Source: an uncultured Pelagibacteraceae bacterium (GTDB taxonomy: Bacteria; Pseudomonadota; Alphaproteobacteria; Pelagibacterales; Pelagibacteraceae). Taken from it: 44,729 nucleotides of DNA. This document shows positions 1-44,729 of the stretch, piece by piece. The stretch is taken from the NCBI GenBank assembly GCA_902532525.1, contig CACAIK010000010.1:1-44729 (forward strand), written 5' to 3'. The notes under the pieces were generated by a model. The model was given only the letters and a program-made list of their open reading frames with translations, had not been told where the DNA came from and did not search any database. The first letter of the stretch is position 1, and the number at the start of each line of letters is the position of its first letter. Both the position numbers and the translations under genes were made by a program.

Positions 1-452
1 TGAAGTATTTATTTAAAGATGAAGTTAGAATGTTAGGTCTAGAATTAAATTTAAGTAAAGAAATTATTTCTAGACATCCTTTTCCTGGTCCTGGTTTAGC
101 AATTAGAATGCCAGGCATAATTACTAAAGAAAAAATAAAAATTTTAAAAGAAGCAGATAATTATTTTGTAAATGCATTAAGAGAACACAATCTATATCAT
201 AAGATATGGCAGGCTTATGCTGCATTACTGCCTGTTAAAACTGTTGGTGTCATGGGAGACAATAGAACCTATGAATATTTATGCTTGCTTAGAGCAATAA
301 CATCTGAAGATGGGATGACAGCGGATTATTTTCAATTTAATAAATCATTTATGCAAATGGTATCGAATAAAATAGTTAATAATATTCGAGGTATAAATAG
401 AGTAGTTTATGATGTGACTTCTAAACCACCAAGTACTATTGAGCTAGAATAG
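1..452 (+). CDS. guaA: GMP synthase (glutamine-hydrolysing), C-terminal part, 5' end outside window
   Basis: This is the C-terminal end of GMP synthase, which converts XMP to GMP with glutamine as the nitrogen donor in purine synthesis. The reading frame is open from base 3, so the gene starts upstream of the window. An ATG at 30 is internal and should not be taken as the start. The visible part holds the dimerisation/substrate domain with the family motif FPGPGLAIR and the usual C-terminal end, TSKPP followed by TIELE (most bacteria have TIEWE). The tail is intact and ends 20 bases before gloA on the same strand, so the two may be co-transcribed. purF, another purine gene, lies far away at the other end of the window. 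Confidence 0.95.
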
Positions 453-472
453 AAATAAATTATAATTTTACC

Positions 473-892
473 ATGAAATATTTACACACAATGATCAGAA
501 TTTCTAATATTCAGGAGTCGTTAAAATTTTTTTGTGATGGACTGGGTTTAAAAGAGACAAAAAGAATGGAAAATGAAAAAGGCAGATATACATTAATTTT
601 TTTAGCTGCACCAAACGACAATAATGCAGAAATTGAACTAACTTATAATTGGGATGGAGATAACTTAGGAGAGGGATCTAGAAATTTTGGTCACTTAGCT
701 TATAGAGTTAAAAATATATACGAAATATGTCAAAGACTAATGGATATGGGTTATACAATTAATAGACCACCTAGAGATGGTCATATGGCATTTGTGAAAT
801 CACCAGATAAAATATCAATAGAAATACTTCAGGAAGGAAATCTTCCTCCCAAGGAGCCCTGGTCATCTATGGAAAATACTGGAACTTGGTAA
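473..892 (+). CDS. gloA: Lactoylglutathione lyase (glyoxalase I)
   Basis: Glyoxalase I isomerises the methylglyoxal-glutathione hemithioacetal to S-lactoylglutathione in the cytoplasm. The protein is 139 aa, close to the 135 aa of the E. coli enzyme. It has two betaalpha-beta-beta-beta modules of the vicinal oxygen chelate fold. Likely metal ligands by alignment with E. coli GloA are His5 (YLHTM), Glu55, His74 (FGHLAY) and Glu117. The ATG at 473 places His5 correctly, which supports the start. It depends on glutathione, and gshA/gshB are also in this window. It ends two bases before the stop of the convergent TerC gene, leaving no room for a terminator. Confidence 0.93.
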   Translation: MKYLHTMIRISNIQESLKFFCDGLGLKETKRMENEKGRYTLIFLAAPNDNNAEIELTYNWDGDNLGEGSRNFGHLAYRVKNIYEICQRLMDMGYTINRPPRDGHMAFVKSPDKISIEILQEGNLPPKEPWSSMENTGTW

Positions 893-894
893 TA

Positions 895-1506
895 TTAAAA
901 ATACTTTATATATTTTTCATTAATATTTAAAATTTCTAAATCGACTAGTCCGCCTATTACTAATTGAATAGCAACCAATAATATAAAGCCTAAACCTATA
1001 TAAGCTATCCATAAATGTTTTTGTATATAATTTGCTAAATAAGTAGCTAAGGCTCCAGTAAGAACTACTGATAATACTAAGCCAAAAATCATAAAACCAA
1101 AATTACCTTTGGCTGCACCCACAACGCCAATAACGTTATCAAAACTAATCGTAATATCTGCAAATAACACTTTGTAAATACTTTTGATAAATGAAGGTTC
1201 CATAGATTTCTTTTTAGGAGACTTAATTTTTTGAATTTCAAATAAATCTTTTCTTAAGTCATTAACAATCCAAATTAAAAGTAATCCACCAAGAATTTTA
1301 ATGAAGTAATACTTAAATAAATATGTTGCAAATATTGCAAATATAACTTTGAAAACTAACGCTCCAACCACTCCCCAGAATATTATTTTTTTTCTATTTT
1401 TTGGGACAAAATTAGCTGCTATTAATCCTATTATTATTGCATTATCTGCCGCGAGAATAATATCTATAAATATAATTTGCAGTAAAATGAGTGATTGTTC
1501 GATCAA
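895..1506 (-). CDS. TerC/YjbE-family integral membrane protein
   Basis: This is a polytopic membrane protein of the TerC family (203 aa, about six to seven hydrophobic segments). The family includes proteins linked to tellurium resistance and to metal-ion (for example manganese) efflux or metalation of exported proteins. Two family signatures with acidic residues in membrane segments are visible: DIILAADNAIII near the N terminus and DITISFDNVIGV near residue 120. The only start at the N terminus is TTG at 1504-1506; no in-frame ATG lies upstream before non-coding sequence. It diverges from dctP across 112 bases. Substrate is unknown. Confidence 0.85.
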   Translation of the reverse strand: MIEQSLILLQIIFIDIILAADNAIIIGLIAANFVPKNRKKIIFWGVVGALVFKVIFAIFATYLFKYYFIKILGGLLLIWIVNDLRKDLFEIQKIKSPKKKSMEPSFIKSIYKVLFADITISFDNVIGVVGAAKGNFGFMIFGLVLSVVLTGALATYLANYIQKHLWIAYIGLGFILLVAIQLVIGGLVDLEILNINEKYIKYF

Positions 1507-1610
1507 AGTGTTATTATAATAATAATTATTTATTATTTTTCAATAAAACATCAAAAATTTTTATTGATTTAAGTTTTAATACATAATGAGATATGTTTTT
1601 TAAAAATATG

Positions 1611-1621
1611 GAGGATTTATG
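1611..1621 (+). promoter_or_regulatory. Strong Shine-Dalgarno of dctP
   Basis: GGAGG lies five to six bases ahead of the dctP ATG. This is one of the few strong ribosome-binding sites in the window and fits a highly made periplasmic binding protein. The rest of the 112-base divergent region towards the TerC gene is very AT-rich; I could not choose a reliable -35/-10 pair there. Confidence 0.7.
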
Positions 1622-2590
1622 AAACTTTTCAAAATTTTGCTCTCTGTTTTATTTTCTGTTCTTTTAACTGCTAATGCTTTTGCTGCAGAAAAATGGGATA
1701 TGGCACTAGCATATGGTGCAAGCAACTTCCATTCTGCTAATGCAGCTGAATTTGCTAAAAATGTTTCAGAAAAAAGTGGAGGAAAATTAACAATAGTAAC
1801 GCACCCGGGTGGATCTCTATTTAAAGGTGGAGAGATATTTAGGGCTGTTAGAACTGGACAAGCTCAAATTGGTGAGAGATTTATGTCGGCTCTAGGTAAA
1901 GAGGATCCGTTATTAGAGATTGATTCACAACCATTTCTTGCGACATCTTATGATGATGCTATGAAATTGTATAAAGCATCTAAGCCTGCAATAATTAAAG
2001 GTCTAGATCAAAAAGGTCTTGTATTTTTATACGCTGTACCATGGCCTGCGCAAGGTCTTTATAGTAAAAAGGAAATTAATAGTGTTGCTGATTTAAAAGG
2101 TTTAAAATTTAGAGCATATAATTCTGCAACAATTAGAATGGCCGAGTTGACAGGTATGGCTCCTACAAAAATAGAAGCAGCAGAAATAAGTCAAGCATTC
2201 TCAACCGGCGCAGTTGAAAGTATGATTACTTCACCAACTACTGGTAAGAACAGTAAAATTTGGGAAAATGGAGTAAAGTATTTTTATGATATTGCAGCTT
2301 GGTTTCCAAAAAATATGATTGTAGCTCACAGAGGTTCTTGGAATAAATTAGATAAAGCTACACAAAAAATGATTATGGAAGAGGCAGCAGTTGCTGAGAA
2401 AAAAGGTTGGGCACTTTCAAAAAAAGGAAATGTTGCTGATAAAAAAGCTTTAGCTGATGCTGGAATGAAAGTAGGCAAAGTAAATGCAGCCCTTGAAAGT
2501 CATTTCAAAAAAGTTGGTGCTACAATGGCAGAAGAATGGAAGAAAAAAGCTGGCGATAGAGGTGCTAGTGTTCTTGCTGCTTATAATTAA
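1619..2590 (+). CDS. dctP: TRAP transporter periplasmic substrate-binding protein (DctP family)
   Basis: DctP-type receptor of a tripartite ATP-independent periplasmic transporter. It captures an organic acid in the periplasm and delivers it to the DctQM membrane pair. A Sec signal peptide (residues 1 to about 23, ending NAFAA) is followed by the mature DctP fold. The conserved ligand-carboxylate arginine is probably Arg165 in LKFRAYN. The 323 aa length is normal. The gene is followed by a hairpin and then dctQ and dctM, an order that favours excess receptor over membrane subunits. pxpABC for 5-oxoproline hydrolysis lie just downstream, and a pyroglutamate-binding DctP subfamily is known from Bordetella, so pyroglutamate is my leading guess for the ligand. 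Confidence 0.92.
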   Translation: MKLFKILLSVLFSVLLTANAFAAEKWDMALAYGASNFHSANAAEFAKNVSEKSGGKLTIVTHPGGSLFKGGEIFRAVRTGQAQIGERFMSALGKEDPLLEIDSQPFLATSYDDAMKLYKASKPAIIKGLDQKGLVFLYAVPWPAQGLYSKKEINSVADLKGLKFRAYNSATIRMAELTGMAPTKIEAAEISQAFSTGAVESMITSPTTGKNSKIWENGVKYFYDIAAWFPKNMIVAHRGSWNKLDKATQKMIMEEAAVAEKKGWALSKKGNVADKKALADAGMKVGKVNAALESHFKKVGATMAEEWKKKAGDRGASVLAAYN

Positions 2591-2602
2591 ATCATTATAA
2601 TT

Positions 2603-2629
2603 AAAAAGGCCGTATTAAACGGCCTTTTT
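2603..2629 (+). terminator. Hairpin with U-tract between dctP and dctQ
   Basis: A perfect 11-bp stem (2603-2613 with 2619-2629) encloses the loop ATTAA. The stem carries a GC core (GGCCG/CGGCC) flanked by A5 and T5, the layout of an intrinsic terminator or 3'-end stabilising hairpin. It sits 12 bases after the dctP stop and two bases before the dctQ ATG, inside the operon, so it probably acts as partial terminator or mRNA 3'-end protector for dctP. Confidence 0.85.
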
Positions 2630-2631
2630 AT

Positions 2632-3123
2632 ATGTTTACTAAAGTCAATAAATTTTTAAATAATCTTTATAGTTACTCAGGCTATATTGCTGCATTCTTT
2701 CTTATTTTGGTTGCAGTTTTTATTTTAATTGGAATTTCATCAAGAATATTTGGTTTTTATATAAGAGGCCTAGCTGAATATTCTGGGTACTGTATGGCTG
2801 CCTCATCTTTTTTTGCTTTATCTTATACTTTTGTAGAAGGTGGTCACATTAGAATTACTTTATTTTTAGAAAAAGCTACTGGGATTAAAAAAAGATTTTT
2901 GGAATTATGGAGTTTGGTAGTTGCAACTATATTTTCTGGTTATCTAGCTTTTTATTTTTTAAAAATGCTTAAAATATCTTATGAATTTCAAGAGAGAAGT
3001 GAAGGAGCCGACGAAATTTTAATTTGGATACCACAAACTAGTGTTGCTTTAGGATCGCTAATATTTTTCATATGTGTATCTCATCAATTAGTTTTGAAAA
3101 TACAAACAACGAAAAATGACTGA
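2632..3123 (+). CDS. dctQ: TRAP transporter small membrane subunit (DctQ family)
   Basis: Small membrane subunit of the TRAP transporter, 163 aa with four predicted transmembrane segments, as expected for DctQ. It contains the family-like stretch GLAEYSGYCMAASSFFALSY followed by GGHIRITLF. The ATG at 2632 comes directly after the U-tract of the hairpin, so there is no room for a Shine-Dalgarno sequence; translation may be leaderless on a processed transcript or otherwise SD-independent. The 3' end overlaps dctM by eight bases, which suggests translational coupling. Confidence 0.9.
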   Translation: MFTKVNKFLNNLYSYSGYIAAFFLILVAVFILIGISSRIFGFYIRGLAEYSGYCMAASSFFALSYTFVEGGHIRITLFLEKATGIKKRFLELWSLVVATIFSGYLAFYFLKMLKISYEFQERSEGADEILIWIPQTSVALGSLIFFICVSHQLVLKIQTTKND

Positions 3124-4426
3124 AATTTTACTTACTATATTTTTCATAAGTGTTCTCTTGATATTTTTAGGCTCGGGAATTTGGGTTGCTATAAGTATGG
3201 TTGGTGTTTCATCAATAGGAATGATGCTGTTCACCACAAGGCCAGTTGGTGATGCGATGGCAACAACAATTTGGGGAGCTTCATCTTCATGGACTTTAAC
3301 TGCACTTCCTTTATTTGTTTGGATGGGTGAAATTTTATTTCGGACGAAGTTATCTGAAAATTTATTTGAAGGATTATCTCCATGGATGCAGAAACTACCC
3401 GGTGGCTTAGTGCATGTTAATGTAGTTGGATGTGCTTTATTTGCAGCTATTTCAGGATCTTCTGCAGCAACTGTAGCCACAGTAGGAAAAATGTCTATTC
3501 CAGAACTAAGAAAAAGAAAATATCCAGAAAGTATTTTACTTGGAAGTTTAGCTGGTTCAGGAACGCTGGGTCTTCTAATTCCACCTTCAATTATTTTAAT
3601 TATTTATGGTGTGACTGTCCAAGAGTCGATAGCAAAACTATTTATTGCAGGAATTGTACCAGGAATAATGATTGCGTTGATCTTTATGACATATGTAATG
3701 ATTTGGTCGTTAATAAATAAAAAATCCATGCCTACTTTTAAACAAGACTTCTCACTTATGGAAAAGGTAAGGAAATCAGGAAAACTGATACCTGTAATAT
3801 TATTAATAGTTTCAGTTATTGGCTCGATTTATACTGGTATAGCAACCGCAACTGAAGCAGCTTCTTTGGGTGTAGTAGGTGCATTAATTTTATCATACTT
3901 TCAAAAGAGTTTGTCTTTAAGAACATTTAAAGAGTCTCTCTTGGGTGCTACTAAAACTTCTTGCATGATAGCTTTTATATTAGCTGGAGCCACTTTTTTA
4001 TCTTTGGCAATGGGTTTTACAGGATTACCAAGAAATCTCGCTTTATGGATTGAAGGAATGGAACTTTCTCCTTATGTTTTAATTTTTGTTTTAATGATCT
4101 TTTACATAATTCTTGGAATGTTTCTTGATGGTATCTCTGCTGTAGTTTTAACAATGGCTATAATTGAACCAATGATTAGACAAGCAGGTTTTGATATGAT
4201 TTGGTTTGGTGTTTTTCTAGTTATTGTTGTCGAAATGGCTCAGATTACGCCGCCGGTAGGTTTTAATCTTTTTGTTCTTCAGGGTATGGCTAATAAAGAT
4301 ATGGGTTATATAGCAAGAAGCGCGTTTCCACTCTTCTTGCTAATGATTTTTGCTGTTATCTTGGTTGTGATATTTCCAGAAATTGCTCTTTGGATGCCTG
4401 AGCAAATGATAAAAAATATAAACTAG
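3116..4426 (+). CDS. dctM: TRAP transporter large permease subunit (DctM family)
   Basis: Large permease subunit of the TRAP system, the sodium-coupled transport channel in the inner membrane. The 436 aa length and repeated hydrophobic segments (about 12) match DctM. Family motifs are visible: ISGSSAATVATVG near residue 110, GSLAGSGTLGLLIPPS around residue 140, and the C-terminal counterpart QITPPVGFNLFV. It overlaps dctQ by eight bases. Its TAG stop lies in CTAG (4423-4426), a palindrome that also gives the stop of the convergent TPR gene. Confidence 0.93.
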   Translation: MTEILLTIFFISVLLIFLGSGIWVAISMVGVSSIGMMLFTTRPVGDAMATTIWGASSSWTLTALPLFVWMGEILFRTKLSENLFEGLSPWMQKLPGGLVHVNVVGCALFAAISGSSAATVATVGKMSIPELRKRKYPESILLGSLAGSGTLGLLIPPSIILIIYGVTVQESIAKLFIAGIVPGIMIALIFMTYVMIWSLINKKSMPTFKQDFSLMEKVRKSGKLIPVILLIVSVIGSIYTGIATATEAASLGVVGALILSYFQKSLSLRTFKESLLGATKTSCMIAFILAGATFLSLAMGFTGLPRNLALWIEGMELSPYVLIFVLMIFYIILGMFLDGISAVVLTMAIIEPMIRQAGFDMIWFGVFLVIVVEMAQITPPVGFNLFVLQGMANKDMGYIARSAFPLFLLMIFAVILVVIFPEIALWMPEQMIKNIN

Positions 4427-4911
4427 TATTTTGATTTTTTAGATCCGTCTATAACACCTTTTAGCTGATTGTATTCTTCACAATTACATCCCTCTAGAAC
4501 ACTCAATCTTTCTTTTGCTAAATTCATCCTATTGGTTGCAACATATAATTCACCAAGATATTCGTTAATTCCTATGTGATTTGGTTCAATAGCTAAACCT
4601 TGAAGATAATATTTTTCACCATTTTCAAAATCACCAGTTTTTCTAGTTGCAAATCCAAGATAATTTAATGTGTCTGCTTTATTTGGCTTCATCTTATTTG
4701 ACTTTACTAAAAATTTAATTGCTCTTTCGTATCTTTTAATTGCTTTCTCTGTTTTACCTTTTTTTTCTAATTTTTTTGCAGCTTTAATCAATTTCACTGC
4801 CTTATCATAATGGCTTTCTGTTGATCCAGAATCACTACTAGATCCAGCAGCAAAAGATGTTCCTGCTAAAAAAATTAAAAAGAACATTGAAAAAAATATT
4901 TTCTTTATCAT
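4423..4911 (-). CDS. Exported tetratricopeptide-repeat protein
   Basis: A 162 aa protein with a signal peptide (residues 1 to about 22, ending TSFAAG), a serine-rich linker, a lysine-rich helix, and at least two TPR units (around residues 50-140, with the pattern LNYLGFATRKTGDFENGEKYYLQG). TPRs usually mediate protein-protein contacts; no catalytic motif is seen. It probably acts in the periplasm. Its start overlaps the pxpA stop in TAATG, so the two are likely co-translated. Whether it helps the TRAP receptor or the oxoprolinase is unknown. Confidence 0.8.
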   Translation of the reverse strand: MIKKIFFSMFFLIFLAGTSFAAGSSSDSGSTESHYDKAVKLIKAAKKLEKKGKTEKAIKRYERAIKFLVKSNKMKPNKADTLNYLGFATRKTGDFENGEKYYLQGLAIEPNHIGINEYLGELYVATNRMNLAKERLSVLEGCNCEEYNQLKGVIDGSKKSKY

Positions 4912-5684
4912 TATTTAAATTTCCTTAAATTAGTTAGTGTTTTTAGTTCTAAGCCATTATCTATTAAATTATTTTTTATAGATATAGCTGTAGCTAGAGA
5001 ACTTTCGTTATCACCATGTATGCACACAGAGTCTATTTCACAAGGTATTTGCTTTCCGCTGTGACAATTAATGGCTTGGTTCTGAACCATGCTTAAAACG
5101 TGACTTTTTGCTTTATCTGGATCTGTAATAAGTGCATGAGGCTCTTTTCTAGATACTAAGTTTCCATTATCTTCATAATTTCTGTCTGCAAAAATCTCAC
5201 ATGCTATCCTCATATCAAATTTCTTTGCCGCTTCTTCCATCTTCGAACCTGTAGGCACTAAATAAATTAAATCTTTATTAAAACTGCAGATTGATTTTGC
5301 AATGATCGTTGCAAGTTCAATATCTTCGCATGCCATATTATTTAATGCACCATGTGGTTTAATATGTGTAACGATTTCACCATGTTTTTCAGCTATAATT
5401 TGTAAAATTTCATACTGATCAATTAATAATTTATTTATTTCATCTGAGGATAAATTTAGTCTTTTACGCCCAAAGTTTTCTGGATCATTAAATGATGGAT
5501 GCGCACCTATGCTCACACCGTTTTTCCTACAAATTTTTACAACTTGGTTCATGCTATCTTCATCACCAGCATGATAACCACAAGCAACATTAGCTGAATT
5601 GACAATTTCCAGTAATTTTGGATCATTTTCATCTGAATGATGCTTTGATTTTTCACCTAAATCACAATTGATATTAATTTCCAT
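4911..5684 (-). CDS. pxpA: 5-oxoprolinase subunit A (LamB/YcsF family)
   Basis: PxpA acts with PxpB and PxpC in the ATP-dependent hydrolysis of 5-oxoproline (pyroglutamate) to glutamate in the cytoplasm. The 257 aa length matches the family. Signature segments are visible: INCDLGEK at the N terminus, NVACGYHAGDE near residue 33, IGAHPSFNDPENFGR near residue 57, HIKPHGALNN near residue 105, and VCIHGDNE near the C terminus. It is divergent from pxpB with only 27 bases between start codons, so the three subunits are split over two strands and their promoters must be very close or overlap coding sequence. Confidence 0.95.
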   Translation of the reverse strand: MEININCDLGEKSKHHSDENDPKLLEIVNSANVACGYHAGDEDSMNQVVKICRKNGVSIGAHPSFNDPENFGRKRLNLSSDEINKLLIDQYEILQIIAEKHGEIVTHIKPHGALNNMACEDIELATIIAKSICSFNKDLIYLVPTGSKMEEAAKKFDMRIACEIFADRNYEDNGNLVSRKEPHALITDPDKAKSHVLSMVQNQAINCHSGKQIPCEIDSVCIHGDNESSLATAISIKNNLIDNGLELKTLTNLRKFK

Positions 5685-5711
5685 ACTAATAAATCATAAG
5701 TATAACATGGT

Positions 5712-6386
5712 ATGATAAAAAATATATTAAATCTTGGTGACGCAGCTTTGTATTGCGATTTTGGAAGCGATGTAAATCAAGAAATTAATTCAAATGTTAT
5801 CAAATATTTTTACCATATAAAAAAATTAAATTTAAAAGGTATTACAAACTTAACTCCATCTTATAATAAATTAATAATTTCATATGATTTAAATATACAT
5901 TCTTTTTTATCTTTAAAAAAAAAAATTGAAAATATAGAGATTAAAGAAAACAATAAATTAGAAAAAAACTTAATCGAAATTCCTGTGTGTTGTGATAATA
6001 ATTTTGCATTAGATATTAAAAGAGTTGAAAATAAATTAAAATTAAAATCAGAAATAATCCTAGAAAAATTTTTTAGCAAAAATTACTTTTGTTATATGAC
6101 AGGATTTGTGGCTGGCATGCCTTTCCTCGGTGATCTTGAAAAGGATATGAGATTAAAAAGATTAGAAACACCAAGAGTTAAAGTTCCAAAAGGTTCAGTT
6201 GGAATAACGGAACAATTTTGCAACATATATACTTTTGAAACACCCGGGGGATGGAATATTTTGGGAAATACACCACAAAATATTTTCGACACATCTAATC
6301 AATCAAACCCTAATCTTGTTAATCCAGGTGATACAATAAAATTTTATAGAATAACTTTAGATCAATATAATGAAATCAAAAGATAG
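5712..6386 (+). CDS. pxpB: 5-oxoprolinase subunit B (KipI family)
   Basis: PxpB is the KipI-like (allophanate hydrolase subunit 1) partner of PxpC in the 5-oxoprolinase complex. The 224 aa protein has the conserved mid-to-C-terminal region: a GFVAGMPFLG segment near residue 136, LETPRVKVPKGSVGI near 156 and FETPGGWNILGNTP near 178. The N-terminal third is more diverged and rich in lysine and asparagine. It overlaps pxpC by 17 bases, indicating tight coupling. Confidence 0.93.
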   Translation: MIKNILNLGDAALYCDFGSDVNQEINSNVIKYFYHIKKLNLKGITNLTPSYNKLIISYDLNIHSFLSLKKKIENIEIKENNKLEKNLIEIPVCCDNNFALDIKRVENKLKLKSEIILEKFFSKNYFCYMTGFVAGMPFLGDLEKDMRLKRLETPRVKVPKGSVGITEQFCNIYTFETPGGWNILGNTPQNIFDTSNQSNPNLVNPGDTIKFYRITLDQYNEIKR

Positions 6387-7326
6387 AAACTACTTTAAAA
6401 TTTTAAGAGCTGGTATCAACACCACATATCAAGACTTAGGAAGAAATAATTTATACCATATTGGTATTCCTTTTAGTGGAGCGATGGATAAAAGAAATTT
6501 TCAATTGTTAAACTCACTTCTACAAAATGATTACAATTCACCTGTAATAGAATTTGCTTATCAAGGCCCGCATTTGAAGTATTTTGGAAAAGATATTTTT
6601 TTTTGTATTTCTGGAAATGTATCATTTAAAATTATAACAAAAGAGGGTGTTATTGATGGTAATTCCTACCAATGTTATTTGTTAAAAAATGGTGAGGAAG
6701 TCGATATTCATTCAACCAACAAGTCTGTTTATGGATATCTTTCGATTAATGGAACTTTTGATGTTGATTATTATTGGGAAAGCTGTTCAATAAATACACA
6801 AGCTCAAATTGGACCAAATAACGGGAATAAATTTTCTAAAGATTTAGAAATTGAAATAATTGATATTAATAATTCTTTTAATAAAAGAAAACTTGATTAC
6901 TTAGGTAGCACTATTGAAAATATAAGGGTCATTAAAGGCACAAACTATGATTATTTTTCTGAGTCTTCACAAAATAAATTCTTTAAAGAAAGTTTTAAAA
7001 TTACAAAACTTTCAGACAGGATGGGTATGAGATTAGAAGGTCCAAAAATTGAAAATATCGTTGATCCTAATATAAAATCTGAAGGTTTGGTAAAAGGTGT
7101 AATTCAAATAACATCTGCTGGAGATCCAATAATTATGTTATCAGATCATGGGACTATTGGTGGATATCCGAAGATTGCAACCGTCATATCTGCTGACTAT
7201 GATCGACTGGTACAATTAACACCAGGATCTAATATTAAATTTAAAGATGTAAGTTTAGAGGATGCTGAAACATTATATAAACTTTATCAGATGGAGACTA
7301 ATAATATTATTTCTCAAATTAAATGA
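6370..7326 (+). CDS. pxpC: 5-oxoprolinase subunit C (KipA family)
   Basis: PxpC is the KipA-like (allophanate hydrolase subunit 2, biotin-dependent carboxyltransferase-related) subunit. The 318 aa length fits. The N-terminal hallmark AGINTTYQDLGR is followed by GIPFSGAMDKRNF; the C-terminal hallmark SDRMGMRLEGP is followed by SEGLVKGVIQ and GGYPKIATVISAD. It overlaps pxpB upstream, and its TGA overlaps the ATG of the next gene (ATGA). Confidence 0.94.
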   Translation: MKSKDRNYFKILRAGINTTYQDLGRNNLYHIGIPFSGAMDKRNFQLLNSLLQNDYNSPVIEFAYQGPHLKYFGKDIFFCISGNVSFKIITKEGVIDGNSYQCYLLKNGEEVDIHSTNKSVYGYLSINGTFDVDYYWESCSINTQAQIGPNNGNKFSKDLEIEIIDINNSFNKRKLDYLGSTIENIRVIKGTNYDYFSESSQNKFFKESFKITKLSDRMGMRLEGPKIENIVDPNIKSEGLVKGVIQITSAGDPIIMLSDHGTIGGYPKIATVISADYDRLVQLTPGSNIKFKDVSLEDAETLYKLYQMETNNIISQIK

Positions 7327-8195
7327 ATTTAATTACAAAATTACCAGGACCGCTTTTGATTTTTTTTGGTGCTTTCAGTTTAAGTTTTGGAGGGTTGATA
7401 GTCAAATCTTTCGAAGGTTCCACTCTATGGCAGATTCTATTTTGGAGATCAGTTTTTTTTATAATTGTAGTTCTGATCTTTCTAATTATTAGTTATAAGC
7501 AAAATTTTATTTCGGCATTTTATAAATCTGGAATCCCTGGTCTTATTGGAGGCATTATACTTGCCTGTGGCTTTAGTGGTTATGTTTTTGCGATGTATAA
7601 TACTACTGTAGCAAATACTAATTTTATAATTCAAACCCAAACATTATTTTTAGCAATCTTTGGATATATATTTTTAAAAGAAAAAATAAACTTAATAACA
7701 TTAACTTCTATAGTTTTAGCAATTTCAGGAATAATTTTGATGGTTGGAAGCTCATTAACAATTGGACAAATGAGTGGAAATATTGCTGCTTTTATTATGC
7801 CAATATCATTTGCAACATTAATTTTAATAGTTAGAAAATTTCCAAGTGTTGATATGGTTCCATTACAATTTATTGCAGGTGTTATTGCTTTGATCATTGG
7901 ATATTTTATGTCTAAAACGATCTTTATATCTTTAAATGACATTTTTTTGGGATTTTTAGCTGGTTTTTTCCAACTTGGTTTTGGTTTTATTTTTATTACA
8001 ATCGGTGCAAGATCTACACCTTCAGCCTTAGTTGGAATCATAATGTTATCAGAGGCAGTTTTAGGACCTTTTTGGGCCTGGATGTTTATAAATGAAAATC
8101 CTCCAACCACCGTTTTAATTGGTGGTTTAATAGTGATATTTGCAGTTTTAATACAATTTCTTTCACTTATGAAAAAAAAAAGTGCAACAAATTAG
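7323..8195 (+). CDS. EamA/DMT-superfamily permease
   Basis: A 290 aa inner-membrane transporter of the drug/metabolite family with ten predicted transmembrane helices arranged as two EamA repeats (about residues 12-140 and 150-285). The typical end-of-repeat motif FLKEKINLITLTSIVL is visible, as is the second-half GFIFITIGARSTPSALVGIIML. ATGA overlap with pxpC makes it the last gene of the pxpBC operon, so it may move an amino acid or related compound such as glutamate or oxoproline. It is one of three EamA permeases in the window. Confidence 0.9.
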   Translation: MNLITKLPGPLLIFFGAFSLSFGGLIVKSFEGSTLWQILFWRSVFFIIVVLIFLIISYKQNFISAFYKSGIPGLIGGIILACGFSGYVFAMYNTTVANTNFIIQTQTLFLAIFGYIFLKEKINLITLTSIVLAISGIILMVGSSLTIGQMSGNIAAFIMPISFATLILIVRKFPSVDMVPLQFIAGVIALIIGYFMSKTIFISLNDIFLGFLAGFFQLGFGFIFITIGARSTPSALVGIIMLSEAVLGPFWAWMFINENPPTTVLIGGLIVIFAVLIQFLSLMKKKSATN

Positions 8196-8220
8196 AGCTA
8201 TAAATTTATATTAGTTATGT

Positions 8221-8226
8221 TATAAG
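8221..8226 (+). promoter_or_regulatory. Candidate -10 element for the gcvTHP transcript
   Basis: TATAAG lies about seven bases before the first base of the aptamer-1 P1 stem (8233), which would place the transcript start at the riboswitch edge. No good -35 is seen at 17-base spacing (CTATAA there), so this is only a candidate. Confidence 0.35.
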
Positions 8227-8232
8227 AAATTA

Positions 8233-8368
8233 TACGGGAGAGACTACTTTTGTAGCGCCGAAGGAGCAACCACCCCGGAAACTCTCAGGCAAATGGACCG
8301 TACATATTAACTCTGGAAAGAGAATTATTCTCGCCGAAGGAGCAAATCTCTCAGGCAAAAAGACAGAG
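8233..8368 (+). promoter_or_regulatory. Tandem (two-aptamer) glycine riboswitch
   Basis: Two glycine aptamers in series precede gcvT. The core GCCGAAGGAGCAA occurs at 8257-8269 and again at 8333-8345, 76 bases apart. CTCTCAGGCAAA occurs at 8282-8293 and 8348-8359. Aptamer 1 is closed by P1 TACGG (8233-8237) with CCGTA (8298-8302). Aptamer 2 is closed by CTCTG (8311-8315) with CAGAG (8364-8368) and holds a hairpin GAGAATTATTCTC. Glycine riboswitches typically activate glycine cleavage genes when glycine is plentiful. They are also known in SAR11 for gcvT and malate synthase. Confidence 0.97.
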
Positions 8369-8389
8369 GGGGCATAAAGAGTTAATATG
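8303..8389 (+). promoter_or_regulatory. Putative expression platform: anti-start helix overlapping aptamer 2 P1
   Basis: CATATTAACTCT at 8303-8314 is a perfect 12-base reverse complement of AGAGTTAATATG at 8378-8389. The latter contains the purine-rich AAAGAG region and the entire gcvT ATG. Bases 8311-8314 are shared with the 5' arm of aptamer 2 P1, so the helices are mutually exclusive. The inference is that without glycine the start is sequestered, and with glycine P1 forms and frees it. No U-rich intrinsic terminator is present, so control is probably translational. Confidence 0.75.
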
Positions 8390-9493
8390 ACTATAAAAAA
8401 AACATCGTTAAATAATCTCCACATTAAGTATGGCGCAAAGCTCGTAGAGTTTGCTGGATATCAAATGCCCATCCAATATAAAGATGGGATTATACAAGAG
8501 CATAAATACACACGTTCACACTCTGGTATTTTTGATGTTTCTCATATGGGTCAATTATTTATATCGGGTGGTGATGATCTTACAAATGATCTTGAGAAGA
8601 TTTTTCCTGCAGATTTGAAAAAATTGAAAACTAATCAAAGTAAATATTCATTTTTAATGAATAACAAAGGAGGAATTCAGGACGATCTGATAATTACCAA
8701 AACATCTGATGGATTTTTAATTATCTTGAATGCTGCATGTAAGTATAATGATTATGAAGTAATAAAATCTAAACTTAATAATCAATATAAATTAAATCTT
8801 GACGAGTCATTGTCACTAATTGCATTACAGGGCCCCGAAGCAAAAAATGTTTTAAATAAAGTTATAACTGGTTGTGACAGTCTAAAATTTATGAACGGAA
8901 ACAACTATGTCTATAAAAATGAAAAAGTATACATAACTAGATCAGGATATACTGGTGAGGATGGATTTGAAATTTCTATAAAACATAGTGATGCTGAAAC
9001 TTTTGTAGAAAGTTTGATAGAAAATGGATCTAAATTGATTGGTTTAGGAGCAAGAGATACATTAAGAATGGAAGCCGGACTCTGCTTGTATGGAAATGAT
9101 TTAGACAACGATACAAGTCCTATCGAAGCTAATCTAAAATGGGCAATACCTAAGAGCAGAATTGAGACTGAATTTGTTGGATCAGAAGTTTTAAAAAACC
9201 AATTTCAAAGCGGAGTAAAAAAATTAAGAGTTGGTATTAAACCAGACAGCAAAGTAATTGCTAGAGGAAATACCAAAATATACAATGATAAAAATCAAGA
9301 AATTGGGAAAGTAACAAGTGGCACATTTGGACCAAGCGTTGAACATCCAATAGCAATGGGATATGTCGATAATAGTTATTCAACTGTAAATACAAAAATA
9401 TTTCTTGAAGTTAGAGGAAAAAAAATTCCCGCAAATATTTGTAACTTACCGTTTTATAAAAAAAATTACGTAAAAGGGGAAATTAATGTCTGA
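8387..9493 (+). CDS. gcvT: Glycine cleavage system T protein (aminomethyltransferase)
   Basis: GcvT transfers the methylene unit from the aminomethyl-lipoyl group of GcvH to tetrahydrofolate, giving 5,10-methylene-THF and ammonia. The protein is 368 aa, the normal length. Motifs include [10 protein letters not shown] near the N terminus, FDVSHMGQ near residue 49, [13 protein letters not shown] near residue 185 and [21 protein letters not shown] near 219-239. The start follows directly from the riboswitch. It overlaps gcvH by eight bases in a gcvT-gcvH-gcvP operon. Confidence 0.97.
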
Positions 9494-9866
9494 AGTTAAA
9501 TATTCAAAAGAACATGAGTGGATTAAACTAGATGGAGAAGAAGCTACAATTGGAATAACCAAGCATGCAACAGAAATGCTTGGGGACATAGTATTTGCTG
9601 AACTCCCAGAGAAAGGCTCAAATGTCGATAAAGATGGAACTGCTGGAGTGGTTGAGTCAACGAAAGCTGCTAGTGATGTTTACACTCCTGTTAGTGGAGA
9701 AGTTATAGATACAAATCAAATGATAGTTGATGATCCATCAAAAATAAATGAAGACCCAGAAGAGTCTGCATGGTTTTTTAAACTTAAAATAAAAGACAAA
9801 TCTGAAATCGATAGTCTTATGAGTAAAGAAGAATATGAAAAATTTGCAAAGGAGACATCAGCATAA
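9486..9866 (+). CDS. gcvH: Glycine cleavage system H protein
   Basis: GcvH is the lipoylated shuttle protein of the glycine cleavage complex. The 126 aa sequence has the expected [10 protein letters not shown] start and the lipoylation site Lys60 in [21 protein letters not shown] precedes it, as in the family. It overlaps gcvT by eight bases, and its stop overlaps the gcvP start as TAATG; an AAGGAG ribosome-binding site for gcvP lies within its 3' end. Confidence 0.97.
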
Positions 9867-12736
9867 TGTTACCAAATTCAGAAAAAGATTTTATAAAAAG
9901 ACACATTGGACCTTCTAAAGAAGACCAATTAAAAATGTTAAAAGAATTAAATTATAAGACAATAGATGATTTAATGAATAACACTGTTCCAGAAAAAATA
10001 ATGTTTAAAGGTGAGCTTAATATCGGAGAGTCTAATTCAGAATATGAGGCATTAAGAAAATTAAGAGCAATTTCAAAAAAAAATCATGTTTACTCAAATT
10101 TTATTGGAATGGGTTATTATGGAACTTATACGCCATATGTAATTTTAAGAAATATTTTAGAAAATCCAGGTTGGTATACATCATATACACCTTATCAGCC
10201 TGAAGTAGCTCAAGGAAGACTTGAGATGTTGCTAAACTTTCAACAAATGATTGTTGATTTTACTGGAATGGATATCGCTAATGCTTCTTTATTGGATGAA
10301 GGTACAGCAGCAGCAGAAGCCATGGGTCTTAGTCATAGATTAAATAAAAAAGATAGTAATTTAGTTTTTGTATCTGAGGATTGCCATCCTCAAACAATAA
10401 ATGTAATTCAAACTAGAGCCGAACCAATGGGATTAAAAGTTTTAGTTGGAAAAGAAGATGAAGTTTTAGACCAATTAAAAGAAGATCTAGTTTGTGGAAT
10501 TTTACAATATCCTGGAACTTTAGGAGATATTAAAGACCCAAGTGAAGCAATTAGCAAAATTCACAAAAAAAACGGTAAGGCTGTATTAGCTTGTGATTTA
10601 TTAGCTTTAGCAAAATTAAAAACACCAAGAGAACTTGGTGCTGATATAGCAGTAGGAAGCTCTCAGCGATTTGGAATACCGATGGGGTATGGAGGTCCAC
10701 ATGCAGCATTTTTTGCAACTAAAGACGAGTATAAGAGATCGATGCCTGGTAGAATTGTTGGTGTGTCAGTTGATAGACATGGTAACAAGGCATACAGATT
10801 ATCTTTACAAACTAGAGAGCAACACATTAGAAGAGATAAGGCGACAAGCAATATTTGTACTGCACAAGCTTTATTAGCAATTGTTTCAGCAGCATATGCT
10901 ATTTATCATGGTCCAGATGGAATTAAAAATATTTCTGAAAGAGTTTCTCAATTAGCAAAAAGTTTTGCTGATAAAATAAAACAGTCAGGTTATGAAATTT
11001 ATTCTGATTATTTTTTTGATACTGTTACAATTATTACCAAAGAAAAGACTGATCAAATTTATAAAAATGCTCTAAATCAGAAAGTTAATATACGAAAAGT
11101 AAATTCTGAAATGCTTGCTGTCTCTTTTGATGAAAGAAAAAACGTTTATAGAGTAAATCAATTATTAAAAATTTTTAATGCTGCAGAATCAATAAAAAAA
11201 GAGGATCCTTCAGTTAAATTACCCAATTTACCAAAAAATTTATTAAGAACTTCAAAATATTTAGAGCATCCAATTTTTAACTTATATCATTCAGAAACTG
11301 AAATGCTTAGATATCTTAAAAAGCTAGAGGATAAGGATATAGCATTGAATAGAACTATGATAGCACTTGGTTCGTGCACAATGAAGTTAAATGCTGCTGC
11401 TGAAATGATCCCGATTTCTTGGAAAGAATTTGCAGAACCTCATCCTTTTGTTCCAGTTGAACAAATGGAAGGTTTTAGAGATTTGTTTACTGATTTAAAA
11501 AATTGGTTGAGATCTATAACAGGTTTTTCCGGTGTTTCTCTACAACCTAATGCAGGCGCCCAAGGAGAATATGCAGGTCTAATGGTTATAAGAAAGTACC
11601 ACTTAGATAGAGATGATGCTCATCGTAATATATGTTTAATCCCAAGTTCGGCACATGGTACAAATCCAGCAAGCGCACAAATGGTTGGAATGAAAGTCGT
11701 TGTTGTTAATTGTGATAAAGAGGGAAATGTAGATTTCGATGATTTAAAGAAAAAAGTAGAGCAACATTCAGAAAATCTTGCAGCTTTAATGGTAACTTAC
11801 CCATCTACCCATGGAGTATTTGAGGAAAAAATAACTGATATTTGTGAGTTAGTTCATAAACATGGTGGACAGGTCTATATGGATGGAGCAAATTTAAATG
11901 CCCTTGTTGGAGTTGCAAAGCCTGGAAATTTTGGTCCAGACGTTTGTCATATTAATCTGCATAAAACATTTTGTATTCCTCACGGTGGTGGTGGACCTGG
12001 AATGGGACCTATAGCTTGTAAAAAACATTTACAAGTTTATCTGCCTAATCATCCAGTAATAAAAGATTGCGGACCAACAAGTGGAATTGGAGCAGTATCA
12101 GCAGCTCCTTGGGGTAGTTCAAGTATTCTATCAATCTCTTGGATGTATATTAAAATGATGGGATCAGAAGGATTAAAGCTTGCTACTCAAGTTGCAATTT
12201 TAAACGCAAATTATATTGCTCATAGACTTAAAGATCACTTTCCTATTTTGTACAAAGGTGCAAATGGCAATGTTGCACACGAGTGCATAATTGATATTAG
12301 AAATATTAAATCTGAAACAGGGGTAACTGAAGAAGATATTGCTAAAAGAATGATAGATTTTGGATTTCACGCACCAACTATGTCATGGCCTGTAGCTGGC
12401 ACTATGATGATAGAGCCAACTGAAAGCGAAGGTTTATCAGAAATAGACAGATTTTGTGACACTTTAATTAAGATTAAACAAGAAATTGAAAAAATTAAAT
12501 CAGGTGAATTTGATAAAATCGATAATCCAATTAAAAACGCTCCTCACACTGATACTGAATTATCATCAGATGTATGGGAACATAAATATTCAAGACAAGA
12601 AGCAGCATATCCTGCAAGTTTTCTAAAACAAAATAAATTTTGGCCTCCAGTTGCCCGGGTAGACAATGTTTATGGAGATAAAAATATATTCTGCACATGC
12701 CCAAGCATGGATGAGTTTAAAGAAGACGCAGCATAG
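9866..12736 (+). CDS. gcvP: Glycine dehydrogenase (decarboxylating), P protein
   Basis: GcvP is the PLP-dependent enzyme that decarboxylates glycine and loads the aminomethyl group on GcvH. At 956 aa it is the single-chain form rather than the split GcvPA/GcvPB form. The C-terminal half carries the PLP lysine in NLHKTFCIPHGGGGPGMGP. The N-terminal half begins FIKRHIGPS and contains NASLLDEGTAAAEAM. It is the last clear member of the glycine-controlled operon; the next gene begins five bases later and may be read on the same transcript, since I see no terminator. Confidence 0.98.
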   Translation: MLPNSEKDFIKRHIGPSKEDQLKMLKELNYKTIDDLMNNTVPEKIMFKGELNIGESNSEYEALRKLRAISKKNHVYSNFIGMGYYGTYTPYVILRNILENPGWYTSYTPYQPEVAQGRLEMLLNFQQMIVDFTGMDIANASLLDEGTAAAEAMGLSHRLNKKDSNLVFVSEDCHPQTINVIQTRAEPMGLKVLVGKEDEVLDQLKEDLVCGILQYPGTLGDIKDPSEAISKIHKKNGKAVLACDLLALAKLKTPRELGADIAVGSSQRFGIPMGYGGPHAAFFATKDEYKRSMPGRIVGVSVDRHGNKAYRLSLQTREQHIRRDKATSNICTAQALLAIVSAAYAIYHGPDGIKNISERVSQLAKSFADKIKQSGYEIYSDYFFDTVTIITKEKTDQIYKNALNQKVNIRKVNSEMLAVSFDERKNVYRVNQLLKIFNAAESIKKEDPSVKLPNLPKNLLRTSKYLEHPIFNLYHSETEMLRYLKKLEDKDIALNRTMIALGSCTMKLNAAAEMIPISWKEFAEPHPFVPVEQMEGFRDLFTDLKNWLRSITGFSGVSLQPNAGAQGEYAGLMVIRKYHLDRDDAHRNICLIPSSAHGTNPASAQMVGMKVVVVNCDKEGNVDFDDLKKKVEQHSENLAALMVTYPSTHGVFEEKITDICELVHKHGGQVYMDGANLNALVGVAKPGNFGPDVCHINLHKTFCIPHGGGGPGMGPIACKKHLQVYLPNHPVIKDCGPTSGIGAVSAAPWGSSSILSISWMYIKMMGSEGLKLATQVAILNANYIAHRLKDHFPILYKGANGNVAHECIIDIRNIKSETGVTEEDIAKRMIDFGFHAPTMSWPVAGTMMIEPTESEGLSEIDRFCDTLIKIKQEIEKIKSGEFDKIDNPIKNAPHTDTELSSDVWEHKYSRQEAAYPASFLKQNKFWPPVARVDNVYGDKNIFCTCPSMDEFKEDAA

Positions 12737-12741
12737 CCTTA

Positions 12742-13980
12742 ATGCGAATTGCAGTAATTGGATCAGGAATCTCTGGTTTATCAGCAGCACAAAAGCTTTC
12801 CAAAAAACACCATGTTGATTTATTTGAAAGTGAAGATCATTTTGGTGGTCATTCACATACCTTAGATACTTTAATCAATGGTAAAAAAGTTCCTGTAGAT
12901 ATTGGCTTTATTGTTTTTAATCATGAAACTTACCCAAATCTCATAAATTTTTTTAACGAATTAAAAATTGAAATTGAAAAAAGCGATATGTCATTTTCTG
13001 TTTCTGTAAAAGATACAAATTATGAATATTGTGGTAGAGGTTTAAACGGAATTTTTGCAAATAAATTTAATCTTTTTAATTTAAAATTTTTAAAAATGTT
13101 TTTTGATATTATAAATTTCTACAAAAAGTGTGATCAAATTAAAAGTTTAAATGAAGAGATTACTCTTGGTGAATTTCTTGAAAAAAATAAATGGTCAAAA
13201 AATTTTATTAATTTTCATCTAATCCCAATGGTTTCTGCTATCTGGTCTATGCCTCCAGTAGAAGCAAATCAAATGCCAATTAAATTTTTTTTAAAATTTT
13301 TTCAAAATCATGGACTTTTTAAATTAAAAAATAGACCACAATGGTATACAGTTACTAACAGAAGTAGAACTTATGTAGAGAAAGTATTAACTCAAATAAG
13401 TGGAGAATATTTTAAAAATTATAAGATTAGTTTGATAAAAAGAAATAAAATTGGTGTTCAAGTATATTACGGTGCTAGTAACGAATTTTTTGACTATGAT
13501 AAAGTTGTCATCGCTACTCATGCAGACGATGCATTGAAAATTTTGAGTGAGCCGACTGAGGATGAAAAAAAAATACTTTCAAATTTTAAATATAAATCCA
13601 ATCTAGCAGTAATACATACTGACGATGTATGTATGCCAAACAATAAAAAAGTTTGGTCTTCATGGAATTCCTCAATAGATAAATCAGATATTAGTAAGAC
13701 ATCATTAACTTATTGGTTGAACTTATTACAAAATCTGAAGACAGAAAAAAATATTTTCTTAACCTTAAATCCTTTTTTTGAAATAGATCAAAAAAAAATC
13801 CTACAAAAAGTTACTTTTACCCACCCTTATTTTGATCAAGATGCTTTGAATAATCAAAAATTATTAAAAGAAATACAAAATAAAAGAAATGTATTGTTTT
13901 GTGGAAGTTATTTTGGTTACGGTTTTCATGAAGATGGAATAAAATCATCCATTAATATGATTGAAAACCTAAATGATTAA
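12742..13980 (+). CDS. FAD/NAD(P)-binding amine-oxidase-fold protein (COG2907 type)
   Basis: A 412 aa flavoprotein with an N-terminal dinucleotide-binding motif IGSGISGLSAAQKL followed by FESEDHFGGHSHT, and a C-terminal FAD-contact region ending GSYFGYGFHEDGIKSS. This architecture fits the predicted NAD/FAD-binding family COG2907. In many proteobacteria this protein sits with DUF1365 and a cyclopropane-fatty-acid-synthase-like methyltransferase, as it does here. An oxidoreductase step on membrane fatty acyl chains is a reasonable inference. It begins only five bases after gcvP and overlaps DUF1365 by eight bases. Confidence 0.88.
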   Translation: MRIAVIGSGISGLSAAQKLSKKHHVDLFESEDHFGGHSHTLDTLINGKKVPVDIGFIVFNHETYPNLINFFNELKIEIEKSDMSFSVSVKDTNYEYCGRGLNGIFANKFNLFNLKFLKMFFDIINFYKKCDQIKSLNEEITLGEFLEKNKWSKNFINFHLIPMVSAIWSMPPVEANQMPIKFFLKFFQNHGLFKLKNRPQWYTVTNRSRTYVEKVLTQISGEYFKNYKISLIKRNKIGVQVYYGASNEFFDYDKVVIATHADDALKILSEPTEDEKKILSNFKYKSNLAVIHTDDVCMPNNKKVWSSWNSSIDKSDISKTSLTYWLNLLQNLKTEKNIFLTLNPFFEIDQKKILQKVTFTHPYFDQDALNNQKLLKEIQNKRNVLFCGSYFGYGFHEDGIKSSINMIENLND

Positions 13981-14740
13981 AAATTCCAATATTTATGAAG
14001 GTAAAGTAATTCATAAAAGATTTAAGCCAAAATATCACTTTTTTAAATACAACGTTTTCTCACTCTTTATAGATCTTGATGAAATTAATTTGATACAAAA
14101 AAAAATTAAAATTTTTTCTAATAATAGTTTTAATATTTTAAGTTTTTATGACAAAGATCACGGACCTAGAGATGGTAGTGATTTAAAAGCCTGGGTAATA
14201 GAAAATTTAAAATCAAACAACATTCAATTTGAAAACATAAAGGTAAAATTGCTTTGTTATCCTAGAATATTTGGTTACGTATTTAATCCATTAAGTATTT
14301 TTTTCGTTTATGATAATTATTCAAAAATTATAGCTATATTGTATGAAGTTAAAAATACATTTGGTGAGCAACATACTTATATATTTAAAGTCAACGACGA
14401 AAAAATAATTACAAATAGCTGTGAGAAGAAGTTTTTCGTTTCACCATTTATTGAAATGAAAAGTAAATACAATTTTAGAATTCTCAAACCTGAAAAAATG
14501 TTATCCGTAATAATTGATCAAAGTGATAAGGAGGGAAAATTGTTATATGCTTCACAAGATGGGGTTGCAAAAGAAATTAACAATAAAAATATGCTTATAT
14601 CTTATATTTCTCACCCTTTAATGACCTTTAAAGTTATTGCCGCAATTCATTTTGAAGCATTAAAATTATGGTTAAAGGGAGTTAAGTTAGTTAAAAAAAA
14701 CATAAAAATAAAAAATAATATTACGTTTGAAAAAAAATGA
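13973..14740 (+). CDS. DUF1365 family protein
   Basis: This 255 aa protein matches DUF1365: N-terminal YEGKVIHKRFKPKYHFFKY, then DHGPRDG near residue 62, PRIFGYVFNPLSIFFVYD near residue 96, and EVKNTFGEQHTY near residue 123. The biochemical function of the family is not known to me. It is nearly always found between a COG2907 flavoprotein and a CFA-synthase-like methyltransferase, so a role in acyl-chain modification is inferred. Starts and stops overlap those of both neighbours (eight bases and ATGA). Confidence 0.9.
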   Translation: MIKNSNIYEGKVIHKRFKPKYHFFKYNVFSLFIDLDEINLIQKKIKIFSNNSFNILSFYDKDHGPRDGSDLKAWVIENLKSNNIQFENIKVKLLCYPRIFGYVFNPLSIFFVYDNYSKIIAILYEVKNTFGEQHTYIFKVNDEKIITNSCEKKFFVSPFIEMKSKYNFRILKPEKMLSVIIDQSDKEGKLLYASQDGVAKEINNKNMLISYISHPLMTFKVIAAIHFEALKLWLKGVKLVKKNIKIKNNITFEKK

Positions 14741-15918
14741 ATTTTAATCTTTTGTCAGATAAAATCGTATTTAATTCTCTAAAACTAATAAAGCATGGAT
14801 TTCTTGAAATTCAAAATCATGACAGCAAAATATATAAGTTTGGTAATGAGAGTGAACAATTAAGAGCAAAGATTAAAATTAACAAACCTGGTTTAACACT
14901 TCAAATAATAAAATCGGGAAGTGTAGGACTTGCAGAAGCGTACATGCGAAATGAATTTGAAACAGATAATCTAACTAATCTAATAGAAATAACAGCTAAA
15001 AATATAAAAATTGTCTATAAATTTTCAGGTATTTTTGATTTATCAATGATTAATAAATTAAAGAGTATTTTCATAAAAAATAATAAGAGCAGAAGTAAGA
15101 AAAATATTTCAAAACATTATGATTTAGGAAATGATTTCTTTTCATTATGGTTGGATCCTTCACTTACTTATTCAAGTGCAATTTTTGAAAAACAAAAAGA
15201 CGATTTATTTTCTGCTCAACTAAATAAATATAAAAAGCTTACAGAATTAATAAAGCCAAACGTAGGAAATAAAATTTTAGAAATTGGCTGTGGCTGGGGT
15301 GGCTTTGCTGAATATGTGGGTAAAAATTATGATGTAAAATTAGATTGTATAACAATTTCTAAAGAGCAATTTGAATTTTCAAAAAAAAGAATATTTGAAA
15401 ATGGTTTGAATGAAAAAGTGAATATATTTTTGAAAGATTATAGAGATGTAAAAGATAAATATGACTCTATCGCATCTATAGAAATGATAGAAGCGGTTGG
15501 GCAAAATTATTTAGTCAATTATTTTAAAAGTATTAAAAAAAATCTATCTGAGAACGGAAGGGCCGCGATACAAGCGATAACAATCGATGATAGTTTATTT
15601 GACAGATATAAAACCAAAGAAGACTTTATACAAAAATACATATTTCCTGGAGGTTTTTTGCCATCAAAAAGAAAATTATATGATTTATCTAGTAGCAACG
15701 GTTTAGAAATTAAAAAATATGAGTCATATGGCTCTCACTATTCCAATACCTTAAAAATATGGAGAGATGAATTCCTAAAAAAATGGGAAGAAATTTCAAA
15801 ATATGGATTTGATAATAAATTTAAACGTATGTGGCATTTTTATTTGTCATATTGTGAAGCTGGGTTTAAATCAAAGAATATAGATTTAATTCAATTTTCC
15901 ATGCAAAATAAAATTTAA
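14737..15918 (+). CDS. Cyclopropane-fatty-acyl-phospholipid synthase-like SAM methyltransferase
   Basis: A 393 aa SAM-dependent methyltransferase of the CFA synthase family, which adds a methylene or methyl group across double bonds of phospholipid acyl chains at the membrane. Signature features: HYDLGNDFFSLWLDPSLTYS at about residues 127-146, SAM-binding motif I LEIGCGWGGFAEY at about 181-193, and the C-terminal YFPGGFLPS-like segment IFPGGFLPS. True CFA synthase and the methyltransferases that methylate unsaturated or furan fatty acids are hard to tell apart from sequence; the cluster context favours the latter group. Confidence 0.9.
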   Translation: MNFNLLSDKIVFNSLKLIKHGFLEIQNHDSKIYKFGNESEQLRAKIKINKPGLTLQIIKSGSVGLAEAYMRNEFETDNLTNLIEITAKNIKIVYKFSGIFDLSMINKLKSIFIKNNKSRSKKNISKHYDLGNDFFSLWLDPSLTYSSAIFEKQKDDLFSAQLNKYKKLTELIKPNVGNKILEIGCGWGGFAEYVGKNYDVKLDCITISKEQFEFSKKRIFENGLNEKVNIFLKDYRDVKDKYDSIASIEMIEAVGQNYLVNYFKSIKKNLSENGRAAIQAITIDDSLFDRYKTKEDFIQKYIFPGGFLPSKRKLYDLSSSNGLEIKKYESYGSHYSNTLKIWRDEFLKKWEEISKYGFDNKFKRMWHFYLSYCEAGFKSKNIDLIQFSMQNKI

Positions 15919-15919
15919 T

Positions 15920-16468
15920 ATGATTAACAAAAAATTTTTTAAAGTATTTTTATTGATAATTTTTACAGGATTAATTACAAGCTGTATAAATAATCAATCT
16001 ATGAAACCAGAAGATTTTAAAGATCAAAAACCAAGACTAATAATTGAAGAATATTTAAGCGGAAATGTCAAAGCTTGGGGTATACTACAAAATAGATCAG
16101 GTAAAGTTACAAGACAATTTTCAGCAGACCTAGACGGTAAGTGGGATGGCAAACAACTTATATTAGACGAAAAATTTATTTGGAATGATGGTGAAATACA
16201 AAATAGGCAATGGGTAATAGATAAAATTGATGAACATAATTACGAAGGAACTGCAGGTGATGTAGTTGGAAAGGCTAGGGGGTATTCATATGGCCCAGCA
16301 TTTAAATTTGAGTATGTTTTGTTAGTTCCTGTAAAAGGAAAAAATATCAAAATTACTTTTGATGATTGGATATTTATGCAAGATGAAAGAGTAGCTATCA
16401 ACAGAGCTAAGATGACAAAATTTGGAATTAAAGTTGCAGAGTTGACTGTGATGTTTGTTAAAGATTAA
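15920..16468 (+). CDS. DUF3833 family lipoprotein
   Basis: A 182 aa protein with a lipoprotein signal: hydrophobic residues 7-20 followed by LITSC, so Cys22 is the likely lipidated residue. The body (PEDFKDQKPRLIIEEYLSG, then GILQNRSGKVTRQF) matches DUF3833, a family usually encoded with COG2907, DUF1365 and CFA-like genes. It is probably anchored in the cell envelope. It starts one base after the methyltransferase stop and ends two bases from the convergent SDR gene. Function unknown. Confidence 0.87.
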   Translation: MINKKFFKVFLLIIFTGLITSCINNQSMKPEDFKDQKPRLIIEEYLSGNVKAWGILQNRSGKVTRQFSADLDGKWDGKQLILDEKFIWNDGEIQNRQWVIDKIDEHNYEGTAGDVVGKARGYSYGPAFKFEYVLLVPVKGKNIKITFDDWIFMQDERVAINRAKMTKFGIKVAELTVMFVKD

Positions 16469-16470
16469 TT

Positions 16471-17229
16471 TTATTTTTTTTGTAATTTAGTTAATTTCCG
16501 TATTAAATAAAAATATAATCGATCAGGTATTATTTTTAAAAATTTAAGTATCAAAGTTAATTCTTTAGGGTAGTGTATTTCAAAATTAGAACCATTAATG
16601 AGCCCATCATAAATTTTGTCTGCCGAGAATTCTGGAGTTTTTAGAAAAGGCATCTTAAAATCATTCTTATCAGTCATTGGTGTTTTGATAAAACCTGGAG
16701 AAACTAAACAAACCCTCACGCCATATCTTCCAAAATCAAAATGTAAACTTTCAGCAAGATTACTTAAAGCAGCTTTGGATGGTCCATAGCCACTTGAGTT
16801 AGGTAAGCCCTTGTATCCTGCAATCGAAGATACAATGGTAATAATACCTTTTCCTCTTTCTCGAAAATGAGTTTCAACTGCTTTTATACAATTTAATGTT
16901 CCAAAAAAATTTACTTTAAATACATTTTCAATTTGCTCTACATCAATTTCTTTTTCTTTTTTTGGATCCCAAGTACCCGTAGAAAAAAAACAAATTTCGA
17001 TGTCACCAAGTTCCTTTTTTATATTTTCAAAAACAGACTTACACTTTTCCTTATCATTTACATCAAGTGGAAAAGATTTAATATTTTGATGCTTATCTTC
17101 GATTTCTTTTAATAAATTTTCTCTTCTTGCAGAAATAGCAACTGTCCATCCATTTTTAGCAAATTTTAACGCAAGTGCTTTGCCAATTCCTGTACTTCCG
17201 CCGGTGATCCAAATTACTTTTTTATTCAT
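16471..17229 (-). CDS. Short-chain dehydrogenase/reductase (copy 1)
   Basis: Classical SDR, 252 aa, NAD(P)-dependent. The cofactor motif TGGSTGIG is near residue 9-16 and the catalytic Ser-Tyr-Lys set is in SSIAGY...GYGPSKAA. ARR at residues 35-37 suggests NADP(H) preference. The C-terminal tail (LKFLKIIPDRLYFYLIRKL) is hydrophobic and may touch the membrane. An SDR commonly accompanies the COG2907/DUF1365/CFA/DUF3833 cluster, so this copy probably belongs to that system. A close paralogue is at 27784-28539. Its start is 24 bases from the divergent tspO start. Confidence 0.9.
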   Translation of the reverse strand: MNKKVIWITGGSTGIGKALALKFAKNGWTVAISARRENLLKEIEDKHQNIKSFPLDVNDKEKCKSVFENIKKELGDIEICFFSTGTWDPKKEKEIDVEQIENVFKVNFFGTLNCIKAVETHFRERGKGIITIVSSIAGYKGLPNSSGYGPSKAALSNLAESLHFDFGRYGVRVCLVSPGFIKTPMTDKNDFKMPFLKTPEFSADKIYDGLINGSNFEIHYPKELTLILKFLKIIPDRLYFYLIRKLTKLQKK

Positions 17230-17253
17230 ATTTAACTGCTGTATAGTACTTAA

Positions 17254-17721
17254 ATGCTAAAAAATAAAATTTTATCTTTTATTCTCTTCGCAATTACTAC
17301 GTTTTCAGCTTCATTTATTGGAGGTTTGGTTACTATAAATTTTAAAGAACCTTGGTATTCAAATTTATCTAAACCTCAATACAATCCACCAGATTGGATA
17401 TTTGGGCCAGTATGGACATTACTTTATTTATTTATGACAATAGCCATATGGAATGCGTGGCATAAAAACACAAAAAATTTAAATATTGTATTTTTATATT
17501 TCATTCATCTTTTTTTTAATACAACTTGGAGTGTTGTTTTCTTTGGTTTCCATAATATTTCTTTAGCAATTTTAAATCTTGTTGTGTTAATTATATTTAT
17601 TGTTTTATTGGTATTTAAATATAAGAATATAAGTCAATTAAGCATGTACTTGATGATTCCATATTTGTTATGGTGTTGTTTTGCATTGCTTTTAAATATA
17701 AACATTTTTTTGATAAACTAA
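17254..17721 (+). CDS. tspO: TspO/MBR family tryptophan-rich membrane protein
   Basis: A 155 aa, five-helix TspO protein. Conserved features are present: KPQYNPPDWIFGPVWTLLY near residue 39, NTTWSVVFFG near residue 89, and PYLLWCCFALLLN near the C terminus. TspO binds porphyrins and in bacteria is linked to light, oxygen and porphyrin stress; in Rhodobacter it affects pigment gene expression. Its position beside the putative photo-oxidative lipid cluster fits that role. It is followed after one base by an amine-oxidase gene. Confidence 0.93.
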   Translation: MLKNKILSFILFAITTFSASFIGGLVTINFKEPWYSNLSKPQYNPPDWIFGPVWTLLYLFMTIAIWNAWHKNTKNLNIVFLYFIHLFFNTTWSVVFFGFHNISLAILNLVVLIIFIVLLVFKYKNISQLSMYLMIPYLLWCCFALLLNINIFLIN

Positions 17722-17722
17722 T

Positions 17723-18826
17723 ATGGATGATGTTGTAATAGTAGGTGGTGGTATAATTGGAGCTGCAACTGCATACTTTATGTCCAAAGAAGGCAGAAAA
17801 GTAAAAGTCATTGAAAGGGATCCAACTTATAAAACTGCATCATTCCCATTATCACTTGGTGGATTTAGACGACAGTTTTTTCAAAAAGAAAATATTCTTT
17901 TAGGAAAATTTGCAAGGGAATTTATATTTCAAATACCAGAATTATTGAAAACTGAAAAAAATCCAAATCCAACAGCTAGCATGGTGCCCAATGGATATCT
18001 TCTAATGTTTGGACCAGATCATGCAGAAGAGCAATACAGAGCTTTAGAAAATCATAAAGAATGTGAAGCGGGTACAAAAAATATTAAAGGTTCTGAATTG
18101 AAAAACTATTTTCCTTACATTAATGAGGAAGGAATTGAAACTGCAACATTTACTGATAACAAGAGCGAGGGATGGATTGATCCATTTTTATTTCATAGCG
18201 CTTTAAAGCACAAAGCAATTGATCTTGGGACAGAATTTATTAAGGGAGAGGTTAAGAGCCTATCTGAAATTAATGCAAAGACAATTATTTCCGCAGCTGG
18301 GTGTTGGACTAAGGAACTACTTGAAGATATTCCTGTAGTACCACAAAAACATACAGTCTTTAGAGTTAAATGTCCTAAACATATTCCAGAGATGCCATTA
18401 TCCGGAGATCTAACAACAGGAGTATATTGGCGACCAGAAGGAAAAGAATATTTAGCAGGTTCTCCAATTTCAGTTTTTGATGCAGAAGATCTCGAACCTG
18501 CATGGAATGATTTTGAAGAATTAGTTTGGCCTGCTCTTGCAAAAAGAATACCAGCATTTGAAGAACTCAAATTAACAGGTGGATGGGCTGGATATTATGA
18601 TTGTAACAAATTAGATAATAATGCTGTAGTTGGAAAACATCCAAAATATGAAAATGTTTATATGGCCTCAGGATTTACTGGCAGAGGTTTAATGCAAGCA
18701 CCAGGAATTGGTAGAGCTCTAACTGAATTAATAACTACAGGCAGTTATCAAACTATAGATATTAGTGTTTTCGCAGTCGAAAGAGTATTAAATAGCTCTG
18801 CAAGACCCGAGCCCTACGTCTTATAA
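17723..18826 (+). CDS. DAO-superfamily FAD-dependent oxidoreductase (FOXRED1/sarcosine-oxidase-like)
   Basis: A 367 aa D-amino-acid-oxidase-fold flavoenzyme. It has the N-terminal motif VVIVGGGIIGAATAYF, an SLGGFRRQFF segment near residue 44, and the C-terminal FAD motif ASGFTGRGLMQAPGIGRA, which resembles FOXRED1-like proteins. Such enzymes oxidise secondary or methylated amines or amino acids such as sarcosine, dimethylglycine or proline; the substrate cannot be named from sequence. Given the glycine and one-carbon genes around it, an N-methylated glycine derivative is plausible. Its TAA forms half of the palindrome TTATAA shared with the stop of a small convergent ORF. Confidence 0.88.
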   Translation: MDDVVIVGGGIIGAATAYFMSKEGRKVKVIERDPTYKTASFPLSLGGFRRQFFQKENILLGKFAREFIFQIPELLKTEKNPNPTASMVPNGYLLMFGPDHAEEQYRALENHKECEAGTKNIKGSELKNYFPYINEEGIETATFTDNKSEGWIDPFLFHSALKHKAIDLGTEFIKGEVKSLSEINAKTIISAAGCWTKELLEDIPVVPQKHTVFRVKCPKHIPEMPLSGDLTTGVYWRPEGKEYLAGSPISVFDAEDLEPAWNDFEELVWPALAKRIPAFEELKLTGGWAGYYDCNKLDNNAVVGKHPKYENVYMASGFTGRGLMQAPGIGRALTELITTGSYQTIDISVFAVERVLNSSARPEPYVL

Positions 18827-18991
18827 TTTTTTTACGTAAACTCCCATCATCCCATTAAAAAAAGATACAGCAATTATAAGAATTTGACCTTTTAGTGAGT
18901 AAAAATCAAATGATGGATAAAAACTGATAGCTATACTCAAAAAAATATAGGTTAATAAAAAGGGTCTATAAAATTTCTTTAAAAATTTCAT
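18821..18991 (-). CDS. Small membrane protein, 56 aa, hypothetical
   Basis: A short minus-strand ORF with ATG at 18989-18991 encodes 56 aa: a basic start (MKFLKKFYRP), a hydrophobic segment (residues about 11-25), a short loop, a second hydrophobic segment (about 36-50), and a basic tail ending VKKL. This two-helix layout with positive ends looks like a genuine small membrane protein. It fills the otherwise empty space between the flavoenzyme and the MDR gene and lies just downstream of the MDR start region on the opposite side. Its stop overlaps the flavoenzyme stop. No clear Shine-Dalgarno is seen, and I do not recognise the family. Confidence 0.5.
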   Translation of the reverse strand: MKFLKKFYRPFLLTYIFLSIAISFYPSFDFYSLKGQILIIAVSFFNGMMGVYVKKL

Positions 18992-19002
18992 AAAAATTCT
19001 AA

Positions 19003-20010
19003 TTAAATTTTTACAAGCATTTTTCCTATGTTTTTACCTTCTAATAAATCAATGAATGATTTTGGCGTATTTTCTATACCCTCGTAAACAGTTTCTTTAA
19101 ATTTAATTTTATCCTCTAATAGCCATTTAGCCATATCAGTTTCAAACTGTTCTCGATCATTTTCATGATCAAAAATTATAAAACCTTTAATAGTTAGTCT
19201 TTTTACAAGAACATGAGCCATATTTTTTAAACCAGAGCCAGGATTAGTTGCATTCATTTGGGATATCCTTCCACAAATTACAATTCTTCCAAAGTTCTTC
19301 ATTTGAAAAATAGCTGACTCTAAGAAATCGCCACCTACATTATCAAAATATAAATCAAATCCTTCAGGACAAACTTCTTTAAGATGCAAAACAACATTTT
19401 CAATTTTTTTATAGTTAAACGCATGATCAATTTTTAAATCATTTTTCAGCCATTGAACTTTTTCATCTGATCCTGTACTTGCAATTACTTTACAACCCAT
19501 ATTTTTTGCAATTTGACAAACAGTAGATCCAACACTACCTCCGGCTGAAGAAACAAGGATTGTTTGACCTGGTTTTAATTCACCATGTTTAAAAAGTCCT
19601 ATATAAGCTGTATGACCTGTCATTCCAAGTGGACCCAGATATGTTTGTATCGGAATATTCATTGGCTCAATTTTTTTTAGATCATTGGAATTACAAACAA
19701 AGTAATCTCTCATTCCAAAATTACTAAAAACAATATCTCCTTCTTTAAAATTTTTGTCTTTAGACTCTTTAACTATACCTAAAGCATAACCTTCCATCTC
19801 TTCACCAATATTAAAAGGCGGTTTATAGTTTTTTCTTTCAGTCATCCTTGCCCTCATATAAGGATCAACTGAAATCCATAAATTTAAAACCAATATATTG
19901 TTCTTAGTATCTAAAGATATCTCCTTAGTTTTTATTTCAAAGTCAGTTTCTTTTGGTAAACCTGTCGGGATATAGTTTTTTAAAGCTACAAATTTGCTTG
20001 TTACAGGCAT
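19003..20010 (-). CDS. NADP-dependent medium-chain oxidoreductase (PTGR/CurA-like)
   Basis: A 335 aa zinc-independent member of the MDR superfamily, of the leukotriene B4 12-hydroxydehydrogenase type that reduces the double bond of alpha,beta-unsaturated carbonyls using NADPH. Visible motifs: SVDPYMRARM near residue 47, GPLGMTGHTAY near residue 126, and the nucleotide-binding AGGSVGSTVCQIAK near residue 155. Likely role is detoxifying reactive enals or enones, fitting the nearby oxidative-stress genes. It starts three bases before msrA ends (on the same strand, msrA upstream does not apply: msrA lies at higher coordinates and is read first), so they are probably one transcript. Confidence 0.9.
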   Translation of the reverse strand: MPVTSKFVALKNYIPTGLPKETDFEIKTKEISLDTKNNILVLNLWISVDPYMRARMTERKNYKPPFNIGEEMEGYALGIVKESKDKNFKEGDIVFSNFGMRDYFVCNSNDLKKIEPMNIPIQTYLGPLGMTGHTAYIGLFKHGELKPGQTILVSSAGGSVGSTVCQIAKNMGCKVIASTGSDEKVQWLKNDLKIDHAFNYKKIENVVLHLKEVCPEGFDLYFDNVGGDFLESAIFQMKNFGRIVICGRISQMNATNPGSGLKNMAHVLVKRLTIKGFIIFDHENDREQFETDMAKWLLEDKIKFKETVYEGIENTPKSFIDLLEGKNIGKMLVKI

Positions 20011-20013
20011 TAA

Positions 20014-20586
20014 TTATGATCCCCAAATAATATCAAGTATTCTCTCTCTTTTGCATGCTTTCTTATATTTTAAATAATTTTCTAAATATACTTGATAGTA
20101 ATCTTGATGTTTGTCCTCTGCTTTGTAAAAAATCTCAAATTCTTTAACATATGTGACTACCTTCTTTTTAAATTTCTTTTCTAATCTTTTTATATCTTTA
20201 TCAATTAAATCTTTCTGATAATCGTTTTCATAAAATGCTACAGATCTGTAGCTGTATCCTTTATCGCAAAACTGGCCGTAGGCATCAAATGGATCAATAT
20301 TAAGCCAGAAGTTTTTTAAGAGTTCTTTATAGGTTATTTTCTCTTTGTCATAAATTATTTCAACAACCTCAAAATGACCAGTATCTCCATAAGTGACTTC
20401 CCTATATGTTGGATTTGCAGTGATCCCTCCTGAGTAACCAGATATAACTTCTTCTACACCTTCCAACATTTCAAAAGACTCTTCCATGCACCAGAAGCAA
20501 CCTCCTGCAAAATACGCTTTATCTTTTGAATGAGAGAATGATGTCGAGATAAGAAATAACAAAAAAAAGTAATAAAATAACCTCAT
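20014..20586 (-). CDS. msrA: Peptide-methionine (S)-S-oxide reductase, exported
   Basis: MsrA reduces methionine-S-sulfoxide in proteins. The catalytic motif GGCFWCMEESF lies at about residues 28-38, followed by SGYSGG and the typical HFEVVEI region; Cys near KACKRERI at the C terminus may act as resolving cysteine. I choose the ATG at 20584-20586; an upstream in-frame TTG at 20590-20592 adds two residues and is less likely. The N terminus is a hydrophobic Sec signal (MRLFYYFFLLFLIS), so the enzyme should act in the periplasm. An exported MsrB is encoded at 30756-31214. Confidence 0.92.
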   Translation of the reverse strand: MRLFYYFFLLFLISTSFSHSKDKAYFAGGCFWCMEESFEMLEGVEEVISGYSGGITANPTYREVTYGDTGHFEVVEIIYDKEKITYKELLKNFWLNIDPFDAYGQFCDKGYSYRSVAFYENDYQKDLIDKDIKRLEKKFKKKVVTYVKEFEIFYKAEDKHQDYYQVYLENYLKYKKACKRERILDIIWGS

Positions 20587-20627
20587 ATACAAAATATATA
20601 ATAATGAGAGTTTAAATCTATGGTATT

Positions 20628-20660
20628 AAAGGTAGCTACTTATTTAAGTAGCATACCTTT
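20628..20660 (-). terminator. Stem-loop downstream of formate dehydrogenase
   Basis: Bases 20628-20641 pair with 20646-20660 as a 14-bp stem with one bulged A and loop ATTT (GCTACTT/AAGTAGC inside AAAGGTA/TACCTTT). It lies 13 bases beyond the fdh stop on the minus strand. The downstream side begins CTTT but has no long U-run beyond the stem, so termination strength is uncertain; it may instead protect the fdh mRNA 3' end. Confidence 0.6.
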
Positions 20661-20672
20661 AATAAATCTATT

Positions 20673-21872
20673 TTATTTTTTTTGATATTTAGCAGCTTCT
20701 TCTGATCCACTAGTTGCAGACCCTTTACTGTAAGAATGCGCACCCATTCCTGCTAATTGGCCATCTTTTACAATCAAATATTGATTTCTAATTTCTTTTC
20801 CTTCAAAGAAACATTCTAATATTTCTCTAACACCATCTGCATATCTTGCTTGAGCAGATAAAGATGTACCAGAAGTGTGTGGTGTCATTCCATGATTTGG
20901 CATTGTTCTCCACACATGATCATTTGGAGCGGGCTGAGGAAACCATACATCACCTGCGTAACCACTTAGTTGTCCACTTTTTAGGGCTTTAGCTATTGCA
21001 TCTCGATTACAAATTTTACCTCTTGCAGTGTTAACTATGTATGCTCCTTTTTTCATTTTACTTATCATTTCATCATCAAACAAATTTTCAGTTTCAGGAT
21101 GAAGGGGGCAATTAATTGTAACAACATCGCAAACTTTTACCATAGACTCCACTGATTCATGAAAAGTTAAGTTTAGTTCTTTTTCAACACTGTCAGGTAA
21201 TTTATGTCTGTCAAAATAGTGCAAATGAACATCAAATGGTTTCATTTTTCTAAGTGCATCTAATCCGATTCTTCCAGCAGCAACGGTTCCTATATGCATT
21301 CCTTCAACGTCATAACTTCTCTGAACAGCATCTGCAATATTCCATCCGCCTTCATTAACTATTCTGTGTTGATTGTGATAATCTCTAACCATTGAAACAA
21401 TCATCATTACTATGTGTTCAGCAACTGATCTAGAATTACAGAAAGTTACTTCAACAACATCAATTTTATTATCCATTGCTGCTTGCAAATCAACATGATC
21501 AGAACCTATTCCTGCTGTAATTGCCATCTTAAGGTTTTTAGCTTTAGCGATTCTCTCTTTAGTTAAATAATAAGGGAAAAATGGTTGTGAGATAACAATA
21601 TCAGCATCAACAATATGTTTATCCGCTTCGCATCCATCTCCATCTTTACTGTTAGTAACAACCAACTCGTGTCCATTACTCTCTAAAAACTTTCTCAAAC
21701 CAAGTTCACCTGAAACACAACCAAGTAATTGGCCTGGTGTAAAATCTCTTCCTTTAGGCGATGGTAATGTCATTCCATCTGGATATTTCTCTAATTTTGG
21801 TAAATCCGACAGAGGATAAGATTTAGGCATTCCTCCTTTTGGATCATCATACAATACACAAAGTACTTTCAT
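20673..21872 (-). CDS. fdh: NAD-dependent formate dehydrogenase (D-2-hydroxyacid dehydrogenase fold)
   Basis: Metal-free formate dehydrogenase that oxidises formate to CO2 with reduction of NAD. At 399 aa it is collinear with Pseudomonas sp. 101 FDH: Asn146 (FCNSRS), the nucleotide loop GTVAAGRIG at 195-203, Asp221 (YFDRH, which favours NAD over NADP), Arg284 (NTARGK), Gln313 (FPQPAP) and His332 (TPHTSG) fall at the same numbers. The C-terminal segment GAHSYSKGSATSGSEEAAK is also typical. A strong AGGAG site precedes ATG 21870-21872. Formate released from folate one-carbon units, fed by the glycine cleavage system, is a likely source of substrate. Confidence 0.96.
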   Translation of the reverse strand: MKVLCVLYDDPKGGMPKSYPLSDLPKLEKYPDGMTLPSPKGRDFTPGQLLGCVSGELGLRKFLESNGHELVVTNSKDGDGCEADKHIVDADIVISQPFFPYYLTKERIAKAKNLKMAITAGIGSDHVDLQAAMDNKIDVVEVTFCNSRSVAEHIVMMIVSMVRDYHNQHRIVNEGGWNIADAVQRSYDVEGMHIGTVAAGRIGLDALRKMKPFDVHLHYFDRHKLPDSVEKELNLTFHESVESMVKVCDVVTINCPLHPETENLFDDEMISKMKKGAYIVNTARGKICNRDAIAKALKSGQLSGYAGDVWFPQPAPNDHVWRTMPNHGMTPHTSGTSLSAQARYADGVREILECFFEGKEIRNQYLIVKDGQLAGMGAHSYSKGSATSGSEEAAKYQKK

Positions 21873-21885
21873 TTCTACTCCTATT

Positions 21886-21954
21886 ACTAGCTTCTTTAAG
21901 CTGAATTATTAATTATTATTTGAAAAGACTAGCACAAGTTAAATAGGACTAGCA
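21886..21954 (-). promoter_or_regulatory. fdh upstream region with repeated GCTAGT boxes
   Basis: TGCTAGTC (minus-strand reading) occurs at 21927-21934 and 21947-21954, 20 bases apart, about two helical turns. A third GCTAGT is at 21886-21891 next to a short inverted repeat AGCTT-CTTT-AAGCT (21889-21902) that lies just before the ribosome-binding site. The spacing is operator-like. No known regulator can be assigned. Confidence 0.4.
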
Positions 21955-21966
21955 AACAAATTGTGT

Positions 21967-22431
21967 TTATTTTGGGTAATTCCTTTTAGCAATAAATTTG
22001 TTCAAGATTATGCCAAAAACTATCACAATAATTGATCCACTTATAACTGGGGAAATTAAATATTCAAATGAAACTGACCCCATGATCACAATTATAGGAT
22101 TTCCTCCTGCAGGAGGGTGGGTTACATTAAGAATAATCATTAATCCGACACCTATTCCAACAGCAACAGGTATAATAATATATATCGGAAGTGGAACGAA
22201 ATTCACAAATATCACACCAACAAGTGAAGTTAAAAAATGACCAAAAAATATATTTTTAGGTTTTGCAAAAGGACTTTCTGGATACCCATAAAGTAAAACC
22301 ATTGTAGAACCAAAGGAAGCAATCAAAAATAATCCATAAGGTGTTTTATAAGTAAGCAATGACAAAACTCCAATTGTCAAAGTAGAAAATATTGCAGCGA
22401 TAGCAGGTTTTTTAATATCTAAATTATTCAT
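21967..22431 (-). CDS. HPP-family integral membrane protein
   Basis: A small membrane protein with four to five predicted helices and the family-defining HPP motif in NVTHPPAGGNP. HPP proteins are poorly understood; one cyanobacterial/plastid member has been linked to nitrite transport. I choose ATG 22429-22431 (154 aa, start MNNLDIKKP), which overlaps the upstream gene's end by eight bases; a TTG start at 22455 would give a 32-base overlap. It follows the NifU-like gene in an operon. Confidence 0.85.
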   Translation of the reverse strand: MNNLDIKKPAIAAIFSTLTIGVLSLLTYKTPYGLFLIASFGSTMVLLYGYPESPFAKPKNIFFGHFLTSLVGVIFVNFVPLPIYIIIPVAVGIGVGLMIILNVTHPPAGGNPIIVIMGSVSFEYLISPVISGSIIVIVFGIILNKFIAKRNYPK

Positions 22432-22825
22432 CAATGCTGAGTTTCTTAATTGCAATTAATGGCATTAATACACAGTTTTTTCTAGATATATTTTTTTTAT
22501 TAAACAATTTATTAAATTTATTTAGATTTTTTGGCAAAGGTTTAATTTCATTTTCAAAATAATCGATAAGATTTTTTAATAAATAATTAATTTTATTTTT
22601 ACTTTTTTTGATAAGTTTATGAGAAATTAAGCTTGCAGAAGCTTGACAGTAAACACAGGATTTTGTCTGATACCCGATATCTTGTATTATATTTTTCTTA
22701 ATATTAACTCTCATTTCAATTATATCGCCACAAGTTTTATTTTTATATTTCGATCTATGAGTGTAATCTTTCAATATTTTATTATTAGTCGTGTCGGATG
22801 CAATTTTTATTATATCTAAATCCAT
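22424..22825 (-). CDS. NifU/IscU-like iron-sulfur cluster scaffold protein
   Basis: A 133 aa protein of the IscU/SufU/NifU N-domain family. Likely cluster or zinc ligands are Cys32 with Asp34 (TCGD), Cys57 (KSCVYCQAS; Cys60 is an additional cysteine) and Cys118 (NCVLMPL). The layout matches the short alphaproteobacterial scaffold-like proteins that occur away from the main suf operon. Role: holding or transferring Fe-S clusters in the cytoplasm, inferred. It is translationally coupled with the HPP membrane protein. It diverges from an EamA gene across 47 bases. Confidence 0.82.
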   Translation of the reverse strand: MDLDIIKIASDTTNNKILKDYTHRSKYKNKTCGDIIEMRVNIKKNIIQDIGYQTKSCVYCQASASLISHKLIKKSKNKINYLLKNLIDYFENEIKPLPKNLNKFNKLFNKKNISRKNCVLMPLIAIKKLSIDE

Positions 22826-22872
22826 ATTTATTTAATAATATCATTAAAAATTTATAAAAAATAAATTAATTT

Positions 22873-23778
22873 ATGCCTGATTTAAAAAATCCTAAAATAG
22901 CTATTCCAATTGTTTTATTTGCAGGCATACTTTGGTCATTTGGACCATATGTTGTAAGACATATAGATCAACCCGAAACTGTCCCTTGGCAATACTTGTT
23001 TGCGAGAGGCATTGTTATTTTTTTATTGCTGAATGTTTACTTATTTCTGGAAGAAGGAATTTCATTTTATAAAAATTATTTAAAAATTGGGATATCTGGA
23101 ATTGTAGGTGGTATTGGCTTAGGAACAGCAATGATAACTTTTATTTGGTCAATTACGAACACGACAGCAGCAGTAACTCTATTATGTTTAGCTGCAATGC
23201 CTTTTATAACTGCACTACTTGGTTTTCTTTTTTTGAAAGAAAAAATATCAATTACAGTTTGGATATCAATTTTAGTTGCAGCATTTGGTATAATTGTAAT
23301 GGCCTACGATAATACCGGAGAAAATTCTTTAATGGGTCTAATATTTGGATTAGTATCAGCACTAGGTTTTTCAATTTTTTCAGTAAGTCTGAGATGGAGA
23401 AAACAAACTCCCAAGTTTACAACTGTTGCTATAGCAGGATTATTTTGTTTTTTATTTTCAACAGTTATGCTTTTAAATAACGATGCAAATTTCTTATCTT
23501 CAAATAAAAATGAAGCATTATTTGCCACTCATGGAACACTTGTGTGCATGGGCTTAATTCTTTATTCAATTGGGTCTAAACATATTCCTGCAGCTGATTT
23601 AACTCTATTGTCTTTGACTGAAGTAATAGGAGGAATATTTTGGGTTTGGCTGCCATGGCTTGGAATAAATGAAATTCCTTCAACTAACACAATTATTGGT
23701 GGCTTCTTTATTTTTTTAGCTATATTTTATTATAGTATGATAATGCAATCTAATAGAAGATTTATTGGATTAAATTAA
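22873..23778 (+). CDS. EamA/DMT-superfamily permease
   Basis: A 301 aa transporter with ten predicted transmembrane helices in two EamA repeats. The first repeat ends with FLFLKEKISITVWISILVAAFGIIVM and the second includes GSKHIPAADLTLLSLTEVIGGIFWVWL. The amidinotransferase gene starts six bases downstream, so it may import its substrate or export its product. Substrate is unknown. Confidence 0.9.
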   Translation: MPDLKNPKIAIPIVLFAGILWSFGPYVVRHIDQPETVPWQYLFARGIVIFLLLNVYLFLEEGISFYKNYLKIGISGIVGGIGLGTAMITFIWSITNTTAAVTLLCLAAMPFITALLGFLFLKEKISITVWISILVAAFGIIVMAYDNTGENSLMGLIFGLVSALGFSIFSVSLRWRKQTPKFTTVAIAGLFCFLFSTVMLLNNDANFLSSNKNEALFATHGTLVCMGLILYSIGSKHIPAADLTLLSLTEVIGGIFWVWLPWLGINEIPSTNTIIGGFFIFLAIFYYSMIMQSNRRFIGLN

Positions 23779-23784
23779 TTTTAC

Positions 23785-24900
23785 ATGGCTCAAAACAATA
23801 AGATTGTTAATAGTTGGAATGAATGGGATCCATTAAAACATGTAATTGTTGGAAGAGCAGATGGTACTTGTATTCCAGCACCTGAACCTGCTCTAGATGC
23901 TAAAGTTCCAGAAGACTCTGATATGCGAGGAACTTATGGTCCAAGAACTAAGGACACTATCGATAAAGCTAATGAACTATTAGATAATTTTTCAAATTTG
24001 CTTGAAAAAAGGGGTATAAAAGTTGATAGACCAACACCTTTAGATTTTAATCAACCAACATCAACTCCTGACTGGAAAGCCGAAACTATGTTTGGATGCA
24101 TGCCACCTAGAGATGTTTTGTTAACTGTGGGAAATGAAATATTAGAAGCTACAATGAGCTACAGGTGTAGATGGTTTGAGTACCTATGTTACAGACCATT
24201 ATTAAAAGACTATTATAATAAAGACCCAAATATGAGACATGAGTCAGCGCCAAAACCCAGATTAACAGATGCCGATTATAGAAAAGATTATTTATCAGAT
24301 AAGATTGGTGTAACCAAAAGACTTGAATGGACAGAAAATAAATACTTTGTCACAACCGAGGAAGAGCCATTATTTGATGCCGCAGATATCCTAAGATTTG
24401 GAAAGGATTTAGTTGTACAACATGGATTTACAACTAACTTAAAAGGAATTGATTGGATAAAAAGACATTTTAAGGATCATAGAGTTCATGCTGTAAATTT
24501 CCCAGGTGATCCTTATCCAATTCATATTGATGCAACCTTTACTCCAATTAAAGAGGGGTTAATTATTAATAATCCACAACGAAGACTTCCAAAAGAACAA
24601 AGAAAATTATTTGAAGATAATGGATGGGAAATTATTGATGCAGCACAACCTGCCCATAATACCCCGCCACCACTTTGTTACTCTTCAGTGTGGCTATCAA
24701 TGAATGTTTTAGTTCTTGATCCTAAAACTGTATGCGTTGAAAAAAGTGAAAAATATCAAGCTGAACAGTTAGATAAATTAGGTATGGAAGTTATCCCTGT
24801 AGAGTTGAGAGATGCATATGCTTTTGGTGGAGGCCTTCATTGTTGTACAGCTGATGTTTATAGAGAAGGTGATTTAAAAGATTATTTCCCAAAACAATAA
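23785..24900 (+). CDS. Glycine amidinotransferase-like enzyme
   Basis: A 371 aa member of the amidinotransferase family, which moves the amidino group of arginine to an amine such as glycine. Features: NEWDPLKHVIVGRADG at the N terminus, LFDAADILRFGKDLVVQHG near residue 195, HIDATFTPIKEGLI near 247, and the nucleophilic cysteine, probably Cys353, in GGGLHCCTAD near the C terminus. The fold and motif order match vertebrate AGAT. Acceptor specificity is unknown; glycine would give guanidinoacetate. It sits after an EamA permease and directly before a membrane protein gene with no spacing. Confidence 0.9.
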   Translation: MAQNNKIVNSWNEWDPLKHVIVGRADGTCIPAPEPALDAKVPEDSDMRGTYGPRTKDTIDKANELLDNFSNLLEKRGIKVDRPTPLDFNQPTSTPDWKAETMFGCMPPRDVLLTVGNEILEATMSYRCRWFEYLCYRPLLKDYYNKDPNMRHESAPKPRLTDADYRKDYLSDKIGVTKRLEWTENKYFVTTEEEPLFDAADILRFGKDLVVQHGFTTNLKGIDWIKRHFKDHRVHAVNFPGDPYPIHIDATFTPIKEGLIINNPQRRLPKEQRKLFEDNGWEIIDAAQPAHNTPPPLCYSSVWLSMNVLVLDPKTVCVEKSEKYQAEQLDKLGMEVIPVELRDAYAFGGGLHCCTADVYREGDLKDYFPKQ

Positions 24901-26400
24901 ATGAGGTTGATAATTAATAGAACTTTAGTATTTATAATAATTTCATTATCAATTTTTTTTACAATCATATTAAACTTTCAAAATCATTGGAGTGGAAATT
25001 TAGAGGATTTTACTCAAGTTTATAATAGCTTAATTCTTAATTCAGGTTTTAAAGCCGAATTTCACGATCATCCAGGACACTCTTTAATTTATTTAATTTC
25101 AATATGGTTAAATTTTCTAGATCTATTTAATATTATAAAGCTCTCAAGTTTTACAGAAATTTATAATAGTGAAAATATAAATGAAATCTTGAATGATGTA
25201 GTTTTTTTTTCAAAACTAATAAATTTATTATTTTTGTTGTCATTTTTGTTAATATTCTACAAATTTTTGAAAATATTTTCAAAGGATACAACTTTGAAAC
25301 TTCTTTTAATACTATTGTTCCTAAATTCTGACGCATTACTTTTATCAATTGATATGTTAAAAGCTGAGTTTCTATCAGCAATAAGTATATTTACATCCTT
25401 CTATTTTATTGCTGAATTCATAAATAAAAAACCTAAGAGAAAATATATTTTATATTCCGGCTTTTTTTTGTGCCTTTCTATTTTTGCTAAATTTCAAGCA
25501 ATATTTGTTGTATTTTTTTTACCATTAATCTTTTTATATCAAAAAAAAGATGCCTTTGAATTAAGGCCCTTATTTTTTGAAAAAAAATATATTTTACAAT
25601 TTAATCTAATAATGATGTTGGTTGTGTTATTTTTAATATATTTCAAATATGTTAAAGGAATTAATTTATTTTTTTTGCCAACAATTGTAATTTACTTTTT
25701 TTTCCTAATTTTTTTTATTGAAAAATATTTTTTTAAAAACAATATAAAATTAGTATTTTCTAATTATTTCATGTTAGGCTTCTATTTATGCATATTGTTT
25801 TTAATAGCTTTCAAACCATTTCATACAAATAATTTAAATGTAATAATAAATGGATTTGGACAGGCAAGTATGTTTATTCAAGGAAAAAATCCATATTCCT
25901 CAGATTTAAGTATTTTTTCAGATATTATTTTTTTATCATTAACAAGTTTTTTTTATATAATTAATTTATTTTTTTTTAAATTTACTCTTTTATCAATTTC
26001 ATTAATTACAATTTTAATTTTTATCCCAATAAATTATTTTTATAAAGATAAGAAAAACTTATTATTTTGCCTAATTACAATTTTCATAATTGTTACAATA
26101 TGTTTATTTTTTTCAGTTAGGCCTAGAATGCATTATACAATTTATATCGCACCAATAATTTTCTCTGCACTTTTTGTGATATTAGATAGAAAATTAAAAA
26201 AAAATTTAGCTTATTTTTTAATTTTTTTTGCCCTCATTATAAATTTACCTAATGTGTATAAAAAAATTAACAATAGTCTTTATCAAACTTCATATCAAAC
26301 AGCTTGTATTAAAGAAATCGATGACCCCGGTGCATACATGTACTGGTGGCATAAAAAAATTGATAAAAAATTTTTAATTAAAGCTTGTCAATTACCTTAG
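24901..26400 (+). CDS. Polytopic membrane protein, possible GT-C-fold glycosyltransferase
   Basis: A 499 aa, phenylalanine/isoleucine/lysine-rich protein with about eleven hydrophobic segments. The first periplasmic loop holds acidic residues (NLEDFTQVYNSL) and HDHPGHSLIY, an arrangement like the loop of GT-C (ArnT/PMT-type) glycosyltransferases, but I see no decisive signature. It starts directly after the amidinotransferase stop. It is more AT-rich than its left neighbours, with long T-runs. It ends four bases from the convergent radical SAM gene. Function not recognised; an envelope polysaccharide or lipid glycosylation role is only a guess. Confidence 0.7.
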   Translation: MRLIINRTLVFIIISLSIFFTIILNFQNHWSGNLEDFTQVYNSLILNSGFKAEFHDHPGHSLIYLISIWLNFLDLFNIIKLSSFTEIYNSENINEILNDVVFFSKLINLLFLLSFLLIFYKFLKIFSKDTTLKLLLILLFLNSDALLLSIDMLKAEFLSAISIFTSFYFIAEFINKKPKRKYILYSGFFLCLSIFAKFQAIFVVFFLPLIFLYQKKDAFELRPLFFEKKYILQFNLIMMLVVLFLIYFKYVKGINLFFLPTIVIYFFFLIFFIEKYFFKNNIKLVFSNYFMLGFYLCILFLIAFKPFHTNNLNVIINGFGQASMFIQGKNPYSSDLSIFSDIIFLSLTSFFYIINLFFFKFTLLSISLITILIFIPINYFYKDKKNLLFCLITIFIIVTICLFFSVRPRMHYTIYIAPIIFSALFVILDRKLKKNLAYFLIFFALIINLPNVYKKINNSLYQTSYQTACIKEIDDPGAYMYWWHKKIDKKFLIKACQLP

Positions 26401-26404
26401 CTTT

Positions 26405-27775
26405 TCAATTAAAAAAACTTTTTAATGTTCTAAACACAATCCCTATATTTTTATAATGCAAATAAAATTTACGATATGCATAATTTTTAAAATAATTTAT
26501 TTGTTTTTCATTAAGGTAATTGTGTTTAAAAACTAAGTTATATTGATTAAAATTCTCAAATTTTGAAGTTGTTATTATGTTTTCAAATTTCTTGAAAATA
26601 GGAGTTCCTGGATATGGAGTAAAAATACTAAATTGTACAAGTTGATTTGGAAGTAATTTCGAATAAGAGATTGTATTTTTAATTGTTTCTTCTGTATCCT
26701 CTGGATTACCTATCATATACATAGACTTTACTATTATGCCTTCAGCACTTAATTTGTTGATAATTTTAAATTGAGCATCATTTTTTATACTAAATCTGTT
26801 TATATCTTTTAGAACTTTCTCTTCTACAGATTCAACTCCAATATACACAATTTTTAATCCAGCATCCTTTAATAATTTTATAAGTTCATTATCAAGATTG
26901 TTCAAATGTGTTTCTATTAAAAATTCAATATTTAATTTTTTTTTTATTATTTCATTACATAGCTCTACTGTAAATTTTCTATTTATTGAAAAAACTGGAT
27001 CTCTGAATACAAATTTGTTTGTGTTTACTTTATTTTTCCAGTGAATTATTTCATTAATTATATTTTTTACAGATCTGTACCTAACTTTTCTTCCTTGCTG
27101 CAAAGGATATGTACAATAATTAAAACATGAGTATGGACATCCTCTACTAGCAAGTATTGGTATCGCGCTTTTTTTATTGAAACTCAAAAAATTATTTCTT
27201 AAAGGATATTTTTTTAAATAAATATCCCAACTTGGATAAGGCAAATCGTCAAGTATTTCTACAAATTCACCACGATTTTCAAATAAACCCAAATTTTGAT
27301 TTGAAAAAAAATTATCTAAATTTTTTTTTTCTAATTTATTTTCTAGAAAAAATTTTTCAGGTTCTCCTTTGACAACATATGAATTATCTAAATTATAAAT
27401 ATTTTTTTTAATATTCCCAAAAATACCTATTACAAACACTTTTAATCCTAATCTATTTAGAAAATTAAGAGTTTCTATCTCTGTCTCATGTGCAATAATT
27501 GAACTTGGTAATATTATGTAATCAAAATTTTTAAGCTCTTCCTGAGGTAAAATTTTTTTTGTGTATTCGATAATACAGTTTTTTCCTTTTATAATAGAGT
27601 AAACATATAATGCTGACATAGGCGGCATAGCAATTGATTTACTAACAAAAAAATTCATTAATTTAGAAAGAAAACTATTTCCAAAATTATTTCCTGTTCC
27701 ATATCCTCCAGCTGTATCTTTAACTAAACGCCAATTATCACTTGGATAAACATCTAGTATTAAAAATTTTAACAT
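26405..27775 (-). CDS. B12-binding-type radical SAM protein
   Basis: A 456 aa protein with an N-terminal cobalamin-binding-like Rossmann region (about residues 1-140, with ILDVYPSDNW and FDYIILPSS) and a radical SAM core (about residues 203-400). The cluster cysteines are Cys213, Cys217 and Cys221 in RGCPYSCFNYCTYP, so the spacing is CX3CX3C rather than the usual CX3CX2C. Later core features include KFVFRDPVF, IETHLN and YIGVESVEE. No typical DxHxxG-like B12 motif is obvious, so cobalamin binding is uncertain. Reaction unknown; it pairs with an SDR eight bases upstream, and both may modify a lipid or envelope compound. Confidence 0.82.
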   Translation of the reverse strand: MLKFLILDVYPSDNWRLVKDTAGGYGTGNNFGNSFLSKLMNFFVSKSIAMPPMSALYVYSIIKGKNCIIEYTKKILPQEELKNFDYIILPSSIIAHETEIETLNFLNRLGLKVFVIGIFGNIKKNIYNLDNSYVVKGEPEKFFLENKLEKKNLDNFFSNQNLGLFENRGEFVEILDDLPYPSWDIYLKKYPLRNNFLSFNKKSAIPILASRGCPYSCFNYCTYPLQQGRKVRYRSVKNIINEIIHWKNKVNTNKFVFRDPVFSINRKFTVELCNEIIKKKLNIEFLIETHLNNLDNELIKLLKDAGLKIVYIGVESVEEKVLKDINRFSIKNDAQFKIINKLSAEGIIVKSMYMIGNPEDTEETIKNTISYSKLLPNQLVQFSIFTPYPGTPIFKKFENIITTSKFENFNQYNLVFKHNYLNEKQINYFKNYAYRKFYLHYKNIGIVFRTLKSFFN

Positions 27776-27783
27776 ACAAAGAA

Positions 27784-28539
27784 TTATCTATTTATTAAAT
27801 TTGAACCAATTTTAATAAGTTTGGAATATAATTTAAATGGCAAAATACTTAGAAATTTCATAAGTAGAGAAAGCCTTTTAGGAAAATGAATTTCAAAATT
27901 TTTATTTTTAATAATATTGGAGTAAATTATACGTGCAGCATAATCAGAAGACATAATTAATGGCATTTTATATTTGTTATTCTTAACCATGTCAGTATTA
28001 ATAAAGCCTGGATTTATTAATGACAGTTGGACATTATATTTTGATAAATCAAAATATAGACTTTCTACAAATGTTATTAATGCTGATTTAGAAGCACTGT
28101 AAGCTCCCGACTCGGGTAAACCTCTGTATCCAGCTATTGAGGCTATTACTGATATATGTCCCTCCTTTTTATTTTTATAATAACTATAAACACTACTGAT
28201 AGTATTAATATTTCCAAAAAAATTAGTTTTAAAAATTTTCTCAATTTTATTTAGTTCTAAATTTTTTTCAGATTCATGATCTCTTATACCCACGCAAAAA
28301 ATACATTTATCAATATTATCAAATTTTTCTAAAATCTTATTAAATGTATGATTGCATTGATCTATATTTAAAACATCAAGTGGAAAAGAATGGATATTCT
28401 TATTAATTTTGCATATCTCTTCTAATTTTTCAACTCTTCGTGCAGATATTGCAACTTTCCACCCATTCTCAGCAAATTTTATTGCTAATGATTTACCAAT
28501 TCCACTACTCGCTCCAGTAATCCAAATTTTTTTTTGCAT
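27784..28539 (-). CDS. Short-chain dehydrogenase/reductase (copy 2, paralogue of 16471-17229)
   Basis: A 251 aa classical SDR with TGASSGIGKSLA at residues 8-19, ARR at about 35-37 (NADP(H) preference) and catalytic residues in ASIAGYRGLPESGAYSASKSA. It shares long stretches with copy 1 (AENGW/AKNGW, VAISARR, SFPLDV, NFFG, SIAGY, GLP) and the same C-terminal layout (LLMKFLSILPFKLYSKL). It is upstream of the radical SAM gene by eight bases. It probably arose by duplication and now serves a different pathway. Confidence 0.9.
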   Translation of the reverse strand: MQKKIWITGASSGIGKSLAIKFAENGWKVAISARRVEKLEEICKINKNIHSFPLDVLNIDQCNHTFNKILEKFDNIDKCIFCVGIRDHESEKNLELNKIEKIFKTNFFGNINTISSVYSYYKNKKEGHISVIASIAGYRGLPESGAYSASKSALITFVESLYFDLSKYNVQLSLINPGFINTDMVKNNKYKMPLIMSSDYAARIIYSNIIKNKNFEIHFPKRLSLLMKFLSILPFKLYSKLIKIGSNLINR

Positions 28540-28582
28540 CTTAATTTATTTTATTTAATAATATTTTATATTATTTTTTATA

Positions 28583-29632
28583 ATGAACATCAAAATAAGA
28601 ACAAAAAGAAAAAGAGTAAAATTTGCTTCAGATAACGTGACAGGAGCTTGTCCAGAAGTTTTGGATGCAATTATCAAAGCAAATGATGGTATTGCCCCAC
28701 CATATGGTAACGATGAAATTTCAGGTGTGTTACAGGAAAAATTTTCTGAAATTTTTGAAAAGGATGTGATTGTTTACCCCACAGCATCAGGAACCGCATC
28801 AAATGCTTTAGCACTTTCTGCTATATCTCCATCATTTGGAAATATTTATTGCCATAAATTTTCTCATATCAATGTAGATGAGTGTGGAGCCCCTGAATTT
28901 TATACAGGTGGAGCAAAACTTGTTCCATTGAACGGTAAAGATGGCAAAATAACAGTTGATGAGCTAAATGATAATATTGGAGGGTTTGGAATTGTGCATC
29001 ACACTCAACCATCTATTGTTAGCATAACTCAAGCAACAGAAACTGGTGAAGTCTATACTTTAGATCAAATTAGAAATATCTCTGAAATCGCACATAAAAA
29101 AAAATTAAAAGTACACATGGATGGAGCCAGGTTCGCTAATGCACTTGTTTCACTAGATGTTACTCCTGCAGAAATGACATGGAAATCAGGAATTGACATA
29201 TTATCTTTTGGAGCAACTAAGAACGGATGTATAGCAGCCGAAGCAATTATAATATTTAATAAGGAATTAGTTGGTAATTTACCTTTTTTGTTAAAAAGAT
29301 CCGGTCATCTATTGTCTAAAATGCGTTTTGTTTCTGCACAATTAGATGGATATATCTCAAATGATGTTTGGTTAAAAAACGCAAGACACGCAAATCTAAT
29401 GGCAAAAAAATTAAGTGATGGTTTAGTTTCTAGTAATCAAGTTAAACTTGAATATCCAACTGAGGCAAATGAAGTTTTTGTTAAACTCCCTAAAAAAATG
29501 GTTGAGCATTTAAATACTGAGGAATATATGATGAGCAATGAGGAATTAGGCGGCAAGACAGTTAGACTTGTTACAGCTTGGAATACCAAAAGTAGTGAAG
29601 TAGAAGAGTTTCTAAAAACTATATCTAATTAA
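28583..29632 (+). CDS. ltaE: Low-specificity threonine aldolase (beta-eliminating lyase family)
   Basis: A 349 aa PLP-dependent fold-type I enzyme of the threonine aldolase family, which splits threonine (and allo-threonine) into glycine and acetaldehyde. Features: ASDNVTGACPEVLDAI at the N terminus, TASGTASNALAL near residue 67, VHMDGARFANAL near residue 192 with the PLP-contacting aspartate, and the PLP lysine in SFGATKNGC near residue 215. As a glycine source it connects with gcvTHP and the glycine riboswitch. Its stop shares TTAA with the stop of the next convergent gene. Confidence 0.9.
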   Translation: MNIKIRTKRKRVKFASDNVTGACPEVLDAIIKANDGIAPPYGNDEISGVLQEKFSEIFEKDVIVYPTASGTASNALALSAISPSFGNIYCHKFSHINVDECGAPEFYTGGAKLVPLNGKDGKITVDELNDNIGGFGIVHHTQPSIVSITQATETGEVYTLDQIRNISEIAHKKKLKVHMDGARFANALVSLDVTPAEMTWKSGIDILSFGATKNGCIAAEAIIIFNKELVGNLPFLLKRSGHLLSKMRFVSAQLDGYISNDVWLKNARHANLMAKKLSDGLVSSNQVKLEYPTEANEVFVKLPKKMVEHLNTEEYMMSNEELGGKTVRLVTAWNTKSSEVEEFLKTISN

Positions 29633-29856
29633 CTAGGATTTTCTTTTAAAAATTTAATATAGTTGATTACTTCATCAAATTTGTCATCAGGAATATCTTT
29701 ATAAGTAGAATTAAATTTGTTTTTTACACATATTGCTACATGAGCATATGGATTTCTTCCTTTTGGATGATTTGGGTGATCAGGAAGTTGACCATCCAAA
29801 TAATCGCCAGCTTCCTGAATAAATTTCCAGAGTTTACTTGTATTTTCCTTGTTCAT
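29629..29856 (-). CDS. Conserved-looking small protein, 75 aa, hypothetical
   Basis: A 75 aa soluble, charged protein starting MNKENTSKLWKFIQEAGDYL, with a proline/histidine-rich centre (LPDHPNHPKGRNPYAHVA) and a helical C terminus. The composition is unlike a random antisense ORF, and it neatly fills the gap between ltaE and sodB, overlapping ltaE by four bases. It is 43 bases downstream of the sodB stop on the same strand. I do not recognise a family. Confidence 0.7.
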   Translation of the reverse strand: MNKENTSKLWKFIQEAGDYLDGQLPDHPNHPKGRNPYAHVAICVKNKFNSTYKDIPDDKFDEVINYIKFLKENPS

Positions 29857-29899
29857 ACTGCTTCAAACTTTGTTTTATCTCAAAAAGTTCTAGGATTAA

Positions 29900-30493
29900 T
29901 TAGATTAATAGAGATTCAACAAATTCCCAATCTATAAGATTATCAACAAATTTATCTAAATATTCAGGTCTTCTATTTCTATAATCAATGTAATATGAAT
30001 GTTCCCAGACATCACAACCAAGTATTGGTTTTAAGTTATCAATTAAAGGATTAGCAGCATTAGCTGTTTTTGTAACGACCAATTTATCATTATTTAAAGA
30101 TAACCAACACCAACCTGATCCAAATTGAGTTATACCTGCTTGTTTAAATTGATCTTTAAATTTTTCAACGCTTCCAAAATCTTCTACAATTTTTTTCTCA
30201 AGTTTTGACGGAATATTCCCACCACCTTTTGGCTTCATGCACTTCCAAAAAAGATTATGGTTCCAATGTTGGCTTGCATTATTAAATATTCCAGCTTTTG
30301 AGTTATCTTTTGAGCTTTTAACAATTATATCTTCCAATGACATTTCAGCCATGTCCGTATCTTTTATAAAATTGTTAAGATTTGTTATGTAGGTTTGATG
30401 ATGTTTTCCATGATGTAATTCTAATGTTTCTTGTGACATTATTGGAGATAAAGCCTCATTAGAATAATCTAGTTTTGGTAATTCAAATGTCAT
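29900..30493 (-). CDS. sodB: Superoxide dismutase, Fe/Mn type
   Basis: Fe/Mn superoxide dismutase, 197 aa, cytoplasmic. Metal ligands by alignment are His27 (LHHGKHH), the His in QHWNHNLFW, and Asp and His in CDVWEHSYYIDY. The glutamine of SQHWNHN near residue 78 and FGSGWCWLSL fit the iron-type (SodB) subfamily, but metal use cannot be proved from sequence. A 14-base palindrome lies 31 bases ahead of the ATG. Confidence 0.96.
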   Translation of the reverse strand: MTFELPKLDYSNEALSPIMSQETLELHHGKHHQTYITNLNNFIKDTDMAEMSLEDIIVKSSKDNSKAGIFNNASQHWNHNLFWKCMKPKGGGNIPSKLEKKIVEDFGSVEKFKDQFKQAGITQFGSGWCWLSLNNDKLVVTKTANAANPLIDNLKPILGCDVWEHSYYIDYRNRRPEYLDKFVDNLIDWEFVESLLI

Positions 30494-30524
30494 AGTTATT
30501 TTTTATAATATTTCCTTGTAAATA

Positions 30525-30538
30525 AACTTAATTAAGTT
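30525..30538. promoter_or_regulatory. Perfect palindrome upstream of sodB (possible operator)
   Basis: AACTTAATTAAGTT is a perfect 14-base palindrome in the 64-base gap between the 61-aa ORF and sodB. A TATTAT-like -10 lies between it and the sodB start. It could be an operator for a redox or iron regulator, but AT-rich sequence produces such palindromes by chance. Confidence 0.35.
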
Positions 30539-30557
30539 GACGCAATTAAATACAAAA

Positions 30558-30743
30558 TTAGTTTTCTAAAGCGTTTTCTTCTCTCATAAGAATAGGTCGA
30601 CCATCTTGAGCAGTGTTTAAAGGTATAATTTTACCATTGTATCTTGCGCATAACGTAGGCGCACTTCTTACCTGTTCTCCCAAATTTACTTCTAAATCTG
30701 CTATAACTAATTCAACCCCTTTCAATATACTCAATATCTTCAT
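30558..30743 (-). CDS. Small protein, 61 aa, hypothetical
   Basis: A 61 aa protein (MKILSILKGVELVIADLEVN..., ending EENALEN). A good Shine-Dalgarno (GGAGG, about five bases ahead of the ATG) lies in the 12-base gap after msrB, which supports translation and co-transcription with msrB. It is hydrophilic after the start, with no membrane segment and one cysteine (APTLCARYNG). The opposite-strand ORF here is not convincing. Family not recognised. Confidence 0.7.
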   Translation of the reverse strand: MKILSILKGVELVIADLEVNLGEQVRSAPTLCARYNGKIIPLNTAQDGRPILMREENALEN

Positions 30744-30755
30744 TATTCCTCCGTT

Positions 30756-31214
30756 TTATGATGATGGCTTAAATATTAAACACAAGCCGTTATTACAATA
30801 TCTCTTTCCTGTCGATCCAGGACCGTCTTCAAAGACATGACCATGATGGGCACCACATTTTGCACAATGGTACTCAATTCTTTTCATGCCAAAGCTGTAA
30901 TCAACCTTAGTTTTAAAAGCTCCAGGAAGAGCCTCTGTAAATGATGGCCAACCAGTTCCACTATCAAATTTTGAACTAGACTTAAATAGTTTAGCTCCGC
31001 AATTTGCACAGTGATAAAATCCTTCTCTTTTCTCGTAATTAAGAGGGCTTGAGAATGGACGTTCGGTTGCTTCCTCAAACATTATTTTTTTTTGGGCTTC
31101 TGTTAAATTTTGATTAATTATTTTTTTGGTTTCAGCTAATGAAATTTTGTATGGAAAAATACTGTATAATAATGATCCAAATATAGATAATTTTATAAAT
31201 TTTCTTTTGTTCAT
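30756..31214 (-). CDS. msrB: Peptide-methionine (R)-S-oxide reductase, exported
   Basis: MsrB reduces methionine-R-sulfoxide in proteins. The 152 aa protein has two zinc-binding CxxC pairs (HCANCG near residue 69 and HCAKCG near residue 116), the core GTGWPSFTEA, HHGHVFEDGP, and the catalytic cysteine in KRYCNNG (usually RYCINS). Residues 1-28 are a basic-hydrophobic signal sequence (MNKRKFIKLSIFGSLLYS), so it is predicted periplasmic, like MsrA in this window. It heads a small operon with the 61-aa ORF and perhaps sodB. Confidence 0.94.
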   Translation of the reverse strand: MNKRKFIKLSIFGSLLYSIFPYKISLAETKKIINQNLTEAQKKIMFEEATERPFSSPLNYEKREGFYHCANCGAKLFKSSSKFDSGTGWPSFTEALPGAFKTKVDYSFGMKRIEYHCAKCGAHHGHVFEDGPGSTGKRYCNNGLCLIFKPSS

Positions 31215-31280
31215 AACTTTCTTAATAGATCAATATTATTTTAATTGAATGAGATATTTTGACAGCTTCAATTTTAAATT

Positions 31281-31307
31281 GGTAGCTCCATAATTAATGA
31301 AGCTACC
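31281..31307 (-). terminator. Stem-loop after the GYD gene
   Basis: GGTAGCT (31281-31287) pairs with AGCTACC (31301-31307), continued by CAT/ATG across a C-A mismatch, with loop AATTA. It lies eight bases past the GYD stop on the minus strand. The following bases are AT-rich (AATTTAAAATT) but not a pure U-run, so it is a likely but weak terminator. Confidence 0.5.
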
Positions 31308-31314
31308 AGTAAGA

Positions 31315-31638
31315 TTATTGTCCAGGCACTTTATAGCCACTTGATACTTTTGTTGCATGATTTGCAATTTCATTCATTGGTGTTTCCTCACAAATGGCGA
31401 TATTTTTAAGTGCACCACTTCCCTCAGTAGCCATTTTTATAGCAGCCATTTGCTCAAATGTACCATGGGTTTCAACTATAAAGTCATAGGGTCCTCTTAA
31501 ATATGTGTAAGATTTCATTTCAGCTCCAACACTTTCAGAACACTTTCTAGCAACCTCGGATCTATCTGATCCAGGATCTTTTAAAAAGCCTGCGAATGCT
31601 TTCTCTGTAAAATTTCCCATTAAAAAAAATTTAGCCAT
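31315..31638 (-). CDS. GYD-domain protein
   Basis: A 107 aa protein of the GYD family: FFLMGNFTEKAF at the N terminus, then the family-naming region LRGPYDFIVETHGTFEQMAA and an alpha-beta ferredoxin-like pattern. The function of the family is unknown; it is small and cytoplasmic. A very strong ribosome-binding site (AAAGGAGG, six bases before ATG) and its own downstream stem-loop suggest it is expressed well and monocistronically. Confidence 0.88.
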   Translation of the reverse strand: MAKFFLMGNFTEKAFAGFLKDPGSDRSEVARKCSESVGAEMKSYTYLRGPYDFIVETHGTFEQMAAIKMATEGSGALKNIAICEETPMNEIANHATKVSSGYKVPGQ

Positions 31639-31709
31639 AGATACCTCCTTTAAATGTATTATAGCACTTAAAATAATTTTTTTTAATATTTTATTGATTT
31701 ATAAAAAAT

Positions 31710-32366
31710 TTATTCTCTTCCAATTTCCAGTAATTGTGGTGGTTCAAATACCCCACTTTGTATTTCACTGTTTGATATATTTATCATGGATTTGGCAACT
31801 ATTTCTGCATTTATCGATTTATATTTTTTTAAATCTCCAACTAAAATTGGCGATATACATCTCATGGCGAAAATACCTATTTTTTCTCCAAGTCTTTCCT
31901 CTTTTCTTTTTCCAATTAAAAACGAAGGTCTAATTACAATAAATTTTTTAAAGTTTAGTTTTCTTAATTCTTCTTCAGCCATACCTTTATTTTTTAAATA
32001 CAAATTTGTTTTTTTTGAACTGGCACCCAATGAAGAAATATAAGTAAAATTTTGTACATTATTATCGCTACAAATTTTTCCAATTGTAATAGGTAAATTG
32101 TACTCGGTGTTTATATAATCTTGTTTGTTAGGTGTTTTTTTTCTTGTAGTACCAATACAAAAAAAACAATCATCGCCTTTTATTTCTGACTTAATGTTTT
32201 CTATTTTCGTAAAATCTGTTTGAACAACTTCTATTTTGGGATCAATTTTTGAAGTAGAAGATCTTACAAAAACCTTGATTTTTTCATATTTTTGATCTTT
32301 AGCTAAAAATTTAAGTAATATCCCACCAATTAATCCAGTTGAGCCGAATATTAATGCTGTTTTCAT
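31710..32366 (-). CDS. NAD(P)-binding Rossmann protein (atypical SDR, HTATIP2/NmrA-like)
   Basis: A 218 aa atypical SDR with nucleotide-binding motif IFGSTGLIGG at residues 6-15, CFFCIGTTRKKT near residue 67, and YISSLGASSKKTNLYLKNKGMAEEELR, where Lys in the YxxxK-like position is preserved. It resembles TIP30/HTATIP2-type nucleoside-diphosphate-sugar epimerase relatives. Substrate unknown. It follows the MFS gene by 15 bases. Confidence 0.82.
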   Translation of the reverse strand: MKTALIFGSTGLIGGILLKFLAKDQKYEKIKVFVRSSTSKIDPKIEVVQTDFTKIENIKSEIKGDDCFFCIGTTRKKTPNKQDYINTEYNLPITIGKICSDNNVQNFTYISSLGASSKKTNLYLKNKGMAEEELRKLNFKKFIVIRPSFLIGKRKEERLGEKIGIFAMRCISPILVGDLKKYKSINAEIVAKSMINISNSEIQSGVFEPPQLLEIGRE

Positions 32367-32381
32367 AATTTTGAACTTACA

Positions 32382-33674
32382 CTAAATTTTCTTAAATTCG
32401 TTCAAATTATTTGGTTCATCTATTGGTTCAGTTGAAGGATTAAGCTCTATACCTGCTGGAGTAATCGTTTGAGGCATAGGTGCAAATTGTGAATCTGGGT
32501 TATCTCCAGATTCTCTAATTTGCATTCTATATATTCCAAATAAACCAATAAATGAATGAAATATAATTAAGAAAATAAAAAATCCATTTTCTCCTAAAAA
32601 TTCCATAAATAATGAGCACATGAAAGGACCACAAATTGCACCAAGACCAAAAACAAATTGTAATCCTGCTCCTGCTGCTACAAATTTTTCTTTTGATATA
32701 AAATCATTTGTGTGTGCAAAAATTAATGCAAACATTGGTAGACTACAAAAAGAAAAACACATTATACATATATAAAAAAATAATTTTGATGTTGCTAAAC
32801 CTGCAGGCATATACATTTGACCTGAAGAAATAATCGCCAAAAAACAAAATAAAGCTGCTCCAAATGTTGTATAAATAATTACAATTCTCCTATCTAAAAC
32901 ATCTGATAATTTTCCTATTGGCCATTGAGATATAGCTCCAGATATAGCAAATAAAAAGGTTACTATTGAAACTTCAAAAATACTAAAATTCATCGATGTA
33001 GCATAAACCGCAATCAATGAGAAAACAGCTGAATGTGATATTCCAATTAAAAACGAACTTACAACACCAAATGGTGATGATTTGTAAACTTCCTTTAGCT
33101 TCATACCTGATATTTTTTTAAAGTTCGGAGCCTTTCTTTTTGTTAATAATATTGGAACAAGAGACAATGACATAAATAAAGATATCAATATAAAAGGTTG
33201 AAAGTTTTCTGGTTTACTAAAGTTTATGAAAAACATTCCAATCGCCATAGAGGCATACATAACAATCATGTAGATTGATAAAACACTACCTCTGTTCTTA
33301 TTTGTAGATCTATCGTTTAACCAACTTTCAGCAATTGTATAAAGACAAACCATGCTAAATCCAGAAATCATTCTAAGAACAAACCATGAAATAGGATTTA
33401 CAAAAATTGAGTGTAATAAGACCACAATTGAAGTGACAGAAGCAAAAGCTGCGAATACTCTAATATGTCCAACTCTATGAATTAATGATTGTATAATTTT
33501 TGCTCCAATAAAATATCCAACAAAATATCCAGAAAACAAAAAACCTGTCGATGATAGACCAAAATTTTCTTTAACTGCTCTAACACCTAAAAGAGTACCT
33601 TGAAAACCATGAGCTAGCATTATAAATGCCATACCCATAAAAAGAGCCCAAGAGTTTTTTATAATTTTGTTCAT
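32382..33674 (-). CDS. Major facilitator superfamily transporter
   Basis: A 430 aa permease with twelve predicted transmembrane segments. MFS-like motifs: GYFVGYFIGAKIIQSLIHRVGHIR in the first loop (residues 50-73), ESWLNDRSTNKNRG near residue 115, and GAISQWPIGKLSDVLDRR in the central loop. The pattern recalls the YcaD-type subfamily. The C-terminal tail is soluble and proline-rich. Substrate unknown. The ATG directly abuts the 3' arm of an 8-bp inverted repeat. Confidence 0.88.
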   Translation of the reverse strand: MNKIIKNSWALFMGMAFIMLAHGFQGTLLGVRAVKENFGLSSTGFLFSGYFVGYFIGAKIIQSLIHRVGHIRVFAAFASVTSIVVLLHSIFVNPISWFVLRMISGFSMVCLYTIAESWLNDRSTNKNRGSVLSIYMIVMYASMAIGMFFINFSKPENFQPFILISLFMSLSLVPILLTKRKAPNFKKISGMKLKEVYKSSPFGVVSSFLIGISHSAVFSLIAVYATSMNFSIFEVSIVTFLFAISGAISQWPIGKLSDVLDRRIVIIYTTFGAALFCFLAIISSGQMYMPAGLATSKLFFYICIMCFSFCSLPMFALIFAHTNDFISKEKFVAAGAGLQFVFGLGAICGPFMCSLFMEFLGENGFFIFLIIFHSFIGLFGIYRMQIRESGDNPDSQFAPMPQTITPAGIELNPSTEPIDEPNNLNEFKKI

Positions 33675-33707
33675 AAAATTAGCGGTGTTTATGGGCGATC
33701 TAATTTT
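33675..33707 (-). terminator. Weak stem-loop between EamA and MFS genes
   Basis: AAAATTAG (33675-33682, + strand) is the exact complement of CTAATTTT (33700-33707), with a 17-base loop. On the minus strand the 3' arm CTAATTTT ends immediately before the MFS ATG. It could be a weak terminator for the EamA gene or a structure affecting MFS translation. The stem is AT-rich, so it is only a candidate. Confidence 0.3.
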
Positions 33708-33743
33708 AAATCAAGACAAATTTGTGACAAAAAGAAAAATAAT

Positions 33744-34610
33744 TTACTTAGAAGAAGATTTTAGTTTTAGATAAGAGTGAACAGCTATAGTGAATATAAT
33801 TACAAGTCCACCAACTATTGTCTCTAGACTAGGCTGTTCTTTGATAACTAACCAAACCCAAATGGGTCCTAAAATGGTCTCTAGAAGAAAAAACAGATTA
33901 ACTTCCTCGGCAGGTATAAATCTTGGAGCAATCGTCACCAAAACGAATGGTATTGCTACACACAAAATACACATTAAAGGTATATAAATCAGGTCTTTTT
34001 CAACTAACTCATAACTTTCAACGAAAAAGAGAGCAAATAGAGCTACCGTAAGCTTACCAACAACTGCTGAAGGTAGTAAATCTCTATCTTTTGCTGACCT
34101 GATTATTACCGCGTTGGTGGCGAGTCCAAAAGCGGTTGTTATACCCATAAGATCACCAAATAAGTTACCCATCTCTAGAGAGTCGTAAAATATATATACT
34201 ACAGCTACTAAAGTAATAGCTATAGCTATCCAAGTCTTCTTATCGGGAACCTCTTTTAAAAATATTGCACCAAGGATTGCCGAAAGCATAGGCGCCATTG
34301 CAATCATTATTAATGTATTTGCTACATTTGTATTTTGGATTGAAATTATAAATGTGATGTTACAAATCGAAAAACTTATAATATAAAAAATACCAGCATA
34401 ACCAACATTCAAGAATGCTTTAATAAAATTTTTTTTATAAAATATGAGTAGTCCAATTAATACAGCTACAAATGGTATCGCACCTCTATAAAATAATAAT
34501 CCCCAAGTATCTATAGAAGATAATCTAATAAATAGTGAATCTGGCGTGATAAACATCACAGCTATAAATGCAAGGGATGATCCTTTTTGCTGATTTGATA
34601 AATTTTTCAA
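33744..34610 (-). CDS. EamA/DMT-superfamily permease, TTG start
   Basis: A 288 aa ten-helix EamA transporter (repeats at about residues 10-140 and 148-283), with FLKEVPDKKTWIAIAI closing repeat one and APRFIPAEEVNLFFLLETILGPIWVWLV in repeat two. The start is TTG at 34608-34610, directly after the gshB TAG and in the same frame; the first internal ATG (residue 19) would cut into the first helix. A GGAAAGG element before the TTG may serve as ribosome-binding site. Coupling to gshB suggests a link with thiol or peptide metabolism, but the substrate is unknown. Confidence 0.87.
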   Translation of the reverse strand: MKNLSNQQKGSSLAFIAVMFITPDSLFIRLSSIDTWGLLFYRGAIPFVAVLIGLLIFYKKNFIKAFLNVGYAGIFYIISFSICNITFIISIQNTNVANTLIMIAMAPMLSAILGAIFLKEVPDKKTWIAIAITLVAVVYIFYDSLEMGNLFGDLMGITTAFGLATNAVIIRSAKDRDLLPSAVVGKLTVALFALFFVESYELVEKDLIYIPLMCILCVAIPFVLVTIAPRFIPAEEVNLFFLLETILGPIWVWLVIKEQPSLETIVGGLVIIFTIAVHSYLKLKSSSK

Positions 34611-35534
34611 CTATAAACCTTTCCAAAAAGTCTTAGCCAAGTTTATCTGAGATAAATCAAAATATGTTTTTATACCTGTTGGTGATGTTACGTTTATATC
34701 TCCATTCAACTTTCCATCAATGAAGTCTATTCCTGCAAAGTAAATTCCGTCTTTTTTAATTTTTTTTGCAATAATATTTGAAACTATCAATTCTTTATTA
34801 CTTAAAAATGCAACTTTAGGTTTTGCACCTTTGCTCATATTGCTCAATATTGATCCTGATTTTGGAACTCTAGATATAGCTCCACAAACCTTACCATTTA
34901 TAATAAAAACTCTTTTATCTCCAAACTTAATTTTATTTAAAAATTTTTGACACATAATATGACCATGTTTTTTCAATATTTGTTTTATTTTATGTAAATT
35001 AAGCTTCCCTGAAATAAGATTTATATCATTGCCACCATAGCTATGAATAGGTTTAATTATTATCTTTTTATGTTTTTTGAAAAATTTTTTAATTTCAATC
35101 AAATCTTTAGTAAATATTGTGTCCGCCATATAATTTTTAAAATTTAAAGAATAAAATTTTTCTGAAATATTTCTTACTGAAGTAGGATCATTGATAATTT
35201 TTGTTTTATCTTTGATTCTATCTAACATTAATGTTGTAGAAATATATTCCAAGTTAAAAGGTGGATCCTGTCTGATTAAAATATATTTTGCAAAGGATAA
35301 GTCTAATTTTGATTTTTTTAGAATTTTATAAAATTTTTTTTTTGAATAATCAATTTTAATAAAATATCCTTCACTTACAGTTTTTCCTCTTATATTCGAT
35401 AAATTTTCTGGATAATAATAAAATAATTTATAACCCTTGTTTTGAGCTTCATGAGCTAAAAAAATAGTAGTATCTGTTTTGATATTTATTTTTTTTAAAT
35501 TATCACCTTGTATAGCAACAATTTTATTGGTCAT
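34611..35534 (-). CDS. gshB: Glutathione synthetase (ATP-grasp)
   Basis: GshB joins gamma-glutamylcysteine and glycine to make glutathione. The protein has the N-terminal NINIKTDTT-like region shared with E. coli GshB, an LIRQDPPFNLEYI segment near residue 88, and ATP-grasp elements IIIKPIHSYGGNDI near 150 and GIDFIDGKLNGDINVTSPTG near the C terminus. I choose ATG 35532-35534 (307 aa) because it aligns with E. coli; ATG 35541-35543 adds three residues. It overlaps the end of gshA. Confidence 0.93.
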   Translation of the reverse strand: MTNKIVAIQGDNLKKINIKTDTTIFLAHEAQNKGYKLFYYYPENLSNIRGKTVSEGYFIKIDYSKKKFYKILKKSKLDLSFAKYILIRQDPPFNLEYISTTLMLDRIKDKTKIINDPTSVRNISEKFYSLNFKNYMADTIFTKDLIEIKKFFKKHKKIIIKPIHSYGGNDINLISGKLNLHKIKQILKKHGHIMCQKFLNKIKFGDKRVFIINGKVCGAISRVPKSGSILSNMSKGAKPKVAFLSNKELIVSNIIAKKIKKDGIYFAGIDFIDGKLNGDINVTSPTGIKTYFDLSQINLAKTFWKGL

Positions 35535-36819
35535 ATAAATCATTCAAATTTTCGGAATTTGAATACTTACTTATTATATTATCAGCATTTGTTTTTTTAT
35601 TTTTTACAATTTTTTCTAAGTGATCTAAAAACTTTGCTTCACTTAATTTTTTTCTATTTAAAAAGTCTCTCTTTTTTAATCCTGATTTTGATATGTCTAT
35701 TAGTCTCTCTGCCCAATACGAAATATCCTTGCCCATCAAATTAGTTTTTAACCCATTTTTAGGGGCATTTTTATAAGCTGAAAGCACTTCATTAGCTTCC
35801 CAATTTTTAATTAAATCTAAAGCTTCTTCCAGATTTCCATAAAGTAATCCAGTGAATAGGGCAGGACCAGCACATAAACACTCCCATCCGCACGCATCCA
35901 TTGATCTTAATTCGATATATTGTTTTAATCTGTTTTCTGTAAATATTGTTCCTAAATGTGTATCAAGATCATTAGTACTAGGAATTTTATTTCCAATTTC
36001 TTTAATTTCTCCATTCATAAAGTTTTTAAATAAATATTTTTTTCCAGATATATAATTATCTTCACTTTGTAAAAATAAGATTGGGTAATTCATAATATAA
36101 TCTGCATATTTTTCAAAATTTACATCTTTTAAAAAAAACTCAGGCAATCCACCTCTAGATGTTTCTTGCCAAACTTTAGATCTGTAAGATAAGTATCCAC
36201 TATTACTTTTTTCAACTATAGAGGAATTTGCAAAAAGTCCGATTGATATTGGAACTAAATTATTTGCCAACTTAAATTTTTTTATAAAATCTTCTTCTGA
36301 GGTATAATCTAAATTTAATTGCGTACCTGCAGTTTTATACATCATATCCAAACTTAGTTTTCCTCCAACAGGCATATCTTTGGTCATAACCTCATACCTT
36401 TTTTTTGGATTATTAGGTATATCCTCAAGTTTAGATATAGGATCATATCCAGCGCTTACTATTTTAAAATCTAATTTTTCAATTACCTGATTTAACTCAA
36501 ATAAATATTCATGAGACTCAGCACAAGCTTCGTGAATATTATTTAATTTTGCTCCAGATAGCTCTATTTGATTACCAGGCTCTAAAGTAATACTTTTACC
36601 ATTCTTAGTTAACGCTATTGGATTTTTTTCCTCAAAAATAGGTTTCCAACCAAACTCATATAAATTTTCAAACATTTTCTTGATTTTGGAATAATCAATT
36701 CTCGTATTTGTTTTTTTATCAAAAATAAATTTTTCATGCTCAACCCCAATCTTCAAATTAGATTTATCCTTTGAGCCTGACTTAAAATGTTCTATTATTT
36801 GTTCCTTTGTTTCTATCAT
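35524..36819 (-). CDS. gshA: Glutamate-cysteine ligase (plant/alphaproteobacterial type)
   Basis: First enzyme of glutathione synthesis, 431 aa, of the GCS2-type family found in plants and alphaproteobacteria. Motifs: KIGVEHEKFIF near residue 23, LEPGNQIELSGA near residue 76, GYDPISKLEDIPNNPKKRYEVM near residue 124 and the catalytic-region RSMDACGWECLCAGPALFTGLLY near residue 308. Stop and start overlaps join it to DUF255 upstream-in-coordinate partner and gshB: its ATG overlaps the DUF255 stop as TAATG only in coordinates 36817-36821, with gshA following DUF255 in the transcript. Confidence 0.93.
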   Translation of the reverse strand: MIETKEQIIEHFKSGSKDKSNLKIGVEHEKFIFDKKTNTRIDYSKIKKMFENLYEFGWKPIFEEKNPIALTKNGKSITLEPGNQIELSGAKLNNIHEACAESHEYLFELNQVIEKLDFKIVSAGYDPISKLEDIPNNPKKRYEVMTKDMPVGGKLSLDMMYKTAGTQLNLDYTSEEDFIKKFKLANNLVPISIGLFANSSIVEKSNSGYLSYRSKVWQETSRGGLPEFFLKDVNFEKYADYIMNYPILFLQSEDNYISGKKYLFKNFMNGEIKEIGNKIPSTNDLDTHLGTIFTENRLKQYIELRSMDACGWECLCAGPALFTGLLYGNLEEALDLIKNWEANEVLSAYKNAPKNGLKTNLMGKDISYWAERLIDISKSGLKKRDFLNRKKLSEAKFLDHLEKIVKNKKTNADNIISKYSNSENLNDLYDQ

Positions 36820-38768
36820 TAGCTTATATTGTTTCTTTTTAGATAATCTTCAATTTCCTTTATATTACTTAATTTGTTAGAGCAAGTTTGATTTTTACAT
36901 ATAACAATTTTTGGCTCTTTTACTTCATTATCTAGATATTTAAATGTAGCTCTAGTAATAAATTTTTTTTGCAAATACTTTTTTATATTAGGATCTAAAT
37001 TTTGCTTTCCATGAATTGTAAAAGATATACTTTCATTACAAATATCCAATGATTTTACAAAACTAAACATTTGTGCAAAGTTTGAGTTTAAAACTTGGTG
37101 GAAACTTTTTTTTAAAATATCAATTTTTTCAAACCATATTTTATCACTAGTTATAATATATATTTTATTACATAAGTTTAAATATACGCTATTTCCATTT
37201 GGTATATTATTATCATTTAGATCTACTGGCTGAACAAATAGGTCATTATCTAATATTTTATTTTTTTGCATTAATCCTGATTTTTTATCAAAGAAGTATT
37301 CCCAGGTTTTTATTAAAATATCTTTTGCTTTTTCAATGCATTTAACGTCACCATCTAATTCATAAATAGTTATCAAAAGACTAGCATAGTATACATAATC
37401 TTCCAAAAAAGTGTCAATCTCTGTGTCTTGATAGCAATGGAAAATTTTATCTGACAAATATTTTTCCAATATCTTTATACTAACAAGAGTATTTTGTTTT
37501 AGTTCTTCATTATCAGTTACTAGGGATGAAAGAAGGAGTGTTTCTAATAAAAAACAATTTTGGTCAGTTTGAGATTTATCATCAAATAATGGTTTAGAAC
37601 GTTTATTTCTTTGATCTAATAACGTTTTTTCTGTGTTTGAGATTTCTTTAATCTCATCATCGGAAAGTTTATTATGAGTTTCTGTTAAAATATTATTACC
37701 TTCAAAATTTCCCTCTTCAGTCAAATTATATTTTTTTGCAAATAAATTAAATTTAGGACCCAAAGTATTTTTTAGTTCTGCATAATTCCATACATAATAT
37801 TTTCCTTCAACACCATCGCTATCGGCATCATATGCAGACCCATAAAGATCAAAATCATTTTTAAATTCTGAATTGATAAAATTTATGCTTTGCTCTAACT
37901 TTCCTTTATAATAAAGATTATTAGTTTTTTGAAAGAACTTATTTAACAACCCTATATATTGAATATTATCATAAAGCATTTTTTCAAAGTGAGGGATGAT
38001 CCAATTTTCATCAACAGTGTATCTTGCTATACCTCCAGCTAAATGATCATACATTCCTTTTGAAGAAATATTGTAAAGTAAAGTTTCAACGGGTTTAAAG
38101 TATTCTTCTTTTCCTGTTTTTAAATAAAAATAAAACATTGCATCAAACAAATAAAATTGAGGGAACTTAGGCGCTCCTTTAAAACTTCCATTGTCTTTAT
38201 CAAGGTGTTGTATAATTTTTTCTAAAAATGGCTCTAATGGTTGACTTAATACTGCTGATCTTTGATTAATTTTACCAAATATTTCTTGCATTTGGGGTGC
38301 TTGATCGAGAATTTTTTCTCTATTCTTATTATATACGTCAGAAACATTATTTAGAACTTTTCGAAAATCTGGTCTTCCATGCATTTCTTTTGGTGGGAAA
38401 TAAGTTCCACCAGTAAAAGGAACTCCATTTTCATCAAGAAACATCGATAAAGGCCAACCACCTTGTGTACCTGTTAAAATAGATAAACTTCTTTGAAAAA
38501 CATAATCTAAATCAGGTCTTTCTTCTCTATCAACTTTAATGTTTATAAATTTTTCATTCATTATTTTAGCTGTTTCATCATCTTCAAAACTTTCATGAGC
38601 CATCACATGACACCAATGACAACTCGCATATCCAACACTAAGAAATATTGGTTTTTTTTCTTTTTTTGCTTGTTCTAAACTTTCTTTATTCCAAGCAAAC
38701 CAATTTACTGGATTGTCTTTATGCTGCTTTAAATACGGACTTTTCTCTACCTTAAGTTTGTTAGTCAT
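36819..38768 (-). CDS. DUF255 thioredoxin-fold / N-acylglucosamine-epimerase-like protein (YyaL/SSP411 family)
   Basis: A 649 aa protein of the YyaL/spermatogenesis-associated protein 20 family. The N-terminal DUF255 thioredoxin-like domain holds Cys50 and Cys53 in ASCHWCHVMAHESFED, followed by NEKFINIKVDREERPDLD and GGWPLSMFL. The remainder is an alpha/alpha-barrel (GGTYFPP, ..., GSAYDADSDGVEGKYYVW). Function is not established; a redox role is inferred from the CxxC. It lies in a run of co-directional genes between an HD protein and gshA. Confidence 0.9.
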   Translation of the reverse strand: MTNKLKVEKSPYLKQHKDNPVNWFAWNKESLEQAKKEKKPIFLSVGYASCHWCHVMAHESFEDDETAKIMNEKFINIKVDREERPDLDYVFQRSLSILTGTQGGWPLSMFLDENGVPFTGGTYFPPKEMHGRPDFRKVLNNVSDVYNKNREKILDQAPQMQEIFGKINQRSAVLSQPLEPFLEKIIQHLDKDNGSFKGAPKFPQFYLFDAMFYFYLKTGKEEYFKPVETLLYNISSKGMYDHLAGGIARYTVDENWIIPHFEKMLYDNIQYIGLLNKFFQKTNNLYYKGKLEQSINFINSEFKNDFDLYGSAYDADSDGVEGKYYVWNYAELKNTLGPKFNLFAKKYNLTEEGNFEGNNILTETHNKLSDDEIKEISNTEKTLLDQRNKRSKPLFDDKSQTDQNCFLLETLLLSSLVTDNEELKQNTLVSIKILEKYLSDKIFHCYQDTEIDTFLEDYVYYASLLITIYELDGDVKCIEKAKDILIKTWEYFFDKKSGLMQKNKILDNDLFVQPVDLNDNNIPNGNSVYLNLCNKIYIITSDKIWFEKIDILKKSFHQVLNSNFAQMFSFVKSLDICNESISFTIHGKQNLDPNIKKYLQKKFITRATFKYLDNEVKEPKIVICKNQTCSNKLSNIKEIEDYLKRNNIS

Positions 38769-38781
38769 GTTTTTTTAAAAA

Positions 38782-39339
38782 TTAGTGATGATAAAAAGGT
38801 TTTCTATCAAATATCTTTTTCACCATTGGTTCAAACTCTTCTAGAGACATAGATTTGTAATTAGGATCAAAAGAAGATTGATCGTATTTTTCACAAAAAT
38901 CAACAGTATCTTGATAGTATTTGTGGTCCTTGAATTTATCCCTAGCATTTCTATCTCCGCCCAAATGATGAGCACTGTAATAAGTTTGAAAAAGCCCGTG
39001 ATGAAGTATTATCCAATATGTTTTTTCTGAAACATATGGTCTTATAATTGAAGCTGCATATTGAGAATGATTCATGGGTGCCAAGTCATCTCCTATGTCA
39101 TGAAGTAAAGTTGCCACAACCATCTCTTCACTTTCACCATTCTTGTATGCTCTTGTGGCTGCTTGCAAGGAATGTTCTAATCTAGTTATTTGATAGCCTT
39201 CAAGGGTTGTCGTTTGACTTGCAAGATATTTAAGTAGTCTATCTGCAGTTTTACGCTCAAAATTTTTTTCATACTTTTCTAATAATTCATAATCTTCTTT
39301 TGAACCATTTTTCATTTCAGTAAAATTTACTTTTTTCAT
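38782..39339 (-). CDS. HD-domain protein resembling PhnZ/TmpB diiron oxygenases
   Basis: A 185 aa single-domain HD protein. Possible metal ligands are His56 (RLEHSLQ), His80-Asp81 (LLHDIG), His91 (MNHSQYAA), His114 (LHHG) and Asp153 (EKYDQSS). This order and the LEHSLQ motif match PhnZ, a mixed-valent diiron oxygenase that cleaves 2-amino-1-hydroxyethylphosphonate, as far as I recall its sequence; the related TmpB acts on a trimethylated analogue. No PhnY/TmpA partner is visible, so the substrate may differ, and a plain HD phosphohydrolase remains possible. The gene overlaps the purF stop as TAATG. Confidence 0.78.
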   Translation of the reverse strand: MKKVNFTEMKNGSKEDYELLEKYEKNFERKTADRLLKYLASQTTTLEGYQITRLEHSLQAATRAYKNGESEEMVVATLLHDIGDDLAPMNHSQYAASIIRPYVSEKTYWIILHHGLFQTYYSAHHLGGDRNARDKFKDHKYYQDTVDFCEKYDQSSFDPNYKSMSLEEFEPMVKKIFDRKPFYHH

Positions 39340-40781
39340 TAATTACTCGACCCAGTGCTTAATAATGATAATTGTGTAACTTTATCTTCTCCAAGTTCAT
39401 CAATTATTTTTACTGGATAATCACCAGTAAAATGATGGTCAGTTAATTGAGGATAAGCATCATTTCTCTTCTCAAAACCCATTCCTCTATATAAACCATC
39501 TAAAGTTAAAAATTTTAGAGATTTTGCTTTTATAAATTCTTTTATTTCATCTACTGATTTATTCGCTGCTAACAGCTCTTTTTTTGTTGGTGTATCAACA
39601 CCATAAAAATCTGGATATTTTATTTCTGGACTTGCTATTCTCACATGTATTTCTTTAGCACCATTATCATATAACATTTTTACAATTTTTGATGAGGTTG
39701 TTCCTCTTACAAGAGAATCATCAACTAATATAATTTTTTTGTTTTTTATTACTGAAATATTTGCATTCAACTTTAATTTAACTCCTAAACTTCTAATTTG
39801 CTGTGAAGGCTCTATAAAGGTTCTACCAACATAATGATTTCTTATTAAACCTAGATCAAAGTTTATTTTTTTTTCTTCTGCATAACCTAATGCAGCAGCA
39901 TTACCAGAGTCTGGCACTGGTACAACTAGGTCAGCATCTAAATTATCTTCTTTTGCTAATTCTGCTCCAAATTTTTTACGATATTCATAAGCTGTTTTGC
40001 CATTTAAAATACTATCTGGTCTTGAGAAATAAATATATTCAAATACACATGGTCTCACTTTTTTTTGAGGAAATGGCTTTATACTTTTCAATTCATCATT
40101 TTCTACATAAACAATTTCACCATTTTCAACTTCTCTAACAAACTTTGCGCCAATAATATCAAATGCACATGTTTCAGATGCAAAAACATATGAATTTTTA
40201 AGTTTTCCGATAACCAAAGGTCTAATTCCATAAGGATCTCTTACACCAATAAGTGTATTTTGTGTCATCATAACCAATGCATACCCTCCTTGAATTTGAA
40301 ATAGAGCATCAATAACTTTATCTATTGTCTTTGGTCTTTTTGATTTGGCTATAAGTTTTACTATCGTCTCTGTATCTGATGTTGTGTAAAAGATTGAGCC
40401 TTCTTCAACCATTTTATTTCTAAGTGTTATTGCATTCGTTAGATTTCCATTATGCGCAACTCCAATTCCACCTGAATTAGTATCAGCAAAGAATGGTTGT
40501 ACATTTCTTAAAGCAGTTCCTCCTGTTGTAGAATATCTATTATGACCTATGGCGTAATTTCCTGGCAAGTTTTTTAAAACTTTTTCATCATTAAAATTGT
40601 CTCCAACTAGACCAAATCTTTTTTCAGAGTGATATTTTTCACCGTCAAATGACACAATTCCACAACCTTCCTGACCCCTATGTTGTAACGCATGAAGTCC
40701 TAAAGCAGTTAAAGTTGATGCTTCTGGTGTATTACTTATACCAAAGACAGCACATTCCTCTTTTAATTTAGGATTATACAT
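39339..40781 (-). CDS. purF: Amidophosphoribosyltransferase
   Basis: PurF makes phosphoribosylamine from PRPP and glutamine, the first step of purine synthesis. I choose ATG 40779-40781 (480 aa), giving a short propeptide MYNPKLKEE before the catalytic Cys10 (ECAVFGI), as in the Bacillus-type enzyme; ATGs at 40808 and nearby would extend it into cvpA. The Ntn domain has LQHRGQEGCGI, and the PRPP motif is ILVDDSLVRGTT. Three of the four [4Fe-4S] ligand cysteines of the Bacillus enzyme appear replaced (YPDFYG and TDHHFTGDYP). It overlaps cvpA by eight bases. Confidence 0.95.
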   Translation of the reverse strand: MYNPKLKEECAVFGISNTPEASTLTALGLHALQHRGQEGCGIVSFDGEKYHSEKRFGLVGDNFNDEKVLKNLPGNYAIGHNRYSTTGGTALRNVQPFFADTNSGGIGVAHNGNLTNAITLRNKMVEEGSIFYTTSDTETIVKLIAKSKRPKTIDKVIDALFQIQGGYALVMMTQNTLIGVRDPYGIRPLVIGKLKNSYVFASETCAFDIIGAKFVREVENGEIVYVENDELKSIKPFPQKKVRPCVFEYIYFSRPDSILNGKTAYEYRKKFGAELAKEDNLDADLVVPVPDSGNAAALGYAEEKKINFDLGLIRNHYVGRTFIEPSQQIRSLGVKLKLNANISVIKNKKIILVDDSLVRGTTSSKIVKMLYDNGAKEIHVRIASPEIKYPDFYGVDTPTKKELLAANKSVDEIKEFIKAKSLKFLTLDGLYRGMGFEKRNDAYPQLTDHHFTGDYPVKIIDELGEDKVTQLSLLSTGSSN

Positions 40782-41319
40782 CTTGAACTTTTTCCTTAGC
40801 ATCATCATATTGTTTTTGATTTGGAAATACCTTTATAAGATAGATACTACCTTTTTCAACCAAAGGAAATGTTAACGAATCTTTTAAATTTAATGGCCAT
40901 TTTTTGCTATCGTAGACAATGTCTATAGCTGTGAATAAACAAACAATCATAATATAGCTCTTAGCGATTCCAAAGAAAAAGCCAAAAACCTTATCGATTG
41001 AACCTAATCCAGTGTAAGTAACAACTTTACTAATTGCCTTATTTGCTAAAAGAATAAAAAATATTATTAAGATAAACAATATTACACCAACAATTATATC
41101 AAGAACATATTCGCTATCTAAAATACCTTCAAAATATGGTTTTACTTTTGGAAACAAAAAAATTGTTAAAATATATGCCAATACCCATTTAGCTGCTGAC
41201 AATAAACTTAAAACAAAACCTTTTCTAGATCCTTGTATTAAAAAATAAATGGTTAATACAAAAAAAATATAATCAAATAATGTTACTTGTATTAAAAAAT
41301 CCTGAATAGCTTCAATCAT
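40774..41319 (-). CDS. cvpA: CvpA family membrane protein
   Basis: A 181 aa membrane protein with four predicted helices, N-terminal DYIFFVLTIYFLIQGSRKGF and a central loop YTGLGSIDKVFGFFFGIAKS, as in CvpA. The family is required for colicin V production in E. coli and is often encoded next to purF, as here. General role is in the cell envelope and not well defined. It overlaps purF by eight bases downstream and follows the RND gene with a TAATG overlap. Confidence 0.9.
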   Translation of the reverse strand: MIEAIQDFLIQVTLFDYIFFVLTIYFLIQGSRKGFVLSLLSAAKWVLAYILTIFLFPKVKPYFEGILDSEYVLDIIVGVILFILIIFFILLANKAISKVVTYTGLGSIDKVFGFFFGIAKSYIMIVCLFTAIDIVYDSKKWPLNLKDSLTFPLVEKGSIYLIKVFPNQKQYDDAKEKVQDV

Positions 41320-43694
41320 TAATTGAATGGTTTAATTTTAAGCAATAAAGAAGGCAAAAGAGTTAAAACAGAAACCATTGCAAGCAACATAGCAATCCCC
41401 GTAAATACACCAAAGTAAATTGTTGGTATAAAATTTGACATTACTAAAATTGAAAATCCAAAAACTATTGTAATTGAAGTATTTAAAATAGCTTTACCGA
41501 CTGTTGAGTGACACAATTTTAGTGTCTTATTATAATTTTTTAATTTTGCATACTCCTCTTTAAATCTATAAATATAATGAATGCTATTATCTACAGCTAT
41601 ACCTATTGTTATTGCTGCAATTGTTATTGTCATCATATCTAGCGGAATTCCCAATAGTCCTATTAAACCTAATATAAAGAAAGCTGCTATAAAATTAGGC
41701 ACAACACCTATTAGAGCTAATTTTAAATTTTTGAAAAGAACGATAAACATTATTAAAATTCCAAGCATAACAAATCCGAGGGTCAAAATTTGAGATTTAA
41801 ATAAACTTTGTAATAGATTATTAAAAAGAATTAATACACCTCCCAATTTGAATTCATCTTTTTTTAAACCTAATTTATTTTCAAGATCAGAATTTATTTT
41901 AATCAATAAATCATTTCTCCTTAGATTATCTAATGAGTCTTTTATCCTTAAGCTTATTCTGGCCTCAGAGTCTTTTATAGATATGTATGGATCAACAATT
42001 TCTTTTTTTATGTTATCAGGAATCTTAGTATATAAGACTCCCATTTCTAAAGATCCAAGCTCTTTATTATTATTTAATTGAGTAGCAACATCAATTATTG
42101 AAGAAAAAGAGAGAACTTTTCCAACTGGCTCTAAAGAATCTAAATAATTATGAACTTTTTTTATTTTATTAATTTTATCTTTAGTAAACCAATATTTTTC
42201 ATCATTTTCATCTTCATCACCCCAATCATCCTCTTCATCGTCTGATTTTTGGTCAATTTCATCTTTTTTTGGAAATTTTAAAATAACTTCAAGTGGAGTT
42301 GTGCCTCCCAGCTTTTCATCAATAAGTTTCATTCCTTTGTAAATTTCTGTATTTTTATCAAAATAATTTATAAAACTATTTTCTACTTTAAGCTTTGAAA
42401 TTCCTAATATACTTAGAAATATAATTATTAAAGTTGACCCAAATACAGTATTTTGGTTTGAAATTGAAACATTGCTAAAAAAATTAGTTACTTTGGTACC
42501 TTTCTCTTCTTTTAAAGAAACTTTATTAAAATTTAATAAATTAATTAATGTTGGTAATAGACTAAAAGTAATAAGAAATGAAATTACTAGACCAAAAGTC
42601 ATCATAAATCCAAAATCTATTATTGGTTTTATTTCACTAAACACTAGAGACAAGAAAGCAAATATAGTTGTTAAAGCTGTATATAATATAGGCCAAAACA
42701 TCTTATTTGTTGTTAAAGAGATAATCTTTAATTTATTCAATTTAGGAAATTGTTTTGACAGTTGAAGATACCTAGTACTGATGTGAATATTCATAGCCAT
42801 CGTCAATATCAACATTAAAGCAATAAAGTTTGATGATATAACAGTAACTTTCCATCCCAAGAGGCCTAAAAGTCCAGTCATTATTAATACTGAAAAAAAA
42901 CAACTACTAATCGGAACAATTACCCATATTAATTTTCTAAATACATACCAAAGAGTAGCAATAATAAAGATAAAAACGCCAAGTCCAAAAACTATTATAT
43001 CATTCTTTATAAAGGTCATCATGTCATCAGCAATCATTGGAATGCCTCCTAAATGAATTTTGCTAGTTGAATCAAAATTTTTAATTACTTGTCTTATTTC
43101 CAAAATATTTTGATGATTTTGTTTTTTTAAATTATCTTTATATAATTCTTCTTCTATTTTACTTTTAAACTCTGTAATTTTATCTTTCGATTTTAAATAA
43201 ACTATAATACCAGATGTTTTACCATCCTCGCTGATAACAAAATTTCTGAAAACAGGACTATTCAATATTTCATTAAATCCTCTTTCTTTGTCAATGTTCG
43301 GTGACGTAAGTGTTGAGTAGTTTTGTAGTCTTTCAATAAGAGGCTCATCAGAGCTGCTTAATAATGGAATATCTAATAGTGTGATTACATTATGCACCCA
43401 TTCAAGTTGTTGAATTTGATTTTTAAGCTTTAATAGATTTTTAATAGAAGACTCGTTTATCATTTTCTTTTTTGGTGTGTATGTGAGAACTAAAAATTCT
43501 TTTGCACCATATCTATCGTTTATTTCATTCAGGTATTTTAAATCTGGATCACCTTCTATTAATAAGGTTTCAGAGGATGCATCAAGTCTAAAGTTTTTTG
43601 AATGATATCCAAAAAAACATAAGCAAATTAATAATATAATTAAAATTAAGCTTGGTTTTTTTAAAACAATATTTTGATATAATTTAGCTAACAT
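41319..43694 (-). CDS. RND/MMPL-family exporter (COG1033 type)
   Basis: A 791 aa membrane protein with two halves, each one helix, a large extracytoplasmic loop and a five-helix bundle: helices at about 12-30 and 233-385, then 415-432 and 635-785. The loops carry the family-like LDASSETLLIEGDP and KVENSFINYFDKNTEIYKG. COG1033 members move lipids or hydrophobic compounds; hopanoid transporter HpnN and mycobacterial MmpL are relatives. An unusual run of Asp/Glu at residues 479-500 lies in the second loop. Substrate unknown. Confidence 0.88.
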   Translation of the reverse strand: MLAKLYQNIVLKKPSLILIILLICLCFFGYHSKNFRLDASSETLLIEGDPDLKYLNEINDRYGAKEFLVLTYTPKKKMINESSIKNLLKLKNQIQQLEWVHNVITLLDIPLLSSSDEPLIERLQNYSTLTSPNIDKERGFNEILNSPVFRNFVISEDGKTSGIIVYLKSKDKITEFKSKIEEELYKDNLKKQNHQNILEIRQVIKNFDSTSKIHLGGIPMIADDMMTFIKNDIIVFGLGVFIFIIATLWYVFRKLIWVIVPISSCFFSVLIMTGLLGLLGWKVTVISSNFIALMLILTMAMNIHISTRYLQLSKQFPKLNKLKIISLTTNKMFWPILYTALTTIFAFLSLVFSEIKPIIDFGFMMTFGLVISFLITFSLLPTLINLLNFNKVSLKEEKGTKVTNFFSNVSISNQNTVFGSTLIIIFLSILGISKLKVENSFINYFDKNTEIYKGMKLIDEKLGGTTPLEVILKFPKKDEIDQKSDDEEDDWGDEDENDEKYWFTKDKINKIKKVHNYLDSLEPVGKVLSFSSIIDVATQLNNNKELGSLEMGVLYTKIPDNIKKEIVDPYISIKDSEARISLRIKDSLDNLRRNDLLIKINSDLENKLGLKKDEFKLGGVLILFNNLLQSLFKSQILTLGFVMLGILIMFIVLFKNLKLALIGVVPNFIAAFFILGLIGLLGIPLDMMTITIAAITIGIAVDNSIHYIYRFKEEYAKLKNYNKTLKLCHSTVGKAILNTSITIVFGFSILVMSNFIPTIYFGVFTGIAMLLAMVSVLTLLPSLLLKIKPFN

Positions 43695-43719
43695 TAACTA
43701 TTAGCTTTTATAATTTAAT

Positions 43720-44729
43720 TTAATTATTTTGAATATCTTTAAATTTAGTAAACATTGCCTCAAATTCAAGCATTACATTGCCTGTCGGTCCGTGTCTTTG
43801 CTTTTGAATAATTAATTCAGCTAAATGAGAAACTTCATTCATTTTTGCTTGCCATTCAGCATGCTCAACAGTGGCAGGTCTTGGCTCTTTACCTTGCAAA
43901 TAATACGCTTCTCTATAAACAAACATCACCACATCCGCATCCTGTTCAATTGACCCAGACTCTCTAAGGTCTGATAATTGTGGTTTTTTATCGTCTCTTT
44001 GTTCCACTGCTCTTGATAACTGAGAAAGTGCTAGAACTGGTACAGCTAACTCTTTTGCAAGAGCCTTTAATCCTTGAGTAATTTCAGATATTTCCTGAAC
44101 TCTGCCATTATTTGAGTTTGAGGCTCTCATCAACTGAATATAGTCAATTACGACCATATCTAGTCCATATAATCTTTTAATTCTTCTGGCTCTATTACTT
44201 AATGCAGCGATGGTTATCGCTGGTGTTTCATCAATATATAAAGGAAGTTCAGATATATCCTTTGATGTTTCTATAAATTTATCAAATTGTTCTTCAGATA
44301 TTTTACCACGTCTAATGTCATTCGATTTAATTCTTGATTGTTCTGCAAGAATTCTAGTAGAAAGTTGCTCGGAAGACATCTCAAGAGAAAAAAAAGCTAC
44401 TGAACTCTTTTCACCACTTTCCTGAATTTTCTTAGCAGCATTAAACGCAATATTTGTAGCTAAAGCTGTTTTACCCATTGATGGTCTGCCTGCAATAATT
44501 ATAAGATCTGACTTATGAAGACCTCCAAGTCTGTCGTCTAAATCTTTTAATCCCGTTGGCACTCCAACTATACCTTCTTCATTTTTATATGCGTTAGAGG
44601 CCATTTCAATAGTTTGTTTCATTGCTTCATCAAATTTTATTAATGAGGAATTAAATGATCCTTTCTCAGCAAGATCAAACAAATACTTTTCGTAATTTTC
44701 AATTATTTTTTGTCCATCAATTTCCAAGT
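43720..44729 (-). CDS. dnaB: Replicative DNA helicase, C-terminal part, 5' end outside window
   Basis: The RecA-like C-terminal domain of DnaB, which unwinds DNA at replication forks. The Walker A motif AGRPSMGKTAL lies near the start of the visible part, followed by FFSLEMSSEQL, VVIDYIQLM (Walker B) and LSQLSRAVEQRDDKKP...LRESGSIEQDADVVMF. The reading frame stays open to the window edge, so the true start and N-terminal domain lie beyond it. The C terminus is complete. No intein is present in the visible part. Confidence 0.96.
   Translation of the reverse strand, partial: LEIDGQKIIENYEKYLFDLAEKGSFNSSLIKFDEAMKQTIEMASNAYKNEEGIVGVPTGLKDLDDRLGGLHKSDLIIIAGRPSMGKTALATNIAFNAAKKIQESGEKSSVAFFSLEMSSEQLSTRILAEQSRIKSNDIRRGKISEEQFDKFIETSKDISELPLYIDETPAITIAALSNRARRIKRLYGLDMVVIDYIQLMRASNSNNGRVQEISEITQGLKALAKELAVPVLALSQLSRAVEQRDDKKPQLSDLRESGSIEQDADVVMFVYREAYYLQGKEPRPATVEHAEWQAKMNEVSHLAELIIQKQRHGPTGNVMLEFEAMFTKFKDIQNN

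Follow-up and report, generated by a model that had tools for sequence, protein, structure and literature searches.

A linker that may serve as the anti-initiation strand of the SAR11 gcvT glycine riboswitch

The gcvT gene of an uncultured SAR11 bacterium (Pelagibacteraceae) very likely sits under a tandem glycine riboswitch whose compact platform works as a translational ON switch, in which the linker between the aptamers and the 5′ arm of the second aptamer’s P1 helix (P1b) mask the gcvT start and glycine releases it. The window, meaning the whole 44,729-nucleotide stretch of DNA that was analyzed, carries the hallmarks of a tandem glycine riboswitch: two aptamers that each exceed the gathering score of RF00504, with gcvT-gcvH-gcvP downstream (Table 1). 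Scanning the whole window with RF00504 gave aptamer 1 alone, and aptamer 2 comes from a separate scan. Bases 8303-8314 (CATATTAACTCT) can be read directly as the exact 12-base reverse complement of 8378-8389 (AGAGTTAATATG), just as the preliminary description of this DNA had claimed, and the complement spans the 8-base linker and continues four bases into the 5′ arm of P1b. The leader measures 191 bases from the end of the upstream EamA-type transporter gene (8195) to the gcvT ATG, 18 nt separate P1b from the start codon, and the GcvT product has 368 aa.

Table 1. Coordinates of the riboswitch elements and of the genes downstream in the window
Feature	Coordinates	Strand	Basis or remark
Glycine aptamer 1	8225..8310	+	RF00504, cmscan 69.6 bits, gathering cut-off 32
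P1a of aptamer 1	8233-8237 with 8298-8302	+	Pairs read from sequence
Inter-aptamer linker CATATTAA	8303..8310	+	First 8 bases of the putative anti-initiation strand; without GA dinucleotide
Aptamer-2 P1 5′ arm CTCTG	8311..8315	+	CTCT (8311-8314) common to P1b and the putative anti-initiation helix
Glycine aptamer 2	8303..8376	+	RF00504, cmscan 53.5 bits, gathering cut-off 32
Aptamer-2 P1 3′ arm CAGAG	8364..8368	+	Pairs with 8311-8315; CAGA invariant in 48/48 aligned relatives
Putatively masked initiation site AGAGTTAATATG	8378..8389	+	SD-like AGAG 8378-8381, spacer, ATG 8387-8389; partner 8303-8314
gcvT, aminomethyltransferase, glycine cleavage system	8387..9493	+	NCBIfam NF010093 and TIGR00528 above cut-off; Pfam GCV_T
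gcvH	9486..9866	+	TIGR00527 above cut-off; 8-base overlap with gcvT
gcvP	9866..12736	+	TIGR00461 above cut-off; first base is last base of gcvH

Without glycine, the linker and the 5′ arm of aptamer-2 P1 (8303-8314) would hold the gcvT initiation site (8378-8389) in a helix, and this masking would deny the ribosome access to the gcvTHP mRNA. Once bound, glycine would stabilize the tandem fold together with P1b (8311-8315 with 8364-8368), which would take CTCT back, uncover the SD-like AGAG and leave no more than 8 pairs, of which 7 are A-U; these last eight pairs would presumably be removed by the tertiary fold or by the 30S subunit. Pairing between linker and start site very probably locks gcvT until glycine is present. 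The preliminary description had called this a translational ON switch, and masking of initiation is borne out in silico, whereas for glycine dependence and ON polarity of the SAR11 gcvT switch we infer from gene context and the literature. A bolder version, to which we give slightly less than an even chance, is that glycine-driven dimerization of the aptamers needs a single-stranded linker, so that all 12 pairs part at once, in a system that has lost leader and kink-turn and fits riboswitch and platform into ~190 nt. Control by transcription attenuation at a terminator was considered and rejected, as a scan for intrinsic terminators returned no terminator-like site in 8150-8450.

The overlaps of gcvT with gcvH (9486-9493) and of gcvH with gcvP (one base, 9866) could allow translational coupling to carry the switch to the whole operon. 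Upstream of the transporter gene, at 4911-7326, lie genes resembling the 5-oxoprolinase subunits PxpA (minus strand), PxpB and PxpC (both plus strand). The PxpA-like gene scores above a subfamily cut-off, PxpB and the equivalog model for PxpC fall below their cut-offs, and the third gene (PxpC-like) is recognized by a wider 5-oxoprolinase/urea amidolyase model.

The simplest alternative is that the complement arose by chance in an A+T-rich leader, and 9 of the 12 pairs are indeed A-U. Yet when the leader was shuffled 20,000 times with its dinucleotides preserved, a 12-base complement to the start zone arose only twice, and of the 47 window ORFs examined, each 100 aa or longer, gcvT alone has one of 12, the runner-up reaching 10. 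Chance is also contradicted by relatives. A first parse of the order gave 127 distinct Pelagibacterales tandem switches (104 gcvT-type and 23 glcB-type), and ten switches with variant linkers missed by the first pattern were added by reading, for 110 gcvT-type and 27 glcB-type. At least 10 contiguous pairs, G-U allowed, can form in all 104 first-parsed gcvT-type switches and in 107 of the 110 distinct ones, with compensatory changes; the three exceptions, L071, L074 and L153, all belong to genus g7 and have 6, 7 and 8 contiguous pairs. A sample picked by protein, the best 80 of 228 GcvT matches and hence close relatives (all 80 loci carry the name Pelagibacteraceae, as do GcvT relatives with 99% identity), has a perfect run of 9-12 bases in 73 of 74 parsed loci and a run of 6 interrupted by G-U in the remaining one, while the 6 unparsed loci show runs of 11-12 by reading. 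On the shuffles and the covariation we reject chance, which we regard as next to impossible.

Covariation was assessed in a sequence-only MAFFT alignment (A1) of 48 gcvT leaders, hand-picked across variants from 85 deduplicated ones before any pairs were counted, with the window standing in for L008. Standard pairs fill 95.7% of helix cells, a somewhat favorable figure given that A1 is without the ten later additions (g7 included), against 89.6 ± 0.7% when shuffled and 35-47% when the strands are slid; two divergent rows, L147 and L151, are misregistered and lose pairs. The covariation score, in which cells stand for sequences and not events, is 0.230 against 0.120 ± 0.009 for shuffles, none of 500 reaching the native value, and changes on both sides occur at 4 pairs, which 10 of 500 shuffles equal. 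RNAalifold, unprompted, draws 10 of the 12 helix pairs from A1, assigning the last two 5′ bases to a short alternative instead. In P1b, TCTG/CAGA is invariant in all 48 rows. The preliminary description had held that CTCT is needed by both helices, and this is true here; 33 of 48 relatives lack the outer C-G of P1b, and there the two helices have UCU in common.

Duplex energies over the 110 gcvT leaders agree. The native mean is -14.5 kcal/mol, compared with -4.3 when start zones are shuffled; of 11,000 such shuffles, 38 do as well as the native sequence. Combining linkers with the start zones of other genera gives weaker pairing than the native combination in 6 of 7 genus rows; only g10, a single sequence, departs from this, with -14.3 natively and -14.5 with g8. 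Helices of genus g7 range from -4.3 to -11.1 kcal/mol. Judged by sequence, the putative linker-start design is general in SAR11 gcvT switches and weaker in genus g7.

The changes can be followed from lineage to lineage. At columns 16/104 an A-U pair is turned round, with TATTAA/TTAATA in g1 and TAATAA/TTATTA in g8, g9 and g10, with few departures. L002-L004 have replaced the outer C-G with A-U and have their ATG moved 5 bases downstream. The linker TTGTAATAA lies opposite TTATTACAA in L031, L036 and L045 (g9), with the ATG 3′ of the helix. Linker and start site read AATAAACTCT/AGAGTTTATT in genus g5, ATTATATAACTCT/GGAGTTATATAAT in g6 and ATTAAAACTCT/AGAGTTTTAAT in L068 (g7). On a GcvT protein tree built by a quick method from the 51 of 110 gcvT leaders with at least 330 GcvT residues, the column-16 linker base has changed at least 3 times and the linker 5-mer at least 17 times, and paired changes fall on separate lineages. 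Compensatory changes in homologues had been set as a test in advance, and they are found in the covariation, in RNAalifold and in these lineages. The helix had also been described as covering the ribosome-binding region and the ATG. Across the relatives, what is masked in every case is the spacer and the SD-like end, which reads AGAG, AGGG or GGAG and in a few AAG/AGTT, whereas the start codon is wholly 3′ of the helix in L002-L004, L031, L036, L038, L045, g5 and g6. The helix is kept where the start codon lies outside it, so the pairing cannot be explained as a side effect of the start codon. The gcvT leader L091 (g1) keeps the helix even though a stop directly follows the ATG within it (ATGTAA), the reading frame opening with the following ATG, 6 bases further downstream.

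A linker can also be conserved for its role in aptamer folding. A leader-linker P0 kink-turn occurs in over 90% of tandem glycine riboswitches, being usual and not defining, and a kink-turn needs GA in the linker sequence. If this explained the SAR11 linker, the complementarity would be a by-product of A+T-rich sequence. Linkers could be parsed in 106 of 110 SAR11 gcvT leaders and in 24 of 29 leaders of an alphaproteobacterial outgroup, and GA is present in 1 of the 106 and in 23 of the 24. By this count and by the positions of read starts, both sequence proxies, SAR11 leaders appear to be without the P0 kink-turn. Moreover, the linker and the start zone change together between genera. Aptamer folding as the cause of the conservation is rejected on these proxies and strikes us as very improbable. 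TTGAC, the core of a -35 box, lies at most 46 bases upstream of the aptamer’s GGGAGA in 54 of 106 SAR11 leaders; it is not in the window’s own leader, where a simple promoter scan gave no site upstream of the aptamer. Metatranscriptome reads of SAR11 glycine riboswitches begin with P1 itself, at its first nucleotide, or no more than 15 nt before it; they were mapped at glcB and joined to gcvT by assembly (PMC5069720). Read starts at or near P1 leave little room for a leader. From such data we infer that SAR11 may have lost the leader and kink-turn and re-used the linker.

The outgroup, 29 loci that were the best-scoring of 180 matching genomes, likewise has tandem aptamers before gcvT. In 26 of the 27 that could be parsed, the start codon lies 49-102 nt after P1b, and in one it lies at 225, possibly through a misassigned start; in L187, L191 and L196 the assigned start may be wrong. 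These 27 leaders show no enrichment of linker-start pairing, the mean being -10.1 native and -10.5 shuffled, and none of them places among the top 5 of 100 shuffles. A platform general to alphaproteobacteria is thus rejected for this sample. The other alphaproteobacteria have a linker nearly always with GA and unenriched linker-start pairing, and SAR11 is the opposite on both counts.

How the proposed switch could work was modeled by ViennaRNA folding of 8231-8420, without ligand or tertiary contacts. The start region had been expected to be paired without ligand, which is what the ligand-free model predicts: the masked helix forms with a probability near 1, falling to 0.92 at its inner end (8314-8378), so that masking of the initiation site, with 0.92-1.0 for all 12 pairs, is present in silico and is joined by covariation. 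The ensemble energy is -45.3 kcal/mol with the masked helix and -40.6 with P1b forced, and the ~4.7 kcal/mol that P1b costs in this model would have to come from glycine and tertiary contacts. To open 8378-8389, the model requires 7.5 kcal/mol starting from the free ensemble and 2.8 with P1b in place. With P1b forced, 8378-8379 are exposed (0.93 and 0.89) and 8380-8389 partly so in the same ligand-free model. Across the 136 of 137 switches surveyed by folding (L153 was left out, its P1b not fitting the constraint), the mean probability of being unpaired in the helix region of genus g1 rises from 0.20 to only 0.43 when P1b is forced. In the window, with P1b formed and the linker free, 8380-8392 fold into a local hairpin, AGUUA/UGACU, over the ATG; most aligned relatives differ after the ATG.

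These numbers qualify the earlier idea that P1 formation frees the start codon. CTCT is indeed taken by P1b, but only 4 of 12 pairs are displaced, and in the secondary-structure model most of UUAAUAUG stays paired, either with the linker or in a local hairpin, full opening of the site still costing a further 2.8 kcal/mol. Freeing the start codon would need melting by the ribosome or tertiary exclusion of the linker. The linker-start pairing might accordingly be a static brake that persists with glycine, the switch tuning the SD-like AGAG alone or acting elsewhere (mRNA stability, Rho), since 8 linker pairs can still form with P1b forced and leave UUAAUAUG mostly paired. We think this unlikely. 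The four pairs shared with P1b, which a brake would not need, are kept in A1 nearly as well as the others (181/192 cells versus 370/384), and the residual linker helix is worth only ~0.6 kcal/mol once P1b has formed.

A glycine-released mask, as we propose, must also be weighed against the reverse, an OFF switch whose ligand favors the masked state. Both polarities are known among glycine riboswitches (PMC12060979). An OFF switch is nonetheless highly improbable here: the masked helix and P1b have bases in common, so P1b stabilized by ligand must weaken masking, and the gcvT product degrades glycine. The title of the 2009 study of SAR11, moreover, calls the switch glycine-activated.

The switches upstream of glcB differ in part. 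The g1 glcB switches show an interrupted helix (CATA-A-CACT with AGTG-C-TATG or similar) in 23 of 24 cases, each at -9.4 kcal/mol or better, with a shuffle average of -4.8; the other, L019, at -5.5 kcal/mol is no better than shuffled, 30 of 100 shuffles being as good. All three g8 glcB switches examined (L063, L069 and L077), which are tandem switches before a malate-synthase-like gene, are without the linker-start helix and likely use a different platform. The two RF00504 matches of genome G066, at 649787-649876 and 498528-498615, fall within the gcvT and glcB intergenic regions published for Candidatus Pelagibacter ubique HTCC1062 (PMC2704228), which makes G066 very probably that strain and Pelagibacter the probable genus of the window. 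The window’s assembly (86% complete) has RF00504 at the gcvT locus only, and many relatives also carry the glcB switch. Under strict filters, at which weak matches are lost, RF00504 is found in 24 of 61 genomes (the window’s own and 60 relatives), all 24 from the window’s genus, and an order-wide search under filters of the same kind finds it in 200 of 297. In the search of 61 genomes there is no match in 24 genomes of the sister family f2, from which the glycine riboswitch may be absent.

SAR11 bacteria rank among the ocean’s most abundant cells, and their gcvT riboswitch gains a concrete candidate mechanism backed by covariation. Our results suggest that a linker that elsewhere helps hold two aptamers together is convertible into a switching strand, an example of how genome streamlining may reshape an RNA machine, and the design gives clean predictions for mutants in the two arms. 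Tripp et al. reportedly described in 2009 glycine riboswitches on gcvT and glcB of SAR11, glycine-activated according to the title, which is also said to tie the riboswitch to glycine-serine auxotrophy; they are of the same RNA family, genes and clade as those analyzed here. We found no earlier description of the linker-start helix in the open-licence literature, the subscription literature, including the 2009 study, being mostly outside that scope. Translational tandem ON switches with a masked gcvT ribosome-binding site are known, and we file masking by linker and P1 5′ arm as a variant of that kind. A 2017 paper describes the V. cholerae platform as not characterized in detail (PMC5666159). 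The same paper describes the B. subtilis gcvT tandem switch, which, like our proposal for SAR11, has two aptamers, one platform and ON behavior with glycine; there, however, the platform is a transcription terminator and the leader-linker kink-turn, apparently absent in SAR11, is required (PMC5666159). The closest counterpart is gcvT of N. gonorrhoeae, for which a translational tandem glycine ON switch with a masked ribosome-binding site was shown by mutation (PMC13104608). As proposed for SAR11, nucleotides of aptamer 2 mask that site without glycine, but the proposed masking strand is the P3a, P3 and P1 stem of aptamer 2 rather than the linker and aptamer-2 P1 5′ arm, and 62 nt separate P1 from the start codon, as against 18 nt here (PMC13104608).
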